DNA from: Hymenobacter chitinivorans DSM 11115
GTDB lineage: Bacteria > Bacteroidota > Bacteroidia > Cytophagales > Hymenobacteraceae
Direction: 5' to 3'
NCBI RefSeq assembly: GCF_002797555.1
Contig: NZ_PGFA01000003.1
Coordinates: 372,001-436,000, forward strand
Length of the DNA stretch: 64,000 nucleotides
The first letter of the stretch is position 1. Every line of letters begins with the position of its first letter. A program made the translations under genes and the position numbers. The notes beneath the pieces were generated by a model. The model ran no database searches. It was not told the origin of the DNA and worked only from the letters and a program-made list of their open reading frames with translations. Below, one piece after another: positions 1 to 64,000 of this stretch.

Positions 1-836
1 GAGGTGCTTTCGGCCTCGGGCCGGATCCGCTCGATTTCCTGCTCCACCCACTTGCCGAAGTCCCGGGCCCCGCGGGCGTCGTCGAACACGAACACCGGGG
101 CCCGCTGCATGGCGTCGCCGATGACGGTGCACTTGACGCCCCCGCAGAGGTTGAGCACCTGAATGCCGCGGTTGTAGCTGGCTACCAACGTGCCTTCGGT
201 GGTGGCCATCGGAATCAGGAACTCGCCCTGGGCGTGCTCCCCGTTGACGGTCAGCGGCCCGGCCAGGCCCACCGGAATCTGGGCCACGCCGGTGAAATGC
301 TCGCAGTTGCCCTGCAGGTCATGGGCATCGAAGGAATAGTGCTTCAGGTGCTTGAACTCCTGGCCCGAAAACTCCTCGGCGAAGCGCTGCCGGGCCTGAA
401 TGGCGGCCTCGGAGTAGTCGTCCTGGTCCTGGCGCGGAATGCGGGTGCGGCCCGTGGGCAGGTTCACAATGGCATCTTCCACCTCCACGTTCAGGTCGCC
501 AAACGGGTCGGCCGAGAACTGCACGGCCACGGTGTGAATGCCTTCCTTGAGCTGCTCGGTGACCAGGTGAAAGGTAGCGGCCTGGCCCACGGGCAGCTCG
601 TAGCCCGCACTGTCGGCGTTGAAGACGGTGGCCGGCCGCACGTCGCCGTTGCCGAAATCCAGGGCAATCTGCTCCACGCCTAGGCGCTGCCCATCAATCA
701 GCACCGAGTCGATGCGGGTGATGCGCACCGTGTCGAGGCGGTTCTTGATGCTGAAGGCCACGCCCTCGGGCGTGTTGTGCAGGCTGCCGCGGGTGTAGAG
801 CAGCTTCAGGAGCATGGGGCTGGGCGTAAAGATCAT
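1..836 (-). CDS. Hydroxymethylglutaryl-CoA reductase, 5' part (runs off window)
   Basis: Makes mevalonate from HMG-CoA with NAD(P)H, the committed step of the mevalonate route to isoprenoids; cytosolic. Reading the minus strand from the ATG at 836 gives 278 codons before the window edge. From about residue 170 the sequence matches the family: CEHFTG followed by IPVGLAGPLTV (the catalytic Glu region) and then MATTEGTLVASYNRG. The first ~120 residues (LYTRGSLHNTPEGVAFSIKNRL, then VLIDGQRL) precede the usual catalytic core and look like a separate beta-rich domain. Seen: motifs and N-terminal extension. Known: HMGR core motifs. Inferred: a functional enzyme, since the C-terminal His and Asp lie outside the window. 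The start is the first ATG in a frame that stays open. Confidence 0.9.
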   Translation of the reverse strand, partial: MIFTPSPMLLKLLYTRGSLHNTPEGVAFSIKNRLDTVRITRIDSVLIDGQRLGVEQIALDFGNGDVRPATVFNADSAGYELPVGQAATFHLVTEQLKEGIHTVAVQFSADPFGDLNVEVEDAIVNLPTGRTRIPRQDQDDYSEAAIQARQRFAEEFSGQEFKHLKHYSFDAHDLQGNCEHFTGVAQIPVGLAGPLTVNGEHAQGEFLIPMATTEGTLVASYNRGIQVLNLCGGVKCTVIGDAMQRAPVFVFDDARGARDFGKWVEQEIERIRPEAEST

Positions 837-928
837 AGGGCGCTGGCGGATGGGGTTCGGTGGGGAATATGGCGGGAGTAAAGTGCGAATTTTTCCCCGA
901 ACCGGCGGCCTGCCCTGCTAAATAGCGG

Positions 929-1714
929 CTACCGGCCCGCGGCCCGGCGCCGGCCCTTGGGCGTATGGGCCGCGTCGGCGGGCTCCCGGCTGAAGGTAAT
1001 GGGCAGGGTGTAGCGCATATCCACGGCCTTCTCATTCTGACGGGCCGGCTCCCAGGCCGGCATCTGCCGCACCACGCGCAGGGCTTCGGCATCAAGCAGC
1101 GGGCCAATACCTTTCAAGACCTTGGCATCAGCAATAGCCCCGGTTTTGGTGACCAGGAAGCTCACGAACACCTTGCCCGAAGCCGTGGTGCTGTCGGGGT
1201 AATGCAGGTTTTGCCGCATGTAAGCTTGCAGACCCTTCATGCCGCCCTTGAATGTGGGCATCACCTCCACATATTCGCCCAAGAGCATCCGCTCGGGGGC
1301 CTCGGCCGTTGTCGGAGCCAGAGGGCTCAGCTCCTCGGGCGTCTTGAGCTGCAGCTGGGTGGTGGGCTCAAACCGGGTGTTCAGCTCGGCTTTGCGCACC
1401 TGGGCCCAGGCCTCGCCGCTGGTCAGCCCTAGGCCGCACACCAGCACCAGCGCCACCAGAAACCGCCGCAGCTTGGGGCGCAGCTGTACCAGAGGCTGCA
1501 CCGGGGCCAGCTGCTCCCGGCGAAACCGGCCGCACAGGCGGCCGTCGGGCGAGGCGGCGCGGGCGGCATCCAGGTCGGCCTGGGTGGCGTGGGTGAAGTC
1601 GACCACCGTGCGCTGGCAGCTCTGGCAGTGGCGGCCCTGGGCGGTGGGCGTCATCTGCTGCCAGTCTTCATGGCAGGTGCTCAGGCGGACGTTGAGGATG
1701 GGCAGGCTGAGCAT
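929..1714 (-). CDS. TonB C-terminal domain protein with N-terminal Cys motif (copy 1)
   Basis: 261 residues. Residues ~1-70 hold a cytosolic module with HCQSCQ and a later LCGRF, i.e. CxxC plus one more Cys. A single membrane helix follows (about 84-105, LVALVLVCGLGL). The last ~110 residues are a TonB_C-like fold (VMPTFKGGMKGLQAYMRQNL, GKVFVSFLVTKTG, YTLPITF). TonB_C domains normally couple the proton gradient to outer-membrane receptors, but the usual Pro-rich spacer is short here, so the role may be structural or signalling. Lies 1 bp after the stop of the paralog at 1716-2486, so the two probably form one operon. The C-terminal tail is Arg-rich. Confidence 0.85.
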   Translation of the reverse strand: MLSLPILNVRLSTCHEDWQQMTPTAQGRHCQSCQRTVVDFTHATQADLDAARAASPDGRLCGRFRREQLAPVQPLVQLRPKLRRFLVALVLVCGLGLTSGEAWAQVRKAELNTRFEPTTQLQLKTPEELSPLAPTTAEAPERMLLGEYVEVMPTFKGGMKGLQAYMRQNLHYPDSTTASGKVFVSFLVTKTGAIADAKVLKGIGPLLDAEALRVVRQMPAWEPARQNEKAVDMRYTLPITFSREPADAAHTPKGRRRAAGR

Positions 1715-1715
1715 C

Positions 1716-2486
1716 TTACTTTATCTGGAAGGTAACCGGAATCGTATAGTACACGTCCACGGCCTGCCCATTTTGGCGACCAGGCACAAATTTGCCATCT
1801 AACAGTTGCACTAAACGCAACGCCTCGGCATTCAGAGTTGGGTCAGGACTTTTGAGCACCTCGGCATCCCGGATTGGGCCGGTCTTATCAATGATAAATT
1901 TGACGAATACCTTCCCCTCTGCCTCAACACTGGCGGCAGCGGGCCATTGCTGGTTACGCTTTATAAAATCGAGGAGGCCTGCCCACCCGCCGTCCTTGAA
2001 CTGGGGCATCTGCTCTACATAGGTGTATACTTTCGGACCTGTAGCAGCCACCGGCTCTGGCTCTGGAACGTCGATTATCAGGTCTCCGCTAAGCTCCGTG
2101 ACGGCTTCTACATCCGGGGGCGGTTTGCGGGTCACGGGCTTGCGGGCCGCCGGCTTGTGGGCGGTAGTGGCTTTGCGCACCTGGGCCCAGGCCTCGCCAC
2201 TGGTCAAACCCAGCCCGCAGACCAGCACCAGCGCCACCACGAACCGCCGCAGCCGGGCGCCGAGCCGGGGCGCGGGGGCCAGCTGCTCCCGGCGCAGCCG
2301 CCCGCAGACCCGCCCATCGGGGGAAGCGGCGCGGGCCACCAGCAGGTCGGCGTGGGTGGCGGCGGTCAGGTCCACCACTTCCCGGTCGCAGCTGCGGCAG
2401 TGGCGGCCCTGGGCGGTAGGCGTCATCTGCTGCCAGTCTTCGGAGCAGGCATTCAGGCGCACGTTGAGCAGAGGCAGAGCAAGCAT
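1716..2486 (-). CDS. TonB C-terminal domain protein with N-terminal Cys motif (copy 2)
   Basis: 256 residues starting MLALPLLNVRLNAC. It shares the whole plan of the downstream copy: W..MTPTAQGRHC with CRSC, LCGRF-like VCGRLRREQ, the same helix ending GLGLTSGEAWAQVRKA, then a Lys/Thr/Pro spacer (KPAARKPVTRKPPP) and a TonB_C domain with VEQMPQFKDGGWAGLLDFI and GKVFVKFIIDKTG. A longer upstream reading frame to 2708 exists, but the ATG at 2486 aligns with the paralog's start and is preferred. The near-identical helix and N-terminus indicate a recent tandem duplication. Its upstream region carries the 42-bp palindrome array at 2636-2887. Confidence 0.85.
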   Translation of the reverse strand: MLALPLLNVRLNACSEDWQQMTPTAQGRHCRSCDREVVDLTAATHADLLVARAASPDGRVCGRLRREQLAPAPRLGARLRRFVVALVLVCGLGLTSGEAWAQVRKATTAHKPAARKPVTRKPPPDVEAVTELSGDLIIDVPEPEPVAATGPKVYTYVEQMPQFKDGGWAGLLDFIKRNQQWPAAASVEAEGKVFVKFIIDKTGPIRDAEVLKSPDPTLNAEALRLVQLLDGKFVPGRQNGQAVDVYYTIPVTFQIK

Positions 2487-2635
2487 AGTCTCGGGGTGGG
2501 TGGGAAGGGGGACGGGAAAAGGCCCGCGCAGCTCTAACGCGGCTCCGGCCTCCGGCCGCATCTGAAAGATACATTTCTGCCTGATTTTTTGCGGCTTCCC
2601 GGCCAAAGGCAGTCTTCGAGTTCCTCCGAAACTCC

Positions 2636-2887
2636 CCGGCACCGGTGCCGGACGGTTCCCGGGTGCTCGGCATACATCCGGCACCGGTGGCGGATGACTC
2701 CGGAGCACTTATTAGTCGTCCGGCACCGGTGCCGGATAACTCCAGAGTACTCATTAGTCATCCGGCACCGGTGCCGAGTGCCTCCAGAGTACTCATTAGG
2801 CATCCGGCACCGGTGCCGATACCCTCCGGAGGACCCTGGATACACCCGGCACCGGTGCCGGGTGTATCCAAGGTCCTCCGGAGGCCT
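2636..2887. repeat. Six-unit array of the palindrome CCGGCACCGGTGCCGG, period exactly 42 bp
   Basis: The 16-bp palindrome begins at 2636, 2678, 2720, 2762, 2804 and 2846, so every step is 42 bp. Copy 2 has one change (GTGGCGG) and copies 4 and 5 end in A instead of G. Spacers are related but diverged, and in units 2-5 they carry a second, smaller palindrome of the CTCCGGAG type centred 16 bp after the main one. The last copy lies at the centre of a 62-bp nearly perfect palindrome (2823-2884, one mismatched pair). It sits between the WG-repeat gene and the upstream TonB-domain gene, both on the minus strand. It could be a phased operator array; no binding protein is known. Confidence 0.95.
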
Positions 2888-2944
2888 TGGCTACTGGTGG
2901 CAGGTCTATCTGGAGCGGTGCCGAGTGGGGTTGGCAGAAAGCGC

Positions 2945-3745
2945 CTAGTCGAAATACTCCCGGCCGCGGGTGTCGATGTAGCCCGTGCGGCCGTCGGGGG
3001 TGGTGACGCGGGCCACGTCGGCCACGAAGGGCTCGGCGGCGGCGTACTTGGGAGCCACCAGCAGGGTGCCGTCCTCGGCCAGGTAGCCCAGCTTGCCCTG
3101 CTGCTCCACCACGGGCAGCACGAAGTTGTTGGCCTCCACGGCCCGGATGGCGTCGTACTCCAGGGGCAGGATCAGCTTGCCCTTGTTGTTGAGCACGCCC
3201 CATTTGGCGCCCTGGCGCACGAAGAGCAGGCCGTTGTAGTTCTCCACAATCTCGTCGTAGATGCTCGGCACCACGGCCTGGCCCACCGTGAAGCGGAAGC
3301 CAACCTTGCCGTTTTGCCGCAGCAGGTCGCCCTGGGTCAGAAATTCGGTTTCGGGCTCGGGCTCGGGCGGCGTAGTCAGGCGCTTACCCGAGCCGTCGAT
3401 CTGGAAGGTCTCGCCGTTGAGTTCCACCGTGGCCCGGTTCCGCACAAAAGTGCTGGCCTTGGTAAACTGCACCGGCGTGACGGGGTTGCCGCCCCCGTCG
3501 ATGTAGCCGTACAGGGGGCCGATGCGCACCCAGGCCAGCTCCCGCACGAAGGGCCCGGCCTCGTCGTAGAGCAGGGGCAGCACCAGGCGGCGGTGCTGGT
3601 CGACGTAGCCCCACTTGGTGCCCTGGCGGAAGGGAATCAGCCGGGCCGAGGAGGTCTGGGCCGGGCTGGTGGCCGTCAGCAGCAGGGCCAGCAGGAGCAG
3701 AGCCACCGATTTGGGGAAGAAATAAACGCGGGAGAAGCCAGACAT
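2945..3745 (-). CDS. Secreted WG-repeat (KWG) protein
   Basis: 266 residues from the ATG at 3745, which gives a clean signal peptide (KSVALLLLALLLTATSPAQT). An ATG at 3793 would add 16 residues ahead of the signal and is less likely. The mature part consists of WG-type repeats: KWGYVDQHRRLVLPLLYDEA, YGYIDGGGNPV, KWGVLNNKGKLILPLEYDAI, LGYLAEDGTLLVAPKYAAA and a final TGYIDTRGREYFD. WG repeats form beta-rich scaffolds of unknown ligand; a periplasmic or surface location follows from the signal. On the minus strand a TATCTTAG box lies just upstream of the start (3751-3758) and resembles the Bacteroidota -7 element. Confidence 0.85.
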   Translation of the reverse strand: MSGFSRVYFFPKSVALLLLALLLTATSPAQTSSARLIPFRQGTKWGYVDQHRRLVLPLLYDEAGPFVRELAWVRIGPLYGYIDGGGNPVTPVQFTKASTFVRNRATVELNGETFQIDGSGKRLTTPPEPEPETEFLTQGDLLRQNGKVGFRFTVGQAVVPSIYDEIVENYNGLLFVRQGAKWGVLNNKGKLILPLEYDAIRAVEANNFVLPVVEQQGKLGYLAEDGTLLVAPKYAAAEPFVADVARVTTPDGRTGYIDTRGREYFD

Positions 3746-3956
3746 TACCGCTAAGATACGAGGCTGAGCCTGAATCAGAAAGGCGGACTTCACCGGGGCT
3801 TCACCGCCGCCGGGCCTACTTGGCCGGCCCAGGCCGGGCCGACTGGGCGGCCAACATCGCCGCTCCGGGCTTGTTTTGAGGCTCTACCATGGGAGCAGCA
3901 GCCGGGGTTCGTACCTTTAGGGCGCTACTCAACCCATATTCTTTTGCACTACCGCT

Positions 3957-4772
3957 ATGTCCCTACTTCCAACCTACCCGCGCTTCACGCTGGGCCCGGG
4001 GCTCACGGCTGAGCAGCGGGCGTTTTTCCGGCAGCACGGCTTTCTGCACTTCCGGGCCTTTCTCCCGCCCGAGCAGGTGCAGCAGGTGCTGGCCGCTACC
4101 GAGCAGGTGCAGGCCCGCTGGCTGGCCGAAGGCGTGGAAAAAGTAAACGGCGTGCCCATCAAGTACGGCCGTGACGTGGACGGCTCCCGCATCGTGCAGC
4201 GCTTCGCCTTTGCCTCCCAGCACAGCCCCGTGCTGCACGAGCTGCTCCAGGACCCGCGCTTCGAGGCCCTGTTCCCATTGCTGGAAGCCCCCAACGGGCG
4301 CGTGGGCGAAAACGAGAAGGACGGCCTGGTCATCAACCACTACGTGAACGTGCCCGGCTCGGAGTTCAGCCAGATGGGCTGGCACACCGACTCGCTGCGG
4401 GACGTGTTCTACGGCAAGCGCATCGGGCCCATGCTCAACGTGGGCCTGCACCTGGACGGCACGGCGGCCACCAACGGCGGGCTGCGCATCATTCCCGGTA
4501 CTCACCGCCAGGGTTTGCACCAGCTGCTGTTTCGCAAGAAGTACTACAAGGACGTGTCGTACGACCCCAACGAGCTGGCTGTCGAAACCCAGCCCGGCGA
4601 CCTGACCGTGCACGACGGCCGCATGTGGCACCGCGTGGCCCAGTCGCCGCTGGTGGGCGAGGCCTCCCGCCGCCGGGTGATGTACGTGCCCGTCATCAGC
4701 GGCAAGTATTCCCCCAAGCAGCCCGACAGCCCCACCCCGTTTTACCTGCGGTTTCTTCATCTGGTGAAATAG
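3957..4772 (+). CDS. Phytanoyl-CoA dioxygenase (PhyH) family protein
   Basis: 271 residues, usual length for the family. The Fe(II) triad is visible: H143 and D145 in GWHTDS and H225 in GRMWHRVAQ; an Arg in SRRRVMYV is placed to hold 2-oxoglutarate. The family hydroxylates small or lipid-like substrates using 2-oxoglutarate and O2; the substrate here cannot be told. Two alternative frames overlap but only this one carries the family motifs. Followed after a 96-bp gap, filled by an inverted repeat, by an SDR on the same strand. Confidence 0.88.
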   Translation: MSLLPTYPRFTLGPGLTAEQRAFFRQHGFLHFRAFLPPEQVQQVLAATEQVQARWLAEGVEKVNGVPIKYGRDVDGSRIVQRFAFASQHSPVLHELLQDPRFEALFPLLEAPNGRVGENEKDGLVINHYVNVPGSEFSQMGWHTDSLRDVFYGKRIGPMLNVGLHLDGTAATNGGLRIIPGTHRQGLHQLLFRKKYYKDVSYDPNELAVETQPGDLTVHDGRMWHRVAQSPLVGEASRRRVMYVPVISGKYSPKQPDSPTPFYLRFLHLVK

Positions 4773-4866
4773 TGAATGAGTGAGTGAGCGAATGAGTGAG
4801 TTGCGTTCAGTAGCTCCCGTCTGCTCTATTCCACTACTTCACTCATTCACCACTTCACTCATTCAC
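4772..4866. repeat. Inverted repeat built from the word GTGAATGAGT
   Basis: The gap between the dioxygenase stop and the SDR start is almost wholly this element. The left arm (4772-4800) is made of repeated GTGAATGAGTGA-like words. The right arm (4830-4866) is the reverse complement of such words (TTCACTCATTCAC twice). Arms of about 30 nt pair imperfectly around a ~28-nt loop. Possibly a terminator or an RNA-stabilising hairpin. It has the same design, with different words, as the elements at 56856-56968, 59114-59197 and 61509-61778. Confidence 0.8.
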
Positions 4867-4868
4867 AG

Positions 4869-5654
4869 ATGCCTTACGCACTTATTACCGGCGCTTCGCG
4901 CGGCATTGGCCGGGCCCTGGCCCACGAGCTGGCCCAGCGCGGCTACAGCCTGCTGCTCACGGCCCGCAGCCAGGATCAACTGGCCCAGGTGGCCACGGAG
5001 CTCGGCCAGCAGTACCAGGTGGAGGCCCGCGTCCTGGCCCTGGATTTGGCCGAGGCCGGGGCGGCTACCCGGCTGGCCGAGTGGGCCCGGGCCCAGACCC
5101 CGGAGCTGGCGGTGCTGGTTAATAATGCAGGCTACGGCCTTTGGGGGCGGTTTGAGGACTTGCCCCTGGCTGCCCAGCAAAACATGCTGCAGCTCAACAT
5201 GCTCCTGCCCGTGGAGCTGACCCACCAGCTGCTGCCTTTGCTCAGGCAGCAGCCCAAGGCCTACATTCTGAACATTGCCAGCACGGCGGCCTACCAGGCG
5301 GTACCCACGCTCACGCTCTACGCGGCCAGCAAGGCCTTTCTGCTCACCTTCTCCCGGGGCCTGCGCTACGAGCTGCGCGAGTCGCCCGTCTCGGTGACCT
5401 GCCTGAGCCCCGGCGCCACCACCACCGACTTCGCCGACCGGGCCGGCATGAGTGCGGGCCTGCAGGAAGTATCGGCCAAGCTCTCCATGACGCCCGCGCA
5501 AGTAGCCAAGTTCGGCGTCACGGCCCTGCTGGCCGGCGAGGCCGAGGTAATTCCCGGCGCCCTCAACAAGGTGTCGGCCAAGCTCACCAGCCTGGTGCCC
5601 AAGTCCCTGACCGAGAAAATTGCGGCCAACATCTACGAGAAGCACCTGAAGTAG
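4869..5654 (+). CDS. SDR family oxidoreductase
   Basis: 261 residues. Classical short-chain dehydrogenase: TGASRGIG at 7-14 binds NAD(P), NNAG at 85-88, catalytic S138 in IAST, and Y151/K155 in YAASK. The C-terminus after residue ~190 has the hydrophobic pattern of the DltE/YqjQ-like SDRs, often membrane-associated. Substrate not predictable. It starts 2 bp after the inverted repeat that separates it from the dioxygenase gene. Confidence 0.92.
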   Translation: MPYALITGASRGIGRALAHELAQRGYSLLLTARSQDQLAQVATELGQQYQVEARVLALDLAEAGAATRLAEWARAQTPELAVLVNNAGYGLWGRFEDLPLAAQQNMLQLNMLLPVELTHQLLPLLRQQPKAYILNIASTAAYQAVPTLTLYAASKAFLLTFSRGLRYELRESPVSVTCLSPGATTTDFADRAGMSAGLQEVSAKLSMTPAQVAKFGVTALLAGEAEVIPGALNKVSAKLTSLVPKSLTEKIAANIYEKHLK

Positions 5655-5688
5655 AAGCGGCGCAGGGCCGGCGCCGACGTTGTTTACC

Positions 5689-5876
5689 CTGTCATCCTGA
5701 GCAGAGCGAAGGATCGTCCTCACCTACCACACAAAGGCAAATGCCAATGTGCAACCGCCCTTTACCGCGCCGCTGGTAAGGGGCTGTTGTACGTTTAATA
5801 AGCCTTGTCACTCAGGGGAGGAAGGTCCTTCATTCCGCTGCACTCAGGAGGACAGTCGAAGCGGGAGGGATGACAG
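5689..5876. repeat. Dispersed intergenic repeat, copy A
   Basis: About 188 bp, homologous to copy B at 61579-61753. Shared blocks include GTCATCCTGAGC/GTCCTCCTGAGG at one end, CACAAAGGC, a hairpin CCTTTAC...GTAA(A)GG, ACGTTTAA, CCTTGTCACTCAGG and GAGGAAGGTCCTTC, ending in GATGACAG. The outer ends are inverted relative to each other (GTCATCC ... GGATGAC). No reading frame is conserved between copies, so it is non-coding. It separates the SDR gene from the convergent PAP2_C gene. Confidence 0.85.
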
Positions 5877-5896
5877 AGTGAACAACGACGTAAAAC

Positions 5897-6553
5897 CTAG
5901 TAGCGGGCCACGCGGCGGGCCAGCCAGGCACTCAGGCCGGCAAACGCGGGGGCGGCCAGCACATCATACGTGTAGTGCGCATGCTGCACCATCACCAGCA
6001 GGCCAATCAGGGCGCCGGCCAGCAGCAGGCCGCGGCGCAGGGCCGGGTGCTGCACGGTGAGGTACAGCAGGAGCACCGTGGCGGTGTGGGCCGAGAAGAA
6101 CAGGTCCTTGGTAATAGGCGTGGCCGAGGCGTAGAACAGGTTGTCCACCAGCGGGTCGTGGAGCAGCACCAGGCCCGTGGGCGGCTCCAGGGGCAGCAGC
6201 CAGAGCGTGAGTAGCCGGAAGCCGTGCAGCAGGCCGTAGCCCCACAGGGCCCGCAGCAGCAGCCGGGGCCGCGGCACCAGGTGCACCACGGCCACGGCAA
6301 TGCTCAGGTAAATAGCCCCGAAGGTGAGCCAGGATACGTCGTGGGCCGGCAGCCAGGCCAGCACCGGGTCGGGCAGCACCACCCCGGGCCGGGCCTGGAT
6401 AAAGGCGAAGAACCGCGGAATAGCGGCCCCCAGGGCCAGCAGCAGCGCCAGAATGCTCAGCAGCCGTACCCGGAAGGCCGGCTGCCGCCACAGCTGGGGC
6501 CAGGTGGGCTCGGCGGCGGCCGGCGCGGGGGGCAGGGCGAACGGTAGGGGCAT
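5897..6553 (-). CDS. PAP2_C / sphingomyelin-synthase-like membrane protein
   Basis: 218 residues with about six hydrophobic segments. The catalytic pattern of the sphingomyelin synthase / PAP2_C branch is present: H156 in KDLFFSAHTAT and H193, D197 in HAHYTYDV. These enzymes move phosphate head groups between lipids or hydrolyse lipid phosphates at the membrane. Since Bacteroidota make sphingolipids, a head-group transferase or ceramide-phosphate phosphatase is a fair guess, but the substrate is not shown. Starts at the ATG at 6553. Confidence 0.8.
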   Translation of the reverse strand: MPLPFALPPAPAAAEPTWPQLWRQPAFRVRLLSILALLLALGAAIPRFFAFIQARPGVVLPDPVLAWLPAHDVSWLTFGAIYLSIAVAVVHLVPRPRLLLRALWGYGLLHGFRLLTLWLLPLEPPTGLVLLHDPLVDNLFYASATPITKDLFFSAHTATVLLLYLTVQHPALRRGLLLAGALIGLLVMVQHAHYTYDVLAAPAFAGLSAWLARRVARY

Positions 6554-6676
6554 ACGGCGCGGGGTTGAAAGGCAAAAGTAGCAGCTGCCGCCCGGCCCCC
6601 GGTGAAAAATCAGCCTAGCCGCAAATCAGCCCCGCATTGTACCTTGCCAGTTCAACCCCCGCCTTGCCGGCTTCCG

Positions 6677-7993
6677 ATGAAATACTTCTATTCTGCTATT
6701 CTTGCCACTGGTTTGCTGGCCACTGCTGCCTCCACCGCCCATGCCCAAAACGCGGCCCTGGATGCCCGTATTGCCAAGCTCTCCGCCGCTGAGGAAGCCA
6801 AAGTCATAGCCTGGCGGCGCGACTTCCACCAGAACCCGGAGCTGGGCAACGAGGAGACGCGCACGGCCGGCATTGTGGCTGCCCACCTCAAGAGCCTGGG
6901 CCTGGAAGTGCAAACCGGCGTGGGCCGCACCGGCGTGGTGGGCATTCTGCGCGGGGGCAAGCCCGGTCCGGTAGTCGCCCTGCGCGCCGATATGGACGGG
7001 CTGCCCGTCACGGAAACCTCCGGCGTCCCGTTTGCCTCCACCGTTAAAGCCACCTACCTGGGCCAGCCCGTGGGCGTGATGCACGCCTGCGGCCACGACG
7101 CCCACATGGCCATGCTGATGGGCGCGGCCGAGGTGCTGAGCCAGGTGAAAAAAGACTTGCCCGGCACCATCAAGTTCATTTTCCAGCCCGCTGAGGAAGG
7201 CTCGTTGCCCGGCGTGGTAGGCGGGGCCAAACTCATGATACAGGAAGGCGTGCTGGAAAAACCCAAGGTGGATGCCGTATTCGGGCTGCACATCAACGCC
7301 CAGACCGAAGTCGGCAACCTCTCATTCCGGCCCGGGGGTGAAATGGCGGCTTCCGACCGGTTTACCATCAAGGTCATTGGCAAAGGCGCCCACGGGGCCC
7401 GGCCCTGGAGCAGCGTGGACCCCGTGGTAACGGCCGCCCAGATTATCGTGGGCCTGCAAACCATCGTGAGCCGGCAGGTGAACCTGACCGATGATGCGGC
7501 CGTCGTGACGGTGGGCACGGTCAAGGGCGGGGTGCGCTACAACGTTATTCCGGCCGACGTGGAGCTGAGCGGCACCATCCGGACCTTCAACAAAAAGGCC
7601 CAGGAGCAGGTGTGGGCCGCCATCCGGCGCACCGCCACCGGCATTGCCGAAAGCGCCGGGGCCACCGTGGAGGTTGACATTGTGCCCTACGTGCCCGTGA
7701 CCTTCAACGACCTGCCCCTGACGGCCAAAATGCTGCCCACCCTGCAACGCGTGGCGGGCGGGGCGGCCCACGTGCAGGAAGTGAAAGTCAACACCTGGGC
7801 CGAGGACTTCTCTTTGTACCAGGAAAAGGTGCCCGGCGTGTTCGTCTTCCTGGGCGGCATGCGCAAGGGCGGCGACGTGGCCACCACCGCCGACCACCAC
7901 ACGGCCGGCTTCACCCTCGACGAAAGCGGCTTCACGCTGGGCGTCAAGACCCTGGCTACCCTGGCCGCCGACTACCTGAGCATGAAAAAATAG
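6677..7993 (+). CDS. Secreted M20-family amidohydrolase (copy 1)
   Basis: 438 residues from the ATG at 6677, which begins a signal peptide (YFYSAILATGLLATAASTAHAQ). An in-frame ATG at 6602 precedes it without signal character. M20D (hippurate hydrolase/aminoacylase) features: WRRDFHQNPELGNEE, ALRADMDGLPV, HACGHDAHMAML with metal-binding His/Asp, QPAEEG with the general base Glu, and a final HHTAGF. Cleaves amide bonds of N-acyl amino acids or similar compounds, here outside the cytoplasm. A TACCTTGC box at 6640-6647 resembles a -7 element. Tandem copy at 8057 has the same length. Confidence 0.92.
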   Translation: MKYFYSAILATGLLATAASTAHAQNAALDARIAKLSAAEEAKVIAWRRDFHQNPELGNEETRTAGIVAAHLKSLGLEVQTGVGRTGVVGILRGGKPGPVVALRADMDGLPVTETSGVPFASTVKATYLGQPVGVMHACGHDAHMAMLMGAAEVLSQVKKDLPGTIKFIFQPAEEGSLPGVVGGAKLMIQEGVLEKPKVDAVFGLHINAQTEVGNLSFRPGGEMAASDRFTIKVIGKGAHGARPWSSVDPVVTAAQIIVGLQTIVSRQVNLTDDAAVVTVGTVKGGVRYNVIPADVELSGTIRTFNKKAQEQVWAAIRRTATGIAESAGATVEVDIVPYVPVTFNDLPLTAKMLPTLQRVAGGAAHVQEVKVNTWAEDFSLYQEKVPGVFVFLGGMRKGGDVATTADHHTAGFTLDESGFTLGVKTLATLAADYLSMKK

Positions 7994-8056
7994 CCGGCCG
8001 GCAACCTTCCGCGCCCTTTCGTTTCTATCCCCCGATTCTACCTGACCTTTCCACCG

Positions 8057-9373
8057 ATGAAGCCAACTCAGTACGCCCTGGCCGTCCTGCTCACGGGCGC
8101 CTTGCTGCCCCACCATACCCAGGCCCAAAACGCGGCCCTGGATGCCCGCATTGCCAAGCTCTCCGCCGCTGAGGAGGCCAAAGTCATAGCCTGGCGGCGC
8201 GACTTCCACCAAAACCCGGAGCTGGGCAACGAGGAGACGCGCACGGCCGGCATCGTGGCTGCCCACCTCAAGAGCCTGGGCCTGGAAGTGCAAACCGGCG
8301 TGGGCCGCACCGGCGTGGTAGGCATTCTGCGCGGCGGCAAGCCCGGTCCGGTAGTCGCCCTGCGCGCCGATATGGATGGCCTGCCCGTCACCGAAAAGAA
8401 TGAATTGCCCTTCGCCAGCAAGGTCCGCACCCAGTACAACGGGCAGGAAGTGGGCGTAATGCACGCCTGCGGCCACGACACCCACGTAGCCATGCTCATG
8501 GGCGCGGCCGAGGTCTTGAGTCAGGTGAAAAAAGACTTGCCCGGCACCATCAAGTTTATTTTCCAGCCCGCCGAAGAGGGTTCTTTGCCCGGCGTGGAAG
8601 GCGGAGCCAAGCTCATGGTGAAAGAAGGCATCATGGAAAATCCCAAGGTCGACGCCGTGTTCGGGGTTCATATCAACGCCCAGACCGAAGTCGGGACGCT
8701 GAAGTACCGGCCGGGCGGCGAAATGGCGGCTTCCGACGTCTTTACCATTAAAGTAAAAGGCAAATCGGCCCACGGCGCCTACCCCTGGCTGAGCGTGGAC
8801 CCGGTGGTAGTGGCGTCCCAGATTGTGATGGGTCTGCAAACCATTGTGAGCCGGCAAACCCAGCTCACCGAAGACGCGGCCGTTATTACCGTGGGCATGG
8901 TGCACGGCGGGGTCCGCAACAACATCATCCCCGAGCAGGTGGAGCTGACGGGCACGATTCGCACGCTCAACAAGGACATGCAGCGCAAAATCTGGGAGGA
9001 CATCCGCCGTACGGCCACCAACATTGCCGAAAGTGCCCAGGCCACGGCCGAAGTCGACATCGTGAACTACACGCCCGTGACCTTCAACGACGTGAAGCTG
9101 ACCGAGCGGATGCTGCCTTCCTTGCGCACCGCCGCCGGCGCCGAACGTAAAGTGGTGCTGCAAAAGGCCGTAACCGGGGCCGAGGACTTTGCCTTCTACC
9201 AGGAAAAAGCACCCGGCCTGTTCGTTTTCGTGGGCGGCATGACGCCCGGCACCAACCCGGCCACCACCGCCCCCCACCACACGGCCGGCTTCCGCATCGA
9301 CGAAAGTGGGCTGACGCTGGGCGTTAAAACCCTGGCCACCCTGGCCGCTGATTATTTAACTCTGAAAAAGTAA
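8057..9373 (+). CDS. Secreted M20-family amidohydrolase (copy 2)
   Basis: 438 residues, the same length as the copy exactly 1380 bp upstream, with its own signal peptide (YALAVLLTGALLPHHTQAQ). All family motifs are kept (DMDGLPV, HACGHDTH, QPAEEG, PHHTAGF). The region from the mature N-terminus (about 8126) to the DMDGLPVTE codons (about 8395) is nearly identical in DNA to copy 1, while both the signal peptides and the later parts differ clearly. Ends 9 bp before the ATP-grasp gene and may be co-transcribed with it. Confidence 0.92.
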   Translation: MKPTQYALAVLLTGALLPHHTQAQNAALDARIAKLSAAEEAKVIAWRRDFHQNPELGNEETRTAGIVAAHLKSLGLEVQTGVGRTGVVGILRGGKPGPVVALRADMDGLPVTEKNELPFASKVRTQYNGQEVGVMHACGHDTHVAMLMGAAEVLSQVKKDLPGTIKFIFQPAEEGSLPGVEGGAKLMVKEGIMENPKVDAVFGVHINAQTEVGTLKYRPGGEMAASDVFTIKVKGKSAHGAYPWLSVDPVVVASQIVMGLQTIVSRQTQLTEDAAVITVGMVHGGVRNNIIPEQVELTGTIRTLNKDMQRKIWEDIRRTATNIAESAQATAEVDIVNYTPVTFNDVKLTERMLPSLRTAAGAERKVVLQKAVTGAEDFAFYQEKAPGLFVFVGGMTPGTNPATTAPHHTAGFRIDESGLTLGVKTLATLAADYLTLKK

Positions 9374-9382
9374 GGTACCCCG

Positions 9383-10249
9383 ATGAACATTGCCCTCGTA
9401 ACCTGCGAAAGTCTGACGCAGTACGCCGCGCCCACCGTGGAAGATGAAGACAGCCTGCTCACCCGCTACCTGCGCGAACAAGGCCACCAGGTAGCCCCGC
9501 GGGTGTGGACCAACCCGGCCGTCGACTGGGCTGGCTACGACAAAGTGGTGGTAAAATCCCCCTGGGACTACTTCGACCGGGTCGACGACTTCTACGCCTG
9601 GCTCGACCGGATGGACGCCACCGGCATCGAGCTGCTCAACCCGTCGAGCATCATCCGCTGGAATGCCGATAAGAAATACCTGTGCGACCTGGAGCAGGCC
9701 GGCATCCCGATTGTGCCCACCCACTGGCTGCCCAAAGGCAGTGCCGTGGTGATTGATGAGCTGTTTGATAAACTCGGCAGCGACCAGCTGGTGGTGAAGC
9801 CAGCCGTGAGCGGGGGCGCCAAAAACACGTTCACCCTCACCCGCCTCGAAACCGCCGAGCGCCTGCCCCAGCTCACCGAATTGGTGCAGCACGAAGACTT
9901 CCTGGTCCAGCCCTTCCAGCCCCAGATTCAGACCGAGGGCGAATGGTCCCTGATTTACCTGGGCGGCCAGTTCAGCCACTGCGTGCTCAAAACCCCCAAG
10001 TCGGGCGACTTCCGGGTGCAGCACTACCTCGGCGGCGGCATCGAGCCCCGCGAAGCCCCGGCCCACCTGCGCCAGGCCGCCGACCGGATCATCGACCAGT
10101 TTGCCCAGGGCTGCCTCTACGCCCGCGTCGACGGCGTGGATGCCGACGGCCAGTTCCTGCTCATGGAGCTCGAGCTCATCGAGCCTTTCCTCTACCTGGC
10201 TTCCAGCGAAGGCGCCCTGGCCCGCTACGAGCAAGCCTTGCAGCAGTAG
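9383..10249 (+). CDS. ATP-grasp domain protein
   Basis: 288 residues. The N-terminal part (MNIALVTCESL, then VVKSPWDYFDRVDDFYAWL) and a middle part with NADKKYLCDLEQAGIPIVPT resemble the RimK/cycloserine-ligase-type ATP-grasp proteins (DcsG-like). QLVVKPAVSGGAKNTF gives the ATP-binding Lys, EGEWSLIYLGG follows, and YARVDGV with MELELIEP supplies the Mg-binding acidic residues. Such enzymes join a carboxylate to an amine or thiol at the cost of ATP. Substrates unknown. Positioned 9 bp after the M20 gene, so peptide-like substrates are possible. Confidence 0.85.
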   Translation: MNIALVTCESLTQYAAPTVEDEDSLLTRYLREQGHQVAPRVWTNPAVDWAGYDKVVVKSPWDYFDRVDDFYAWLDRMDATGIELLNPSSIIRWNADKKYLCDLEQAGIPIVPTHWLPKGSAVVIDELFDKLGSDQLVVKPAVSGGAKNTFTLTRLETAERLPQLTELVQHEDFLVQPFQPQIQTEGEWSLIYLGGQFSHCVLKTPKSGDFRVQHYLGGGIEPREAPAHLRQAADRIIDQFAQGCLYARVDGVDADGQFLLMELELIEPFLYLASSEGALARYEQALQQ

Positions 10250-10278
10250 GTTCGGAATTTGATGTCGTTGCCTCGTGT

Positions 10279-10443
10279 GTCATTGCGAGGCACGAAGCCA
10301 TCCGTCCGCTGAAATGTGCGACGCCTTCTAAAGTGAAAAGCCCTTTCCTGTTTGATACGGGAAAGGGCTTTCTGGTAAAAGAATGAGTCGTGCTGCGCAG
10401 AGGATGGATGGCTTCGCGCTGCGCCTTGCAAGGACAGGCAATG
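10279..10443. repeat. Dispersed intergenic repeat, related family (copy C)
   Basis: Outer ends are inverted: GTCATTGCGAGGCACGAAGC then CATCC on the left (10279-10303), and GGATGGCTTCG ... CAGGCAATG on the right (10406-10443). The centre carries a strong hairpin (10337-10372): AAAGCCCTTTCC paired with GGGAAAGGGCTTT. The AAAGGGCTTT core is shared with copies A and B. It lies between two convergent genes, so it may also end transcription. Confidence 0.75.
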
Positions 10444-10449
10444 CGAATC

Positions 10450-11217
10450 CTAGAACCCGTTCACGCTGAAGCCGCCGTCGACGCTCAGGGTCTGGCCGGT
10501 GATGTAGCTGGCGGCGGGCAGGCACAGAAACGCCACGGCGCTGCTCACTTCCTCGGGCTCCCCGATGCGCTGCAGTGGAGTGCGGTCCAGTACGCTCTGC
10601 AGATACTGCTCGTTGCTAAGCACGCCCGCGGCCAACGGCGTGCGGATGTACCAGGGCGCAATGCAGTTGACGCGGATATTGTCGGGGGCCCATTCCACGG
10701 CCAGGTTGCGGGTCAGCTGAATGATGGCCGCCTTGGTCATGCCGTACACCGAGCCCGTGCGCAAATGCACCAAACCGGCCACCGAGGAGATGTTGACGAT
10801 GCAGCCCCCGCCCTCGAGCTGCAACAGCGGGTAGGCCGCCTGGCACATGCCAAACGTGGATTCGAGGTTGGTTTCCATCACGTGGCGGTAGTCCTCGGGG
10901 CTGTACACGGCCGTCGACTTGCGGATGTTGGTGCCCACGTTGTTGACCAGGATGTGGAGCTTGGGCCAGCGCCGGCTCACTTCGCGCAGCAGGTTTTCGC
11001 GCTCGTCGGGACGGCTCAGGTCGGCGCTCAGGGCGTGGGCGTCGAGGCCCTGGGCCTGCCACTGCGCCACCTGGGCGTCGAGGTCGGCGGCGCCGCGGGC
11101 CACGGCAATGACGGTGGCGCCAAAGCGCAGCAACTCCTCGGCCACGGCCGCCCCAATGCCTTTGGAGGCGCCGGTTACCAAAGCTACTTTACCCTCGAGG
11201 TTCCAGCGTTTATTCAT
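10450..11217 (-). CDS. SDR family oxidoreductase (tropinone-reductase-like)
   Basis: 255 residues from the ATG at 11217; the upstream frame to 11331 adds 38 residues without SDR character. TGASKGIG at 15-22, NNVG at 92-95, S144/S145 in NISS, and Y158/K162 in YGMTK are all in place. The NNVGTNIRK and METNLES strings resemble the tropinone-reductase branch. The C-terminus [18 protein letters not shown] is complete. A soluble NAD(P)-dependent ketone/alcohol reductase of unknown substrate. Confidence 0.9.
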
Positions 11218-11513
11218 ATTTCTATATGTTAGGTCCGTGAGTGAAAAATTTTGGAAACGTATAAAATTTTGGGCAGTGCCAATACTTTTTTCGAAGTGTC
11301 TGGCAGTGAGAGGAAAGGCAAATTCTTGCAAAAACCAGGTGCGGGCGAAATTCAGTTATCTGCGAAAAGGTTGCGAATATTTCATGGATATGGCGAACCT
11401 TGTGATGATATGTTCAGTAGAATGCGCCTGGTGTTAAGAAATTATTACCTTGCTAACGCTTGGTAGTCATCCCGGCACCCCATCCTTTCTCCCCACTTCC
11501 AAACCACACATTC
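11218..11513. other. AT-rich intergenic region between divergent genes
   Basis: 296 bp, clearly richer in A/T than its surroundings, between the divergent SDR and M4 protease genes. AAAATTTTGG occurs twice, at 11245-11254 and 11263-11272 (18 bp apart). TACCTTGC at 11448-11455 resembles a -7 element for the protease. No reading frame here looks real. Probably holds promoters for both genes. Confidence 0.5.
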
Positions 11514-13964
11514 ATGAAAAAAAAGTACTCGGCAGTAGCTGTGCTACTGGCTAGCGGCCTTGCTTGCTCCACCACCCAGGCCCAAGACAAAGCCACCGTT
11601 CAGCAGAAAGTCCTATCGGACAAAGGCACCCTGGAACTGATTGCCTTCCGTGCTGACGCTCCCGCTTACACGCTCAACGACGCCCGTAAGGCCCTGGCCG
11701 AGCAGCTGCAGATGAGCAACAATGACCAGATGCTCCGTAGCAAAACGGAAATCGACCAGCTGGGTTATGCCCACGAGCGTTACGAGCAGTACTACAAAGG
11801 CATCAAAGTAGAGCACGCCGCCTACACGCTGCACGCCAAGCAAGGCGCCGTGCAGAGCATGACCGGCAACTTCGAGCGGATCAGCAACCTGAACGTGACG
11901 CCCGCCCTCAGCGCGCAGGCCGCGTTGCAGTCGGCCCTGCAGTTTGTGGGCGCCAAGAAATACATGTGGCAGGATGCCCGCGAGGAAGCCGGCCTGAAAG
12001 AGCAGGAAAACAACCCCGCCGCCACCTACAAGCCCCAGGGCGAGCTGGTTATCGTCAACAACCAGGAGTCGGGTAAGCCCACGCTGGCCTGGAAGTTCAA
12101 CATCTACGCCCAGCAGCCCCTGAGCCGCGCCTACGTCTACGTGGATGCCGCCACCGGCGCCGTGGTGTTGCAGGATGCCATTATCAAGCACACGGCGGCT
12201 ACGGCTACGTTTGCTACGGCCTACAGCGGCACCCGCTCGTTGGCCAACGAAACGGTAGTAGCCGGCCAGTACCGCCTGCGCGAGTACACCCGCGGCCTGG
12301 GCATCGAAACCTACAACTGCCGCAAAGGCAACAGCTACACCTCGGCCGTGGACTTCACCGACGCCGATAACAGCTGGACTGAGTACAACAACGCCAACTT
12401 CGACAACGTGGCCGGCGACGCCCACTTCGGCGCCCAGGCCACGTTCGACTACTGGAAGCTGGTGCACGGCCGCAGCTCCTACGACAACGCCAACGCCAAA
12501 ATCAAGAGCTACGTGCACTTCGACGACACCCCCGGTGACGGCGTGGGCTACGAAAATGCCTACTGGAACGGCTCGGTCATGACCTACGGCGACGGAGCCA
12601 CCCGCTTCCGCCCCCTGACGGCCCTGGACGTGTGCGGCCACGAAATCGGCCACGCCGTGTGCGAAAAGACGGCTAACCTGACGTATCAGAACGAGTCGGG
12701 CGCCATGAACGAAGGCTTCTCCGATATCTGGGGGGCCGCCATCGAAGCCTACACGGCCGCCCAGCTGGGCCTGACCAAGTCGACCTGGCTGATTGGGGAA
12801 GACATCGACAAGCAGCGCCCCGGCCTGCGCTCGATGAGCAACCCGAATGCCGAAGGCCAGCCCGACACCTACAAAGGCACCTACTGGAAAGCTACGACCA
12901 CCGCTCCGAGCCAGTCGAACGACTACGGCGGAGTACACACCAACAGCGGCGTGCTGAACCACTGGTTCTACCGCGTGGCCGTGGGGGGCAGCGGCACCAA
13001 CGACATCGGCAGCGCTTTCAGCGTAACCGGCGTGGGCATTGACGCCGCCGCCAAAATTGCCTACCGCACCGAAAGCGTGTACCTGACGGCTTCGTCGAAC
13101 TACGCTTCAGCCCGCACGTATTCCATTCAGGCCGCTACCGACCTCTACGGGGCTGGTTCGGCTCAGGTCCAGGCCGTTACCAACGCTTGGTACGCCGTGG
13201 GCGTAGGCGCGGCCTACGGTGGCGGCGGTGGCACCACGCCGACCACGCCGACGTATTGCACCTCGAAAGGCACCAGCGTATCGTATGAGTACATCGACTA
13301 CGTGGCCCTGGGTACGCTGAGCCGCACTTCGGGCGCCGACGCCGGCTACTACAACGGCACGGCCCTGACTTCGCCCACCCTGACCGGCGGCACCTCGCAG
13401 ACCATCAGCGTTAGCGCTGGGTTCACGGGCACGGCTTACTCGGAGTACTTCAAAGTGTACATCGACTACAACCAGAACGGCTTGTTCACCGACGCCGGCG
13501 AACTGGTAGTAAACGCCGCTGCCAGCACCTCGACGGCCACCCGCAGCTTTGCCTTCACGGTGCCCACCACGGCCAAGAACGGCAAGACCCGCATGCGGGT
13601 AGTGATGAGCGACAACTCGGCCACGACCAGCTGCAACGCCTACAGCTACGGCGAAACCGAAGACTACAGCGTGACCATCAGCGGTGGCACGGCCTTCGCC
13701 GGCCTGAATGGCATCTCGGCAGTTAGCTCCTCGACCCAGTTCGACGTGTACCCCAACCCCGCTACCGACCTGCTCAACATCGCGCTGCCCAACAACGCGC
13801 AGGTGGTTTCGGTGAAAGTAATGGACGTACGCGGTGCCGTAATCGAAGCCGCTCGCTACGAAGGCAACGGCCAACTGAACGTGGCCAACCTGGCCAAGGG
13901 TATGTACACCCTGACCGTGAGCGACGGGCAGATGACCTACCGTCAGCGCTTCGTGAAGCAATAG
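11514..13964 (+). CDS. Secreted M4 (thermolysin-type) metalloprotease with GEVED and T9SS sorting domains
   Basis: 816 residues from the ATG at 11514, which starts a signal peptide (KKKYSAVAVLLASGLACSTTQAQ). Order of parts: FTP/PepSY-type propeptide (~30-230), M4 catalytic domain with H376-E377-x-x-H380 in CGHEIGHAVCE, NEGFSDIWGA carrying the third zinc ligand, and GGVHTNSGVLNHWFY with the transition-state His. After a Gly/Thr linker comes a GEVED-type domain (FKVYIDYNQNGLFTDAGE ... YGETEDYSV). The C-terminal ~75 residues are a type IX sorting domain (VYPNPATDLLNI ... KGMYTLTV). Exported neutral protease, probably surface-bound or released by T9SS. Confidence 0.95.
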   Translation: MKKKYSAVAVLLASGLACSTTQAQDKATVQQKVLSDKGTLELIAFRADAPAYTLNDARKALAEQLQMSNNDQMLRSKTEIDQLGYAHERYEQYYKGIKVEHAAYTLHAKQGAVQSMTGNFERISNLNVTPALSAQAALQSALQFVGAKKYMWQDAREEAGLKEQENNPAATYKPQGELVIVNNQESGKPTLAWKFNIYAQQPLSRAYVYVDAATGAVVLQDAIIKHTAATATFATAYSGTRSLANETVVAGQYRLREYTRGLGIETYNCRKGNSYTSAVDFTDADNSWTEYNNANFDNVAGDAHFGAQATFDYWKLVHGRSSYDNANAKIKSYVHFDDTPGDGVGYENAYWNGSVMTYGDGATRFRPLTALDVCGHEIGHAVCEKTANLTYQNESGAMNEGFSDIWGAAIEAYTAAQLGLTKSTWLIGEDIDKQRPGLRSMSNPNAEGQPDTYKGTYWKATTTAPSQSNDYGGVHTNSGVLNHWFYRVAVGGSGTNDIGSAFSVTGVGIDAAAKIAYRTESVYLTASSNYASARTYSIQAATDLYGAGSAQVQAVTNAWYAVGVGAAYGGGGGTTPTTPTYCTSKGTSVSYEYIDYVALGTLSRTSGADAGYYNGTALTSPTLTGGTSQTISVSAGFTGTAYSEYFKVYIDYNQNGLFTDAGELVVNAAASTSTATRSFAFTVPTTAKNGKTRMRVVMSDNSATTSCNAYSYGETEDYSVTISGGTAFAGLNGISAVSSSTQFDVYPNPATDLLNIALPNNAQVVSVKVMDVRGAVIEAARYEGNGQLNVANLAKGMYTLTVSDGQMTYRQRFVKQ

Positions 13965-13987
13965 GCGAGTCTACTTGCCAAGGATTG

Positions 13988-14018
13988 AAAAAGGCCCGTC
14001 GCTTGACGGGCCTTTTTT
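13988..14018 (+). terminator. Rho-independent terminator of the M4 protease gene
   Basis: Stem AAGGCCCGTC / GACGGGCCTT with a four-base loop followed by six T residues, 24 bp after the stop codon. Confidence 0.93.
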
Positions 14019-14166
14019 GCGTTTGTTGGGGTGGGCTTCGGTCGAACTCTAGTAGGGCCGTCTGCGGCCTGGGCTCGTGGGGAAAACTGATACAGGGCAG
14101 CCCCAGGGCTTTATCGAAGTCCAGCCCATGGCTAGCAGAGGTACTAGGCATACCTGGCCTGATGCA

Positions 14167-14200
14167 AAACGCCCTCCCCGGTGTGCGTGGGAGGGCGTTT
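14167..14200 (-). terminator. Terminator of the beta-barrel gene
   Basis: Stem AAACGCCCTCC / GGAGGGCGTTT with a ~12-base loop, read on the minus strand just after the stop at 14226. It ends in a short T run. Confidence 0.8.
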
Positions 14201-14225
14201 GGATATAGTGGTAAACGCGGCAGCC

Positions 14226-14996
14226 TTACTGCCAGGGCGAGTACTCCAGCTTGAGCTCCAGCAAGCCGAATCCGTCGTTGCGGGTGGCATTGCCACGCTG
14301 GCTGATGTCGTCGAGGTGGTCGGTGGAAGTAAAGTAGTACGAGCCCTCGGCCGAGGCATTGAGCCGGGGCGAGAGACGGAACGTGAGGCCCAGACCCACG
14401 GGCGCAATAAGGGCCGTGGCCGGGTAGTCGTTGCGCTCAGCGGTCAGGAAAGTTGTGCTGGGCACCGGGCGGCCGTTGCCCATGTACGATTCGGGCGTGT
14501 AGAGCAGCACCCCCACGCCGGCCTTGACGTAGGGTTTAATCAGGGAGGCCGTCCCGTGCGAATCGGCAAACTCGGCCTCGTCCCGGGTTAGCTCGTAGCG
14601 TACGAAGCCGGTGAGGGCACCGTTTTTGCCCTGAAAAGCATACCCCCGCTCCGGCAGCTGGTCTTTGGCACCAAGCTTAAACAGCGACAGTTCACTGCCC
14701 ACAATTACCCGGGGCCGCACCATGTAGAGCACGCCCAGGCTGCCGCTGGGGCCGGGCAGGTTGTCGGCAAAGCTTTCGGCCAAGTCGCCATTATAAAAAG
14801 CGGCCCCGCCCCCCAGGGTAAAATACACCGGCCCGCGGTGGTAAGGGCGGGCCGAGTTGGTAAAGTGCCGGCGGCGGCGCTCCGGGCCCTGGGCCGCGGC
14901 AGTGTGCGCGTACAGCGAAAAAAGCAGCAAGCTGCCGAGTAAAGTCAGGCGAAAGTTCACGGCCAAATACAGTTGGTGAGCAGCCCGAATACGCAC
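14226..14996 (-). CDS. Outer-membrane beta-barrel protein
   Basis: 256 residues. N-terminal signal peptide (LTLLGSLLLFSLYAHTAAAQ), then alternating beta-strand sequence: GPVYFTLGGGAAFYNGDL, SLGVLYMVRPRVIVGSELSLF, GFVRYELTR, YVKAGVGVLLYTP, APVGLGLTFRL and a C-terminal GLLELKLEYSPWQ. The tyrosine/glycine pattern and strand ends fit a small OmpA/OmpW-like porin fold. Both candidate starts are GTG (14996 or 14960). The second would give a tidier signal peptide. Function unknown. Confidence 0.75.
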   Translation of the reverse strand: MRIRAAHQLYLAVNFRLTLLGSLLLFSLYAHTAAAQGPERRRRHFTNSARPYHRGPVYFTLGGGAAFYNGDLAESFADNLPGPSGSLGVLYMVRPRVIVGSELSLFKLGAKDQLPERGYAFQGKNGALTGFVRYELTRDEAEFADSHGTASLIKPYVKAGVGVLLYTPESYMGNGRPVPSTTFLTAERNDYPATALIAPVGLGLTFRLSPRLNASAEGSYYFTSTDHLDDISQRGNATRNDGFGLLELKLEYSPWQ

Positions 14997-15036
14997 GCCG
15001 AGCTCCTTCCGTTGCTGACCGGGGCCGCGGCGAAGC

Positions 15037-15756
15037 TTATTTGAACATGCCCTGGGGGTCGGGCAGCTTGGCGGATAGGTCGCTAACCAGGTCCAGGTCG
15101 AGGCTGCTCACGTTCAGGCTTTGGCCTTTGTGCACCGCCTCCCAGGCCTTGGCGTAGTCTTCGCGCAGGTAGTGCACCCGGGCCATCTGCTGCCAGGTGT
15201 AGGCGTTGTTGGGGTCGGCGGCCAGGGCCTTTTCGAGCTGCTGCTGGGCCTGGTCAAGGTCCTTTTTCTTTTTGGTTTGTCCGTACCGAATCAGGTAGCT
15301 GGTGCCCAGGTCGGAGAGCATCAGCGCGTTGGTGGGCGCCACCGTCAGGCCCTGCAGCAGCAGGCTGATGCTCTCGTCGGGGGTGGGGTTGCGGCTGGCA
15401 ATAACGCCCAGGCCCCGGTAGGCATCGGCATTCTTCTGGTCCAGCAGCCAGGCCAGGTTAAAGCGGTACAGAGCCGTGTCGGCCTGGTTTTCGGTGAGGT
15501 ACTCGTAGCCCTTGGTAGAAAAGAACTTGCTGGCTTCGGTGCGCGACGGGAAATTGCGGTCAATGTCGGCCAGGAAAGCCGGACCCGCCAGCTGCTGGGC
15601 TGCTTCCACCGACAAGCCCCCGAACAGCGGCAGCAGGCGGTTGGCAGCCGAGCCTGCCTCGCCGGTTTTTACTTTGACTTTGGTTTTACGCTGGGCGTGC
15701 GCCGGGGCTGAGGCCAGGGCCAAGCCGCAGACGAGGAGCAACAGGTATTTTTTCAT
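15037..15756 (-). CDS. Secreted TPR-repeat protein
   Basis: 239 residues from the ATG at 15756, with a signal peptide (KKYLLLLVCGLALASAPAHAQ); the ATG four codons upstream is less likely. From ~80 to 230 there are tetratricopeptide-like helices: TALYRFNLAWLLDQKNADAY, NALMLSDLGTSYLIRYGQTK, QLEKALAADPNNAYTWQQMA, AKAWEAVHKGQSLN. A periplasmic protein-protein scaffold is likely. No partner is suggested by the neighbours. Confidence 0.8.
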   Translation of the reverse strand: MKKYLLLLVCGLALASAPAHAQRKTKVKVKTGEAGSAANRLLPLFGGLSVEAAQQLAGPAFLADIDRNFPSRTEASKFFSTKGYEYLTENQADTALYRFNLAWLLDQKNADAYRGLGVIASRNPTPDESISLLLQGLTVAPTNALMLSDLGTSYLIRYGQTKKKKDLDQAQQQLEKALAADPNNAYTWQQMARVHYLREDYAKAWEAVHKGQSLNVSSLDLDLVSDLSAKLPDPQGMFK

Positions 15757-15956
15757 GGGAAAGAGCAACGGAGGGAAAAGAACGAAGAGCCAAGGCCGAG
15801 GCCAGCAGGCAAATATAGAGGGGCTGCCGGCAACCCGGCGCGGCCGGGCGCGTTGGTCCTAGCGCGGCGGCCAAACCGGTAGCCGTGCTAGTAAAGTATA
15901 TAGCCCCGCGCCGGGTTCCGTGCCCGGCCCCAAACTTCGCCTTCCTTCCTGCTCTT

Positions 15957-16841
15957 ATGCGTTTTTCCCGCCTGCTGGCGCTGCCAGCCGTGTTATTGAT
16001 AGTATTACTGGTGCTCGTGGCCCACGAAATGGCTCAGGCCCGCCCCAGTCGCCGCTTTGCTAACCTAACCTACGTGCCCACCACCGAAGCCGGCTTCGAT
16101 GCCGAGCGGCACCGCCTCGACGTGTATGCCCCGCGCCGTAAGGCGGCCGCGCCGTACCCGGTAGTCGTGTTCATTCACGGCGGCAGCTGGAACAGCGGCA
16201 ACAAGAACTTTTACTCCTTTATCGGGCGGCGCCTGGCCAAGCAGGGCGTAGTGGCCGTCGTTATCAACTACCGCCTGGCACCCACGGTGCTGGTGCCCGC
16301 CATGGCCGACGACTGCGCCCGGGCCGTCATCTGGACCACCCAGCACATTGCCCAGTACGGCGGCGACCCGCAGCGGCTCTTTACCATGGGTCACTCGGCC
16401 GGGGGCGGGCTGGCGGCGCTGCTGGCCGCCGACAACACGCTTTTCACCCGCCGGGGCCTGGCTACCAACCCCGTGCGCGGCGCCATCCTCGACGACCCCG
16501 CGGGCCTGGATATGTACGACTACCTGCGCAAAATGCAGTACGGCGGCGACGAGCAGTATTTGGTGCCCTTCGGCAAAGACCCGGCCGTCTGGAAAGCCGT
16601 GTCGCCGATGTACTACGTCACGGCCGCCACGCCGCCTTTTCTGATGTTTGTCGGCGGCGAAACCTACCCTTCGATTAGCAGCAGCAGTGCGAAATTCCGG
16701 CAGAAGCTCAAAGGGCTGGGGCGGGAGCCGCAATTCTCGGTGCTGCCCGGCAAAAAGCACGTGCCCATGGTGCTGCAGCTCTACTGGCAAAACAACGTGG
16801 TCTACCAGGAGCTACTCAAATTCGTGGGGGCCGCCCGCTAG
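15957..16841 (+). CDS. Alpha/beta hydrolase, BD-FAE/carboxylesterase-like
   Basis: 294 residues from the ATG at 15957, giving an N-terminal signal or anchor helix (LLALPAVLLIVLLVLVAHE). Family marks: oxyanion HGGSWNSGN, nucleophile Ser in GHSAGGGLAALLA, and a late His in GKKHVPMVLQL, with an Asp in between. It has the arrangement of the hormone-sensitive-lipase / BD-FAE esterases. Its stop codon lies inside the CTAG shared with the convergent ogt gene. Likely a periplasmic esterase; substrate unknown. Confidence 0.88.
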   Translation: MRFSRLLALPAVLLIVLLVLVAHEMAQARPSRRFANLTYVPTTEAGFDAERHRLDVYAPRRKAAAPYPVVVFIHGGSWNSGNKNFYSFIGRRLAKQGVVAVVINYRLAPTVLVPAMADDCARAVIWTTQHIAQYGGDPQRLFTMGHSAGGGLAALLAADNTLFTRRGLATNPVRGAILDDPAGLDMYDYLRKMQYGGDEQYLVPFGKDPAVWKAVSPMYYVTAATPPFLMFVGGETYPSISSSSAKFRQKLKGLGREPQFSVLPGKKHVPMVLQLYWQNNVVYQELLKFVGAAR

Positions 16842-17350
16842 CCGAACAGTGAAGTCTGGGCCGCCGGCTGCTCGTGGGCCAGCAGCCACTTTTTGCGGGG
16901 CAGGCCGCCAGCGTAGCCCGTGAGCTGCCCGCCGGCCCCGATGATGCGGTGGCAGGGCCAGACGATGGCCAGCGGATTCTGCCCGTTGGCCGCGCCCACG
17001 GCCCGCACCGCGCCGGGGTTGTTTAGCAGGCGGGCCAAATCGAGGTAGGAAGCCGTGCGGCCGTAGCCTACCTGCTGCAACACCTGCCACACCCGCTGCT
17101 GAAACTCGGTGCCGCGGGCCACGTCATACACCAGGGAAAAGTCGCGCAACTCCCGCCCGAAGTAGGCCTGCAGCTGCTGGTGGGCCTCCCGCAGGCAGGC
17201 CGGCACAGCAGCCGCGGCGGTATTGGGCTGGGACTGGGCTTCGTCCAGAAAGGTCACGGCGGCCAGGCCGGCCTCTGAGCCCCGCAGTTCCAGCTGGCCG
17301 ATGGGCGTGGGCAGGTAGGAATAGGCGTAGTCGGGGGCAGGAGCGGGCAT
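16838..17350 (-). CDS. ogt: Methylated-DNA--[protein]-cysteine S-methyltransferase
   Basis: 170 residues, single-domain Ogt type. The acceptor Cys lies in VWPCHRIIGAGG, preceded by NPGAVRAVGAANGQNP and followed by GYAGGLPRKKWLLAHE. It moves an alkyl group from O6-alkylguanine to its own Cys and is used once. It overlaps the convergent hydrolase gene by 4 bp: the palindrome CTAG supplies the TAG stop on both strands. A TATCTTTG box (17355-17362) lies only 4 bp before the ATG, suggesting a leaderless transcript, although it may also be read through from the PLD and glycosidase genes. Confidence 0.93.
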   Translation of the reverse strand: MPAPAPDYAYSYLPTPIGQLELRGSEAGLAAVTFLDEAQSQPNTAAAAVPACLREAHQQLQAYFGRELRDFSLVYDVARGTEFQQRVWQVLQQVGYGRTASYLDLARLLNNPGAVRAVGAANGQNPLAIVWPCHRIIGAGGQLTGYAGGLPRKKWLLAHEQPAAQTSLFG

Positions 17351-17354
17351 GGCG

Positions 17355-17362
17355 CAAAGATA
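17355..17362 (-). promoter_or_regulatory. Bacteroidota -7 box upstream of ogt
   Basis: TATCTTTG on the minus strand matches TAnnTTTG exactly. No clear TTTG lies 19 bp further upstream. Its closeness to the ATG implies a leaderless or very short leader. Confidence 0.5.
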
Positions 17363-17391
17363 ACGCTGGTAACGTAGTGCGGCCGTCGGAA

Positions 17392-18114
17392 TTAGTGGCC
17401 CTCGAAGACTGTCATTGCGGCCCAGAGCCGCTCAAACTCGCCCTGGTAGCGCGCCACGGCCGTGGTATCGTCGGTGATGAGCAGGTTTTCCAGGTTGGCC
17501 GTAGCCGCCGAGCGGGTCCAGTTGTAGCTGCCCGTAAGCACCAGGCGCCGGTCGGCCAGGGCAAACTTGTGGTGCATATGGTCCGTGGTCTGGTCGATGC
17601 GGACGGGAATGCCGTTGGCCTGCAGCTGCCGGATGTCGGAGCCCCGGTCGAAGAGCTTGTCGTTGTCGGTGAGCAGGCGGATAGTCACGCCCCGGCGGTG
17701 GGCGGCCAGCAGGGAGTCGGTAATCCGGTCATCCGAAATGGTGAACACGCACACGTCGAGCTGGTGGGCGGCGTGGCTGATAAACTGCCGGATGGCGTCC
17801 ACGCACTCGGTGCCGGGGCTGAAATGCACGGCGGTCTGGGCCGGCTGGGGCGGGGCCAGGGGCAGCAGCAGGGCGCTGGCCGCTTCCAGCCACTCCACCA
17901 CGGCCTTGTCCTCAAACGAGTTGAACCGCTCCCGGGCCAGGGCAAACAGCTGCTGGCGCAGCGTCGTCAGGGCCGGGCCCTGCTGCCCGTGGGCGGCCAG
18001 GCGGCTGCGCAGGGCCCGCGCCTCGGCCACCGACAAGGTTGAATCGGCAAAGGACTGCTCAAATTGCCGCAGCAGGGCCCGTGTGCCCGCGGCGTCGGAG
18101 GAAGAGGCGCTCAT
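17392..18114 (-). CDS. Phospholipase D-like domain protein
   Basis: 240 residues with one PLD domain in the C-terminal half: DHMHHKFALAD is the HxKx4D catalytic motif, followed by LTGSYNWTRSAATANLENL. The N-terminal ~95 residues are helical and not recognised. Single-domain members such as Nuc act as homodimers on phosphodiesters (DNA or lipid); the SYNWT form fits that nuclease/MitoPLD-like branch. Starts 6 bp after the stop of the glycosidase gene (18121), with ogt next, so the three probably form an operon. Confidence 0.88.
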   Translation of the reverse strand: MSASSSDAAGTRALLRQFEQSFADSTLSVAEARALRSRLAAHGQQGPALTTLRQQLFALARERFNSFEDKAVVEWLEAASALLLPLAPPQPAQTAVHFSPGTECVDAIRQFISHAAHQLDVCVFTISDDRITDSLLAAHRRGVTIRLLTDNDKLFDRGSDIRQLQANGIPVRIDQTTDHMHHKFALADRRLVLTGSYNWTRSAATANLENLLITDDTTAVARYQGEFERLWAAMTVFEGH

Positions 18115-18120
18115 ACCGGG

Positions 18121-19350
18121 TTAGGTTAACGACAACGACAAGGCCACATCCGACTCCGTAACGAGCGTAATAGGCTTGGGAATAGCGGCCGACACGGTTT
18201 CCTGGGCCTGAAGCAGGGCTTCGGCATAAGCCGCGTCCAGCACGCGGGTCAGGCCGGGGTCGGGGGCGGTAGTGTCGGCGTCCCAGAGGCCGGCGCGGTG
18301 CCAGGGCGTGAGGTGGTCCCAGTCGGGCCGGTCGATAATGGGGTAGAGGCAGGCCCCGAATACGGGCACGCCGGCCTGCAAAGCCGCCGCGCACTCCCGC
18401 CCGATCATCTCAATCCAGGCGGGCCGGTCGATGCCGGGGTGGCTGGTTTCGGTGAGCACCACGGGGCGCTGGTAGCGCTGCCAGGCCCGGGTCAGCAGGA
18501 AGCTCAGGGGCCGGAAGCGCGGGTCGTTGAAGTCGTTGGCCCAGGGCAGGGTCTGGTGCGGGTCGAGCTGCCACTGGTTGTCGTAGTAATAGTTAAAGCC
18601 TAGCAAATCGAGGAATTCGGGGCGCCCGCCCAGGTCGGGGCAGAGGCGGCCAGACAGCATATCGACGGCCTGAAACTGGTTTTCGTCGAACTCTCGGGCC
18701 CGCTGCCGCAGGTGGGCGTCGGCGCCGGGCGCGGCCACGATGTGAATCAGGGGCTCGGTGGTCAGGATGCGGATGCCCGGGTCGGCTTCGCGCAGGGCGG
18801 CCACGCCTTCAATGTAGGCCCGCATCAGGCCGCGCTTCACTTCCCAGCCCTGGCCCACGCAGTAGGGCGAGGTGCCGCGCACGTCGCCGCCCAGCCAGCT
18901 CATGAAGCTCACCTCGTTGATGGGCGTCACGATGAGCGTATCGTCGGGGCGCTGGCCGCGGTAAAACTCCACGAAAGCCCGGCAGAGGTGGGCAAAGCGG
19001 CGGGCAAACATAGGGTGCAGGGGCGTCAAATCGTCGGGGTAGCCGAAGTGGCACAGGTCCCAGATCTGCTGAATGCCGTGGCGCCGGCCCGCGTCGAGCA
19101 TGACTTGCACCGTGCTCCAGTCGTACTGATACGGTACTTTCTCGACCTGGCTCCAGCGGATGCCTTCCCGCACGCTGCCGATATTGAAGGGTTGCAGGTC
19201 CTGGTAATCGGCGTCGAGGCGCTGCAGGTGGCCGGTCAGGGTCAGGAAATCAACCCGGTGCCCGAAGGCATTGAGCTGGTCGGTGCATTCAAAGCCACCC
19301 ATCCAGAAAGAGCGAAACGGATTCGTGTGCGTCGTAGCGGAAGACGTCAT
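18121..19350 (-). CDS. Glycoside hydrolase, GH1-like (clan GH-A)
   Basis: 409 residues, no signal peptide, so cytosolic. (beta/alpha)8 pattern: MGGFECTDQLN, VREGIRWSQVEK, QIWDLCHFGYPDDL, the acid/base Glu in TPINEVSF, LGFNYYYDNQW, and the nucleophile Glu in PVVLTETSHPG. These match the NEP/TEN(G) pair of GH1/clan-A enzymes, though the sequence is compact and diverged. Probably cleaves a glycoside imported or made inside the cell. The 391-bp upstream region holds a phased operator-like array (19543-19704). Confidence 0.8.
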   Translation of the reverse strand: MTSSATTHTNPFRSFWMGGFECTDQLNAFGHRVDFLTLTGHLQRLDADYQDLQPFNIGSVREGIRWSQVEKVPYQYDWSTVQVMLDAGRRHGIQQIWDLCHFGYPDDLTPLHPMFARRFAHLCRAFVEFYRGQRPDDTLIVTPINEVSFMSWLGGDVRGTSPYCVGQGWEVKRGLMRAYIEGVAALREADPGIRILTTEPLIHIVAAPGADAHLRQRAREFDENQFQAVDMLSGRLCPDLGGRPEFLDLLGFNYYYDNQWQLDPHQTLPWANDFNDPRFRPLSFLLTRAWQRYQRPVVLTETSHPGIDRPAWIEMIGRECAAALQAGVPVFGACLYPIIDRPDWDHLTPWHRAGLWDADTTAPDPGLTRVLDAAYAEALLQAQETVSAAIPKPITLVTESDVALSLSLT

Positions 19351-19542
19351 AAGCGCAGGGTTTTACGGGCAAAATAAGGCGGCAGCCCGGCCTTGCCAAG
19401 CCCGACTACTGCCTAATGTACCTCAAAACGGCTGGATTGGTTGGGCTTACCCCGCCCCCTGCAGAGGCAAGCCAGCCGCGGCAGGCGCTTACCAAGCCCC
19501 ATAACTAGGCTTCAGGCCACGATAAAGCGGGCGGGCTACGAT

Positions 19543-19704
19543 GGTATGCGCTTCACTAATTTTATTCCAGATGGATACCATACTGGTATAAACACTAATA
19601 AAAATAATAGATGCGTATACCCAGCGGGTAGCCGCCATAGCCAAAACGACCAGTATGTATACCTATTCGGTATGCATGCTGGTCGTTTCAAAACTTTGTA
19701 TACC
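19543..19704. promoter_or_regulatory. Phased array of ATACC-N5-GGTAT operator-like sites, period 42 bp
   Basis: Full sites lie at 19575-19589 and 19659-19673. A site with one mismatch (ATACC-N5-GGTAG) lies at 19617-19631. A right half-site GGTAT lies at 19543 and a left half-site ATACC at 19700. The steps are 42, 42 and 42/41 bp, while the sequence between sites is not conserved. The site at 19659 is the centre of a 45-bp imperfect palindrome (19644-19688) bounded by AAACGACCAG / CTGGTCGTTT. The array lies 193-354 bp upstream of the glycosidase start, so it may control that gene. The binding protein is not identified. Confidence 0.85.
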
Positions 19705-19741
19705 TAATCAAGTGGCTACGTAACCGCCCGCTTTTCCGGCC

Positions 19742-20710
19742 TTAAATCTGGGGTGTTACCTGGTTGGTGGGCAGCTCCGTATCCCGGTCCTTGCCGGTCA
19801 GGCTCTTGGCTTCCACGAAAATGCGCTTGAACTCGGGATGGGCCGCCCGCAGGTGGTCCTGCAACGAGGCCACGGCTACTTCCACTTCCACGGCCGAGAG
19901 ATGGTCGTGAAAATCCACGTCGAGGGCCAGCACCACGTCGGCCGGGCCCAGGTACATCGTCAGCGGGGGGCGCACCTGCTCCACGCCGGGCTGCCGGCTC
20001 ACGATGCTCATCACGCTGTCGATGGTGGCGTCGTCGACACCGGTGCCCACCAGCAGGCCTTTCGTGCGGCTCACCAGGAACACGGCCACCAGCATCAGCA
20101 GCAGCCCGATGGCCACCGAGGCGCCGCCGTCGAAGTAGGGGTTGTTCAGGGCGTGGCCGAAGTACACACCCAGCAGCGCCAGCACCAGGCCCACCAGCGC
20201 GGCCAGGTTTTCGAGCACCGAGGCAAACACCGCCGGGTCCTTGCTCGTGCGCAGCTGCCCCCAGAAGCCCAGCCCGCTGCCGGCACCGGCCTGAGTCAGG
20301 GCTTTGGCGGCCAGCCAGAAGGCCCAGCCCTCAAACAGGATGGCCACGCCCAGCACGATGTAGTTCCAGAGCGGGTCGGTGAGGGGCTCGGGGTGCTCGA
20401 TGTGCTTGATGCCCTCATAAAACGACATACCGCCGCCGATGGCAAAAATCAGCACGGCCACAATTAGGCCCCAGAAGTACTGCTCCTTGCTGCGCCCGAA
20501 GGGGTGGCGCCGGTCGGCCGGCTTCTGGCTTTGCTTGATGCCGTAGAGCAGCAGCACACCGTTGCCGCTGTCTACCAGGGAGTGAATTCCTTCGGAAAGC
20601 ATGGCCGAGGAGCCCGTGAAATAGGCGGCTACGAATTTGGAAACGGCAATGCCAACGTTGGCCGCAATGCCCCCGAACAGGGCGGTTTTTGAAGAATTAG
20701 GATCTGCCAT
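19742..20710 (-). CDS. Cation diffusion facilitator, SLC30A9-like (copy 1)
   Basis: 322 residues, about six membrane helices then a cytosolic C-terminal domain (~210-300). Marks: SSAMLSEGIHSLVDSGNGVL with the H-x3-D metal site of TM2, RRHPFGRSKEQYFWG, and YFDGGASVAIGLLLM in TM5. HPFG..KEQYFW and the GI.HIEHPEPL loop fit the SLC30A9/TMEM163-like CDF branch. Exports or exchanges divalent metal ions, probably Zn. The C-terminus ends in a charged tail. Tandem with a paralog at 20775-21716. Confidence 0.88.
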   Translation of the reverse strand: MADPNSSKTALFGGIAANVGIAVSKFVAAYFTGSSAMLSEGIHSLVDSGNGVLLLYGIKQSQKPADRRHPFGRSKEQYFWGLIVAVLIFAIGGGMSFYEGIKHIEHPEPLTDPLWNYIVLGVAILFEGWAFWLAAKALTQAGAGSGLGFWGQLRTSKDPAVFASVLENLAALVGLVLALLGVYFGHALNNPYFDGGASVAIGLLLMLVAVFLVSRTKGLLVGTGVDDATIDSVMSIVSRQPGVEQVRPPLTMYLGPADVVLALDVDFHDHLSAVEVEVAVASLQDHLRAAHPEFKRIFVEAKSLTGKDRDTELPTNQVTPQI

Positions 20711-20774
20711 AAGGAGTAAAAAGTGCTGTGGAAGCCGCCCAGGGCCGGGGCGAAGGTAGTCAGGGCCTGCCGAA

Positions 20775-21716
20775 TTACGCCGGGCCCGGCTGGTTGGGGG
20801 CCGGGGCCGCGGGCAGGACTTTGGGTTCGATAAAAATGCGCCGGAACTCGGGGTGAGTGGCCCGCACGGCGTCCTGCAGCCGGTCGACGGCCTGCTCCAC
20901 CTCCACCACGCTCAACTCCCGCCGAAACTCCACGTCGAGGGCCAGAAAGGCGTCGGTGGGCCCCAGGTACATGGAAAGCGGGTTGCGCACCTGGGCCACG
21001 GCCGGGTCGGCGGCGGCCAGGGCGCTGAGGCGGGCCAGGGTGGGGGCATCCACGCCTTCGCCCACGAGCAGGCCCTTGGCTTCGCGCAGCATAAAGACGG
21101 CCATGCAAATCAGCAGCAGACCGATGGTCATCGAGGCCGCGCCGTCGAGGTAAAGGTTCTGGAGCAGATGCCCGAAAAACACGCCGGCCAGGGCAATGAC
21201 CAGGCCTACCAGGGCAGCCAGGTCTTCGAGCAGAATGGCAAACACGGCCGGGTCCTTGCTGGCCCGCAGTGCCTGCCAGAAGCCCACGTTGCCGCGGGTT
21301 TTCTGAAACTCGCGGAAGGCCAGCAAGCAGGCTATGCCCTCAAACAGCATGGCCAGGCCCAGCACCCAATAGTTCCAGGTGGGGTCGGAGAGGGGCGCGG
21401 GCTGCTGAATATGCTCCCAGCCCTTGTAGAGCGAGAGGCCGCCGCCCACCGAAAATACCAGCACGGCCACGATGACGGTCCAGAAGTAGAGCTCCTTGCT
21501 GTGGCCGAAGGGGTGCTGCTCGTCGGCGGGCTGCTCACTGCGGTGCAGGCCCCACAAAATCAGCAGGCCGTTGCCGCTGTCCACCAGGGAGTGAATTCCC
21601 TCGGAAAGCATGGCCGAGGAGCCCGTGAAGTAGGCGGCTACGAATTTGGAAATGGCAATGGCGACGTTGGCCCCAATAGCCCCGTACACAACCAGCTTAG
21701 AGGAGCTTCCGGCCAT
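20775..21716 (-). CDS. Cation diffusion facilitator, SLC30A9-like (copy 2)
   Basis: 313 residues from the ATG at 21716, aligned with the paralog (MAGSSSKLVVYGAIGANVAI against MADPNSSKTALFGGIAANVG). TM2 AMLSEGIHSLVDSGNG, the QHPFGHSKELYFW loop and TM5 DGAASMTIGLLLI are kept. Overall similarity to the 19742-20710 gene is high throughout, but the DNA has diverged, so the duplication is older than that of the M20 genes. Separated from copy 1 by 64 bp; both may be co-transcribed. Confidence 0.88.
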   Translation of the reverse strand: MAGSSSKLVVYGAIGANVAIAISKFVAAYFTGSSAMLSEGIHSLVDSGNGLLILWGLHRSEQPADEQHPFGHSKELYFWTVIVAVLVFSVGGGLSLYKGWEHIQQPAPLSDPTWNYWVLGLAMLFEGIACLLAFREFQKTRGNVGFWQALRASKDPAVFAILLEDLAALVGLVIALAGVFFGHLLQNLYLDGAASMTIGLLLICMAVFMLREAKGLLVGEGVDAPTLARLSALAAADPAVAQVRNPLSMYLGPTDAFLALDVEFRRELSVVEVEQAVDRLQDAVRATHPEFRRIFIEPKVLPAAPAPNQPGPA

Positions 21717-21827
21717 AGGATGAAGGAAAGATGAAGAAAGGATGAAGTACCGGTGGTACGCGTTGGCCAGAGCGCAGGTTAGCACCCGGCTTTGAACAAT
21801 CCGCTTTTATCCGACTTTTACGCCTCT

Positions 21828-23288
21828 ATGACCCAACCTTCTACCGACTCGACTCCCCAGCCCCAGCTGCGCCGCAACCTGGGCCTGGTGCAGGCCACGG
21901 CCCTGAACATGATTGACATGGTCGGCATCGGCCCCTTCGTGACCCTGCCGCTGGTGATGGGGCTGATGGGGCCCAACTTCCTGCTGGCCTGGCTGGTGGG
22001 CGCGGCCCTGGCCTCCGTCGACGGGCTGATCTGGAGTGAATTGGGGGCGGCTTACCCCGAGGCCGGGGGCTCCTATAAGTTTCTCAAGCTGGCCTACGGC
22101 GAGCAGAAATGGGGCCGCTACATGTCGTTTCTTTACGTCTGGCAGACCCTGATTCAGTCGCCGCTGGTGCTGGCCTCGGGCGCCATCGGCTTTGCCCAGT
22201 ACTTCGGCTACCTGGTGCCCCTGCCCGAGTGGTGGCAGCCCAAGCTGGTGGCCGGCACGGTGGTGTTGCTGCTCATTGTGCTGCTTTACCGCCGCATCGA
22301 GGACATCGGCAAGCTGGGCGTGGCGTTGTGGGTGGGCGTACTGGGCCTCATGGGCTGGCTGATAGTGGGCGGCGTAACTCACGCTAACCACCACGTCGAT
22401 ATTTTTCCCACGGGCGGGCTGCCGGTGCTGCCGGGCCTGCTGCTGTCGGTGGCCATGGGGCAGGCGGCCGTCAAGACCATCTATTCCTACCTGGGCTATT
22501 ACAACGTGTGTCACCTGGGCGCCGAAATCCGGGAGCCGCAGCGCGTGATTCCGCGCAGTATTTTCCTGAGCATCCTGGGCATTGCGGCTTTGTATCTGCT
22601 GCTCAACTGGAGCGTGGGCACCGTGATTCCCTGGCAGGAGGTGCAGGCCTGGCAGGCCGGGGCCGGGGATAAGTCGCAGTTTATCGTCAGCGTGTTCGTC
22701 GAGCGGCTCTACGGGCCGGCCGCCGCCACGGTGGCCACGGGCCTGGTCTTGCTGGTGGCCTTTGCCTCGCTATTTGCGGTGCTGCTGGGCTACTCCCGCA
22801 TTCCGTACGCGGCGGCGGCCGACGGCGAATTTCTCCCCATCTTCGGCAAGCTCCACCCCACCAAAGATTTCCCCTACGTGTCGCTCTTGCTGCTGGGCGG
22901 CGTGGGCTTCGTGTTCAGTTTGCTGTTTCGGCTGGGCGAGGTTATTTCGGCCATTCTGGCCATGCGCATCCTGGTGCAGTTTGTGGGCCAGGCCGTGGGC
23001 CTCATGCTGCTGCGCCGTCGGCGCGGCACGGCCGGGCTGCCCTTCCGTATGCCGCTTTATCCGCTGCCCGTAGTGCTGGCCATTGGGGTGTGGCTGGCCG
23101 TGTTCTGGGGCATTGCGCCGGTAGAAGTAGAGTGGGGCGGCCGGCATTTCCGGCTGTATTTTCAGCTGGCCGCCCTGGGCATGATGGCCCTGGGTACGGT
23201 AGCCTTTCTGCTTTGGAGCCGACAGCGGCGGCAGTGGCCGTTTTTGCCGGGCCAGCAGGAAATTCCGGCCGAAGCCAAGCGCGGGTAA
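21828..23288 (+). CDS. APC-family amino acid permease
   Basis: 486 residues from the ATG at 21828; a TTG at 21792 is possible but less likely. About 12 membrane helices. The N-terminal NLGLVQATALNMIDMVGIGPFVTLPLVMG is the APC substrate-binding TM1 with the unwound GIG, and WSELGAAYPEAGGSYKFLKLAYG follows. PYVSLLLLGG occurs in the later half. Imports amino acids or related amines by proton or sodium symport; specificity unknown. Divergent from the CDF gene. Confidence 0.9.
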   Translation: MTQPSTDSTPQPQLRRNLGLVQATALNMIDMVGIGPFVTLPLVMGLMGPNFLLAWLVGAALASVDGLIWSELGAAYPEAGGSYKFLKLAYGEQKWGRYMSFLYVWQTLIQSPLVLASGAIGFAQYFGYLVPLPEWWQPKLVAGTVVLLLIVLLYRRIEDIGKLGVALWVGVLGLMGWLIVGGVTHANHHVDIFPTGGLPVLPGLLLSVAMGQAAVKTIYSYLGYYNVCHLGAEIREPQRVIPRSIFLSILGIAALYLLLNWSVGTVIPWQEVQAWQAGAGDKSQFIVSVFVERLYGPAAATVATGLVLLVAFASLFAVLLGYSRIPYAAAADGEFLPIFGKLHPTKDFPYVSLLLLGGVGFVFSLLFRLGEVISAILAMRILVQFVGQAVGLMLLRRRRGTAGLPFRMPLYPLPVVLAIGVWLAVFWGIAPVEVEWGGRHFRLYFQLAALGMMALGTVAFLLWSRQRRQWPFLPGQQEIPAEAKRG

Positions 23289-23370
23289 CGCCGGTTTGGC
23301 TGCGGCTAGTACCGCGCCCAGTTTGCCGTTGTCGGAGCATACTCCTGGTCCTACGAATAGTAAAACCAAC

Positions 23371-23424
23371 TTAAAATTTTATATAATCTTTATAATAATT
23401 TATATAAAAATTATTAGTAAATAG
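23371..23424. other. Extremely AT-rich stretch
   Basis: A run of ~54 bp with almost no G or C (blocks such as TTTATATAATCTTTATAATA and ATATAAAAATTATTAGTAAA), within ~65% GC surroundings and 47 bp upstream of the PAP2 gene. Probably an UP-like or melting region for its promoter. No perfect TAnnTTTG box is seen. Confidence 0.5.
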
Positions 23425-23471
23425 ATGGCTGTTTCCTCCCTCCCATCCACTGCAACAAGAGTTTTTAAGCT

Positions 23472-24167
23472 ATGCTTCCTGCTCTCGACCACACCCTCCT
23501 GGTTAGCCTCGATCATTTTCTGCGGCACTCCCCCAGCTTTGATAGTCTGATGATAATGCTCAGCGAAAACAACCTGTTCAAGGGCGGGGTATTTACCATC
23601 ATGCTCTGGTGGCTATGGTTTCAGCAGGGCAGCACCGACACCGACTTTCCGCTGCGCAAAACGTTGCTGGCCATCTTGGGGGGCTGCCTGCTGGCCATGG
23701 GCGTGGCCCGCTTCGCCACCCATACCGTGCCGTTCCGGGCCCGGCCCATTCACAATCCGGAGCTGCACCTGGCCCAGCAGTTTCCGGGCCTGGCCAATAT
23801 CACCGACCACAGCAACTCCTTTCCCAGTGACCATGCCACGCTGTTTTTCGCCCTGGCTACCGGCTTTTGCTTTGTTTCGCGCCGCCTGGGCGTGCTGGCC
23901 CTGCTCTACGCCACCTTCATGATTTGCCTGCCCCGGGTGTACCTGGGCCTGCACTATCCCACCGACATCCTGGCCGGAGCCCTGCTGGGCGTTTTATCGG
24001 CCTGCGCTACCAACTACGCCCCGGTGCGCGACCGGCTTTTTACGCCCCTGCTGCGCTGGCAGCAGCTCCACCCCAGCCCGTTTTACGCGGCCCTGTTTCT
24101 GATGACCTACCAGCTCGACGAGCTCTTCGACAGCGTCCGGAGCCTGGCCAGCTACTTCTTTGGGTAA
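23472..24167 (+). CDS. PAP2-family membrane phosphatase
   Basis: 231 residues, six predicted helices. All three PAP2 motifs: R89/R91-P92 in FRARP, P118-S-D-H121 in FPSDHAT, and R155, H161, D165 in RVYLGLHYPTD. Removes phosphate from lipid phosphates such as undecaprenyl diphosphate or phosphatidic acid on the outer face of the inner membrane. Distinct from the PAP2_C protein at 5897-6553. It is preceded by an unusual AT-rich stretch. Confidence 0.92.
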   Translation: MLPALDHTLLVSLDHFLRHSPSFDSLMIMLSENNLFKGGVFTIMLWWLWFQQGSTDTDFPLRKTLLAILGGCLLAMGVARFATHTVPFRARPIHNPELHLAQQFPGLANITDHSNSFPSDHATLFFALATGFCFVSRRLGVLALLYATFMICLPRVYLGLHYPTDILAGALLGVLSACATNYAPVRDRLFTPLLRWQQLHPSPFYAALFLMTYQLDELFDSVRSLASYFFG

Positions 24168-24190
24168 GTTAAGCGTTACCGTCCTGAACG

Positions 24191-24697
24191 TTAAATAAGC
24201 CGCTTTTCATAACAGAAAAACCGCAGCCCCGGCCGAAAGCCCAGCGTGATTTCGCCCGCAAACCGATACCCCAGCTTCGGAAATAGCCGCTGAGTAGCCG
24301 TGTTTTCCGAGTTGGTATCCACCCTAAGCGACTTCAGGCCCCGCGCCCGGGCCAGCTCCTCGGCCTGGGCCAGCAACGCGGCCGCTACCCCCTGGCCCTG
24401 GGCCGCGGGGTCTACGGCCAGGCGGTGCGTGACAATGGCCGTTTCGGTGGGGTCCCAGTCGGCTTGGGCATATTCTTCGTCCTGGTCCTGGGTAAGGGCA
24501 GCCACCCCGACTATTTGTGCGTCTGACTCGGCTACCCAGAGCTGCTGCCGGGCAATATCATCCTGAAACACTGCCTCGTTGGGGTAGTCAGCGGACCACT
24601 GCTGGTTGCCGCTGGCCTGCATCAGCGGCACCACGCGGCGCACTAGGTTCAGGATGGCAGGAACGTCGGCGGGAGTAGCAAGGCGAATAGCGGGCAT
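24191..24697 (-). CDS. GNAT-family N-acetyltransferase
   Basis: 168 residues from the ATG at 24697 (MPAIRLATPADVPAILNLV). The acetyl-CoA loop is AVDPAAQGQGVAAALLAQAEE (Q/RxxGxG/A type), followed by LKSLRVDTNSENTATQRLFPKLGY. Soluble; acetylates an amine of a small molecule or protein N-terminus that cannot be told from sequence. Convergent with the PAP2 gene, with a 23-bp gap. Confidence 0.88.
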   Translation of the reverse strand: MPAIRLATPADVPAILNLVRRVVPLMQASGNQQWSADYPNEAVFQDDIARQQLWVAESDAQIVGVAALTQDQDEEYAQADWDPTETAIVTHRLAVDPAAQGQGVAAALLAQAEELARARGLKSLRVDTNSENTATQRLFPKLGYRFAGEITLGFRPGLRFFCYEKRLI

Positions 24698-24774
24698 AGG
24701 GGGCAGTTTTGGCGGCCTGAACATACACTATTCAGCTTACACCTGCCGCATGGGGTGCCAGGAACAATAGAGCC

Positions 24775-24815
24775 TAAAAACTCAACAGGACGAATCCACC
24801 GGATTCGCCCTGTTG
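24775..24815 (-). terminator. Terminator of the large sugar-dehydrogenase-like gene
   Basis: Stem CAACAGGACGAATCC / GGATTCGCCCTGTTG (one mismatch) with a 3-base loop and a following T run on the minus strand, just after the stop at 24839. Confidence 0.88.
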
Positions 24816-24838
24816 AACTTGAGCAGGAGAAGGCGGGG

Positions 24839-27800
24839 CTATTCGCTCACCACCAGTCGTTGGGTGCTGCTTTGGCTACCAGCCCGCACCGTTACAAAGT
24901 ACAGACCCGGCGCCAAGCGTTCCAAGGATAAGCTCTGCTCTGAATATCCGGCCGGCGCTGCCTGGGTAGCATCCACTACCTGCCGGCCTAGCGCGTCGCG
25001 CACGGTGACCCGGAGGGGGCCGGCTTCGGGCAGCTGCAAGCTGAAGGTCACGGCAGAGCGAGCGGGGTTGGGATAAAGATTGAATGGTAGCAGATTGGGG
25101 CGGGCAACCGGGGTACGTAAGGCCGTCTGCGCGCCCCCGGTGGGCACCAAACGCGCCCCGGCCCAGTCGGCGTGGTCGTAGCTGTTATCGTTGTCGGCGT
25201 TGGTAACGACCAGCCGCAGCTCGTTTTTACCGGTTACATCCAGGTCCAGGCTGGTGGTGGCCGAACTGCCGCTGCGCGGGCCGCTCGTGTACGCCAGGAC
25301 GCCATCCAGGTATACCAGGAAATTTACCGTGCCATTATTGCCTACTTCATCATCCACGCCCACGTCGGACAGAAAGCGGGAATACGCCCCGTTCAGGGCA
25401 TACACGATGTCGGAGGAAGCGTGCACACCCAGACCTTTGGCGTACGAGACTCCCCCCAGGCTCAGCGTTTTGCCGTCCCCGGGGTCTTGCTCCCCGTTGC
25501 TGCCGTCACGCTCTGCTGGTCCCCAGCCGCTACCAGCCGCTACCCAGGCAAGGTCAGATAGATAAACGGCTGCTACGGCATTGCCCGGTCGGGCGAGTGC
25601 CGCCGCCGGTACGGCTTGCTTGACCAGGCCCGGACCCGCGTAGCTTACGCCCAGCACTTCGGCTCCGGTCCGTTCGAAGAAGGTAACCGTCAGCGCGTGG
25701 AGGCCCGCCCGTAACCCAATCGTGCCCGACTTCTCCGCGGCGCCGTGCAGTCCATCGTTGTTGACTACCAGTTGGTTGCCAATGAACAGCTGGCTGCCAT
25801 CGTCGGAAGTGGTGTAGAAGGTATACACGCCGTCGGTGGGCACGCGCACGTAGCCGGTGTAGCGGAAGGCAAAGTCGTCGTTCCGGGTGCGGGGGCTCAG
25901 GTCGAAGCTCGTTACCGAACCCGTTTTGACGGGGCTCAAAGCCGAGAAGGTAGGCAGCACGCTCCAGCCGGAGCCTTCATAGTAACCATAATCGAGGCCC
26001 GCCACGGTATTGGTGGGGTTTTCGGGAGTGCGCAGGGGCGCGGCATTCGTCACGGTAAATGACACCGTCAGGGCCTGGCCGGCCGTGCCAGTGGCGCCGG
26101 TGGCGGTGTAGGGGGTGGCCGTCAGGGTGTGGCTGCCAACGGCGGGCGTCCAGGGCAGGTAATCGGTGGGACCATTGTCGCCGGCCAGGGCGTAGGGCAC
26201 CACGTTTTCCGTGCGGAAGCTGGCGTTGGCATCGTAGCCAAACCGCACGCTGCCCACGGTGGCCGGGTTGGTATTGGCCCGGATGTTCAGGTTGCGGGAG
26301 GGCAGCGTTGCCAGGTTGAGCACGGCGCCGGCCGGCAGTGGGTCGTAGCCGGCAATGGGCTGGTCGGTATCGGCGTTGAACAGCGTGAAGCTGGTAACGG
26401 CCTGACCTGCGGGCACTACCCGGAAGCTGGCCGTGTACGTGGCGTCGTCGGTGGGCGTGGTCAGGGTTTGGGTGGCCGCCCCGCCCTGGCTCCAGCCCGT
26501 AAACTCGTAGGTCACGCCGTTCACCGTTTGGGGATTAACCACGCCCAAGGTTCGCAGAATGCCTTCCACGCTGGTGATGGTGGCCGGCGTGGTTAAGGGC
26601 TGCCCGTCGAGGGTGAGGCGCAAGCCGGCCGGGTTGGTAGCCAGGGTCAAGACCGAGGTGCGGGGGTAAATGTCGCGGGACACGGTGGTTTTCAGGCCCC
26701 CGGCATCCGTTACGGTCAGATACAGGCGGTACCACACGTTGGCCGCCGTTTCGCCGGTGTTGGGAATGGCGAAGGAGCCCGTTTTCAGGCCCTGGTTGAA
26801 GGCCGTGCCGTCGTGCACGTGGGTGTCGTGGTGAAAGTCGACTCGCCAGCTGAAGGCACTGGCCGGCAATGCCCCATCCTCGGCATCCGTAGCGTCGGCG
26901 GAGAAGGTAATGGTGGTGCCCGCCACGTAAGTGGTGCCCGCAGCCGGCGTCAGAATCTGGGCCGTGGGGGCCGTGTTAGGCGCCGTCACGGTGAGCGTAG
27001 CCGCATTGCTGGTAGCTGAGCCCACGGCATTGGTTACCACGGCCCGGTACTGACCGGCATCCGCAGCCGCTACGCTGGCAATGGTGTAGGTCGCACTGGT
27101 GGCCCCGGTGATGTTAACGCCGTTTTTCTGCCACTGGTAGCTCAGCGGGGCCGTGCCGGTGGCGGTTACCGTAAACGAAGCCGGTTGCCCCGGGGGCACG
27201 CTCACGTTGGCTGGTTGACCAGTAATAACGGGAATGCTGGTCGAGGGCGTGTATACTACTTTATACAACGCCCCGGCGCTGCGACTCAGGTAATATAGGT
27301 TGCCATCGGGGCCGGTGGTCAGGCCCACGGCGTTGCCGGGCAGGGCCGTGGCAAAGGGTGAGCGGACCGGCGTGCTACCCGACAAGTCAATGTAGTTGAT
27401 CCACTGATTGCACAAGTCCTGGTAAAAGTACTTGCCGGCATAGATGGCCGGGTAGTTGGTGCTGGCCGGGGTGAAGAACGTGCCGCCCGTAATGGCGCAG
27501 CCCTTGCCGTCGCCGGTGCCGTGGGGGTAGCTGAAGACCGGGCTCGTGACGCCGGCCGCGGTGGTCGCGCCTTCCGTGGCGGGCCAGCCGAAATTGCGGC
27601 CGCCGGCGGTAGCGTCGTCAATTTCCTCCCAGGTGTTCTGGCCGACGTCGTTGAGAAAAATCCGGCCCGTGGTGGGGTGAATGGCAAAGGTGTAGGGGTT
27701 GCGCAAGCCGTAGCTCCACACCCGGCGGCGCTGCTCGGAGCCCGTAGCGAAGGGATTGCCGGCCGGTACCGAGCCGTCGGGGTTGATGCGCAGAAACTTG

Positions 27801-28399
27801 CCGTGGTAGGTGTCCAGGTTCTGGGCGTTGCTACCGTTGGCGTTTTCCCCGATGGCCACGTAGAGCTTGCCATCAGCCCCGAAGCTCATGGCTCCGCCGT
27901 TGTGGTTGGTAGCCGAGCTGAGCGGGTCCAGCTCCAGGATAACCACCTCGCTGCCCGCCACCGCTACGTCGCCGGCGGCCGTGAAGCGGCTGATGCGGTT
28001 GTGCACCGGCGCCGTACTCACCGTGTAATAGAGGTAGACGTAGCCGTTGGAGCTGAAGCTGGGGTCGAGGGTGATGCCGATCAGGCCCCGCTCCCCGCTG
28101 GAATTTACGCTGAGGCTCACAAACGGCGTGGCCAGCAAGGCCCCATTTTTAATCACGCGCAAGGCCCCGCCCTGCTCCCCCACAAAAATGCGCCCGTCGG
28201 GGACGAAGGCTAGCACTGTGGGGTTGCTGATGCCACTGCTGACTGGCACCTGGTTGAAGCCCGCCGGGAAGGTTTGGCCGTTGACGGTGGTTAAGGCCAG
28301 TAAGCTCAGCAGAATCAGCAGTATGGCCGTTTGCAGCTTAGCCGTCGACGGGCGGATCTGGCGGCCGGTGGGCCGCCCAATACGAAGACGTGTTTTCAT
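24839..28399 (-). CDS. Large secreted PQQ-type sugar dehydrogenase-like protein with Ig, PA14, NPCBM and T9SS domains
   Basis: 1186 residues from the ATG at 28399, with a signal peptide (AILLILLSLLALTTVNGQ). Parts in order: six-bladed propeller of the glucose/sorbosone dehydrogenase family (~25-390; GLIGITLDPSF, HNGGAMSFGADGKLYVAIGE, WSYGLRNPYTFAI, GQNTWEEID); an Ig-like domain (~395-480; QPANVSVPPGQPASF ... DAGQYRAVVTN); a PKD-like region; a bacterial cadherin-like stretch; a PA14 domain (DGVYTFYTTSDDGSQLFIG); an NPCBM domain (SYAKGLGVHASSDIVYAL); and a type IX sorting domain (LYPNPARSAVTF ... APGLYFVTV). Likely a surface enzyme acting on polysaccharide-derived sugars; PA14 and NPCBM suggest glycan binding. 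Confidence 0.9.
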   Translation of the reverse strand: MKTRLRIGRPTGRQIRPSTAKLQTAILLILLSLLALTTVNGQTFPAGFNQVPVSSGISNPTVLAFVPDGRIFVGEQGGALRVIKNGALLATPFVSLSVNSSGERGLIGITLDPSFSSNGYVYLYYTVSTAPVHNRISRFTAAGDVAVAGSEVVILELDPLSSATNHNGGAMSFGADGKLYVAIGENANGSNAQNLDTYHGKFLRINPDGSVPAGNPFATGSEQRRRVWSYGLRNPYTFAIHPTTGRIFLNDVGQNTWEEIDDATAGGRNFGWPATEGATTAAGVTSPVFSYPHGTGDGKGCAITGGTFFTPASTNYPAIYAGKYFYQDLCNQWINYIDLSGSTPVRSPFATALPGNAVGLTTGPDGNLYYLSRSAGALYKVVYTPSTSIPVITGQPANVSVPPGQPASFTVTATGTAPLSYQWQKNGVNITGATSATYTIASVAAADAGQYRAVVTNAVGSATSNAATLTVTAPNTAPTAQILTPAAGTTYVAGTTITFSADATDAEDGALPASAFSWRVDFHHDTHVHDGTAFNQGLKTGSFAIPNTGETAANVWYRLYLTVTDAGGLKTTVSRDIYPRTSVLTLATNPAGLRLTLDGQPLTTPATITSVEGILRTLGVVNPQTVNGVTYEFTGWSQGGAATQTLTTPTDDATYTASFRVVPAGQAVTSFTLFNADTDQPIAGYDPLPAGAVLNLATLPSRNLNIRANTNPATVGSVRFGYDANASFRTENVVPYALAGDNGPTDYLPWTPAVGSHTLTATPYTATGATGTAGQALTVSFTVTNAAPLRTPENPTNTVAGLDYGYYEGSGWSVLPTFSALSPVKTGSVTSFDLSPRTRNDDFAFRYTGYVRVPTDGVYTFYTTSDDGSQLFIGNQLVVNNDGLHGAAEKSGTIGLRAGLHALTVTFFERTGAEVLGVSYAGPGLVKQAVPAAALARPGNAVAAVYLSDLAWVAAGSGWGPAERDGSNGEQDPGDGKTLSLGGVSYAKGLGVHASSDIVYALNGAYSRFLSDVGVDDEVGNNGTVNFLVYLDGVLAYTSGPRSGSSATTSLDLDVTGKNELRLVVTNADNDNSYDHADWAGARLVPTGGAQTALRTPVARPNLLPFNLYPNPARSAVTFSLQLPEAGPLRVTVRDALGRQVVDATQAAPAGYSEQSLSLERLAPGLYFVTVRAGSQSSTQRLVVSE

Positions 28400-28757
28400 A
28401 GCGGAGTTGGTAGAGGTTGTGGAACATAGGACTGAAGCGGGTTTACAATAGGTGAGTCGCCGCCGGTACAAAACCGGTGGTTAGAGGAGAAAAAAGCAGC
28501 GGGGCACAAGCAAGTCAAGCGTAACGCAATGGCCCTGTTACGGTTGAGCTGCAAAAAGAAAGAATTAGCTATATCTAATGAAGATAAGCAAAGCCCGCCA
28601 TTTGGCCCGGCGTTGAGGTGTTAAGATTATGTCATTGTTGCGGGAGCTCAACAGTAGTCAAGTGCCAGACAGAGAGCGTAATGTCCTTGGTACCGGAGCC
28701 TGGGCTGAGTCAGAACGGCGGCCCGGAACCACGGATTCAGTGGTATGGCCCCAACAC
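28400..28757. other. Intergenic region, no gene seen
   Basis: About 360 bp between the large secreted protein's start and the VWA gene's terminator. Short overlapping frames here have no family resemblance and no consistent codon use. The AT-richer segment 28555-28585 may hold the promoter of the minus-strand gene; no exact promoter box was found. Confidence 0.4.
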
Positions 28758-28797
28758 AACAGCCCGGAGCCGCCTGTCTCGACAGGAACTCCGGGCT
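28758..28797 (-). terminator. Terminator of the VWA gene
   Basis: Long stem AGCCCGGAG / CTCCGGGCT, with an inner CCTGTC / GACAGG pair. It is 26 bp after the stop at 28823 on the minus strand and is followed by a T/G-rich tail. Without a clean T run, termination is likely but not certain. Confidence 0.65.
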
Positions 28798-28822
28798 GCT
28801 TACTAGGGCGTTTAGCGCTGGC

Positions 28823-30670
28823 CTAGGTGGTTTGCACAAACTTTTTGATTTCGCCGCTGGCAATGTAGGACTTGCCGTCGGGTGCGGTATTCACTTGCTC
28901 CACTACGAACAGGGTGCTTTCGTCGCGGATGCCGCGGGGGAAGCGCATGTTCCAGTTGGGGTCGAAACCGTCGCTCACCACGCGGGCCCGCAGCTTGCTC
29001 CCGTCTTTTACGCACTGAATCAGGATGCCCGAGCCAATGGTGTCCGTTTCTTCCAAATCGGCCAGGGTGGCGGCGGGCTTGGCCGCCCGGGCACTGGTGC
29101 TGCCCGTACTGCGGCTGCGCGAGGAGCCAGAGTGGCCGCCGGCCAGCGGATCGGTTTCGCCCGGCCGCACCAGGCGGGTAATGGTGCCCTTGGCCCGGTA
29201 AAAAGTACCATCGGCACTGCGTTCCAGCTCCTCCACGATATAGTGGGCGCCCTCGGCCCGAATAGCCCGGGGAAACTGGATGTTCAAATCGTCGAAGCCG
29301 GCCGATACGACCCGCACGCGCAGCTTGCCGCCCTCGCGGAAGCAAACCAGCTCGACGCCCGTGCCCGGCTCGCTCACCACCGGCAGAGCGTGGGCCGCCT
29401 GGTCGACGCTCACCCCCCGGCCGGCCAAGTCAACCCGGGCCCGGCGGCCCTGGAAGGCTTGGTCGCGCAGCTCCTTGCGGCTCTCGTTGTCGAGGTGGCG
29501 GCTGGCAATGCGCTGGGCGTAGTGGTTGATCTGGTCAATTTCCTCGGCAATCTCAAAGTGCTCGTGCAGGCCTTTGGCAGTTAGCTCGGCCACCAGCTGG
29601 TGAAGCAAGGCCTCCGCCTCGGCGTGCTTACCGGCGTCGGCCAGGTCCACGGCCCGCTCTTTGTCGCGGGCAATGCGCAGGCGGGCCAGTTCCAGCATGA
29701 CGCCCCCATCGGAAGCCACGGCCACGGCCTCAATGCTGCCAGCCGTAACTTGCACCGTATGCTCGCCGGCAATAGCCTCAATGCTACCGTTGCGAATGGC
29801 GTCGGCCCGGTAGGCTACGTGCAGCAGCTGGTGGGCGCCGGTAGGCAGGGCCGGTAGTCGTAATTGCAGCCCCAGAACCTTGTCCTCATTCTCGTACACG
29901 TCGCCCAGGTGCAGGACCATGCGGCCATCGGACTGGGCTTCCTGCCGGGCCAGGCTCAGCACATCCCCGATTTCCGTGGCGTTGATGGGCGTGAGCGTAA
30001 CGGTCAGGTTTTGGGCAGCAATGGCTTTAAGGCTGTCGAGCTCAATGCCGAACACGTCGGCCGCATCGTCCAGGGACTGAATGAAGTAGAAGTTGCCGGC
30101 GGCGGCCCGGGCCATACCAATCAGCAAATCTTCCTCGAAATGGCTCCCGAAGCCCAGGGTGGTCGTTGTAATACCTTCCTCAGCCTTTTTGGCGGCGGTA
30201 TTAATCAGGATGGCGGGGTTGGTAATGCCGTTGTTGGCCTGCCCGTCGGTGAGCAGCAGCACGCGGTTGACGTGCTGGTCGGTTTTGTGCTTGGCTACCA
30301 GCTCGCAGCCCTGCAGCCAGCCCCCGCTCAGGTTGGTGAGGCCCCCGGCCCGCACTCCTTGCAACATGCGCTTGATACCGTCCTTGTCGGTCACGAGCTG
30401 GGCATCTAGCAGGGTGCTCACTACGTCGTCGTACACGACAATACTCAGCCGGTCGTCGGCGGTGAGGCGGTCTACGAAGTTGGCGGCGGCCTGCAAGGCA
30501 TAGCGAAGCGGGGCCCCGGCCATGCTGCCGCTACGGTCAATTACGAGGGCCACATTCAGCGGGCGGCGCTGCGGATTGGGGACGTCTTCCCGAAATTTTA
30601 ACAGCAAACTGGTCGTATCGGCCAGGTTTTCGAGAAGCACCGGGGTGGTGGGCTGCTGAGTTATTTGCAT
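28823..30670 (-). CDS. VWA-domain protein with a duplicated C-terminal module
   Basis: 615 residues from the ATG at 30670 (MQITQQPTTPVLLENL); no signal peptide, so cytosolic. VWA domain ~35-220 with the MIDAS motif VIDRSGSMAG and later NLSGGWLQG and LLTDGQANNG. After a beta domain and a helical stretch with many charged residues, the C-terminus holds two copies of a ~65-residue module at about 435-500 and 548-613: LRVRVVSAGFDDLNIQFPRA and LRARVVSDGFDPNWNMRFPR, each ending FYRAKGTI- or YIASGEIK-like. I do not recognise the module. VWA proteins bind partners through a metal ion. Next downstream of the LRR-DUF6745 and HGDVLI genes. Confidence 0.85.
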   Translation of the reverse strand: MQITQQPTTPVLLENLADTTSLLLKFREDVPNPQRRPLNVALVIDRSGSMAGAPLRYALQAAANFVDRLTADDRLSIVVYDDVVSTLLDAQLVTDKDGIKRMLQGVRAGGLTNLSGGWLQGCELVAKHKTDQHVNRVLLLTDGQANNGITNPAILINTAAKKAEEGITTTTLGFGSHFEEDLLIGMARAAAGNFYFIQSLDDAADVFGIELDSLKAIAAQNLTVTLTPINATEIGDVLSLARQEAQSDGRMVLHLGDVYENEDKVLGLQLRLPALPTGAHQLLHVAYRADAIRNGSIEAIAGEHTVQVTAGSIEAVAVASDGGVMLELARLRIARDKERAVDLADAGKHAEAEALLHQLVAELTAKGLHEHFEIAEEIDQINHYAQRIASRHLDNESRKELRDQAFQGRRARVDLAGRGVSVDQAAHALPVVSEPGTGVELVCFREGGKLRVRVVSAGFDDLNIQFPRAIRAEGAHYIVEELERSADGTFYRAKGTITRLVRPGETDPLAGGHSGSSRSRSTGSTSARAAKPAATLADLEETDTIGSGILIQCVKDGSKLRARVVSDGFDPNWNMRFPRGIRDESTLFVVEQVNTAPDGKSYIASGEIKKFVQTT

Positions 30671-30789
30671 AGGGAAATGGAAAGGAAATAGGGAAAATAG
30701 GGCAAGTAAAACCCGGCCCACACCTGGACCAGGGGCGGGAAAGTAGTTAAGAAATTACATATTCATTTTGGGCTATATGCCCACGCCCC

Positions 30790-31743
30790 TTAGGTCTCAA
30801 TCAAAGGCCGGTAGTCGTGCTCATTCTCGAAACCGGCCAGCCACGCGGCGGCCCGGCGGCAGGTGCGGAGGTGGGGCGGCACCCGGAGCACGTACGTGTG
30901 GGCCGTGGAGGGACAGATGACGCGCAGAGCCACAATGGGCTCGTCGCCCTCCAGCGGGATGCTCAGCAGCTGCCGCTCCCCGCCGGCATCCCGGTCCCGG
31001 TCGATAATCAGGCCGCCTACTTCTTGCACAAACCGGTCGAGGCCGAACCGCTCCAGTAGCACCCGTCGCCGCGTCACGTTGCGCACGTTCAGAATATCGA
31101 CGGCCTTCAGATCCTCGGGCCGGAAGGCGGTCCGCTCGTCCACGGCCGTGCCCTGCCAGTGAATATTTACCCGCAGGCCGCTGGGCAGGCCGGTAAGGCC
31201 ACTGCCGGCTACTTCCAGCCAGTGGGTCAGGTGAATCGTGGCCGGCAGCTGCACCAGCAAAGAGCAGCTGGAGACGTCCAGGGCGCGGGCCGTGAGGCGC
31301 TCGGGCAGGCGCCGCAGCTGCCGGTTACCGCTCAGGTTGAGCGTTTCGCGCACCAGCCAGTCGCCGGTCAGCTCCCGGACGGCGGTGCGGGCCGCCTGCA
31401 CGCTGGTAGCGCGCAGGCGCTCGGGCAGCAGCTCCAGGTTGGGGCAGTCGTTAACTTCCAGGTGGGTGCATTCCAGAAACCGGGGCAACTCCCGCAGCCG
31501 CGGCTCGCCGTTCAGCCGCAGCGCCCCGCTGACGATCAGCTCGTCGGGCTGGCGGCCCGACAGCAGCAGGGCCCGCGCCACCTCCGGCGTAGCGCGCACC
31601 GGGCCAGTAGGCGGAACGAGTGGATAGGTAGGAGCCGGTGCGCTGGGCGGACGGGTGCTGTAGGGTGCGGCTGGCTCGGCAGCCGGCGGAGCTTGGGCAG
31701 CGGGCTTGCGCAGGTGGCGGCCCCGGGCGTTGATGCTGAACAT
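30790..31743 (-). CDS. Leucine-rich-repeat protein with C-terminal DUF6745-like domain
   Basis: 317 residues. N-terminal ~60 residues are Pro/Ala-rich and probably unstructured. From ~65 to 215 there are irregular LRR units (LIVSGALRLNGEPRLRELPR, LEVNDCPNLELLPE, LNLSGNRQLRRLPE, LEVAGSGLTGLPSG). The last ~90 residues (LLERFGLDRFVQEVGG, DRDRDAGGERQLL, VICPSTAHTYVLRVPP, AWLAGFENEHDYRPLIET) match the domain called DUF6745 as I remember it. Function unknown. Starts 13 bp after the stop of the HGDVLI gene, so they are co-transcribed. Confidence 0.8.
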   Translation of the reverse strand: MFSINARGRHLRKPAAQAPPAAEPAAPYSTRPPSAPAPTYPLVPPTGPVRATPEVARALLLSGRQPDELIVSGALRLNGEPRLRELPRFLECTHLEVNDCPNLELLPERLRATSVQAARTAVRELTGDWLVRETLNLSGNRQLRRLPERLTARALDVSSCSLLVQLPATIHLTHWLEVAGSGLTGLPSGLRVNIHWQGTAVDERTAFRPEDLKAVDILNVRNVTRRRVLLERFGLDRFVQEVGGLIIDRDRDAGGERQLLSIPLEGDEPIVALRVICPSTAHTYVLRVPPHLRTCRRAAAWLAGFENEHDYRPLIET

Positions 31744-31756
31744 AAGCGGCAGATTT

Positions 31757-32071
31757 TTAATCTACTACGGTCCGGATGGCAGAAGGGGTGTATTCGCGCT
31801 GCTGCCAGACGCGGTACACGCCCACCGGCAACTCAATGGGCCGGTGCTCTTCGTGGACTACCGTCGCCGTGGGGGCGGAAACCAGCAGATACAGTTCCTT
31901 GCCGTACACGTAGAGGCTGGCCGCTCCAGATTCCCGAATGCGGTGACTGTGCCCGGTATGCTCACCGTGGGCCAGCACCAAACCCGTCCGCGGCACCGCG
32001 CCGGCGGGCAAGGCCGCCACCGGAGCAATCAGGACGTCACCGTGGCGATACTGAAAAGGGGATTGAGTCAT
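31757..32071 (-). CDS. Small beta-rich HGDVLI-type protein
   Basis: 104 residues, cytosolic. Conserved-looking strings: YRHGDVLIAPVAALPAG, LAHGEHTGHSHRI, LYVYGKELYLLVSAP, VVHEEHRPIELPVGVYRV, QREYTP. Histidine-rich turns (HGEHTGHSH, HEEH) could bind a metal, which is inference. Proteins of this type are familiar next to DUF6745 LRR genes, but no function is established to my knowledge. Its start is preceded by three TTTAGCAAA direct repeats (minus-strand sense). Confidence 0.75.
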   Translation of the reverse strand: MTQSPFQYRHGDVLIAPVAALPAGAVPRTGLVLAHGEHTGHSHRIRESGAASLYVYGKELYLLVSAPTATVVHEEHRPIELPVGVYRVWQQREYTPSAIRTVVD

Positions 32072-32075
32072 GGCG

Positions 32076-32111
32076 TTTGCTAAAATGGTTTGCTAAAAAC
32101 TATTTGCTAAA
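32076..32111 (-). promoter_or_regulatory. Three direct repeats TTTAGCAAA upstream of the HGDVLI gene
   Basis: On the plus strand TTTGCTAAA occurs at 32076-32084, 32089-32097 and 32103-32111, steps of 13 and 14 bp, ending 4 bp before the ATG on the minus strand. Lies in the expected 5' untranslated region. Could be an operator or a site on the RNA; could also be a simple repeat. Confidence 0.6.
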
Positions 32112-32141
32112 GAAGTGGAGCTGATGGCTACTCATTGCTTG

Positions 32142-32153
32142 CGTAATATTACG
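32142..32153. promoter_or_regulatory. Perfect 12-bp palindrome CGTAATATTACG
   Basis: Lies 71 bp upstream of the HGDVLI gene start in an AT-rich stretch. Dyad symmetry without a loop favours a protein-binding site over an RNA hairpin. Confidence 0.4.
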
Positions 32154-32227
32154 AAATGGCTCGAATTAAGGCTATATATGAAAGAAATATTTACTAATTA
32201 ATTTAGTATTGAGTCCTCTGTAAAAGC

Positions 32228-32262
32228 GCAAAAGGCCGTTCTGCCAAGCAGAACGGCCTTTT
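32228..32262 (-). terminator. Terminator of hemB
   Basis: Stem AAAAGGCCGTTCTGC / GCAGAACGGCCTTTT with a 4-base loop and flanking A/T runs on both sides. Reads best as the hemB terminator 38 bp after its stop; T runs exist on both strands. Confidence 0.9.
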
Positions 32263-32299
32263 ATATATAGTGCGTTTGTTTTGAGCTCAGCAAGGGAGC

Positions 32300-33292
32300 T
32301 TAGCCGCGGCGCAACACCTCGGCGGCTTCCTTGGCAAAGTAGGTCAGGATGGCGTCAGCGCCGGCGCGCTTGATGCTGAGCAGCACTTCCATCATGGTCT
32401 TTTCGCCATCGACCCAGCCGTTGCGGGCGGCGGCCTTAATCATGGCGTACTCGCCGGATACGTTGTAGGCCGTCACGGGCAGGTGGGTCTTTTCTTTCAC
32501 TACGTGAATCACGTCGAGGTAGCTCAGGGCGGGCTTTACCATCACCATGTCGGCGCCTTCCTGCTCGTCGAGAGCCAGCTCACGCAGGGCTTCGCGCTTG
32601 TTGGCCGGGTTCATCTGGTAGCTTTTCTTGTCACCTTTCTTGGGCGCCGAGTCCAGCGCGTCGCGGAAGGGACCATAGAAGGCCGAAGCGTACTTGGCCG
32701 TGTAGCTCATAATGCTCACGTGCGAAAAAGCGTTGCGGTCCAACACGTCCCGAATCCAGGCCACGCGGCCGTCCATCATGTCGGAGGGGCCGATAATGTC
32801 GGCGCCGGCCCGGGCCTGGGCCAGGGCCATCTGGCCCAGTACTTCCAGGGAAGCATCGTTCAGGATTTCACCCGACTCCGGGTCCACCACGCCGTCGTGC
32901 CCGTCGGAGGAGTAGGGGTCCATGGCCACGTCGGTCATGATGACCACATCGGGAAACTGCCGCTTGATGTCGGCTACGGTTTTCAGGTACAGGCCTTCGG
33001 GGTTGGCCGATTCCTTGGCCAAGCGGTCCTTGAGGGCGTCATTAATGCTTGGAAAAGGTGCAAAGGCTTTGATGCCCAGCTCCACGGCCTGGCCGATTTC
33101 GTCGATGAGACGGTCGGCGGTGAAGCGGTGAATGCCCGGCATCGAGCTTACTTCCAGGGTTTGATTCTGGCCCTCAATCAGGAACACCGGGTAGATGAAG
33201 TCGTGGGTAGTCAGGTTGGTTTCCTGCACCATGTTGCGGATGACTTCAGACTTACGGTTGCGCCGAGGGCGGTGAGTGGGGAGGATGGCCAT
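32300..33292 (-). CDS. hemB: Porphobilinogen synthase (delta-aminolevulinic acid dehydratase)
   Basis: 330 residues, full length. Joins two 5-aminolevulinate molecules to porphobilinogen in heme synthesis. Recognised by RRNRKSEVIRNMVQE, YPVFLIEGQ, VIMTDVAMDPYSSDGHDGVV, GADIIGPSDMMDGR, the Schiff-base Lys region MSYTAKYASAFYGPFRDA, YQMNPANKREALREL and the second active Lys in MVMVKPALSYLDVI, then VSGEYAMIKAA. The TDVAMDPYSSDGHDG loop lacks the Cys cluster of the zinc form, so a Mg-type enzyme is likely. A TATCTTTG box lies at 33334-33341. Confidence 0.96.
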   Translation of the reverse strand: MAILPTHRPRRNRKSEVIRNMVQETNLTTHDFIYPVFLIEGQNQTLEVSSMPGIHRFTADRLIDEIGQAVELGIKAFAPFPSINDALKDRLAKESANPEGLYLKTVADIKRQFPDVVIMTDVAMDPYSSDGHDGVVDPESGEILNDASLEVLGQMALAQARAGADIIGPSDMMDGRVAWIRDVLDRNAFSHVSIMSYTAKYASAFYGPFRDALDSAPKKGDKKSYQMNPANKREALRELALDEQEGADMVMVKPALSYLDVIHVVKEKTHLPVTAYNVSGEYAMIKAAARNGWVDGEKTMMEVLLSIKRAGADAILTYFAKEAAEVLRRG

Positions 33293-33333
33293 TGATACGT
33301 TTGGAAAGATTCAACCGGGCAAAACAACGCCGG

Positions 33334-33341
33334 CAAAGATA
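33334..33341 (-). promoter_or_regulatory. -7 promoter box of hemB
   Basis: TATCTTTG on the minus strand, 41 bp upstream of the hemB ATG; matches TAnnTTTG. The -33 element is not clear. Confidence 0.55.
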
Positions 33342-33362
33342 AGGTTGCGCAGCCGGGCAGAC

Positions 33363-33941
33363 TTACGGCAGTTCACCGTCGATAATAAAGCTGCCCCAGA
33401 ACGCCAGCAGCAGACCCAGCACCGCGCCCAGGGCAAAGATGCCAAAACCGGCCCAGCCCCCCATTACCAGCCCCAGCACAATGCCGGCCACAAACACAGC
33501 CGTGCCCAGAATCTGCAGGAAGCTCCCGGTGGCCGACAGGGCCTGCCGGGGCTTGCGGGGCGCCAGGACTGGGGCGTGGGGCGCCAGGACTGGGGCGTGG
33601 GGCGCCGGGCGGGCCTGGGAGGCTCCGCGGGAAATGGGCCGGGTGAGGTGGCGGGCCGCCTGGGTTTCGGTGGCCGGCCTGAGCGAAGTGCGGGAAATAC
33701 CAACGCGTAGCGCGGGAAGCACCGGCTCGGGGCTGGTCGTGCGGGGCGAGGCAGCACGCGAAGCTACGGGGGGCCGGGGCTCGGGCAAAGCGGCGGGTGC
33801 CGGGGCCGAAACGACCGGGGCCGTGAAGTGAAACGCGGCTTTTTCGCTCCGGTAGCTAGCCAAAGAGCTCGGTAGAAGCAGCCCAAACCACATGTAGGGC
33901 AAGCGGGTAAATTGGCGCGGGTTGATAAAAAATGGAGACAT
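33363..33941 (-). CDS. Membrane protein, lipoprotein paralog lacking the lipobox Cys
   Basis: 192 residues from the ATG at 33941. N-terminal hydrophobic segment (YMWFGLLLPSSLASY) followed by RSEKAAFHF, then ~90 residues rich in Pro, Arg, Ala and Thr, and two C-terminal membrane helices rich in Gly (ILGTAVFVAGIVLGLVMGGW, FALGAVLGLLLAFWGSFI). The paralog at 34458-35000 reads LTSCRSEKVAFQF at the same place, so the lipid-anchor Cys is Tyr (TAC) here. A 21-bp tandem duplication (33559-33600) repeats HAPVLAP. Function unknown. Confidence 0.7.
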   Translation of the reverse strand: MSPFFINPRQFTRLPYMWFGLLLPSSLASYRSEKAAFHFTAPVVSAPAPAALPEPRPPVASRAASPRTTSPEPVLPALRVGISRTSLRPATETQAARHLTRPISRGASQARPAPHAPVLAPHAPVLAPRKPRQALSATGSFLQILGTAVFVAGIVLGLVMGGWAGFGIFALGAVLGLLLAFWGSFIIDGELP

Positions 33942-34133
33942 AGTAAGCCAGTAGCTGTGGCATGGGCCGCGGCCGGAAAGCAGCCCGGCAAAATGCCGTA
34001 ACGGGTTCAATACGAAGCTCAACGCTACTAAAAAGCACCAAATTTTTCCGGACCCCGCCGCCGGATTGGCCGTAAAAACCGGCGAGGTGTCCGCGCCTCA
34101 CTGCGCTATTTACCACCAATTCTGACGACAGCC

Positions 34134-34328
34134 ATGAAAGACAGCAAGCAAACTCCCCAGCACCCCAACAGCGCCGAAACCGGCAAGAAAGCCCCCGGCA
34201 TCCCCGGCCAGCCCAGCGGCCCCCACGAAGGCCCCGTCGCCGGCGGCGCCGATAACACCCGCGGCGAGAATAAGCCCAGCCGGGAAGGCCACAGCGGTGG
34301 GGCCAAGAAAGGCAAGAGCAACGGCTAG
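34134..34328 (+). CDS. Small hydrophilic protein, 64 residues
   Basis: Reads MKDSKQTPQHPNSAETGKKA and continues with Gly, Pro, Ser and Lys, no hydrophobic residues to form a core: intrinsically disordered by appearance. GC-rich third codon positions are as in neighbouring genes, which supports a real gene. Antisense frames over the same bases look hydrophobic and are judged to be shadows. It lies between the two lipoprotein-like paralogs, on the opposite strand. Function unknown. Confidence 0.6.
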   Translation: MKDSKQTPQHPNSAETGKKAPGIPGQPSGPHEGPVAGGADNTRGENKPSREGHSGGAKKGKSNG

Positions 34329-34349
34329 CCGTCCCGCGCCCTTTACCAC

Positions 34350-34389
34350 CGAGGCCCGCGCATCGTCTGCCGACGGTGGGTGGGCCTCG
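34350..34389 (+). terminator. Possible terminator after the small hydrophilic gene
   Basis: Outer stem CGAGGCCC / GGGCCTCG with an inner CGTC / GACG stem in the loop. No good T run follows, so confidence is moderate. Confidence 0.45.
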
Positions 34390-34457
34390 CTCTGTTAGCA
34401 ACCTACTTATCGACAATTAGGATGCCGGCCGGTGAGGGTACTGGGCCGGCGCTCCAG

Positions 34458-35000
34458 CTATAGATTGAAAAACTCCTGGAAAATTTCCCGCCAGGCATGG
34501 GAACCCCCGATGCCCATCACCAGAAAGTAATAGCCCAGAATAACCACGCCCGCGCCCACGCCCAGGCCCAGCCAGCCCCCAATGAGCAGCCCGAGAATAA
34601 CGCCGCCGATAATGAGCAAAGAGCCCAGCACCACGTGCAGCACGTCCGATTCGTTGTCGGCCGCCCGCCGGGGCCGCGCCGCCTGTCGGGCCCGCAGGCC
34701 TTGGGCTTCCTGCCGGGCGGGGCGCAACTGGGGGCGGGTCAGCTGCCGGCTGGGTGTAGTCGGGCGGGCGGCCAGGGCCCGACTACGCTTGGGCTGGGCT
34801 TCCTGAGCTGGTGCTGGTTGTTCGGGTTCCGGGCCGGGTTCGGGTGTCAGGGAAGCCAAATTCGGCATTTCGGCAACTGCGGAAGCAGAAGTAGCGGCGG
34901 CTGACGCAGGGCGGAACTGAAAAGCCACCTTTTCGCTGCGGCAGCTGGTGAGCAGGATAATAGCGCAAAGTGCCAGGCGGCGGGCGGAAAGTACGGTCAT
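34458..35000 (-). CDS. Lipoprotein with two C-terminal membrane helices
   Basis: 180 residues from the ATG at 35000. Lipobox LTSC after a short signal (RRLALCAIILLTSC), then RSEKVAFQF, a ~90-residue Pro/Ala/Arg-rich linker (AQPKRSRALAARPTTPSRQL), and two Gly-rich helices (VVLGSLLIIGGVILGLLIGG, GVGAGVVILGYYFLVMGI). A lipid anchor at one end and an integral hairpin at the other could let it bridge two membranes; that is inference. Paralog of 33363-33941. Confidence 0.7.
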   Translation of the reverse strand: MTVLSARRLALCAIILLTSCRSEKVAFQFRPASAAATSASAVAEMPNLASLTPEPGPEPEQPAPAQEAQPKRSRALAARPTTPSRQLTRPQLRPARQEAQGLRARQAARPRRAADNESDVLHVVLGSLLIIGGVILGLLIGGWLGLGVGAGVVILGYYFLVMGIGGSHAWREIFQEFFNL

Positions 35001-35100
35001 GGGCAAAAAGTAAGCGGACCGCCAAGATAAGGCGGCCCGCTTAGCTTTCGGGAAAGTAGGGGGCAGGGTTGCGCGGGGTTGCAGGAGCGTAGCCGAAGAC

Positions 35101-35706
35101 CTAGCCGCTCGAACTACTGTCTTCCGCACTAGCCACGGGGCCCTCCTGGCCCTGATCCTGCGCCGGGCTTTGCCCGTCCGCAGCCGTGCCATCACTCTGC
35201 ACCGGCACGTCGGGGGCCTGCTGGCTCACGCGGCCCGAGAGTTGCGCGCCGCCGTTTTCGCGCTGCCCGCCCCGAATCTGAATCTGGTGCCGCATGGTTT
35301 TCTGCTCGTCCTTGGGTACCACGATGCGCAGCATGCCATCCTCAAACGAGTCCTCAATGCGGCTCGGGCCCACGGTTTCGGGCAGTTGGGAAGAGCGTTG
35401 AAACGAGCCGAAGGCGCTTTCCACCACGTGGTAGCGGCGCTGGTTCTGCTCACTTTGCATGCTTGTTTCCCCCGAAATCGTGAGGCGGCCCCGGTGAAAG
35501 TCCACTTTGATGTCTTCGCGCTTGAGGCCAGATAGGGCCGCTTCAATCTGGTAGCCCTGCTCGGTTTCGTAGGCATCCACCTGGGGCGAGAAGCTGGCCA
35601 CGCGCCCCCGGGCCGCCAACGAGTCGTTGAAGAACCGGTCCAGCATCGAGCTGAAAGTCGCGGGCATCATGTCGGCAAACGGGTCCTGATACTTGTGAAT
35701 AGCCAT
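35101..35706 (-). CDS. Hsp20/alpha-crystallin small heat shock protein
   Basis: 201 residues from the ATG at 35706. Crystallin domain ~40-140: VDAYETEQGYQIEAALSGLK, DIKVDFHRGRLTISGET, SFQRSSQLPETV, IEDSFEDGMLRIVVPK (the A-x-x-x-n-G-v-L position is SFEDGML). ATP-independent holdase for unfolding proteins. Normal members end soon after the domain; here a ~55-residue tail rich in Gln, Gly, Ser, Asp and Glu follows (VQSDGTAADGQSPAQDQGQE), probably disordered. The frame extends upstream to 35892 but those residues have no family resemblance. Confidence 0.92.
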   Translation of the reverse strand: MAIHKYQDPFADMMPATFSSMLDRFFNDSLAARGRVASFSPQVDAYETEQGYQIEAALSGLKREDIKVDFHRGRLTISGETSMQSEQNQRRYHVVESAFGSFQRSSQLPETVGPSRIEDSFEDGMLRIVVPKDEQKTMRHQIQIRGGQRENGGAQLSGRVSQQAPDVPVQSDGTAADGQSPAQDQGQEGPVASAEDSSSSG

Positions 35707-36042
35707 GCGAAAGTGGGTTAAAAGGGACTGGGTGAAAGAAAAGTAGGTTGGGTTGGTAGGGAAAAGGGTAGAATTGGAGCAGGAAAGGCGCCGGGCCCAC
35801 AGTTGGAGCGTAAGACGCCAGGAAGCACCGTCGGGAAGCGGAATGCGGGTCGGAGCGCCACTGCTTGCCGATACCTGAGCCGCGGGCCGCATGTTGCTGA
35901 CGAGCGGGCTATTTGCCCCGATTTCAGTAGTTAAACTGAGCTTTTCGTCCCGATTTATAAGGCGGGCTTACGGCCAGTACGTAGGCGCGGCAGTAGCTTT
36001 TGCCGCGGGCAAAAGCTGGGTGGCCGGCCCTGGCGCGAGAAC
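35707..36042. other. Intergenic region with one hairpin
   Basis: About 335 bp between Hsp20 and the rocD terminator. No convincing gene. A perfect 10-bp hairpin AGCTTTTGCC / GGCAAAAGCT with a 3-base loop lies at 35995-36017. The promoter of the hsp20 gene should lie near 35720-35900 but no exact box was found. Confidence 0.5.
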
Positions 36043-36078
36043 AAAAAAAGCGGGCCTTCCAGTGTGGAAGGCCCGCTT
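36043..36078 (-). terminator. Terminator of rocD
   Basis: Stem AAGCGGGCCTTCC / GGAAGGCCCGCTT with a 4-base loop, followed on the minus strand by seven T residues; 24 bp after the rocD stop. Confidence 0.93.
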
Positions 36079-36101
36079 AATTAAGCAAGGTAAACGGTGG
36101 C

Positions 36102-37358
36102 TTAGAAGGCCAGAATCACCTCTTCGATAATGTCGCAGGCCTCGTGCATCTGCTCCTCGGTAATGACCAGGGGCGGGGCAAAGCGGATAATGTCGCCGTG
36201 GGTGGGCTTGGCCAGCAGGCCCCGCTCCATCAAACTCACGCATACGTCCCAGGCGGTGCGGCCGTCGGCGTGGGGCTTGATAACCACCGCGTTGAGCAAA
36301 CCCTTGCCGCGCACCAGCTCCACCACTTCGGGGCGCTTGGCCATCACCCGGCGCATCCGCTCCCGGAACACTTCCCCCTGGGCCTTGGAGTTGCTGATCA
36401 GGTGCTCGTCGTGGAGCACGTCGAGGGCGGCGCGCAGCACCACGCAGGCCAGCGGGTTGCCGCCGAAGGTGGAGCCGTGCTGCCCGGGCTGAATGGTGAG
36501 CATAACGGCATCCGAAGCCAGCACCGCCGATACCGGCATCGTGCCGCCCGACAAAGCCTTGCCCAGAATCAGGATGTTGGCGTGCACGCCTTCGTAGCAC
36601 ACGGCCAGCAGTTCGCCGGTACGGCCCAGCCCGGTCTGGATTTCGTCGGCAATGAAGAGCACGTTGTGCTGCTTGCACAGGGCGTGGGCGTGGGCCAGGT
36701 AGCCGTCGGAAGGCACCATCACGCCGGCTTCGCCCTGAATGGGCTCCACCAGAAAGCCGCAGACGTGCGGGTCCTGGAGAGCTGCTTCCAGCGCGGCCAG
36801 GTCGTCGTAGGGCACCACCTGGTAGCCGGGCATGTAGGGGCCGAAGCCGCCGGTGCTGTCGGCGTCGGTGCTGAAGGAGATGATGCCGGTGGTGCGGCCG
36901 TGGAAGTTGTGCTCAGCCACCAGAATCCGGGCCTGGTTGGGGGCAATGCCTTTTTCCTGGTAGCCCCACTTGCGGGCCAGCTTCAGGGCGGTTTCCACGG
37001 CTTCGGCCCCGGAGTTCATCAGCAGGGCCTTGTCGTAGCCAAATAGCTCACAGAGCTGCTTTTCGGCCGGCCCGAGCTGGTCGTTGAAAAAAGCGCGGGA
37101 CGTCAGGGTCAGCTTCTGGGCCTGCTCCACCATGGCTCCCACAATGCGGGGGTGGCAATGGCCTTGATTGACAGCGGAATAGGCCGAGAGAAAGTCGAAG
37201 TACTGCTTGCCTTCCACGTCCCACACGTGCACTCCTTCGCCCCGGCTGAGCACCACGGGTAGGGGGTGGTAATTGTGGGCGCCGTAACGGTCTTCCAAAG
37301 CCATCAGCTCCTGGCTGCGGCTGGTGGTGGAGGCGGATTGGGTGGGGGTAGCGTGCAT
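36102..37358 (-). CDS. rocD: Ornithine--oxo-acid aminotransferase
   Basis: 418 residues, full length. Transfers the delta-amino group of ornithine to 2-oxoglutarate, giving glutamate semialdehyde (arginine breakdown and proline link); PLP enzyme, cytosolic. Recognised by [15 protein letters not shown] at the N-terminus, [60 protein letters not shown] and the PLP Lys in [15 protein letters not shown], then [13 protein letters not shown]. Confidence 0.95.
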
Positions 37359-37562
37359 GGTGGGAGGGAGTTAAGCCAAGGAAAGGAATTCAGCTAGCCC
37401 AAAACTACGCAAAAGCCCGCAAGGCGTTAGGCGCGCGAAAAGTGGCAGCTGGGCTATAACAAACGAATGGCCGGAATACGTAAGCTTAAAATATATGTGC
37501 CTGAATATCAATGTTTTATTGTTGAGCTTCGGGCGCCGTGTCTCATTCTTACCCTACTCATC

Positions 37563-38492
37563 ATGGCTACCCGTTCTGCTTCCCGCCGTCATCCCGGCCT
37601 CTGGATTCTGCTGCTGCTCCTGCTGCTCGGCGCCGGCGCTTACCTGTATTTCCGCTCCGACAAGGGCAAGCAGGTGCTGGCCCAGAAAGGCAAGGAACTG
37701 CTGCCCACCCTGGAAAACGCCACCATGACCGTGGGCAACATTACGCCCAGTGAGCTGCAGGCCCAGATGAAGGTCGATTTGCGCAACCAGATGCCCATCA
37801 CCCTCAAAGTCGACAGCTTCCGCTACGTGACCCGGGTGGACGGCGCCGAGCTGGCCCACGGCGCCAAAGACCGGGGCACCGTGCTCCAAAGCAAGGGCGT
37901 CAGCCACCTAACCGTGCCCATGTCCGTGGATTTGAGCAAAGTCCGGGACAAAATCAAAACCAGCCAGCAGGACTGCGTCGACGTGCAGATGGTCATGACC
38001 CTGTTTACGACGCTGCCCGTCGCCGGCTCCCAGCAGATTCCGGTGGAAGTCACCAAGCGCGTCTACGTGCCCAAAATGCCCAAAATCGAGGTGGCCGACA
38101 TCGACGTGGAGCACCTGGGCCTGAAAAACGGGGAGGCCGTGGTCAACCTGAAAGTCACCAACTACAACCCGTTTCCCTTCACCATCCGGCAGGTGAAGTA
38201 CGACTTCCGCATCAGCGACGATATGCAGGTGCAGGGCACGGAGGAAAAGGACGTCTCGTTCCGCACCAGGGGCACCGAAATGATGCCGATTCGGGTGCGC
38301 TTCGAGCCCAAAAGCATGCCCAAGGTTGCCTTCAAAACCTTATTTAAAGCCGAAAAAACGCCCTATAAGCTGGACGGCCACGTAGTAGTAGCCGCCGGCC
38401 AGCACAACCCCAAGGACATGACCATGAACTTCGCCAGCACCGGCAACCTGGAGGATTTGAAGAATATTCCCAAGAAGGGTGAGGGCGAATAA
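37563..38492 (+). CDS. LEA14-like (LEA type 2) membrane-anchored protein
   Basis: 309 residues from the ATG at 37563. One N-terminal helix (GLWILLLLLLLGAGAYLYF), then a stretch of beta sequence. Two LEA-2-type units can be read: QMPITLKVDSFRYVTRVDGAELAHG (~80) and VNLKVTNYNPFPFTIRQVKY (~200), each of the N-P-h-x-h type. The LEA_2 fold is an Ig-like beta sandwich, widespread, with no fixed enzymatic role. Located mostly outside the cytoplasmic membrane. Divergent from rocD. Confidence 0.75.
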   Translation: MATRSASRRHPGLWILLLLLLLGAGAYLYFRSDKGKQVLAQKGKELLPTLENATMTVGNITPSELQAQMKVDLRNQMPITLKVDSFRYVTRVDGAELAHGAKDRGTVLQSKGVSHLTVPMSVDLSKVRDKIKTSQQDCVDVQMVMTLFTTLPVAGSQQIPVEVTKRVYVPKMPKIEVADIDVEHLGLKNGEAVVNLKVTNYNPFPFTIRQVKYDFRISDDMQVQGTEEKDVSFRTRGTEMMPIRVRFEPKSMPKVAFKTLFKAEKTPYKLDGHVVVAAGQHNPKDMTMNFASTGNLEDLKNIPKKGEGE

Positions 38493-38501
38493 CCGGCCCC
38501 C

Positions 38502-39017
38502 TTACTCGCCCAGCCGGTCGAGCCGGTTCTGAATGTCGAGGAACTTGCCCACGTAGTTGCCCTCTTCCGAGCCGTCGGCCCGCACGATGGTCCAATCGTA
38601 GACGGCGCTGGTCGTGAATTCCAGGGTTTGGCCGGTGCTGTAGCCCTGCACGATTTGCAACGCATTGGCAATGGTGCCCTGCACGTAGGTATCCTCCCAC
38701 TGCCGGACCTGCACAAACACCTGCTCAAACTTGCCGTCGGCGTCCACGACGCGGGTAGTCAGGTAGAACGTTTCGCCCGGCTTCAGGCCCGCCTCAAACC
38801 GTTTTTTGGCCTGGGGCAACGTGCGCAGGGCCTCTTTCATGGGCTTGGCAATCAGCTGGTCGAACAGAGCCATGGACTGGGCTGGGCCCACCGAGCCGGC
38901 CTCGGTCCCGGTGGCTATGCTTACGGGCTTGTCGGGCACCGCTTGCTGGGCCCAGGCCGAGAATCCCAAGCCGGGCAGCAGCAATAACGACAGAAAAGCA
39001 GCGCGGAATGAGGACAT
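38502..39017 (-). CDS. Secreted DUF2314-like protein
   Basis: 171 residues with a signal peptide (RAAFLSLLLLPGLGFSAWAQ). From ~65: AKKRFEAGLKPGETFYLTTR, KFEQVFVQVRQWEDTYVQGT and DWTIVRADGSEEGNYVGKFL are in the order and style of DUF2314 domains. Function unknown. Convergent with the LEA14-like gene (9-bp gap). Confidence 0.7.
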   Translation of the reverse strand: MSSFRAAFLSLLLLPGLGFSAWAQQAVPDKPVSIATGTEAGSVGPAQSMALFDQLIAKPMKEALRTLPQAKKRFEAGLKPGETFYLTTRVVDADGKFEQVFVQVRQWEDTYVQGTIANALQIVQGYSTGQTLEFTTSAVYDWTIVRADGSEEGNYVGKFLDIQNRLDRLGE

Positions 39018-39150
39018 GGCAGGGCCGGCGGCAGCCGGGGTGCAGCGGGTGTTCTAAGGTACGAAAAGGGCGCCATTTTAGCCAGCCAAGCTAGGCCGCC
39101 AGCTACGGGGGCAGCAGGCCGCGGCGCTTTTGGTGGTAACTTGCCGCCGT

Positions 39151-39333
39151 ATGGCACTCCAACCGCAACCCCTGCAGCCGGGCGACTATTACCTGACCCC
39201 GGAAGGTTTTATGGTCTTTACCGAACAATATCATTTGCGCCGCGGATTCTGCTGTAAAAGTGGCTGCCGACACTGTCCGTGGGGTTTTTCCCGCACCAGT
39301 AAGCCCGCGCCCAAGGCCCCAAACCAGGGCTAA
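39151..39333 (+). CDS. DUF5522-type small Cys-rich protein
   Basis: 60 residues from the ATG at 39151. PGDYYLTPEGFMVFTEQYHL then RRGFCCKSGCRHCPWGF: four cysteines (CC-x3-C-x2-C) likely hold a metal ion. The family is short and common in Bacteroidota; function unknown. The upstream in-frame ATG at 39130 would add 7 residues. Confidence 0.85.
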   Translation: MALQPQPLQPGDYYLTPEGFMVFTEQYHLRRGFCCKSGCRHCPWGFSRTSKPAPKAPNQG

Positions 39334-39356
39334 CCGCTTATTTTTCAGCGCACCGG

Positions 39357-39387
39357 TTTGTTACTGTCCCGTAAATACCGATATTTG
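39357..39387 (+). promoter_or_regulatory. Promoter of rpmB
   Basis: TTTG (39357-39360), 19-bp spacer, GATATTTG (39380-39387). Agrees with the Bacteroidota consensus TTTG-N19-TAnnTTTG except for one base; 43 bp before the rpmB start. Confidence 0.75.
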
Positions 39388-39430
39388 CGTCCCTTTTTCC
39401 AGCATTGAAACCTCTAAGTCCCTCGATATC

Positions 39431-39670
39431 ATGGCACGAGTTTGTGATCTGACCGGCAAGCGTACCCGCGTAGGCAACAACGTTTCGCACGCCAACAACA
39501 AAACCAAGCGCAAGTTCTACCCGAACCTGCAGAAGAAGCGCTTCTACATCCCCGAAGAGGATTCTTGGGTTACGTTGAAAGTAGCTACCAGCACCATCCG
39601 GACCATCAACAAGAACGGCATCATGTCGGTCCTGAAGAAGGCCAAGGAGCAGGGCTTCATCGTTTACTAG
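39431..39670 (+). CDS. rpmB: 50S ribosomal protein L28
   Basis: 79 residues from the ATG at 39431. MARVCDLTGKRTRVGNNVSH, ANNKTKRKFYPNLQKKRF, VATSTIRTINKNGI. The zinc-type CxxC pairs are absent (one Cys only), so it is the zinc-free form. Large-subunit protein near the E site. In relatives rpmB is followed by rpmG; here an M24 peptidase gene lies between. Confidence 0.97.
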   Translation: MARVCDLTGKRTRVGNNVSHANNKTKRKFYPNLQKKRFYIPEEDSWVTLKVATSTIRTINKNGIMSVLKKAKEQGFIVY

Positions 39671-39766
39671 ATTTTTCCGGAAGCCCGGAGCACTATCTTA
39701 CGGCCGAATCCGCTGAACTGACCCCGCACGCAACGTGCCGGGCGGTTTGGGGTCCTTGCCGTACTT

Positions 39767-41425
39767 ATGCTCTATCCCCTTCTGTTAAAATCGTCCCGGG
39801 TATTCCTGACCGTCGCCCTGACGGCTTCACTGGCTGGCCTCACGTCGGAAGTTCGCGCTCAGCGTACTGCCGCTGCCGAACGTCCCACTGATTTCCTGGA
39901 CCCCGCATTTCACCGGCAACGGAGAGAGCTGCTGCGCCAAGCGCTGCCGGCTCACTCCGTTGCCGTTTTGTTTGCGGCCCCCGTCCGCAACCGGGCCAAC
40001 GACGTGGACTTCATCTACCACCAGGATCCGGATTTCTATTACCTGACCGGCTACACCGAGCCCCACGCGGTGCTGGTGCTCTTCAAGGAGCCCCAGACCA
40101 TCGGCGGGCAGAGTGGCATCACGGAGGCCCTGTTTACCCAGCCCCGCGACCCGCAGCGGGAGTCCTGGACCGGCCGCCGGCTGGGGGCCGCCGGGGCCAA
40201 AGAGCAGCTTCAGCTCCAGTACACCGCCGACAATAAAGCCTTTGCCACCGCCGGTATCAAGTGGGCCGACTTTGGCCAGGTACTCTTCCTGGACTTGCCC
40301 GCCGATGTGCGCGACGAAGCCCGCGACCCGGCCGACCTCTACAATCTTGTAGCCGATTTTCGCCGTCTGGCGGGCGTGCCGGCCGACTATAATCCGGCCG
40401 TAAACGAGCTGCGCAGTCTGATTCAGCGGGCGGGCCTGGCCAACGCCGCCAACCTGCTGCCCTACCTCGAAGCCCAGAGCCAGGCCCTGCCCGCCGTGGC
40501 CGCCGACCCCTACATCCAGGCCTACCGCAAAGCCACCACCGAGGCCGAGCGGCAGAAAGCCGTTGCCAATAAGCCCGTACCCGGCCGCTACGACGGTTCT
40601 ACCATGGCGGAAGTACTCAGTGGCCTGCGCGAAATCAAGACGCCGGAGGAAATCAAGCTGCTGCGCCGGGCCATTCAGATTTCCACCACCGGCCAGCAGG
40701 AAGTCATGAAGGCCCTGCGGCCCGATATGTCGGAAAACGCCGTGCAGGGCATCCACGAGTACGTGTACCGTACCTACGGGGCCGAGTTTGAGGGCTACCC
40801 CAGCATCGTCGGGGCCGGGGCCAACGGCTGCATTCTGCACTACGAAACCAACGACAAGCCCCGCCTCGGCAACGACCTGATCCTGATGGACTGCGGGGCC
40901 GAGTACCACGGCTACTCCGCCGACGTGACCCGCACGGCCCCACCCAGCGGCAAGTTTTCCCCGGCCCAGCGCCAGATTTACGAGCTCGTGCTGGCCGCCC
41001 AGGAAGCCGCTTTCAAGGAGTGCAAGCCCGGCAGCGAGTTTCAGGGCCCCCACAGAGCCGCCCAGCAGGTTATCAACGAGGGCCTGCTCAAGCTCGGCAT
41101 CATTAAGGACGCCGCCGAGGCCCGCCGCTACTTTCCCCACGGCACCAGCCACTACCTGGGCCTCGACGTGCACGACCGGGGCACTTACCGGCCCCTACAG
41201 CCCGGCGTGGTCATCACCGTGGAGCCCGGCATCTACATTCCCGCCAACAGCCCCTGCGACCCGAAATGGTGGAATATCGGCGTCCGGATTGAAGATGACG
41301 TGCTAATTACCAAGGCCGGCTACGAGAACCTGTCGGCCGGGGCTCCGCGCACAGTAGCCGAAATCGAGGCGACCATGGCTAAATCCAGCGCCCTGGACAA
41401 TTTCAAACTGCCGGTTCTGAAGTAG
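39767..41425 (+). CDS. Secreted aminopeptidase P (M24B) family protein
   Basis: 552 residues with an N-terminal signal (VFLTVALTASLAGLTSEVRAQ). Creatinase-like N-terminal domain (DVDFIYHQDPDFYYLTGYTE), then the pita-bread metal site: Asp in ILMDCGAEYHGYSADVTRT (two ligands), His in HGTSHYLGLDVHD, Glu in VVITVEPGIYI and Glu in GVRIEDDVLIT. Removes N-terminal residues before Pro; two Mn ions. A periplasmic form is suggested by the signal. Lies between rpmB and rpmG, which are usually adjacent. Confidence 0.93.
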   Translation: MLYPLLLKSSRVFLTVALTASLAGLTSEVRAQRTAAAERPTDFLDPAFHRQRRELLRQALPAHSVAVLFAAPVRNRANDVDFIYHQDPDFYYLTGYTEPHAVLVLFKEPQTIGGQSGITEALFTQPRDPQRESWTGRRLGAAGAKEQLQLQYTADNKAFATAGIKWADFGQVLFLDLPADVRDEARDPADLYNLVADFRRLAGVPADYNPAVNELRSLIQRAGLANAANLLPYLEAQSQALPAVAADPYIQAYRKATTEAERQKAVANKPVPGRYDGSTMAEVLSGLREIKTPEEIKLLRRAIQISTTGQQEVMKALRPDMSENAVQGIHEYVYRTYGAEFEGYPSIVGAGANGCILHYETNDKPRLGNDLILMDCGAEYHGYSADVTRTAPPSGKFSPAQRQIYELVLAAQEAAFKECKPGSEFQGPHRAAQQVINEGLLKLGIIKDAAEARRYFPHGTSHYLGLDVHDRGTYRPLQPGVVITVEPGIYIPANSPCDPKWWNIGVRIEDDVLITKAGYENLSAGAPRTVAEIEATMAKSSALDNFKLPVLK

Positions 41426-41514
41426 CTGCTGCTGAGTGAATAGGGGAATTAAGGGCGCTTTCGGTGGGTTTACGCGTAAAACCGGAAAAATCTATGCTAC
41501 TATTTGGCTGACGG

Positions 41515-41545
41515 TTTGACAATTCCGAAAACACTTGTACCTTTG
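41515..41545 (+). promoter_or_regulatory. Promoter of the rpmG operon
   Basis: TTTG (41515-41518), exactly 19 bp, then TACCTTTG (41538-41545): a perfect match to the Bacteroidota consensus, 30 bp before the rpmG start. Confidence 0.9.
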
Positions 41546-41574
41546 CAGTCCTTAATCCAAAACCCCAAGTCGAG

Positions 41575-41757
41575 ATGGCTAAGAAAGGAAACCGGGTGCA
41601 GGTAATCCTGGAGTGCACCGAGCACAAGAACTCGGGTATGCCGGGCACCTCGCGCTACATTACCACCAAGAACCGTAAGAATACGCCTGAGCGTGTTGAG
41701 TTGAAGAAGTTCAACCCCGTGCTCAAGAAAATGACCGTCCACAAGGAAATCAAGTAA
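41575..41757 (+). CDS. rpmG: 50S ribosomal protein L33
   Basis: 60 residues: [40 protein letters not shown]. Zinc-free form. It has its own consensus promoter, so its expression does not depend on the peptidase gene upstream. Followed 7 bp later by the DUF4295 gene. Confidence 0.97.
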
Positions 41758-41764
41758 TTGAGCG

Positions 41765-41926
41765 ATGGCTAAGAAAGTAGTAGCAACCCTGAAAGTAGCA
41801 GGCGGCAAAGACTGGGCAAAGGTCATCCGCGCTGTAAAGTCGCCTAAAACCGGCGCTTACACCTTCCGCGAGGAGATGGTACCAGTTGACAAAGTGCAGG
41901 AGTTTATTGCCTCCGGCACGAAGTAA
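41765..41926 (+). CDS. DUF4295 small basic protein
   Basis: 53 residues, too short for simple gene finders: MAKKVVATLKVAGGKDWAKV, IRAVKSPKTGAYTFREEMVP, then VDKVQEFIASGTK. It begins 7 bp after rpmG and matches the Bacteroidota protein normally found in that place; a link to ribosomes is inferred from the constant neighbourhood only. A strong terminator follows. Confidence 0.92.
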   Translation: MAKKVVATLKVAGGKDWAKVIRAVKSPKTGAYTFREEMVPVDKVQEFIASGTK

Positions 41927-41961
41927 TTCGGCGCCTTCGGGCGTACCTGAATGAAGTGAAG

Positions 41962-41987
41962 AAGTCCCGCCGCCGTGGGACTTTTTT
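41962..41987 (+). terminator. Terminator after rpmG-DUF4295
   Basis: Stem AAGTCCC / GTGGGACTT around a short loop, followed by six T residues; 36 bp after the DUF4295 stop. Confidence 0.88.
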
Positions 41988-42121
41988 GCGTGTAAAAGGA
42001 TTTGTTGCGCGTGCTTGCCGGATTGGGCTTAGTGCTGAACCGCGGATAAAAAGCAACCTTGCAGCGGCCTTGTGGCCGTTGCGCAACTAAGCGCCAACAA
42101 CTAAGCATCAAGCACTAGCGA

Positions 42122-43102
42122 ATGGGACTTTTCGATTTCTTTAAGAAGGACAAGGAGAGCAAGGAACAGCAAGAGTCGCTGGACAAAGGCCTGGAGAAGT
42201 CTAAATCCAGCTTTTTCGAGCAGCTCAGCAAGGCCGTAGTCGGCAAGGCGACGGTCGACGAAGCCGTGCTCGACGACCTGGAAAGCGTGCTGGTGCATGC
42301 CGACGTGGGCATCGAAACCACGGTCAAAGTCATTGACCGCATCGAGAAGCGCGTGGCCCGCGACAAGTACGTGAGCACCGGCGAGCTGGACCGCATCCTG
42401 CGCGAGGAAATTGCGGGCCTGCTCGACGGCAACAGCGGAGCTACCGGCTCCCGGGCCATCCTCGACCGGGCCGACAACAACGGGCAGCCCTTCGTGATTA
42501 TGGTGGTGGGCGTGAACGGCGTGGGCAAAACCACGACCATCGGCAAGCTGGCTCACCGCTTCCACTCGGCCGGTAAGAAAGTGGTGCTCGGCGCCGCCGA
42601 CACCTTCCGGGCCGCCGCCGTGGATCAGCTTATCATCTGGGGGCAGCGCGTGGGCGTACCCGTTATTTCGCACGGCATGAACACCGACCCGGCCTCCGTG
42701 GCCTACGACGCGGTGCAGAAAGGTGTGGAAATGGGCGCCGACGTCGTCATTATTGATACGGCCGGCCGTTTGCACAACAAGGTGAACCTGATGAACGAGC
42801 TCAGCAAGATCAAGCGGGTGATGCAGAAGGTAATTCCCGATGCGCCCCACGAAGTGTTGCTGGTGCTGGATGGCAGCACGGGGCAGAACGCCTTTTTGCA
42901 GGCCAAGGAGTTTACCAAAGCCACTGAGGTGACGGCGTTGGCCATTACCAAGCTCGACGGCACGGCCAAGGGCGGCGTGGTGATTGGCATTTCCGACCAG
43001 TTTAACATCCCGGTGCGCTACATTGGGGTGGGTGAGAAGATGACCGATTTGCAGCTGTTCGACCGGCATACCTACGTCAACTCGCTGTTTTCGAAAAAGT
43101 AA
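42122..43102 (+). CDS. ftsY: Signal recognition particle receptor FtsY
   Basis: 326 residues. A short charged N-terminus (GLFDFFKKDKESKEQQESLD), N domain, then the G domain with P-loop VGVNGVGKTTTIGKLAHRF, DTFRAAAVDQL, DTAGRLHNKVNLM, and TKLDGTAKGGV. Docks ribosome-SRP complexes at the membrane via GTP-dependent pairing with Ffh. The acidic A domain is very short, as usual in Bacteroidota. Usual neighbour of rpmG-DUF4295. Confidence 0.97.
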   Translation: MGLFDFFKKDKESKEQQESLDKGLEKSKSSFFEQLSKAVVGKATVDEAVLDDLESVLVHADVGIETTVKVIDRIEKRVARDKYVSTGELDRILREEIAGLLDGNSGATGSRAILDRADNNGQPFVIMVVGVNGVGKTTTIGKLAHRFHSAGKKVVLGAADTFRAAAVDQLIIWGQRVGVPVISHGMNTDPASVAYDAVQKGVEMGADVVIIDTAGRLHNKVNLMNELSKIKRVMQKVIPDAPHEVLLVLDGSTGQNAFLQAKEFTKATEVTALAITKLDGTAKGGVVIGISDQFNIPVRYIGVGEKMTDLQLFDRHTYVNSLFSKK

Positions 43103-43122
43103 GCTGACCGACTGCTCAATGT

Positions 43123-43156
43123 AAAGCGCCACCGCCCGCCGCGGTGGCGCTTTTGC
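43123..43156 (+). terminator. Terminator of ftsY
   Basis: Stem AAAGCGCCACCGC / GCGGTGGCGCTTTT around a 5-base loop with a short T run; 21 bp after the stop. Confidence 0.9.
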
Positions 43157-43188
43157 GTTACTTTGGCCCGACCATTCAACGCGACGCT

Positions 43189-43908
43189 ATGGGCTTTCGG
43201 CAATTCTTCAACAAACTCAAAGGGCCAGCCCCGGCTCCAGCTTCAGTCCCACCGCCCACCAGCATCCGTGAGCTGCTGTTCGGCGACCTGCCCTCGGCTC
43301 AGTGGCCCGCCGCCGACTCGGAGGTGCGCGGACAGGAGCCCTGGAAGTGGTTTGCGGCGGCGCAGCAGGCCCGCGCCCAGGGCGACACGGCTGCCGCCGA
43401 GCAAGCCCTCCGGCAGGTGTTGACTACTCCGAAGCTGGAGTCGCGGCAGTATTTGCAGGCCTGGCAGGCCTTGCGGGAGCTGGGCGTGGCGCCGCCGTCT
43501 GAAACCGCTAAGCAGGTACTGGGCGTGGTGGTGGAAGTAGGCCTGGAACAGGGTCTGGACCTGTTGGCCGCTTACGCCGACGGCTCGGCGCGCTATTACA
43601 ACTACAGCGGGGCCGGCGTGGTGTGGGAAAATCCCGACGATTCGCTGGCACCGCATATCGGGGCCTTGCGGGCGGCCGGGCAGCGGGTTGCCGACCGGAT
43701 TGGGCCCTGGGAAGAGGCCCGCCCCGCCGCGCCGGGCCCGGGGCAGGTGCGCCTTAACCTACTCACGCCCTCGGGGCTGCACTTTGGGCAGGCTCCGTTT
43801 AACACGCTGTGGGAGGATGAAATGGGCGGGCCCGTACTGGTAGCGGCTCAGCAGCTGATGCAGGCCCTCATTGCCAAGCACGAGCAAGTAACCGAAAACC
43901 GTGGGTAA
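43189..43908 (+). CDS. Hypothetical protein
   Basis: 239 residues from the ATG at 43189, soluble, no signal. Features visible: WKWFAAAQQARAQGDTAAAE with helices suggesting one TPR-like pair (~50-95), then VEVGLEQGLDLLAAYADGSA and YYNYSGAGVVWENPD, ending with QQLMQALIAKHEQV. I do not recognise a family with certainty. In Bacteroidota the space between ftsY and rimO is usually short, so this gene and the next one are likely insertions into the block. Confidence 0.7.
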   Translation: MGFRQFFNKLKGPAPAPASVPPPTSIRELLFGDLPSAQWPAADSEVRGQEPWKWFAAAQQARAQGDTAAAEQALRQVLTTPKLESRQYLQAWQALRELGVAPPSETAKQVLGVVVEVGLEQGLDLLAAYADGSARYYNYSGAGVVWENPDDSLAPHIGALRAAGQRVADRIGPWEEARPAAPGPGQVRLNLLTPSGLHFGQAPFNTLWEDEMGGPVLVAAQQLMQALIAKHEQVTENRG

Positions 43909-44007
43909 GGGCTGCTGATTGGCCTTTGGTACACGCATCCACTAAGTTAGGGCGAAGTGGAAAGCTAGCTAGACAACTGATTTGCTTCCAGGTGCATCTG
44001 CCAGAAT

Positions 44008-45159
44008 ATGCAGCCTGTTTCCTCCCCCGAAGCGTCGGTAGCCGAAGCTACTCCGGCCCGTCTCGACCCATTTCTGAGCCAGAAGCTGCGGTTCTGGTCG
44101 TTGGTGGCCATGGTGCTGCTGGTGTACGTGCACGGCTACAACCTGCACTCCCGCTACCTGCAGCCCTGGACGCCGGTAGACGAGCCTCTGTCGGTAGGCA
44201 GCTTTCTGCAGTATTTCCTGGCCAACGGGCTGCTGCGCTTCCGCATCCCGATTCTATTTGCCATTTCCGGCTACCTGTTTGCGTTTCACGACACTAGGGC
44301 CTCGCACAAAGTCCGGGTGAAGCGCCGGGTGCTGACGCTGCTGGTGCCCTACCTGCTCTGGAGTGCCCTCGGGCTGGGCTTCACCTGGGCCCTGGAGCAG
44401 TACCCGCCCACCCGGCAGCTGGTGCTGGCCGCCGAGCTGAGCGTTTTCGGGCCCGACAATCCGCTGGTGAGTGGCTACAGTGCCAAGGAACTGCTGCTGC
44501 GGTGGCTGCTGCTGCCGGTGCCGTTTCAGCTGTGGTTTCTGCGCAGCCTGCTGGTGTATAACCTGGCCTACCCGTGGCTGCGCAAGGCGGTGTTGCAGGC
44601 GCCAACCATCTATTTTGGCGTAGCCGGACTGCTGTGGCTGCTCGAAATCAGCGTGCCGCCGCTGCTGGAGGGCACGGGGCTGGTCTTTTTTGCGCTGGGC
44701 ATCTGGCTGCAAAAGCGCGACGTAAACCTGCTCACGCCGCCCCGCTGGCTACGGCCGGGCGTGCTGGTGGTGGTTTGGCTGGCGGTGCTGGCCGGGAAAA
44801 CCTACCTGGCCTTTGCCTCCGACCACCCGCCCTTTATCCCGATGCTGCTGCTGCACCGGGCCGGCGAGGGCCTGGGCGTAGTAGTTATGTGGTTCGGCAC
44901 CGATGCCCTGGTGCGCGGGGCCATGCGGCAGCGGTGGTTTGGGTGGCTCACGGGCTTTTCCTTCATGATTTACGCCCTGCACGTGCCCTTGGTAAACTAT
45001 GCCACGGAAGCGGCCCTGCGGCTTTGGCCGGGCCAAAACCTACTGGTGTACCTGCTGCTGCCCCTGGCCGTGGTGGCGCTGGCCGTGCTGCTGGGGGCCG
45101 GACTGCGGCGGGTGGCCCCGGCGGTATACGGCCTGCTCACCGGCGGCCGGGGACTGTAG
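44008..45159 (+). CDS. Acyltransferase 3 family membrane protein
   Basis: 383 residues with ten or so hydrophobic segments. FWSLVAMVLLVYVHGYNLH at the first helix corresponds to the family's R-x10-H region (here with H in VYVHGYN), and FRIPILFAISGYLFAFHD follows, typical of Acyl_transf_3. WFLRSLLVYNLAYPWLR and FSFMIYALHVPLVNY near the C-terminus also fit. Such enzymes move acyl groups onto glycans or lipids at the cytoplasmic membrane. Donor and acceptor unknown. Confidence 0.85.
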   Translation: MQPVSSPEASVAEATPARLDPFLSQKLRFWSLVAMVLLVYVHGYNLHSRYLQPWTPVDEPLSVGSFLQYFLANGLLRFRIPILFAISGYLFAFHDTRASHKVRVKRRVLTLLVPYLLWSALGLGFTWALEQYPPTRQLVLAAELSVFGPDNPLVSGYSAKELLLRWLLLPVPFQLWFLRSLLVYNLAYPWLRKAVLQAPTIYFGVAGLLWLLEISVPPLLEGTGLVFFALGIWLQKRDVNLLTPPRWLRPGVLVVVWLAVLAGKTYLAFASDHPPFIPMLLLHRAGEGLGVVVMWFGTDALVRGAMRQRWFGWLTGFSFMIYALHVPLVNYATEAALRLWPGQNLLVYLLLPLAVVALAVLLGAGLRRVAPAVYGLLTGGRGL

Positions 45160-45218
45160 CGCCGGGCCTTGACTGGGAAAAGGAACAATCCGAGTAGGAA
45201 AAGGCGTTGCCGAGTTCG

Positions 45219-45226
45219 TACCTTTG
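45219..45226 (+). promoter_or_regulatory. -7 promoter box of rimO
   Basis: TACCTTTG, a perfect -7 element 82 bp before the rimO ATG. No matching TTTG at the right distance (19 bp). Confidence 0.5.
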
Positions 45227-45308
45227 CGCACCAAATTCCGCTGCGGACCCCAACCGGCAACTTTCTCACTGCTAAGAAATTGCCCGGTCGTCCGCTTATA
45301 CCACTCGC

Positions 45309-46622
45309 ATGAAAGTAAGAAGCCAGCTGGCCAATAAAGTCAACGTCATTACCCTGGGCTGTTCCAAAAACCTCGTCGATTCGGAGGTGCTGATGGGACA
45401 ATTGCAGGCCAATAACTTCCAGGTAACCCACGAGGCCGACAAGAGCGACGCCAACATCGTGATTATCAACACCTGCGGCTTTATTGACAACGCCAAGCAG
45501 GAAAGCATCGACACCATCCTGCGCTACGCCGACGAGAAGGAAGCCGGCCGCCTCGACAAGCTCTACGTGACGGGCTGCCTCTCGCAGCGCTACAAGGACG
45601 ACCTGGAAGTGGAAATTCCGCAGGTCGACGCCTACTTCGGGACCCTGGAGCTGCCCCAGCTGATGAAAACCCTGGAGGCCGACTACAAGCACGAGCTGGT
45701 GGGCGAGCGGCTCATTACCACGCCCCGGCACTACGCCTACTTCAAAATTGCCGAAGGCTGCAACCGGCCCTGCTCGTTCTGCGCCATCCCGCTGATGCGC
45801 GGCAAGCACGTAGACCGCACCATCGAGGACCTGGTAAAGGAAGCCAAGCGCCTGGCCTCGATGGGTGCTAAGGAGCTGATTCTCATTGCCCAGGACCTGA
45901 CCTACTACGGCCTGGAGAAGTACGGGGAGCGGAAGCTGGCCGACCTCCTGCGCAACCTCTCCGACGTGAACGGCATCGACTGGATCCGGCTGCAGTACGC
46001 CTACCCGTCGCAGTTCCCCCTGGATGCCCTGGACGTGATGATGGAGCGGGACAACATCTGCAAGTACTTGGATATGCCCCTGCAGCACATTTCGGATAAC
46101 ATGCTCAAAACCATGCGCCGCGGCATCAGCAAGCGCCGCACGGTGGAGCTGGTGGATACCATCCGGCAGCGGGTGCCCGATATTGCTTTGCGCACTACGC
46201 TTATTGCCGGCCACCCCGGCGAAACCCAGCAGGATTTCGAGGAGCTCTACGACTTCGTGGAGAAAACCCGGTTTGAGCGCCTGGGCATCTTCACCTACTC
46301 CCACGAGGACAACACCCACTCCTACACCCTGGCCGACGACGTGCCCGCCGAAGTAAAGCAGGACCGCGCCGACCAGATTATGGAGCTGCAGCAGGGCATT
46401 TCGATGGAGCTCAACGAGCAGAAAGTCGGCAACGTGTACAAGGTGCTGTTCGACCGGAAGGAAAGCGGCTACTTCGTGGGCCGCACCGAGTTTGACTCGC
46501 CGGAAGTGGACAACGAAGTGCTGGTGCCGGCCACGCCCGATACCTACGTGTCGCTCGGCGGCTTTGCCAACGTGCAAATCACCGACGCCTCCGACTTCGA
46601 CCTCTACGGCAAGCTGGTGTAA
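45309..46622 (+). CDS. rimO: Ribosomal protein S12 methylthiotransferase
   Basis: 437 residues, full length. N-terminal MTTase domain with TLGCSKNLVDSEVLMG and INTCGFIDNAK, and a third Cys in VTGCLSQRY; radical-SAM CxxxCxxC in GCNRPCSFCAIP; C-terminal TRAM domain (residues ~370-437, VLFDRKESGYFVGRTEFDSP). Adds a methylthio group to Asp in S12, using two 4Fe-4S clusters. Usual member of this block. Confidence 0.97.
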   Translation: MKVRSQLANKVNVITLGCSKNLVDSEVLMGQLQANNFQVTHEADKSDANIVIINTCGFIDNAKQESIDTILRYADEKEAGRLDKLYVTGCLSQRYKDDLEVEIPQVDAYFGTLELPQLMKTLEADYKHELVGERLITTPRHYAYFKIAEGCNRPCSFCAIPLMRGKHVDRTIEDLVKEAKRLASMGAKELILIAQDLTYYGLEKYGERKLADLLRNLSDVNGIDWIRLQYAYPSQFPLDALDVMMERDNICKYLDMPLQHISDNMLKTMRRGISKRRTVELVDTIRQRVPDIALRTTLIAGHPGETQQDFEELYDFVEKTRFERLGIFTYSHEDNTHSYTLADDVPAEVKQDRADQIMELQQGISMELNEQKVGNVYKVLFDRKESGYFVGRTEFDSPEVDNEVLVPATPDTYVSLGGFANVQITDASDFDLYGKLV

Positions 46623-46650
46623 CGGCCTCGGCCGACCTGTAGAAAAGAAA

Positions 46651-46678
46651 AAAGCTGCCCCTTCAGGCAGCTTTTTTT
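46651..46678. terminator. Terminator between rimO and the 71-residue gene
   Basis: Stem AAAGCTGCC / GGCAGCTTT with T runs on both sides, so it may serve both strands; 29 bp after the rimO stop. Confidence 0.88.
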
Positions 46679-46878
46679 CGTTTGGACCGGCGCCGACGGT
46701 AGCCCCGGGTCCAATAGAGCACCAGGCCGATAAGTGGTTGAGTGAGTACGGTATGGAACCAGCGGCGCTTTTCCCAGCGCCCGGGGAATTCGCCGCGTTG
46801 GATATAAATGAGCGTGTATATCCAGGGCAGGGGCAGCACGATGAGCAGCCACAGGCCCAGGAGCTGAAACAGATTCAT
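46663..46878 (-). CDS. Small membrane protein, 71 residues
   Basis: Two hydrophobic segments (FQLLGLWLLIVLPLPWIYTL, LTQPLIGLVLYW) joined by a charged loop (IQRGEFPGRWEKRRWF), then a very basic end (RGYRRRRSKRKKAA). The final codons and the stop are read from within the rimO terminator stem. Family not recognised. Similar frames in other strands and frames are less coherent, so a real gene is favoured. Confidence 0.6.
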   Translation of the reverse strand: MNLFQLLGLWLLIVLPLPWIYTLIYIQRGEFPGRWEKRRWFHTVLTQPLIGLVLYWTRGYRRRRSKRKKAA

Positions 46879-47028
46879 GCGGTGGTGGTTTGACAGCTAT
46901 TCAAGTCGGACGTAGAGCCTTGTCAACAGCAAAACGTGCTGCGAGGTGCGCCCGGTAGTGCCGGAAGTTGCGGCTTTGCTGTACTTTTTTTCCGGACCTT
47001 GCACCGCCAATTGACTTCTCCCTGCTGT

Positions 47029-48609
47029 ATGCCCCTGCATCATCTTAGCTACGCCGCCACGGGCGCCTTTTCGTCTTTTCTCGCCGATTATATCAGTCAG
47101 AAGCCCGCGCTGCAGCCGTATTACCACCGGTTTCCGAAGCTGGAGGAGTTTGAAGCCCAGATAACGGAGAAGCAGGCCGCCTACTCGCCCGAGGCCCGGC
47201 AGCGGCTGGTAGCCGCCCTGCAAGAGCAGTATCAAGGTCTGGGTGACATCAATCCGGCCGTGGCGGCCAACCTGGCGCTGCTCAGCCAGGCCACAACCTT
47301 TACCGTCACCACCGGCCACCAGCTCAACCTGCTCACCGGGCCGCTGTACTTTATCTACAAGATTGTCACCACGCTCAAGCTCAGCCGGCAGCTGAAAGAG
47401 CAGTACCCGCAGTACGACTTCGTGCCGGTGTACTGGATGGCCACCGAGGACCACGACTTCGCCGAAATCAACCACTTCCACCTCTTCGGCAAAAAGCACG
47501 AGTGGAACAGTGAGCAGGTGGGTGGCCCAGTCGGCCGCATGGCGCTGGATGGCCTCGCCGAGCAGATTCTCGACCAGCTGCCCGCCGACGTGCCCGCCGC
47601 TTTTCGCGAGGCGTACCAGGCCGGCGCCACCCTCACCGACGCTACCCGCCGCCTGGTCCACGCCCTGTTTGGGGAGTACGGGCTGGTGAGCATCGACGGC
47701 GACAGTGCCACGCTGAAACAGGCCCTGGTGCCGGTGCTGGAGCGCGAAATCCGGGAGCAGGCTTCTAACAAAGCCGTGCAGGCCACCAACGCCCAGCTCG
47801 AAGCGGCCGGCTACAAGCCCCAGGTGTACTCGCGGCCCCTCAACCTGTTTTTCCTGACCAACGAGGGCAAGCGGGAGCGAATCGAGCAGGAAGGCGATTG
47901 TTACGCCATCCGCAACACCGAGCTCTGCTACACCCAGGACGAGCTGCTGACGCTGGCCCGCACCCGGCCCGAGTGCTTCAGCCCGAACGTGGTGCTGCGG
48001 CCCCTGTACCAGGAACTGCTGCTGCCCAACCTCTGCTACATCGGCGGCGGGGCGGAAGTGGCCTACTGGTTTCAGCTCAAGCAGGTCTTCAGCGACAATA
48101 ACGTGCCTTTCCCGATGCTGCTGCTGCGCAACTCGGCCCTGTACCTGGGCAAGGCTCACGCCGGCAAGCTGCGCAAGCTGGGCCTTACGCCAGCCGATAT
48201 TTTTCGGCCCCTGCCCGAGCTCAAAAAGCAGGTGGGCGCCACCCTGGGCCAGGAGGAAATCAGCCTGCGGGAGCAGCAGCAGGCCCTGGCCGCCGCCTTC
48301 CAGCAAATCACCGAGCTGGCCCAGCGCCTCGACCCGACCCTGGTGAAAACCGTGGCGGCCGAAGCCCAGAAAACGGCCGGCGGCGTGGCCGGCCTGGAAA
48401 AGCGCCTGAGCAAGGCCGCCGAAGCCAAGCACGAAACGGCCTATTCCCAGCTCACGGCCCTGAAGGACAAGCTCTTCCCCGGCGGCGACCTGCAGGAGCG
48501 CGTCGACAACGTGCTGTCCATTTTAATCAACAACCCCGGGTTTATTGAGCAGTTGCTGGCCGACTTCGAGCCCCTGGCCCTGGAATTTGCCATTGTGGAA
48601 GAGGAATAA
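47029..48609 (+). CDS. bshC: Bacillithiol biosynthesis cysteine-adding enzyme
   Basis: 526 residues from the ATG at 47029 (MPLHHLSYAATGAFSSFLAD). Joins cysteine to glucosamine-malate in the last step of bacillithiol synthesis. Recognised by FTVTTGHQLNLLTGPLYFIY, VPVYWMATEDHDFAEINHFH, FFLTNEGKRERIE and GGGAEVAYWFQLK. The long antisense frame over the same bases lacks any family resemblance. Presence implies bacillithiol as the low-mass thiol. Confidence 0.95.
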   Translation: MPLHHLSYAATGAFSSFLADYISQKPALQPYYHRFPKLEEFEAQITEKQAAYSPEARQRLVAALQEQYQGLGDINPAVAANLALLSQATTFTVTTGHQLNLLTGPLYFIYKIVTTLKLSRQLKEQYPQYDFVPVYWMATEDHDFAEINHFHLFGKKHEWNSEQVGGPVGRMALDGLAEQILDQLPADVPAAFREAYQAGATLTDATRRLVHALFGEYGLVSIDGDSATLKQALVPVLEREIREQASNKAVQATNAQLEAAGYKPQVYSRPLNLFFLTNEGKRERIEQEGDCYAIRNTELCYTQDELLTLARTRPECFSPNVVLRPLYQELLLPNLCYIGGGAEVAYWFQLKQVFSDNNVPFPMLLLRNSALYLGKAHAGKLRKLGLTPADIFRPLPELKKQVGATLGQEEISLREQQQALAAAFQQITELAQRLDPTLVKTVAAEAQKTAGGVAGLEKRLSKAAEAKHETAYSQLTALKDKLFPGGDLQERVDNVLSILINNPGFIEQLLADFEPLALEFAIVEEE

Positions 48610-48635
48610 CTCCTGCTTCAGCGCACAGCTAGCCG

Positions 48636-48667
48636 ACGGGCGCTTCCGGTACTGCCGGGGCGCCCGT
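48636..48667 (+). terminator. Possible terminator of bshC
   Basis: Stem ACGGGCGC / GCGCCCGT around a loop that itself contains CCGG pairs, 27 bp after the stop. T run weak (TTCTGCGTT). Confidence 0.55.
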
Positions 48668-48820
48668 TCTGCGTTATATTAGTCCGGATTTATTCAATTC
48701 CGTTTTACCTGTGCGCCTTTCTTGCTGCTGCCCCGGGCCACCGGCTGGCGAGCTGCGTAAAAGCCCGTTGGCGTACCGTTTCAGAATTATTCCAGTACCT
48801 CTAAAGTGCCATGCTGACTT

Positions 48821-49399
48821 ATGTTGAAAAGTGACCTGCGCTGGCAGATGCTGGCGTGGCGCCGGGCCATGTCGGACCTGGAGCTGGCGACCCGCAGCCA
48901 GCAGGTAGCCGCGCGCCTGTTCAAGGAAACCTATCTGACCCAGCTGCGCGCCGTGCACGTGTTTTTGCCCATTCAGCGGCAGCGGGAACTGGATACCTGG
49001 GGCATTATCCGGCGCTTCTGGCGCGAGTTTCCCCAGGTGCGCGTGGTTGTGCCGGTGATGCAGGAAGACGGCCTCTCGCTGCGCCACTACCTGCTCACGC
49101 CCCAGACCGAGCTGGTCGAAAACGCCTGGGACGTGCCCGAGCCCCTGAATGCCGAGGAGGTAATGCCCGAGGAGCTGGACGCGGTGCTGCTGCCCTTGCT
49201 GGCTTTCGACGAGGCCGGCAACCGCGTGGGCTACGGCAAAGGCTTTTACGACCGGTTTCTGCTGCAGTGCCGCCCCGACGTGCTGCTCATCGGCCTCTCG
49301 CTGGAGGACCCCGTGCTGCGCATCGCCGACGCCTGGGAGGGCGACGTGCGCCTGCACTGCTGCGTGACGCCCACCCGGGTGTGGCGCTTCGAGCGGTAG
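48821..49399 (+). CDS. 5-formyltetrahydrofolate cyclo-ligase
   Basis: 192 residues, full length. Turns 5-formyl-THF into 5,10-methenyl-THF with ATP. The nucleotide- and substrate-binding parts are RWQMLAWRRAM (KxxxRxxLRxxR-like) at the N-terminus and VLLPLLAFDEAGNRVGYGKG, FYDRFL at ~130-150. Cytosolic. It begins a plus-strand run continuing into two ExbD-like genes. Confidence 0.93.
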   Translation: MLKSDLRWQMLAWRRAMSDLELATRSQQVAARLFKETYLTQLRAVHVFLPIQRQRELDTWGIIRRFWREFPQVRVVVPVMQEDGLSLRHYLLTPQTELVENAWDVPEPLNAEEVMPEELDAVLLPLLAFDEAGNRVGYGKGFYDRFLLQCRPDVLLIGLSLEDPVLRIADAWEGDVRLHCCVTPTRVWRFER

Positions 49400-49470
49400 C
49401 GCCGACCGGCCACAACAAATGGCTGCCGCGGAGCGTTGGCCGGGCGTCTGGTCACCAACCCGCCCGCTCT

Positions 49471-49968
49471 ATGGCTACCCCAACTTCTGCCCGCGCCAGC
49501 CGCCGCATCCGCCTTACCCCGCGCCTGGATACGAAGCCCATGTTAGGTGTGGGCCTGGTGCTGGCCGCCCTGCTGCTAGCTGCCAAGCCAATCCAGCAAA
49601 CCGTGCTGCAGCTGACGATGCCATCCCGGAGTCATAAGCAGTACCTGAACCGGTTTCCGGCCAGTGACGGCCTGACGCTGCTGCTGGGCCGGCAGCACCA
49701 GATTCACTATTACCGGGGCGGATTCTCTGCCGAGGAATTACCGAAGCTGCAGACCATTCGTAATGGGTACCCGGGCCTGCGCCGCCTGCTGCTGGAATCC
49801 CGGTACCGTAATCCTAAAGTCGTGGTGCTGATCAAGCCCGGACCGGGAGCCAAGTACCGCGACCTGGTGGACGCGCTGGATGAGATGAACATCACCGACC
49901 AGAGAAAATACGCGGTGGTGGATTTGCAAAAGCTCGATTACGCCCTGCTCCGGCAAAACGGTCTGTAA
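49471..49968 (+). CDS. ExbD-like protein without the proton-channel Asp (copy 1)
   Basis: 165 residues. Basic N-terminus (RASRRIRLTPRL), one helix (GVGLVLAALLLAA), then an ExbD/TolR-like periplasmic domain ending KYRDLVDALDEMNITDQRKY. In ExbD the helix starts D-M-T-P-M-V-D and the second Asp carries protons; here the string is DTKPMLGVGL, with Gly at that place. No ExbB gene is nearby. Probably a structural or degenerate family member. Begins 71 bp after the folate enzyme gene; a paralog follows in 14 bp. Confidence 0.8.
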   Translation: MATPTSARASRRIRLTPRLDTKPMLGVGLVLAALLLAAKPIQQTVLQLTMPSRSHKQYLNRFPASDGLTLLLGRQHQIHYYRGGFSAEELPKLQTIRNGYPGLRRLLLESRYRNPKVVVLIKPGPGAKYRDLVDALDEMNITDQRKYAVVDLQKLDYALLRQNGL

Positions 49969-49982
49969 ACCCCCTCGCTCGT

Positions 49983-50501
49983 ATGGCTACTCCCCAATCC
50001 GCTCCCGGCCTGCGCTCCGCCCGCCGCCACTTCCGCCGTATCCTGCACCCCGACATGACGCCCATGGTAGGGCTGGGCTTCTTGCTGGTTACGTTCTTTC
50101 TACTGGCGGCTGATTTCGTGAAGCCAACGGTGATGCAGCTGACGATGCCGGCGAATTATCTCCGCAATCCTAATGAGTCAATCTGCTTCGGAATCGATAA
50201 TAGCCTCTCGCTCATACTGGGCAAGAATGGACAGGCACACTACTATCGGGGAGGTTTGTTTTCGGACGAGCTGCCCGAGTTGCATACTATCCATGGTGGT
50301 GCGGCTGGTCTGCGGCGTCTTCTGCTTGAAGTACGCCAGCAAGACTCTAGATCCGTGGTGCTCATCAAGCCAAGCTCGAATGCGAAGTACCGCGACTTGG
50401 TGGATGCGCTGGACGAAATGAATATCACTGACCAAAAGAGATGCGCTGTAGTAGACCTGTCCGAGCGTGACTACGCCTTGCTCAAGCAGCACGGTTTGTA
50501 A
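49983..50501 (+). CDS. ExbD-like protein without the proton-channel Asp (copy 2)
   Basis: 172 residues. N-terminal RRHFRRILHPDMTPMVGLGF, a helix LLVTFFLLAAD, then QLTMPANYLRNPNESI and KYRDLVDALDEMNITDQKRC, closely parallel to copy 1. The PMVD of working ExbD proteins reads PMVG. The 3' two-thirds of the gene uses noticeably more A and T at third positions than its neighbours (e.g. 50150-50350), which may mean relaxed selection or a different source. Confidence 0.8.
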   Translation: MATPQSAPGLRSARRHFRRILHPDMTPMVGLGFLLVTFFLLAADFVKPTVMQLTMPANYLRNPNESICFGIDNSLSLILGKNGQAHYYRGGLFSDELPELHTIHGGAAGLRRLLLEVRQQDSRSVVLIKPSSNAKYRDLVDALDEMNITDQKRCAVVDLSERDYALLKQHGL

Positions 50502-50578
50502 TTCGCTTTGCGAGCTGTAGTTTATGACTGACGCTGTACTAGGCCGGCTCCTATTTGAAGCGTAGTTAAAAGGCACGC

Positions 50579-51067
50579 CTATACCCGTCGTGCGGAGCGT
50601 TGGCCGGCTTTGTAGCTTACGCCGATTACGGCCAGCACTGCTGCAAACTGCAGTAGAATAACCAGCAGGAGCATACTGTCGAACGTCCTTTCCGGGCTGA
50701 CGGGCAGCGGGACGGTGGGGTCCAGGGGCGGGTAGACAGTGGTGCCTACCAGAGGGCTACTCAGGGTGTAGAGCAGCCACGAGCACAGGCCGATAAACAT
50801 TGTTCCCAAGCCCAGCAGGGCCAAGGCCGCGGACCGATAACGCCGGGCAAGCAGGTAGCTGCCCACGCCACCAATCAGCAGGGGCAGAAACAGCCCAAGT
50901 ATCAGCAGGTAAGGCGGCGCCACGAAATAGGTGTTGTGCAGCTGAATATCGATGCTGGAAGCCAGCAGCTGGTCGAAGCCGACGGTGACGCCGGTCAGTG
51001 CTACGGCTAAGAGCAGGGCGCCAAGCCCGATGGTGAGAATGGCTGCGGGAGCTGGTTTGGCTGACAT
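50579..51067 (-). CDS. Four-helix membrane protein with a DIQLHNTYFV motif
   Basis: 162 residues, four hydrophobic segments. The loop SIDIQLHNTYFVAPPYLLIL resembles the H-D-T-Y-F/Y-V string of heme-copper oxidase subunit I; whether it binds anything is unknown. Third in a minus-strand run DUF2157 - GDYxxLxY - this gene (8-bp gap). Family not recognised beyond the motif. Confidence 0.7.
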   Translation of the reverse strand: MSAKPAPAAILTIGLGALLLAVALTGVTVGFDQLLASSIDIQLHNTYFVAPPYLLILGLFLPLLIGGVGSYLLARRYRSAALALLGLGTMFIGLCSWLLYTLSSPLVGTTVYPPLDPTVPLPVSPERTFDSMLLLVILLQFAAVLAVIGVSYKAGQRSARRV

Positions 51068-51075
51068 GGGCTAGG

Positions 51076-51621
51076 CTACTTCGGCAGCTCTTCGACTCTG
51101 GTAATACGGGCCTGGCCCCAGGGCGCCACGCTCACCTTGACCAGTAAGGGCCGCCGGCCGCCGGTTTTCTGGAGCTCCTTACCCGTGGCTTCGGGCACGT
51201 AGTAGCGCTCCAGGTTGTAGCGCAGGCGCAGGCCGTGGCGCCAGCTGTCGGTGACCCAGCCGCGCAGCACGGCCTGGTCGGGAGCCGTGGGGGTGAGCTC
51301 AGTGGCCGACACGGCCGTGGCTTCGTAGGCACCGTTTTGGGGGCGGAGCAGCACGTACACGGGCTGGTGCTTGCGGGGCGGCTGGGGACCTTGCCACAGC
51401 GTGGGCGGCACCTGGCTGATGCTGTAGGTGAGCCGCAGGTAGTCGCCGTAGAGCAGGTCGCGCGGGTCGACGGGGGTGGTGCGCAGCGTGACGGTGCGGC
51501 CCAGGGCGGTGGTGGCGTAGCCGGCCCCGGCCACGGCCAGGATGAAGAGCATCTGGGCCGCTACGGCCAGCTTGATCAGGCGGCGGTGGGTGAAGGAGGT
51601 GGTGGAGACGGGCGTTGCCAT
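51076..51621 (-). CDS. GDYxxLxY-family membrane-anchored protein
   Basis: 181 residues, one N-terminal helix (KLAVAAQMLFILAVAGAGYA), then VDPRDLLYGDYLRLTYSISQ with the family motif GDYLRLTY, and a beta-rich C-terminus. Usually found beside DUF2157 genes, as here (2-bp gap). Function unknown; the bulk is outside the cytoplasm. Confidence 0.85.
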   Translation of the reverse strand: MATPVSTTSFTHRRLIKLAVAAQMLFILAVAGAGYATTALGRTVTLRTTPVDPRDLLYGDYLRLTYSISQVPPTLWQGPQPPRKHQPVYVLLRPQNGAYEATAVSATELTPTAPDQAVLRGWVTDSWRHGLRLRYNLERYYVPEATGKELQKTGGRRPLLVKVSVAPWGQARITRVEELPK

Positions 51622-51623
51622 GC

Positions 51624-52838
51624 TTACTCGGGCTGTTTAGCCGATAATGATTGGGCGTTCTTGCGCCGCAGATACCAGCTCAAACCCAGCAGCAGCACGC
51701 CGCCCACCAGGAAGAACAGCGACTTATCCATAAAGGCCCAGGTCAGCTTGAAGTAGGCCACCATGGTAGTGACGATGAACAGAACCGTGCCCAGGGTGAC
51801 CCGGTCGGCGTTGTTTTCCTGGTGGGCCCGCCACAGCACAGTGCCCGAGTAGGCGTAGAGCACTACCAGCGTGGCAATGGCCAGGGCCAGGCCGCCGTGC
51901 AGGTAGAAGCCGGGCAGCAGCAGGAGCCAGTCGGTGGCGCTGCCGGGGCGGCTGCGGCGGTACTTGCCCCAAAGCGACAAAGCGAATACGCCCAGCAAAG
52001 CCCCGATATAAGCCAGGAAGGGCGGGCGCAGCATGCCGGCGTAGGTATCGGCCTCGCCGTAGAGGGCCAGGCCCAGCGTGAAGAGGAAGGCCGAAGCCAG
52101 GGGCGGAGTTTGCAAAGCCCGGCCCGCCGAGCGGTCCGTTTGCCAGTCGCCGGCGGCGTAGATGAGCATGGCCGGGATGAAGAACCAGGTGATTTTGGCG
52201 TGCAGATGCCCGATGAGCAGGCCAGCCTGCCATAAGAGGCCAGTGGCCAGCACGGTGCCCAGCAGCGCGTCGGGGTGGCGCCACCAGTAGTAGCCCAGGC
52301 CCACCACGGTGAGGGCCGCGGTGAGGTAGCTGAACGTGCCCAGCTGCCCGGTGCTGTAGCCCTGCACGATACCGCCGATGGCGGCCATGAGCACGAAGAT
52401 GGTGCGGCTACGGTAGAGGTAGGTGAGGGCGGTGCCGGCCAGGGCCCAGGCCAGCAGGCCGGGGGCGTCGTAGCCGATGAGCTGGTACATCTGGCTGGTG
52501 AGAATGATGCCGCAGCCGAATAGGATGAGGCCCAGCCCAATGAGGCCAATGCCCAGGGACTCATTGCGGCGGGCCAGGAAATACTCGCCGCCGGCGTAGG
52601 CTCCGCCCATGCTGCCCAGCAGCAGCAGCAGGCGCAGCCACTCGGGCAGGCCCTGCCAGTTGGCGGCCACTATGCTCAGCGCACTCAGGCCCAGCAGCAA
52701 CGAGCCCAGCAGCGGCAGCAAGCCCACCACGTGCTGGTCCTCGGGGTAGAGGGCCAGAAGCTGCTGGTGCTGCTGCTCGGTGATAATGCCCTTGCGTACC
52801 CACTCGGGCCCGTCGGTTTCAAGCAGCTTTCGACTCAT
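51624..52838 (-). CDS. DUF2157 membrane protein
   Basis: 404 residues, an N-terminal soluble part (RKGIITEQQHQQLLALYPED) followed by ~10-12 helices; the DUF2157 pattern GLSALSIVAANWQGLPEWLR and YAGGEYFLARR is seen at 50-110. First gene of a three-gene minus-strand operon with GDYxxLxY and a small membrane protein. Function unknown. Confidence 0.88.
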   Translation of the reverse strand: MSRKLLETDGPEWVRKGIITEQQHQQLLALYPEDQHVVGLLPLLGSLLLGLSALSIVAANWQGLPEWLRLLLLLGSMGGAYAGGEYFLARRNESLGIGLIGLGLILFGCGIILTSQMYQLIGYDAPGLLAWALAGTALTYLYRSRTIFVLMAAIGGIVQGYSTGQLGTFSYLTAALTVVGLGYYWWRHPDALLGTVLATGLLWQAGLLIGHLHAKITWFFIPAMLIYAAGDWQTDRSAGRALQTPPLASAFLFTLGLALYGEADTYAGMLRPPFLAYIGALLGVFALSLWGKYRRSRPGSATDWLLLLPGFYLHGGLALAIATLVVLYAYSGTVLWRAHQENNADRVTLGTVLFIVTTMVAYFKLTWAFMDKSLFFLVGGVLLLGLSWYLRRKNAQSLSAKQPE

Positions 52839-52909
52839 AAGTAAATTTTACGCAGAAAAGGAATAAAAGCCGGCGCTACCAGGGAAAGCAAGGCCTGATG
52901 AAACTAGGC

Positions 52910-53797
52910 TCAGCGCAACTGTCGAAGGTCCATTTGGGCAAGCGCACCATCTCGCCGCAGCTGGTTTTTACGGAAGAAGGCCGCCAATTCCTGCAAGCGG
53001 CGGACGTTGTCGTAGCGGAAATTCCAGTAGAGCTTGGTTTGACATTCCGAGCAGAGGCGGTTAGGCGTGGCGTCTGTTTCCGGCAGACTATTAGTCCCGT
53101 TCATTGCGCAGCGGGCATACGTGCAATGGTGGAGGGAAACCATATGCCCGATTTCGTGGGACGAAATGCTGAGCAGCCGAGTCAGACAGCGGGTGTAGTT
53201 TTTAGGCGTTAGAGTTTGATCCTGCAGCCGGTAAATAGACGTAATGCCCACCCGGTGCGGATAAGAGGCCTGCCCAAAGACGTAGTTCCAGTCAGCTTCA
53301 GGATACAGGTCTTTGGCACTAATAGCCATCAGGGCCAGTCCGGTTCGGGGAAGCCGGGTTTTCAGGTAGTAGTTGATCAGGTAGGGCGCCAGCAGCTGTT
53401 CATGGCCATTCTGGCGGCGCCGGGCCCCGGGCGGAACCAGCGTATCGGCTACTGCCGGCAACAGCACCACCGGCTGCTGGTAGAAAATGCGCAAGTACTC
53501 CTGGGTGGCTTGCAGGGCCTGGCGCTGTAGGGCTGAGAAGCGGCCCACGGGCTGTAAATAAATGGTTCGGGTAAGTGAATCGGGGCGGAAGGGCGGAAGC
53601 TGCTGGTAGGCTTCCAGGTTTTGCCCGGCTTCCCGATTTTCGTAGAGCCACTCGCCGGGCTGCGGCTTTTTCAGGGGAAAGTCGTTTTTCTGAATCGCCT
53701 GAAAGTAGCTTTCCGCCGCTGACGAAAAGGAAGCAACAGATGAGCTGCGCCCGCAGGAAAAAAGAAAAACCAGCAGCGGGAAAAAAAGATACGCCAT
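52910..53797 (-). CDS. Archaemetzincin-like lipoprotein metalloprotease
   Basis: 295 residues. Signal with lipobox (LLVFLFSC), then a ~150-residue N-terminal part, and the metzincin site HEIGHMVSLHHC with CTYARCAM and CSEC after it: the archaemetzincin signature HExxHxxGxxHCx4CxM...CxxC, except that the Gly at position 8 is Ser. The Met-turn Met is in CAMNG. Zinc peptidase, probably processing short peptides; here exported and lipid-anchored, whereas most archaemetzincins are cytosolic. Confidence 0.88.
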   Translation of the reverse strand: MAYLFFPLLVFLFSCGRSSSVASFSSAAESYFQAIQKNDFPLKKPQPGEWLYENREAGQNLEAYQQLPPFRPDSLTRTIYLQPVGRFSALQRQALQATQEYLRIFYQQPVVLLPAVADTLVPPGARRRQNGHEQLLAPYLINYYLKTRLPRTGLALMAISAKDLYPEADWNYVFGQASYPHRVGITSIYRLQDQTLTPKNYTRCLTRLLSISSHEIGHMVSLHHCTYARCAMNGTNSLPETDATPNRLCSECQTKLYWNFRYDNVRRLQELAAFFRKNQLRRDGALAQMDLRQLR

Positions 53798-53844
53798 TCG
53801 GAACAGCCAGAATTTTTGTAAACAGCTTATGCCAGTGGGTTAGT

Positions 53845-54546
53845 TTACACATCCTTCCGGGCCCGGGTCATCTCACGCTTACCGGGCGGGCCGGGCAGCT
53901 TTTCCACCAGCCAGCCGGCGGCCTTGAGGCTGCGGCGGAAGGAGCCCTTGGCGCAGTAGCTCACCAGTACCCCGCCGGGGGCGGTGGCCGCAAACAGCTG
54001 CTCGAAGACGGCTTCGGTCCACATATCGGGCTGCTTTTCGGGAGCAAAGGCGTCGAAGTAAACCACGTCGTAGTGCTGGGCGGGCAGGGCGGTATCCTGG
54101 AGGGCGGCGGGCATCTTGCGCAGCACAAAGTGCTCGGTCAGGTGCACGGCTTCGTGCCAGGGGGCCGCGTGCAGGTACTCGTGGTAGGCCCGCAGCTCGG
54201 GGTTGAGCACGTAGCGCTCCACGCCCAGGCTCTGGATGACGGCCGGCGGCAGGGGGTATTTCTCCAGCGTGTCGTACTCGATGATCTGGCTGGCCGTCAG
54301 ACTGCGCTGCAGGGTGAGCAGGGCGTTGAGGCCGGTGCCAAAGCCGATTTCCAGGACCCGCACCGGGCCGGGGCCGCGGGTAAGGGCGGGCTCCAGCCCG
54401 GCGGCCAGGTACACGTGCATGGCTTCCTGCAGGGCGCCGTGGGTGGAGTGGTAGTGCTCATCCAGGGCGGGCACGTACAGGGTGCTCGAACCATCGGCTG
54501 TGGTCCGAACTTCTACTTTTACACCGCCTTCGGTTTCGTGCATCAT
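53845..54546 (-). CDS. mnmD: tRNA U34 methyltransferase MnmD
   Basis: 233 residues if started at 54546 (MMHETEGG); ATG codons at 54543 and 54567 are alternatives, the latter overlapping the start of the divergent thioesterase. Rossmann SAM site VLEIGFGTGLNALLTL; then VYFDAFAPEKQPDMWT and VSYCAKGSFRRSLKAAGW, typical of the MnmD domain of MnmC. Methylates the 5-aminomethyl group of U34 in tRNA. Without the FAD domain MnmC(o), as in many Bacteroidota. Confidence 0.9.
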   Translation of the reverse strand: MMHETEGGVKVEVRTTADGSSTLYVPALDEHYHSTHGALQEAMHVYLAAGLEPALTRGPGPVRVLEIGFGTGLNALLTLQRSLTASQIIEYDTLEKYPLPPAVIQSLGVERYVLNPELRAYHEYLHAAPWHEAVHLTEHFVLRKMPAALQDTALPAQHYDVVYFDAFAPEKQPDMWTEAVFEQLFAATAPGGVLVSYCAKGSFRRSLKAAGWLVEKLPGPPGKREMTRARKDV

Positions 54547-54565
54547 AACTTCTGTCTTTGGCAAC

Positions 54566-55003
54566 ATGGCCCGCGTAAAAGTAGCGTTACCCACCACATA
54601 TTCCCTGACCGTGCAGGTGCCGGTCCGCATCACCGACCTTAACTACGGCGGCCACCTCGGCAACGATGCCCTGCTCAGCATCCTGCACGAGGCCCGGGTG
54701 CAGTTCTTGCAGCACGTGGGCCTCAACGAGCTGGACCACGTTACGCGCCTGGGTACCATCATGGCCGACGTGGCCATCGAGTACAAGGGGGAGGCCTTTT
54801 ACGGCGACGTGCTGCACCTGCAGCTGGCCGCCACCGACCTCAACAAATACGGCTTCGACGTGGTGTACTGGGTGAAAAACCAGGACGGCCGCGAAATTGC
54901 GCGGGCCAAAACCGGCATGCTGCTCTTCGACTACAACACCCGCAAGCTGCGCAGCCTGGCCCCGGAAGTGGCGGCCCGCCTCGGTGCCGACCTCCAAGCG
55001 TAA
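54566..55003 (+). CDS. Acyl-CoA thioesterase, hotdog fold (4HBT)
   Basis: 145 residues from the ATG at 54566. VRITDLNYGGHLGNDALLSI (active Asp in TDLNYGGHLGN), LHEARVQFLQ and VAIEYKGEAFYGDVLHLQL mark the YbgC/4HBT branch. Hydrolyses an acyl-CoA thioester; substrate unknown. Followed 3 bp later by a TenI-like gene, so co-translated. Confidence 0.9.
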   Translation: MARVKVALPTTYSLTVQVPVRITDLNYGGHLGNDALLSILHEARVQFLQHVGLNELDHVTRLGTIMADVAIEYKGEAFYGDVLHLQLAATDLNKYGFDVVYWVKNQDGREIARAKTGMLLFDYNTRKLRSLAPEVAARLGADLQA

Positions 55004-55006
55004 GGT

Positions 55007-55621
55007 ATGTTTCCGCTGCTGCTTATTTCCTCGCCCTGGTTGTTGCCCCACGAGCACCACGTGCTGGCGCGGCTCTTTGAAGCGGGCCTGCCCACGCTCC
55101 ACCTGCGGAAGCCCGGCGCCTCCCGGGCCGAGATGGAGGCCTACCTGCGGGCCGTGCCCCGGGAGTTTCACGGCCGCATCATGCTGCACCAGCACCACGA
55201 GCTGGCCCGCGACTACGCCCTGCAGGGCCTGCACCTGCCCGCCGCTACCCGGGAAGCCTGGCGCGGCACCCCGGCTCCCGGCCAGCTCCTGTCCACCTCG
55301 TTTCACAGCCTGGAGGAAGTGGAGCGCCACCGGCGGCGTTACCACCACGTGTTTCTAAGCCCGATCTTCAACAGCATCAGCAAAGTGGGCTACTCGGCGG
55401 CCTTCCAGCCCCAGGAGCTGCAAGCGGCCCTGGCACGCTGGGCGGCCCGGCCCGCTTTCCGGCCGCAAGTGGTAGCCCTGGGCGGCATCGATGCCTCGAC
55501 CCTGGGCCCGGTCCGGCAGCTGGGCTTTGCGGGCGCGGCCGTGCTCGGGGCCATCTGGCAGCACCCCGACCCGGTCGGGGTGTTTCGGGAGCTGCAGCAG
55601 CTGGCCGCCCAACCGCTGTAG
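55007..55621 (+). CDS. ThiE/TenI-like protein lacking several ThiE residues
   Basis: 204 residues, TIM-barrel of the thiamine phosphate synthase superfamily: LHLRKPG (for QLRxK), ALGGIDASTLGPVRQLGFAGAAVLGAIW near the C-terminus, LSPIFNSISKVGY in place of GPxxxTxTK. In ThiE an Asn-Asp pair and HLGQ-D hold the pyrophosphate; here the segments read LHQHHELAR and LHLPAATRE. This argues against normal ThiE catalysis and for a TenI-like aminase or unknown role. It faces the thi operon (convergent), whose own thiE is complete. Confidence 0.8.
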   Translation: MFPLLLISSPWLLPHEHHVLARLFEAGLPTLHLRKPGASRAEMEAYLRAVPREFHGRIMLHQHHELARDYALQGLHLPAATREAWRGTPAPGQLLSTSFHSLEEVERHRRRYHHVFLSPIFNSISKVGYSAAFQPQELQAALARWAARPAFRPQVVALGGIDASTLGPVRQLGFAGAAVLGAIWQHPDPVGVFRELQQLAAQPL

Positions 55622-55719
55622 CGCGAACTGTGTAGTTCGCGTGCCCCGCGCCATTACAACGATTGTCGTTCAGGTACGCGAACTACAACCAGAGGTCAGC
55701 GCAGCTAAAGTTCGCGCTA
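55619..55719. repeat. 101-bp miniature element with 11-bp terminal inverted repeats
   Basis: Left end TAGCGCGAACT (55619-55629), right end AGTTCGCGCTA (55709-55719), exact reverse complements. Inside are one AGTTCGCG (55634-55641) and one CGCGAACT (55677-55684), so the RNA or DNA could form two hairpins. The first three bases supply the TAG stop of the TenI-like gene. REP/MITE-like; no target-site duplication seen. Confidence 0.75.
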
Positions 55720-55730
55720 CTGCCGTGCAG

Positions 55731-56852
55731 CTACCGCACGGTAGCGGTCAGGGTCGGGTCCCAGTCTTTCCAGACGGGCTCGTAGCCCTGGCGGCGGAGC
55801 ATGGCGGCAATTTCCTGGGGGCTGCGCTCGTCGGATATCTCGAACTGCTCCAGCGACTCCGGGGCCACGGCGTAGCCGCCGGGGTTGGTCTTGGAGCCCG
55901 CGCTGATACTGGTGATGCCCAGGCGAATGATGTTGTCGCGGAAGGTGGGGCTTTCCCTCGTGGAAATGGAGAGTTCCACTTCCTCGTTGAGCAGGCGGTA
56001 GGCACAGATCAGCTGCACCAGTTCCCGGTCGGTCATTTCCACTTTGGGCTGCAACAGACCCTCGGTGGGGCGCAGGCGCGGAAACGACAGGCTGTACTTG
56101 GTTTGCCAGTAGGTGCGCTCCAGGTAGTCGAGGTGGAGGGCGGTGTAGAAGGCGTCGGTGCGCCAGTCTTCCAGGCCGAAGAGCACGCCCAGCCCCATCT
56201 TATGAATGCCGGCCCGCCCCAGGCGGTCGGGCGTGTCGAGGCGGTAGTGAAAGTTGCTTTTCTTGCCCTTGGGGTGGTGCTTTTTGTAGTCCTGCTGGTG
56301 GTAGGTTTCCTGATACACCAGCACCGTATTCAGGCCCTGCGGAATCAGCCGTTCGTAGTCGGCCTGGTCGAGGGGCTGCACTTCCATGGAAATGTGGGAA
56401 AAGTGGGGCCGCAACGTGCGCAGGGCTTTTTCCAGATAATCCACGCCCACGGTCTGGTTGGCTTCGCCGGTTACGAGCAGCACATGGTCGTAGCCCCAGC
56501 CTTTGAGTACGGCCGCCTCCTGCAGCATTTCCACGCTGCTCAGGGTGCGCCGCCGGATCTGGTTGTCGAGGCTGAAGCCGCAGTAGGTGCAGATGTTCTG
56601 GCACTCGTTGCTCAGATACAGCGGCACGTAGAGCTGCACCGTGTTGCCGAACCGCCGGCGCGTGAGCTGCTGGCTAAGCTGGGCCATCTGCTCCAAATAA
56701 GGCGCGGCAGCCGGCGAAATCAGCGCCTGGAAGCCGTCCAGCGTCCGTTTGGGTGCCGCCAATGCCCGCTCTACATCCGCCGCCGTCTTGGCGTAGATGC
56801 TGGTCTTGACGTCGTCCCAGGCGTGGGCTTCGAAGATGGGGCGGAAGGACAT
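55731..56852 (-). CDS. thiH: 2-iminoacetate synthase (ThiH)
   Basis: 373 residues. Radical-SAM enzyme: CQNICTYCGF is the CxxxCxxC motif, preceded by RRFGNTVQLYVPLYLSNE and followed by LDNQIRRRTLS. Later QKHHPKGKKSN-like and FHYRLDTPDRLGRAGIHKMG strings fit ThiH. Cuts tyrosine into 2-iminoacetate and p-cresol, giving the glycine part of the thiazole of vitamin B1. Last gene of the thi operon, separated from thiG by an inverted repeat. Confidence 0.95.
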   Translation of the reverse strand: MSFRPIFEAHAWDDVKTSIYAKTAADVERALAAPKRTLDGFQALISPAAAPYLEQMAQLSQQLTRRRFGNTVQLYVPLYLSNECQNICTYCGFSLDNQIRRRTLSSVEMLQEAAVLKGWGYDHVLLVTGEANQTVGVDYLEKALRTLRPHFSHISMEVQPLDQADYERLIPQGLNTVLVYQETYHQQDYKKHHPKGKKSNFHYRLDTPDRLGRAGIHKMGLGVLFGLEDWRTDAFYTALHLDYLERTYWQTKYSLSFPRLRPTEGLLQPKVEMTDRELVQLICAYRLLNEEVELSISTRESPTFRDNIIRLGITSISAGSKTNPGGYAVAPESLEQFEISDERSPQEIAAMLRRQGYEPVWKDWDPTLTATVR

Positions 56853-56855
56853 AGG

Positions 56856-56968
56856 TTGATGATTGTTAATTGTTGATTGTTAATTGTTGATTGTTGGTTA
56901 TTGATTCAGAGGGGTAATAGAACGACTTAACAATCAGTAATTAACAATCACCAATCAACTAACAACTA
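56856..56968. repeat. Inverted repeat built from TGATTGTTAATTG words
   Basis: Between thiG and thiH. The left arm (56857-56904) consists of GATTGTTAATTGTT-like words repeated with a 14-bp step; the right arm (56927-56968) carries the complementary CTTAACAATCAGTAATTAAC and following words. About 20 of 22 bases in the core pair. Possible site for RNA processing or partial termination inside the operon. Confidence 0.75.
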
Positions 56969-57739
56969 GTCTAGAAAAGCGGTGAGCGGGGAGCTGGCTA
57001 CGGCGTGGCTGGCCGGGGCGGCCAGCTTGGCTTCGTAGGCCAGGCGGCCGGCTTCCACGGCCATTTTAAAAGCTTGAGCCATGGCTACGGGCTGCCCGGC
57101 TACGGCAATGGCGGTGTTGACCAGCACCGCGTCGGCGCCCATTTCCAGGGCTGCGGCCGCGTGGGAAGGCGCCCCGATACCGGCATCGACTACCACCGGC
57201 ACCCGGCTCTGGCCGATGATGATTTCCAGAAACTCCCGGGTGAGCAGGCCTTTGTTGGAGCCGATGGGGGCGCCCAGGGGCATCACGGCGGCCACGCCCA
57301 CTTCCTCCAGGCGCTTGCACAGCACTGGGTCGGCGTGGATGTAGGGCAGCACCACAAAACCCAGCTGCACCAGCTCCTCGGCGGCCTTGAGTGTTTCGAT
57401 GGGGTCGGGCAGCAGATACTTGGGGTCGGGGTGAATTTCGAGCTTGAGCCAGTTGGTTTCCAGGGCTTCGCGGGCCAGCTGGGCGGCAAACACGGCTTCT
57501 TTGGCCGTACGCACCCCGGAGGTGTTGGGCAGCAGGCTGAACTGCGGGTGGCCCAGGTGGCGCAGCAAATCGTCGTCGGCCGACGTCACATCCACCCGTT
57601 TCAGGGCCACCGTTACCAGCTCCGAGCCCGAGGCCAGCAGGGCTTCTTCCATCAGCTGGGCCGAGCTGAACTTGCCGGTGCCGGTAAACAGCCGCGACGA
57701 AAACGTGCGGCCGGCAATAACCAGGGGGTGAGTTGTCAT
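56966..57739 (-). CDS. thiG: Thiazole synthase ThiG
   Basis: 257 residues from the ATG at 57739, overlapping the thiE stop by 4 bp (ATGA), a sign of coupled translation. [20 protein letters not shown] at the N-terminus, [10 protein letters not shown] with the Schiff-base Lys, [48 protein letters not shown]. Builds the thiazole ring from DXP, iminoacetate and ThiS thiocarboxylate. Confidence 0.96.
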
Positions 57740-58356
57740 ACAGTGAGTTCCTGCAAATGGTGAACAAACTGCGCGGCCGTGCCGGGTATATCGGCGGGAT
57801 TGGCAATGGCCCCCGAAACGGCCACGCCGTGCAGGCCGGTGAGCAGCAGGGCCTCCGCATCGGGCAGCGTGATGCCGCCGATACCGATGATGGGCATCGT
57901 GAAGCCGGCCGCGGCGCACTGCTTTAGAATAGCCGAGTAACCTTCCAAACCCAGAATCGGGCTCAGCTTTTCCTTGGTGGTGGTAAAGCGGAAGGGGCCC
58001 AGGCCGATGTAATCCACGCCGGCCTGCACCAGCTGCTCGATGTCGGCGAAGGTGTTGGCCGTGCCGCCCAGAATTTTGCCGGGCCCAACCAGCGCCCGGG
58101 CTTTAGCCGCCGGCATATCCTGCTTGCCTAAATGCACCCCGTCGGCCCCGATTTCCAGGGCCAGCTGGGGATTGTCGTTGATAATGAGCGTGGCCCCGTG
58201 CTGGCGGCACACGGCCTGGGTGTCGAGGGCCAGCTGCTTCCAGTGGTCGGGTGCCGCGTTTTTTACCCGCAGCTGCACCCAGCGCACCCCGCCGCGGCAG
58301 GCTTGCTCGGCGTGGTCGGGCCGGTTGGTGATGAAATGGAGGTTACTGATCTGCAT
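57736..58356 (-). CDS. thiE: Thiamine phosphate synthase
   Basis: 206 residues. [62 protein letters not shown] and [14 protein letters not shown]: all ThiE catalytic segments are present, unlike the relative at 55007-55621. Joins the pyrimidine and thiazole halves. Overlaps thiD by 14 bp and thiG by 4 bp. Confidence 0.95.
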
Positions 58357-59110
58357 ACGGAAGGTGGCGGAAAGAGTGGTAGCCCAGCAGCGTGTCGTTG
58401 CTGGCCAAAAAGGCTGTGGTATAGCATTTAGCCCGCTGGCAGGCCGTCGGCAAATCGTGTCCCAGGGCTAGCTGGGCCAGAATGGCAGCCGACAATACGC
58501 AGCCGCTGCCGTGCTTTTCGCCGTGGGGGAGGCGGGTGTGCGAGAAGTGGTACTGGGTATTGTTGGCAAAGAGAATATCGACCGACTCGTCTCCCGAGCC
58601 ATGCCCGCCCTTGAGCAGCACCGGGCAAAAACCGGCCACGGCTTCGGCTGCTTCTTCGGCCGAAGCCGCCGGCCACAGGCGCAGCATCTCGGGCAGATTG
58701 GGGGTAATCAGCGTTAGCTCGGCAGCCAGGGCTTGTACCAGGGCGGCGTCGGGGTGCTGGTGAAACTCATAGCCGGCCGAAGCTTTCAGCACCGGGTCCC
58801 AGACGATATTTTTACCAGGGTAGTGCTGCCGCAGCCACCGCAGCAGTTCCAGCAGTCGGGGCAAGCTCTCCACCAAGCCGATTTTGACGAAGTCCACCGC
58901 AAACCGGCTCAGCAGCACCCTGATCTGGTCCTGAATGTCGGCCAACGGCACCCAACTCACCCGCTCAAAGGCCACGTCGTTCTGCACCGTCAGGGCCGTA
59001 CACACGCCCAGCCCGTAGACGCCGAGGGCCTCCAGCGTTTTGCTATCGGCCAGCAAACCGGCCCCGCCACTGGGGTCGAAGCCGGCAATACTCAGGGCGT
59101 AAGGGCGCAT
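58343..59110 (-). CDS. thiD: Hydroxymethylpyrimidine/phosphomethylpyrimidine kinase
   Basis: 255 residues, ribokinase-like: YALSIAGFDPSGGAGLLADS at the N-terminus, ALTVQNDVAFERV, LLKGGHGSG and HGSGCVLSAAILAQLALGHD with the catalytic Asp region of the anion hole (GSGC). Phosphorylates HMP and then HMP-P. Its 5' end is separated from thiC by the 31-bp perfect inverted repeat at 59114-59197. Confidence 0.95.
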   Translation of the reverse strand: MRPYALSIAGFDPSGGAGLLADSKTLEALGVYGLGVCTALTVQNDVAFERVSWVPLADIQDQIRVLLSRFAVDFVKIGLVESLPRLLELLRWLRQHYPGKNIVWDPVLKASAGYEFHQHPDAALVQALAAELTLITPNLPEMLRLWPAASAEEAAEAVAGFCPVLLKGGHGSGDESVDILFANNTQYHFSHTRLPHGEKHGSGCVLSAAILAQLALGHDLPTACQRAKCYTTAFLASNDTLLGYHSFRHLPYADQ

Positions 59111-59113
59111 GTT

Positions 59114-59197
59114 TAGTTGTTAGTTGTTGGTTGTCAGTTGTTAGGCGTTCTGCTGTCGGTTGTGCTCTAACAACTGACAACCAACAACTAACAACTA
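59114..59197. repeat. Perfect 31-bp inverted repeat between thiC and thiD
   Basis: Arms 59114-59144 and 59167-59197 are exact reverse complements over 31 bp with a 22-base loop. They consist of TAGTTGTTAG / CTAACAACTA-type words. The element fills nearly all of the 89-bp gap. Could reduce read-through from thiC to thiD or protect the upstream RNA; no long T run follows. Confidence 0.95.
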
Positions 59198-59199
59198 GC

Positions 59200-61315
<2,116 letters not shown>

Positions 61316-61410
61316 GCAACAAGCAGATTAGCAGGTTGATGGAGTCAAAACAATAAACAGTAGGCGGCGCATGCCACGGGCCGGCAGAGACGGGTCCCGT
61401 TTCAGTCACT

Positions 61411-61482
61411 TTTCCCTTCGCCAGCATTACCTGGATCAGGTTCAAAGGGTATTTCTCAGTCCTGCGCGGCAGAACACCCCTA
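61411..61482 (-). promoter_or_regulatory. TPP riboswitch (THI element)
   Basis: Read on the minus strand the conserved blocks come in order: TAGGGGTG, CTGAGA (61454-61459), GAACCTGATC (61434-61443), TAATGCTGGCG (61419-61429), AAGGGAA (61412-61418). Lies 96 bp upstream of the thiS start. A small hairpin ACGGG-t-CCCGT (61390-61400) follows and may be part of the expression platform. Thiamine pyrophosphate binding should lower expression of thiS-C-D-E-G-H. Confidence 0.96.
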
Positions 61483-61508
61483 AAGTTTATGCCGGCAAGG
61501 TAGGGGGT

Positions 61509-61778
61509 AATGTGCTGATGTGCTAATGTGGGGAATGTGAAAATTATGTCATTGCGAGGGTCGGCAGGTTTTATTTCGTCTGTCCTCCTGAGGCGCAGCC
61601 GAAGGACCTTCCTCGCCTGTCCCACAAAGGCGAATACCAACGTGCAAAAGTCCTTTACTACTAGTGTGGTAAAGGGCTTTGTCACGTTTAACAATCCTTG
61701 TCACTCAGGTGAGGAAGGTCCTTCGCAAGCGTACGCCAGATGAAGGATGACAGACCAGTAGTAGCACATCAGCACATT
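61509..61778. repeat. 17-bp inverted repeats flanking a dispersed repeat
   Basis: AATGTGCTGATGTGCTA at 61509-61525 and its exact reverse complement at 61762-61778. Between them lies dispersed-repeat copy B. More CACATT words continue to 61830. The word-built arms are of the same design as at 4772, 56856 and 59114. Confidence 0.85.
61579..61753. repeat. Dispersed intergenic repeat, copy B
   Basis: Homologous to 5689-5876. It contains the hairpin CCTTTAC ... GTAAAGG, then TCACGTTTAACAATCCTTGT, CACTCAGGTGAGGAAGG, TCCTTCGC and ends GGATGACAG. Non-coding. Lies upstream of rlmN and of the thi operon (divergent genes). Confidence 0.85.
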
Positions 61779-61940
61779 CAACCACATTTCTCACATTCAA
61801 AACACATTAACACATTAGCACCTGAGCACATTATATCGAAGGCACTATTACCAACTCAGATATGTTCAGGGCCAGCGACATAGTGAGGGGCAGGTAAACC
61901 TAAAACTCACTAAATCACTATTTCACTAAATCACCTGTCG

Positions 61941-61948
61941 TATCTTTG
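61941..61948 (+). promoter_or_regulatory. -7 promoter box of rlmN
   Basis: TATCTTTG, perfect TAnnTTTG, ending 5 bp before the rlmN ATG. Preceded by repeated TCACTAAAT words. The -33 element is not clear. Confidence 0.6.
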
Positions 61949-61953
61949 CAGTT

Positions 61954-63024
61954 ATGATGATTGACCTGCCCGTTGTTTCCAAGCGCGACATCCGCAAACT
62001 CAGCCCCGACGAGCTCAAGGCCTTTATGGTGGAGCACGGCGAAAAGCCCTTCCGCGCCAAGCAGGTGCTGGAGTGGCTGTGGAAGAATACCGCCGGCTCG
62101 TTTGAGGAAATGAACAACATTTCCCTGAGCACCCGCGAGCTGCTAGCCAAGTACTTTGTTATCAACGGCGTGGCGGTGCAGAATCAGCAGCTCAGCAACG
62201 ACGGTACCATCAAATCGGCCTTCCGCCTGCACGACGGCAACATCGTGGAAGGCGTGCTTATTCCGCACGACACGCGCATGACGGCCTGCATCAGCTCGCA
62301 GGTGGGCTGTTCGCTGACTTGTAAGTTTTGCGCCACGGGCTACATGGAGCGCAAGCGCAACCTGGACGCGGCCGAAATCTACGACCAGGTAGTGCGCATC
62401 CGGGAGCAGTGCGAGGCCCAGTACGGCACGCCGCTCACTAACATCGTGTACATGGGCATGGGCGAGCCGCTGCTCAACTACGCCAACGTGGTGGAAAGTG
62501 TGCGCCGCATCACCGCCCCCGACGGGCTGAACATGGCGCCGCGCCGCATCACCATCAGCACCGCCGGTATTGCCAAGATGATCAAAAAGCTGGCTGACGA
62601 CGACGTGAAGGCCAATCTGGCCCTCTCGCTGCATGCGCCCAACGACGTGAAGCGCAACGAAATCATGCCCATCAACGAGGCCAACTCCCTGGCCGCTTTG
62701 AAGGACGCGTTGCAGTATTACCACCAGAAAACCGGCCGCAAAGTCACCTACGAGTACATCGTGTTCGAGAACTTCAACGACACGCTCGAAGACGCGGCTG
62801 AACTGTACACCATCAGCAAGTGGCTGCCCTGCAAGGTGAATTTGATTGAGTATAACCCCATCGAAAACGCCAGCTACCAGAACGCCGAAGCCGATAAAAT
62901 CACGGCCTTCCACAAGTACCTGGCCGACCGGGGCGTGCAAACCAACATCCGCCGCTCCCGTGGTAAGGACATTGACGCGGCCTGCGGGCAGCTGGCGGTA
63001 AAGGAAAAAGCCGAGGTAGCGTAA
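61954..63024 (+). CDS. rlmN: 23S rRNA (A2503-C2) / tRNA A37 methyltransferase
   Basis: 356 residues. Radical-SAM CxxxCxxC in CSLTCKFCATGYM; VYMGMGEPLLNY, RRITISTAGI, ANLALSLHAPND, EYIVFENFNDTLED and the second catalytic Cys in IDAACGQLAVK. Methylates C2 of A2503 in 23S rRNA and A37 in some tRNAs. The -7 box lies only 5 bp before the ATG (leaderless-like), or the second Met is used. Confidence 0.96.
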   Translation: MMIDLPVVSKRDIRKLSPDELKAFMVEHGEKPFRAKQVLEWLWKNTAGSFEEMNNISLSTRELLAKYFVINGVAVQNQQLSNDGTIKSAFRLHDGNIVEGVLIPHDTRMTACISSQVGCSLTCKFCATGYMERKRNLDAAEIYDQVVRIREQCEAQYGTPLTNIVYMGMGEPLLNYANVVESVRRITAPDGLNMAPRRITISTAGIAKMIKKLADDDVKANLALSLHAPNDVKRNEIMPINEANSLAALKDALQYYHQKTGRKVTYEYIVFENFNDTLEDAAELYTISKWLPCKVNLIEYNPIENASYQNAEADKITAFHKYLADRGVQTNIRRSRGKDIDAACGQLAVKEKAEVA

Positions 63025-63046
63025 ATCAAGACTGCGCAGTCACACA

Positions 63047-63078
63047 AAAGGCCGCTGAATCTCAATTCAGCGGCCTTT
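63047..63078. terminator. Bidirectional terminator between rlmN and the spondin gene
   Basis: Stem AAAGGCCGCTGAAT / ATTCAGCGGCCTTT with a 4-base loop between convergent genes; T-rich on the plus-strand side. Confidence 0.9.
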
Positions 63079-63084
63079 CTGTTT

Positions 63085-63741
63085 TTACTTGATTCGCTCC
63101 AGCACGAAATACCCCACGGGAGGAGCCGAGTTGCTCACGGCCCGGACGACGCCGACCGGCGTGGTGGGCTGGTCGGGGGAGGTGTAATCAGGGCCGCTGT
63201 CGGTGCCGGCATCGTAGAACGTGGCCGGGATGCGGCGCGTGGCGGCCCAGCCGGTCGTGGTGAGCAGGTCGTGGACTTCGAGGGCGGCAAACCAGTCGGG
63301 GCTGGGCGCTATCATCGTTACCACCGTCAGGGCCGGGTGGCTGCGACTCAGGCGGATAGTATCGGTCAGGGCGCCGGGCGACGCGGTGGCGGTGCGGCCA
63401 TCGAGCAGCCGAAAGGCTTTGCCCTGAGCAATGAGCGTGTTGATTTCGCTCCGCAGCGCGGTGTTGTTGCCCAGCTCGGCCATATTTTTGATACCCAGAC
63501 TGGCCGGAGCAGTAGCCCGAAACAGGCCAGCGTCGGCGTCGTGCCCATGGGAGGCGCCGATGAGGGGTGAAAAATGCGCCCCCACCGGGTAGCTACCCGG
63601 GTGGGTGGTGGCACTCCAGCTGGCCTCGAAGGTGACGCGGTACAGGGCCGTGGTATCGGGGGCGGGAGCTTGGTCGTCGTCGCCTGATTCGGCGCAGCCG
63701 GCCAGCAAAGCCGACAGGATAAGCATCCAATGCTGTTTCAT
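63085..63741 (-). CDS. Spondin-domain lipoprotein
   Basis: 218 residues; lipobox LLAGC after a short signal. The mature part is a Spondin_N domain: YRVTFEASWSATTHPGSYP, VGAHFSPLIGASHG, APASLGIKNMAELGN, TVVTMIAPSPDWFAALEV, FYDAGTDSGPDYTSP. In animals this domain belongs to matrix proteins; in bacteria it is sporadic and of unknown role. Exported and lipid-anchored. Confidence 0.88.
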   Translation of the reverse strand: MKQHWMLILSALLAGCAESGDDDQAPAPDTTALYRVTFEASWSATTHPGSYPVGAHFSPLIGASHGHDADAGLFRATAPASLGIKNMAELGNNTALRSEINTLIAQGKAFRLLDGRTATASPGALTDTIRLSRSHPALTVVTMIAPSPDWFAALEVHDLLTTTGWAATRRIPATFYDAGTDSGPDYTSPDQPTTPVGVVRAVSNSAPPVGYFVLERIK

Positions 63742-63813
63742 AGGTAAGCGGCTGGCGGTGAGCAGGAAAAGTATAAACGTAACGCTGCCGGCTGCTGGTT
63801 TGGTATAGCCGGG

Positions 63814-64000
63814 TTATTTGACCTGCCCAAACCGGTAGGCTACTTCCAAGTAAGCGGGAGCCGTGGCGCTGCCGTCGCTGTAGGCCAGGCCTAAGGTCCC
63901 GCTTAGGCGGGACGCTGCCACTCGGGCCCCAAACAAGCCGAGTAAATGGCGTTGTTTTACCCCAAACACGTTGGTTTCATAGATATACGTCTCGTTGAGC
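63814..64000 (-). CDS. 3' end of a probable outer-membrane beta-barrel gene
   Basis: Partial; the minus-strand frame enters at 64000 and stops with TAA at 63814-63816 (62 codons). Reads LNETYIYETNVFGVKQRHLL, then LGLAYSDGSATAPAYLEVAY and ends RFGQVK. Alternating hydrophobic pattern and an aromatic residue near the end suggest a membrane barrel strand; family not determined. Confidence 0.6.
   Translation of the reverse strand, partial: LNETYIYETNVFGVKQRHLLGLFGARVAASRLSGTLGLAYSDGSATAPAYLEVAYRFGQVK

Follow-up and report, generated by a model that had tools for sequence, protein, structure and literature searches.

A 42-bp-phased palindrome array in Hymenobacter chitinivorans as a likely operator set of a Hymenobacter-specific family of XRE-type regulators

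The window analyzed here, a 64,000-nt stretch of the Hymenobacter chitinivorans DSM 11115 genome (contig NZ_PGFA01000003.1, positions 372,001 to 436,000), contains an array of short gapped palindromes in the intergenic region between a cation diffusion facilitator (CDF) efflux gene and a glycosidase-like gene, both on the minus strand. The features of this region are listed below together with the gene of the candidate regulator, which lies outside the window in the same genome (G000; other G numbers denote the other genomes compared).

18121-19350, minus strand: glycosidase-like gene (409 aa), putative target, weak GH35-type similarity
19524-19534, plus strand: left arm of an 11-bp inverted repeat flanking the array, AAAGCGGGCGG
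19543-19547, plus strand: outer left half-site GGTAT, 32 bp ahead of the next ATACC, matching the full units
19573-19589, plus strand: palindromic site 1, GGATACC-ATACT-GGTAT, as read from the sequence
19615-19631, plus strand: palindromic site 2, GTATACC-CAGCG-GGTAG, 42 bp after site 1
19644-19688, minus strand: 45-bp palindrome around site 3, a minus-strand stem-loop with a TTTT tail
19657-19673, plus strand: palindromic site 3, GTATACC-TATTC-GGTAT, 42 bp after site 2
19698-19704, plus strand: outer right half-site GTATACC, 41 bp after site 3
19724-19734, plus strand: right arm of the 11-bp inverted repeat flanking the array, CCGCCCGCTTT
19742-20710, minus strand: CDF gene (PF01545, E 1e-40), 3' end close to the array
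G000:C4:403790-404431: L046, gene of an XRE-type HTH protein, candidate regulator

All site positions were re-read and the phased arrangement reported in the initial annotation was confirmed. GGTAT occurs at 19543, 19585 and 19669 and GGTAG at 19627 (steps of 42, 42 and 42 bp), while ATACC occurs at 19575, 19617, 19659 and 19700 (steps of 42, 42 and 41 bp), giving GGTAT-N27-ATACC units with N5 between them and a period of 42 bp with one step of 41. Allowing up to one mismatch, ATACC-N5-GGTAT was found three times in the 64-kb window, each time within the array, compared with an average of 0.63 in shuffled sequences. The exact two-unit string GGTAT-N27-ATACC-N5-GGTAT-N27-ATACC would be expected from base composition about 1e-6 times in 5.87 Mb and was observed twice, once here and once upstream of a kynureninase gene (kynU). 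There was no second MITE/REP-like copy of the array in the genome, where the next-best matches covered 17-24 bases. Rfam gave nothing above threshold (a sub-threshold NiCo-riboswitch match lay inside the coding gene) and PADLOC gave no convincing match. A CRISPR reading was rejected since the gapped palindromes, at only 15 bp, are too short for CRISPR repeats. The 11-bp inverted repeat around the array was not seen at the arrays of other species.

The glycosidase-like gene had been described as GH1-like, a label that the protein does not bear out: it matched no Pfam family at E<=0.1, GH1 included, and showed only weak similarity to GH35 proteins and beta-galactosidases. Simple blocking of a promoter at this gene is uncertain, given the position of the array, 193-354 bp ahead of the start codon. 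The 45-bp palindrome noted earlier around the 19659 site was found again, with arms of 20 nt each (19644-19663 and 19669-19688) which are 90% complementary. A stem-loop with a T-rich tail was present at the efflux-proximal end in all four species with an array at this gene (G000, G005, G014 and G015), with quite different arms; in G014 the stem was kept and the ATACC core lost, whereas in the other three species an operator-type site lies inside the stem. This palindrome probably serves the efflux gene as intrinsic terminator and has a putative operator site inside it, although extended palindromes were also observed in some regulator promoters (L048, L078), which leaves the terminator reading likely rather than certain.

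To count the motif genome-wide had been proposed in the initial annotation. G000 contains five exact ATACC-N5-GGTAT sites, three of them in arrays (two here and one at C4:213590) and two isolated. The site at C4:213590 is the middle of a second array with this geometry, some 85 bp ahead of kynU. This kynU array was found in G000 and G014 and in none of the 9 other genomes read (11 read in all). Across 11 genomes TATACC-N4..7-GGTATA gave 34 forward matches, compared with 2 for the reversed control. When 120 genomes of the genus were searched for two consecutive units with at most two mismatches, the regulator genes not being given, arrays were returned from G000, G015 and G113 only, and those of G015 and G113 lie directly upstream of XRE-type HTH genes.

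The expectation that the array would recur upstream of orthologous glycosidase genes held for 4 of the 32 orthologues and failed for the other 28. The phased TATACC score was 37 in G000, 33 in G005, 31 in G015 and 27 in G014, whereas none of the 28 upstream regions without an array exceeded 24. The arrays of G005 and G015 are in the same position as that of G000 and the G014 array is decayed, while the spacers cannot be aligned among the species, which agrees with the earlier proposal of selection on the sites and their spacing. A DNA similarity search of the 120 genomes with the array itself returned no homologue, apart from one chance match of 35 bases. The same four species hold the closest regulator orthologues, 85-86% identical to L046, or in G014 a frameshifted one; a separate comparison of L046 with the G015 protein gave 89% identity. 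In the G014 copy, L087 (G014:C1:1464664-1464927), the HTH is intact and the C-terminal half is frameshifted, possibly through a sequencing error; G014 also has the weakest of the four arrays at the glycosidase-like gene. Since the four genomes are close relatives, the co-occurrence of array and regulator is in part shared descent. G039 has a regulator 79% identical to L046 with GTATACC operators, yet no array at either the glycosidase-like gene or kynU.

The half-site in the array is the one that belongs to L046 and its closest orthologues, and the same TGTATACC is found in the L046 promoter. The putative operator there reads TGTATACC-N6-GATAG, a poor palindrome on one side, and is repeated at 43-bp rather than 42-bp steps. 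By eye, the neighbors of L046 are one paralogue, a dehydrogenase-like gene and a HAD-like gene. About a dozen weaker paralogues of L046 occur in G000; upstream of the more distant ones there are inverted repeats too, spelled differently and spaced less regularly. All named records of close family members are from Hymenobacter, and a class sample yielded one marginal match outside the genus. The proteins are 200-240 aa long with a predicted C-terminal helical bundle, and there are about 10 or more paralogues per genome. Profile and fold comparisons place the family among the XRE-type HTH regulators: P0002 exceeds the gathering scores of both HTH_31 and HTH_3 with the other family proteins just below, residues 1-65 matched XRE, HigA and C proteins in fold searches, and the predicted structure (mean pLDDT 87) consists of an XRE HTH fold followed by the C-terminal bundle, which itself returned generic matches only.

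Upstream arrays accompany nearly all genes of this family that were read, each member having its own half-site. Gapped palindromes, mostly in arrays with steps of 41-44 bp, were found upstream of the 27 closest members, with half-sites that include GTATACC, TTATACC, TTCTACC, GCCTACC, GTTTACC, GTCTACG, CCCTACC and others. In a motif-blind scoring of the 250 bp upstream of these 27 genes for a phased array (maximum score 42, six shuffles per gene), 22 scored 30-42 and each of these exceeded the best of its own six shuffles (26-30). The remaining five (L064, L069, L073, L075 and L087) gave no clear array score and have fewer or irregularly spaced sites. Family arrays have periods of 41-45 bp and gaps of mostly 5-7 bp; half-site starts are 12-14 bp apart within a palindrome and neighboring palindromes 28-31 bp apart. 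Two named records outside the set from which the pattern was drawn (L167, L168) showed the same kind of array and matching helix residues. L047 (G000:C4:402835-403413) and L048 (G000:C1:1097109-1097711) have the same 30 C-terminal residues, PDPVATATAGRLLAARVAGLRATLALLPSA, but differ in helices and operators; gene conversion or a domain swap is possible. Just upstream of the intact L048 lies L049 (G000:C1:1096533-1096898), a broken family member with two TAG stops.

When HTH helices 2-3 were left out of the family tree, about 15 changes of the half-site label were required. Almost all independent pairs showed recognition-helix residues changing together with the half-site, and none showed a change in the opposite direction. 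In L064 numbering, threonine at residue 46 pairs with A at the third base, and residue 38 is threonine with TTC and methionine or tyrosine with GC, with two or three independent contrasts for each of these. Each residue-base pairing is represented by one to three independent contrasts, all in one direction and none significant alone, and the half-sites were labeled by eye, although the motif-blind scoring recovered the same motif in most cases. With so few pairs we have to regard this co-variation as suggestive that half-sites follow recognition-helix residues.

From these comparisons we consider it likely that the array is an operator set of a member of this Hymenobacter-specific XRE-type family, most likely L046. 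One dimer would bind each palindrome, with half-site starts 12-13 bp apart, and adjacent dimers, separated by about four helical turns and placed on the same side of the DNA, would cooperate, perhaps via the predicted C-terminal helical bundle. The earlier suggestion of a multimeric regulator, which would bind repeatedly along one DNA face, is supported. L046 would repress its own gene, autoregulation being common among XRE proteins, and would also control the glycosidase-like gene and kynU. The proposal of a sugar-responsive LacI, TetR or GntR regulator was not upheld: such regulators can bind phased palindromes, but the regulators linked to this motif are of XRE type, no LacI, TetR or GntR gene was present among the neighbors of any array read, and the second putative target is a kynureninase gene and not a sugar gene.

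The same half-site is also used by another XRE family, so that the regulator need not be L046. In G022 and G046, HipB-like XRE genes have TATACC-N6-GGTATA pairs 41 bp apart directly upstream (L127:2045-2110, L128:2044-2110), and in G065 a TATACC array with nearly identical spacers (L117:1960-2110) precedes a HipA-like kinase gene (PF20613) with no adjacent member of the L046 family. E. coli HipB itself binds cooperatively to four TATCC-N8-GGATA operators at the hipBA promoter (PMC3376134). An operator set for such a HipB-like antitoxin, or another XRE protein with this half-site, is nevertheless unlikely, as the array at the glycosidase-like gene tracks the L046 orthologues and G022 and G046 have none there. 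HipB resembles L046 in its XRE-type HTH, in the multiple palindromic operators (putative for L046) ahead of its own gene and in the distance between half-site starts (13 bp for HipB, 12-14 bp for the L046 family). Its O1 and O2 operators, however, are 28 bp apart as counted in the oligonucleotide of PMC3376134, compared with 41-44 bp in the L046 family, and it has the toxin HipA as partner whereas no toxin gene adjoins L046. HipB also differs from the L046 family in the latter's length, C-terminal bundle, numerous paralogues and member-specific half-sites, and the NCBIfam model couple_hipB gave the family 16-27 bits, below its cut-off of 71.65. The controllers C.Esp1396I, C.AhdI and C.BclI have an HTH fold similar to that of the L046 family. 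Restriction-modification C proteins are autoregulated through repeated palindromes but are about 75 aa long with a compact operator pair, and by inspection there were no restriction-modification genes near L046.

Two further readings, both very improbable in our judgement, dispense with such an operator function. Palindromic repeats of this period are common in the genome: in the Tandem Repeats Finder (TRF) output for 864 kb sampled from G000, period 21 with 25 arrays and period 42 with 15 were the commonest classes, and period 21 also came first in the samples of G037 and G015. Three-site palindrome arrays of any sequence in the same 864 kb numbered nine at period 42, whereas most other periods gave none or one, so that the 42-bp period alone counts for less than the motif does. 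Chance matches in coding sequence probably explain two of the nine, and most of the others are minisatellites. The window itself has one such array at 2634-2930, built on CCGGCACCGGTGCCGG palindromes and with spacers that are in part related (0.57 identity); it belongs to the minisatellites common in G000. A degenerate, regulator-free 21/42-bp minisatellite would nevertheless not account for spacers that are unrelated in the array (mean identity 0.33 vs 0.28 expected), as the initial annotation had stated, which together with the 0.57 of the other array argues against a fresh minisatellite; nor would it account for sites conserved across species when the spacers are not, or for the exact motif at kynU and in HTH promoters. 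The array might instead serve mainly as a chromosome organizer or transcription insulator, in which case the protein would bridge a small number of distant arrays and the palindromes would act as terminators. That there are only few arrays per genome and half-site is in keeping with this, as are the terminator-like hairpin at site 3 in four species and an array in G065 (G065:C114; L126:1930-2110) in an odd location for an operator, between the convergent 3' ends of an amine oxidoreductase gene and an exonuclease-like gene. The strongest arrays, however, are directly upstream of regulator genes, as is typical of autoregulation.

Other intergenic 21/42-bp palindromic arrays of differing sequence were seen in G000 at L181:14524-14770, L189:1856-2170, L196:15051-15150, L197:10740-10950 and L203:13396-13790, and multiples of 21 are the prevailing periods in TRF output from Hymenobacter. 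The window contains no gene of the HTH family, nor was one seen near several other 21/42-bp minisatellites. Operator arrays, which share the 42-bp step, may derive from such repeats; in G065 their spacers are partly alike, as would fit an origin through tandem duplication and later decay of the spacers.

A large family confined to one genus, in which each member has a long, phased and differently spelled operator array, was absent from the open-access literature searched. Because each gene carries its own putative operators, the family offers natural data for learning which base is read by which recognition-helix residue, and orthogonal repressor-operator pairs might be drawn from it. How dimers about 145 angstrom apart would cooperate is a question raised by the four-turn spacing. 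A wider reading, which we hold only tentatively and think rather doubtful, is that the family proteins polymerize or bridge along their 42-44 bp arrays, forming about 10 or more mutually exclusive, self-labeled pairs per genome with a recognition code that could be read from genomes.

Elsewhere in the window, two copies of about 1.3 kb at 6738-9372, 72-96% alike and spaced 1380 bp apart, represent a tandem gene duplication, and inverted repeats built from TAGTTGTTAGTTG-like and TGATTGTTAATTG-like repeats are found at 59114-59197 and 56860-56964.
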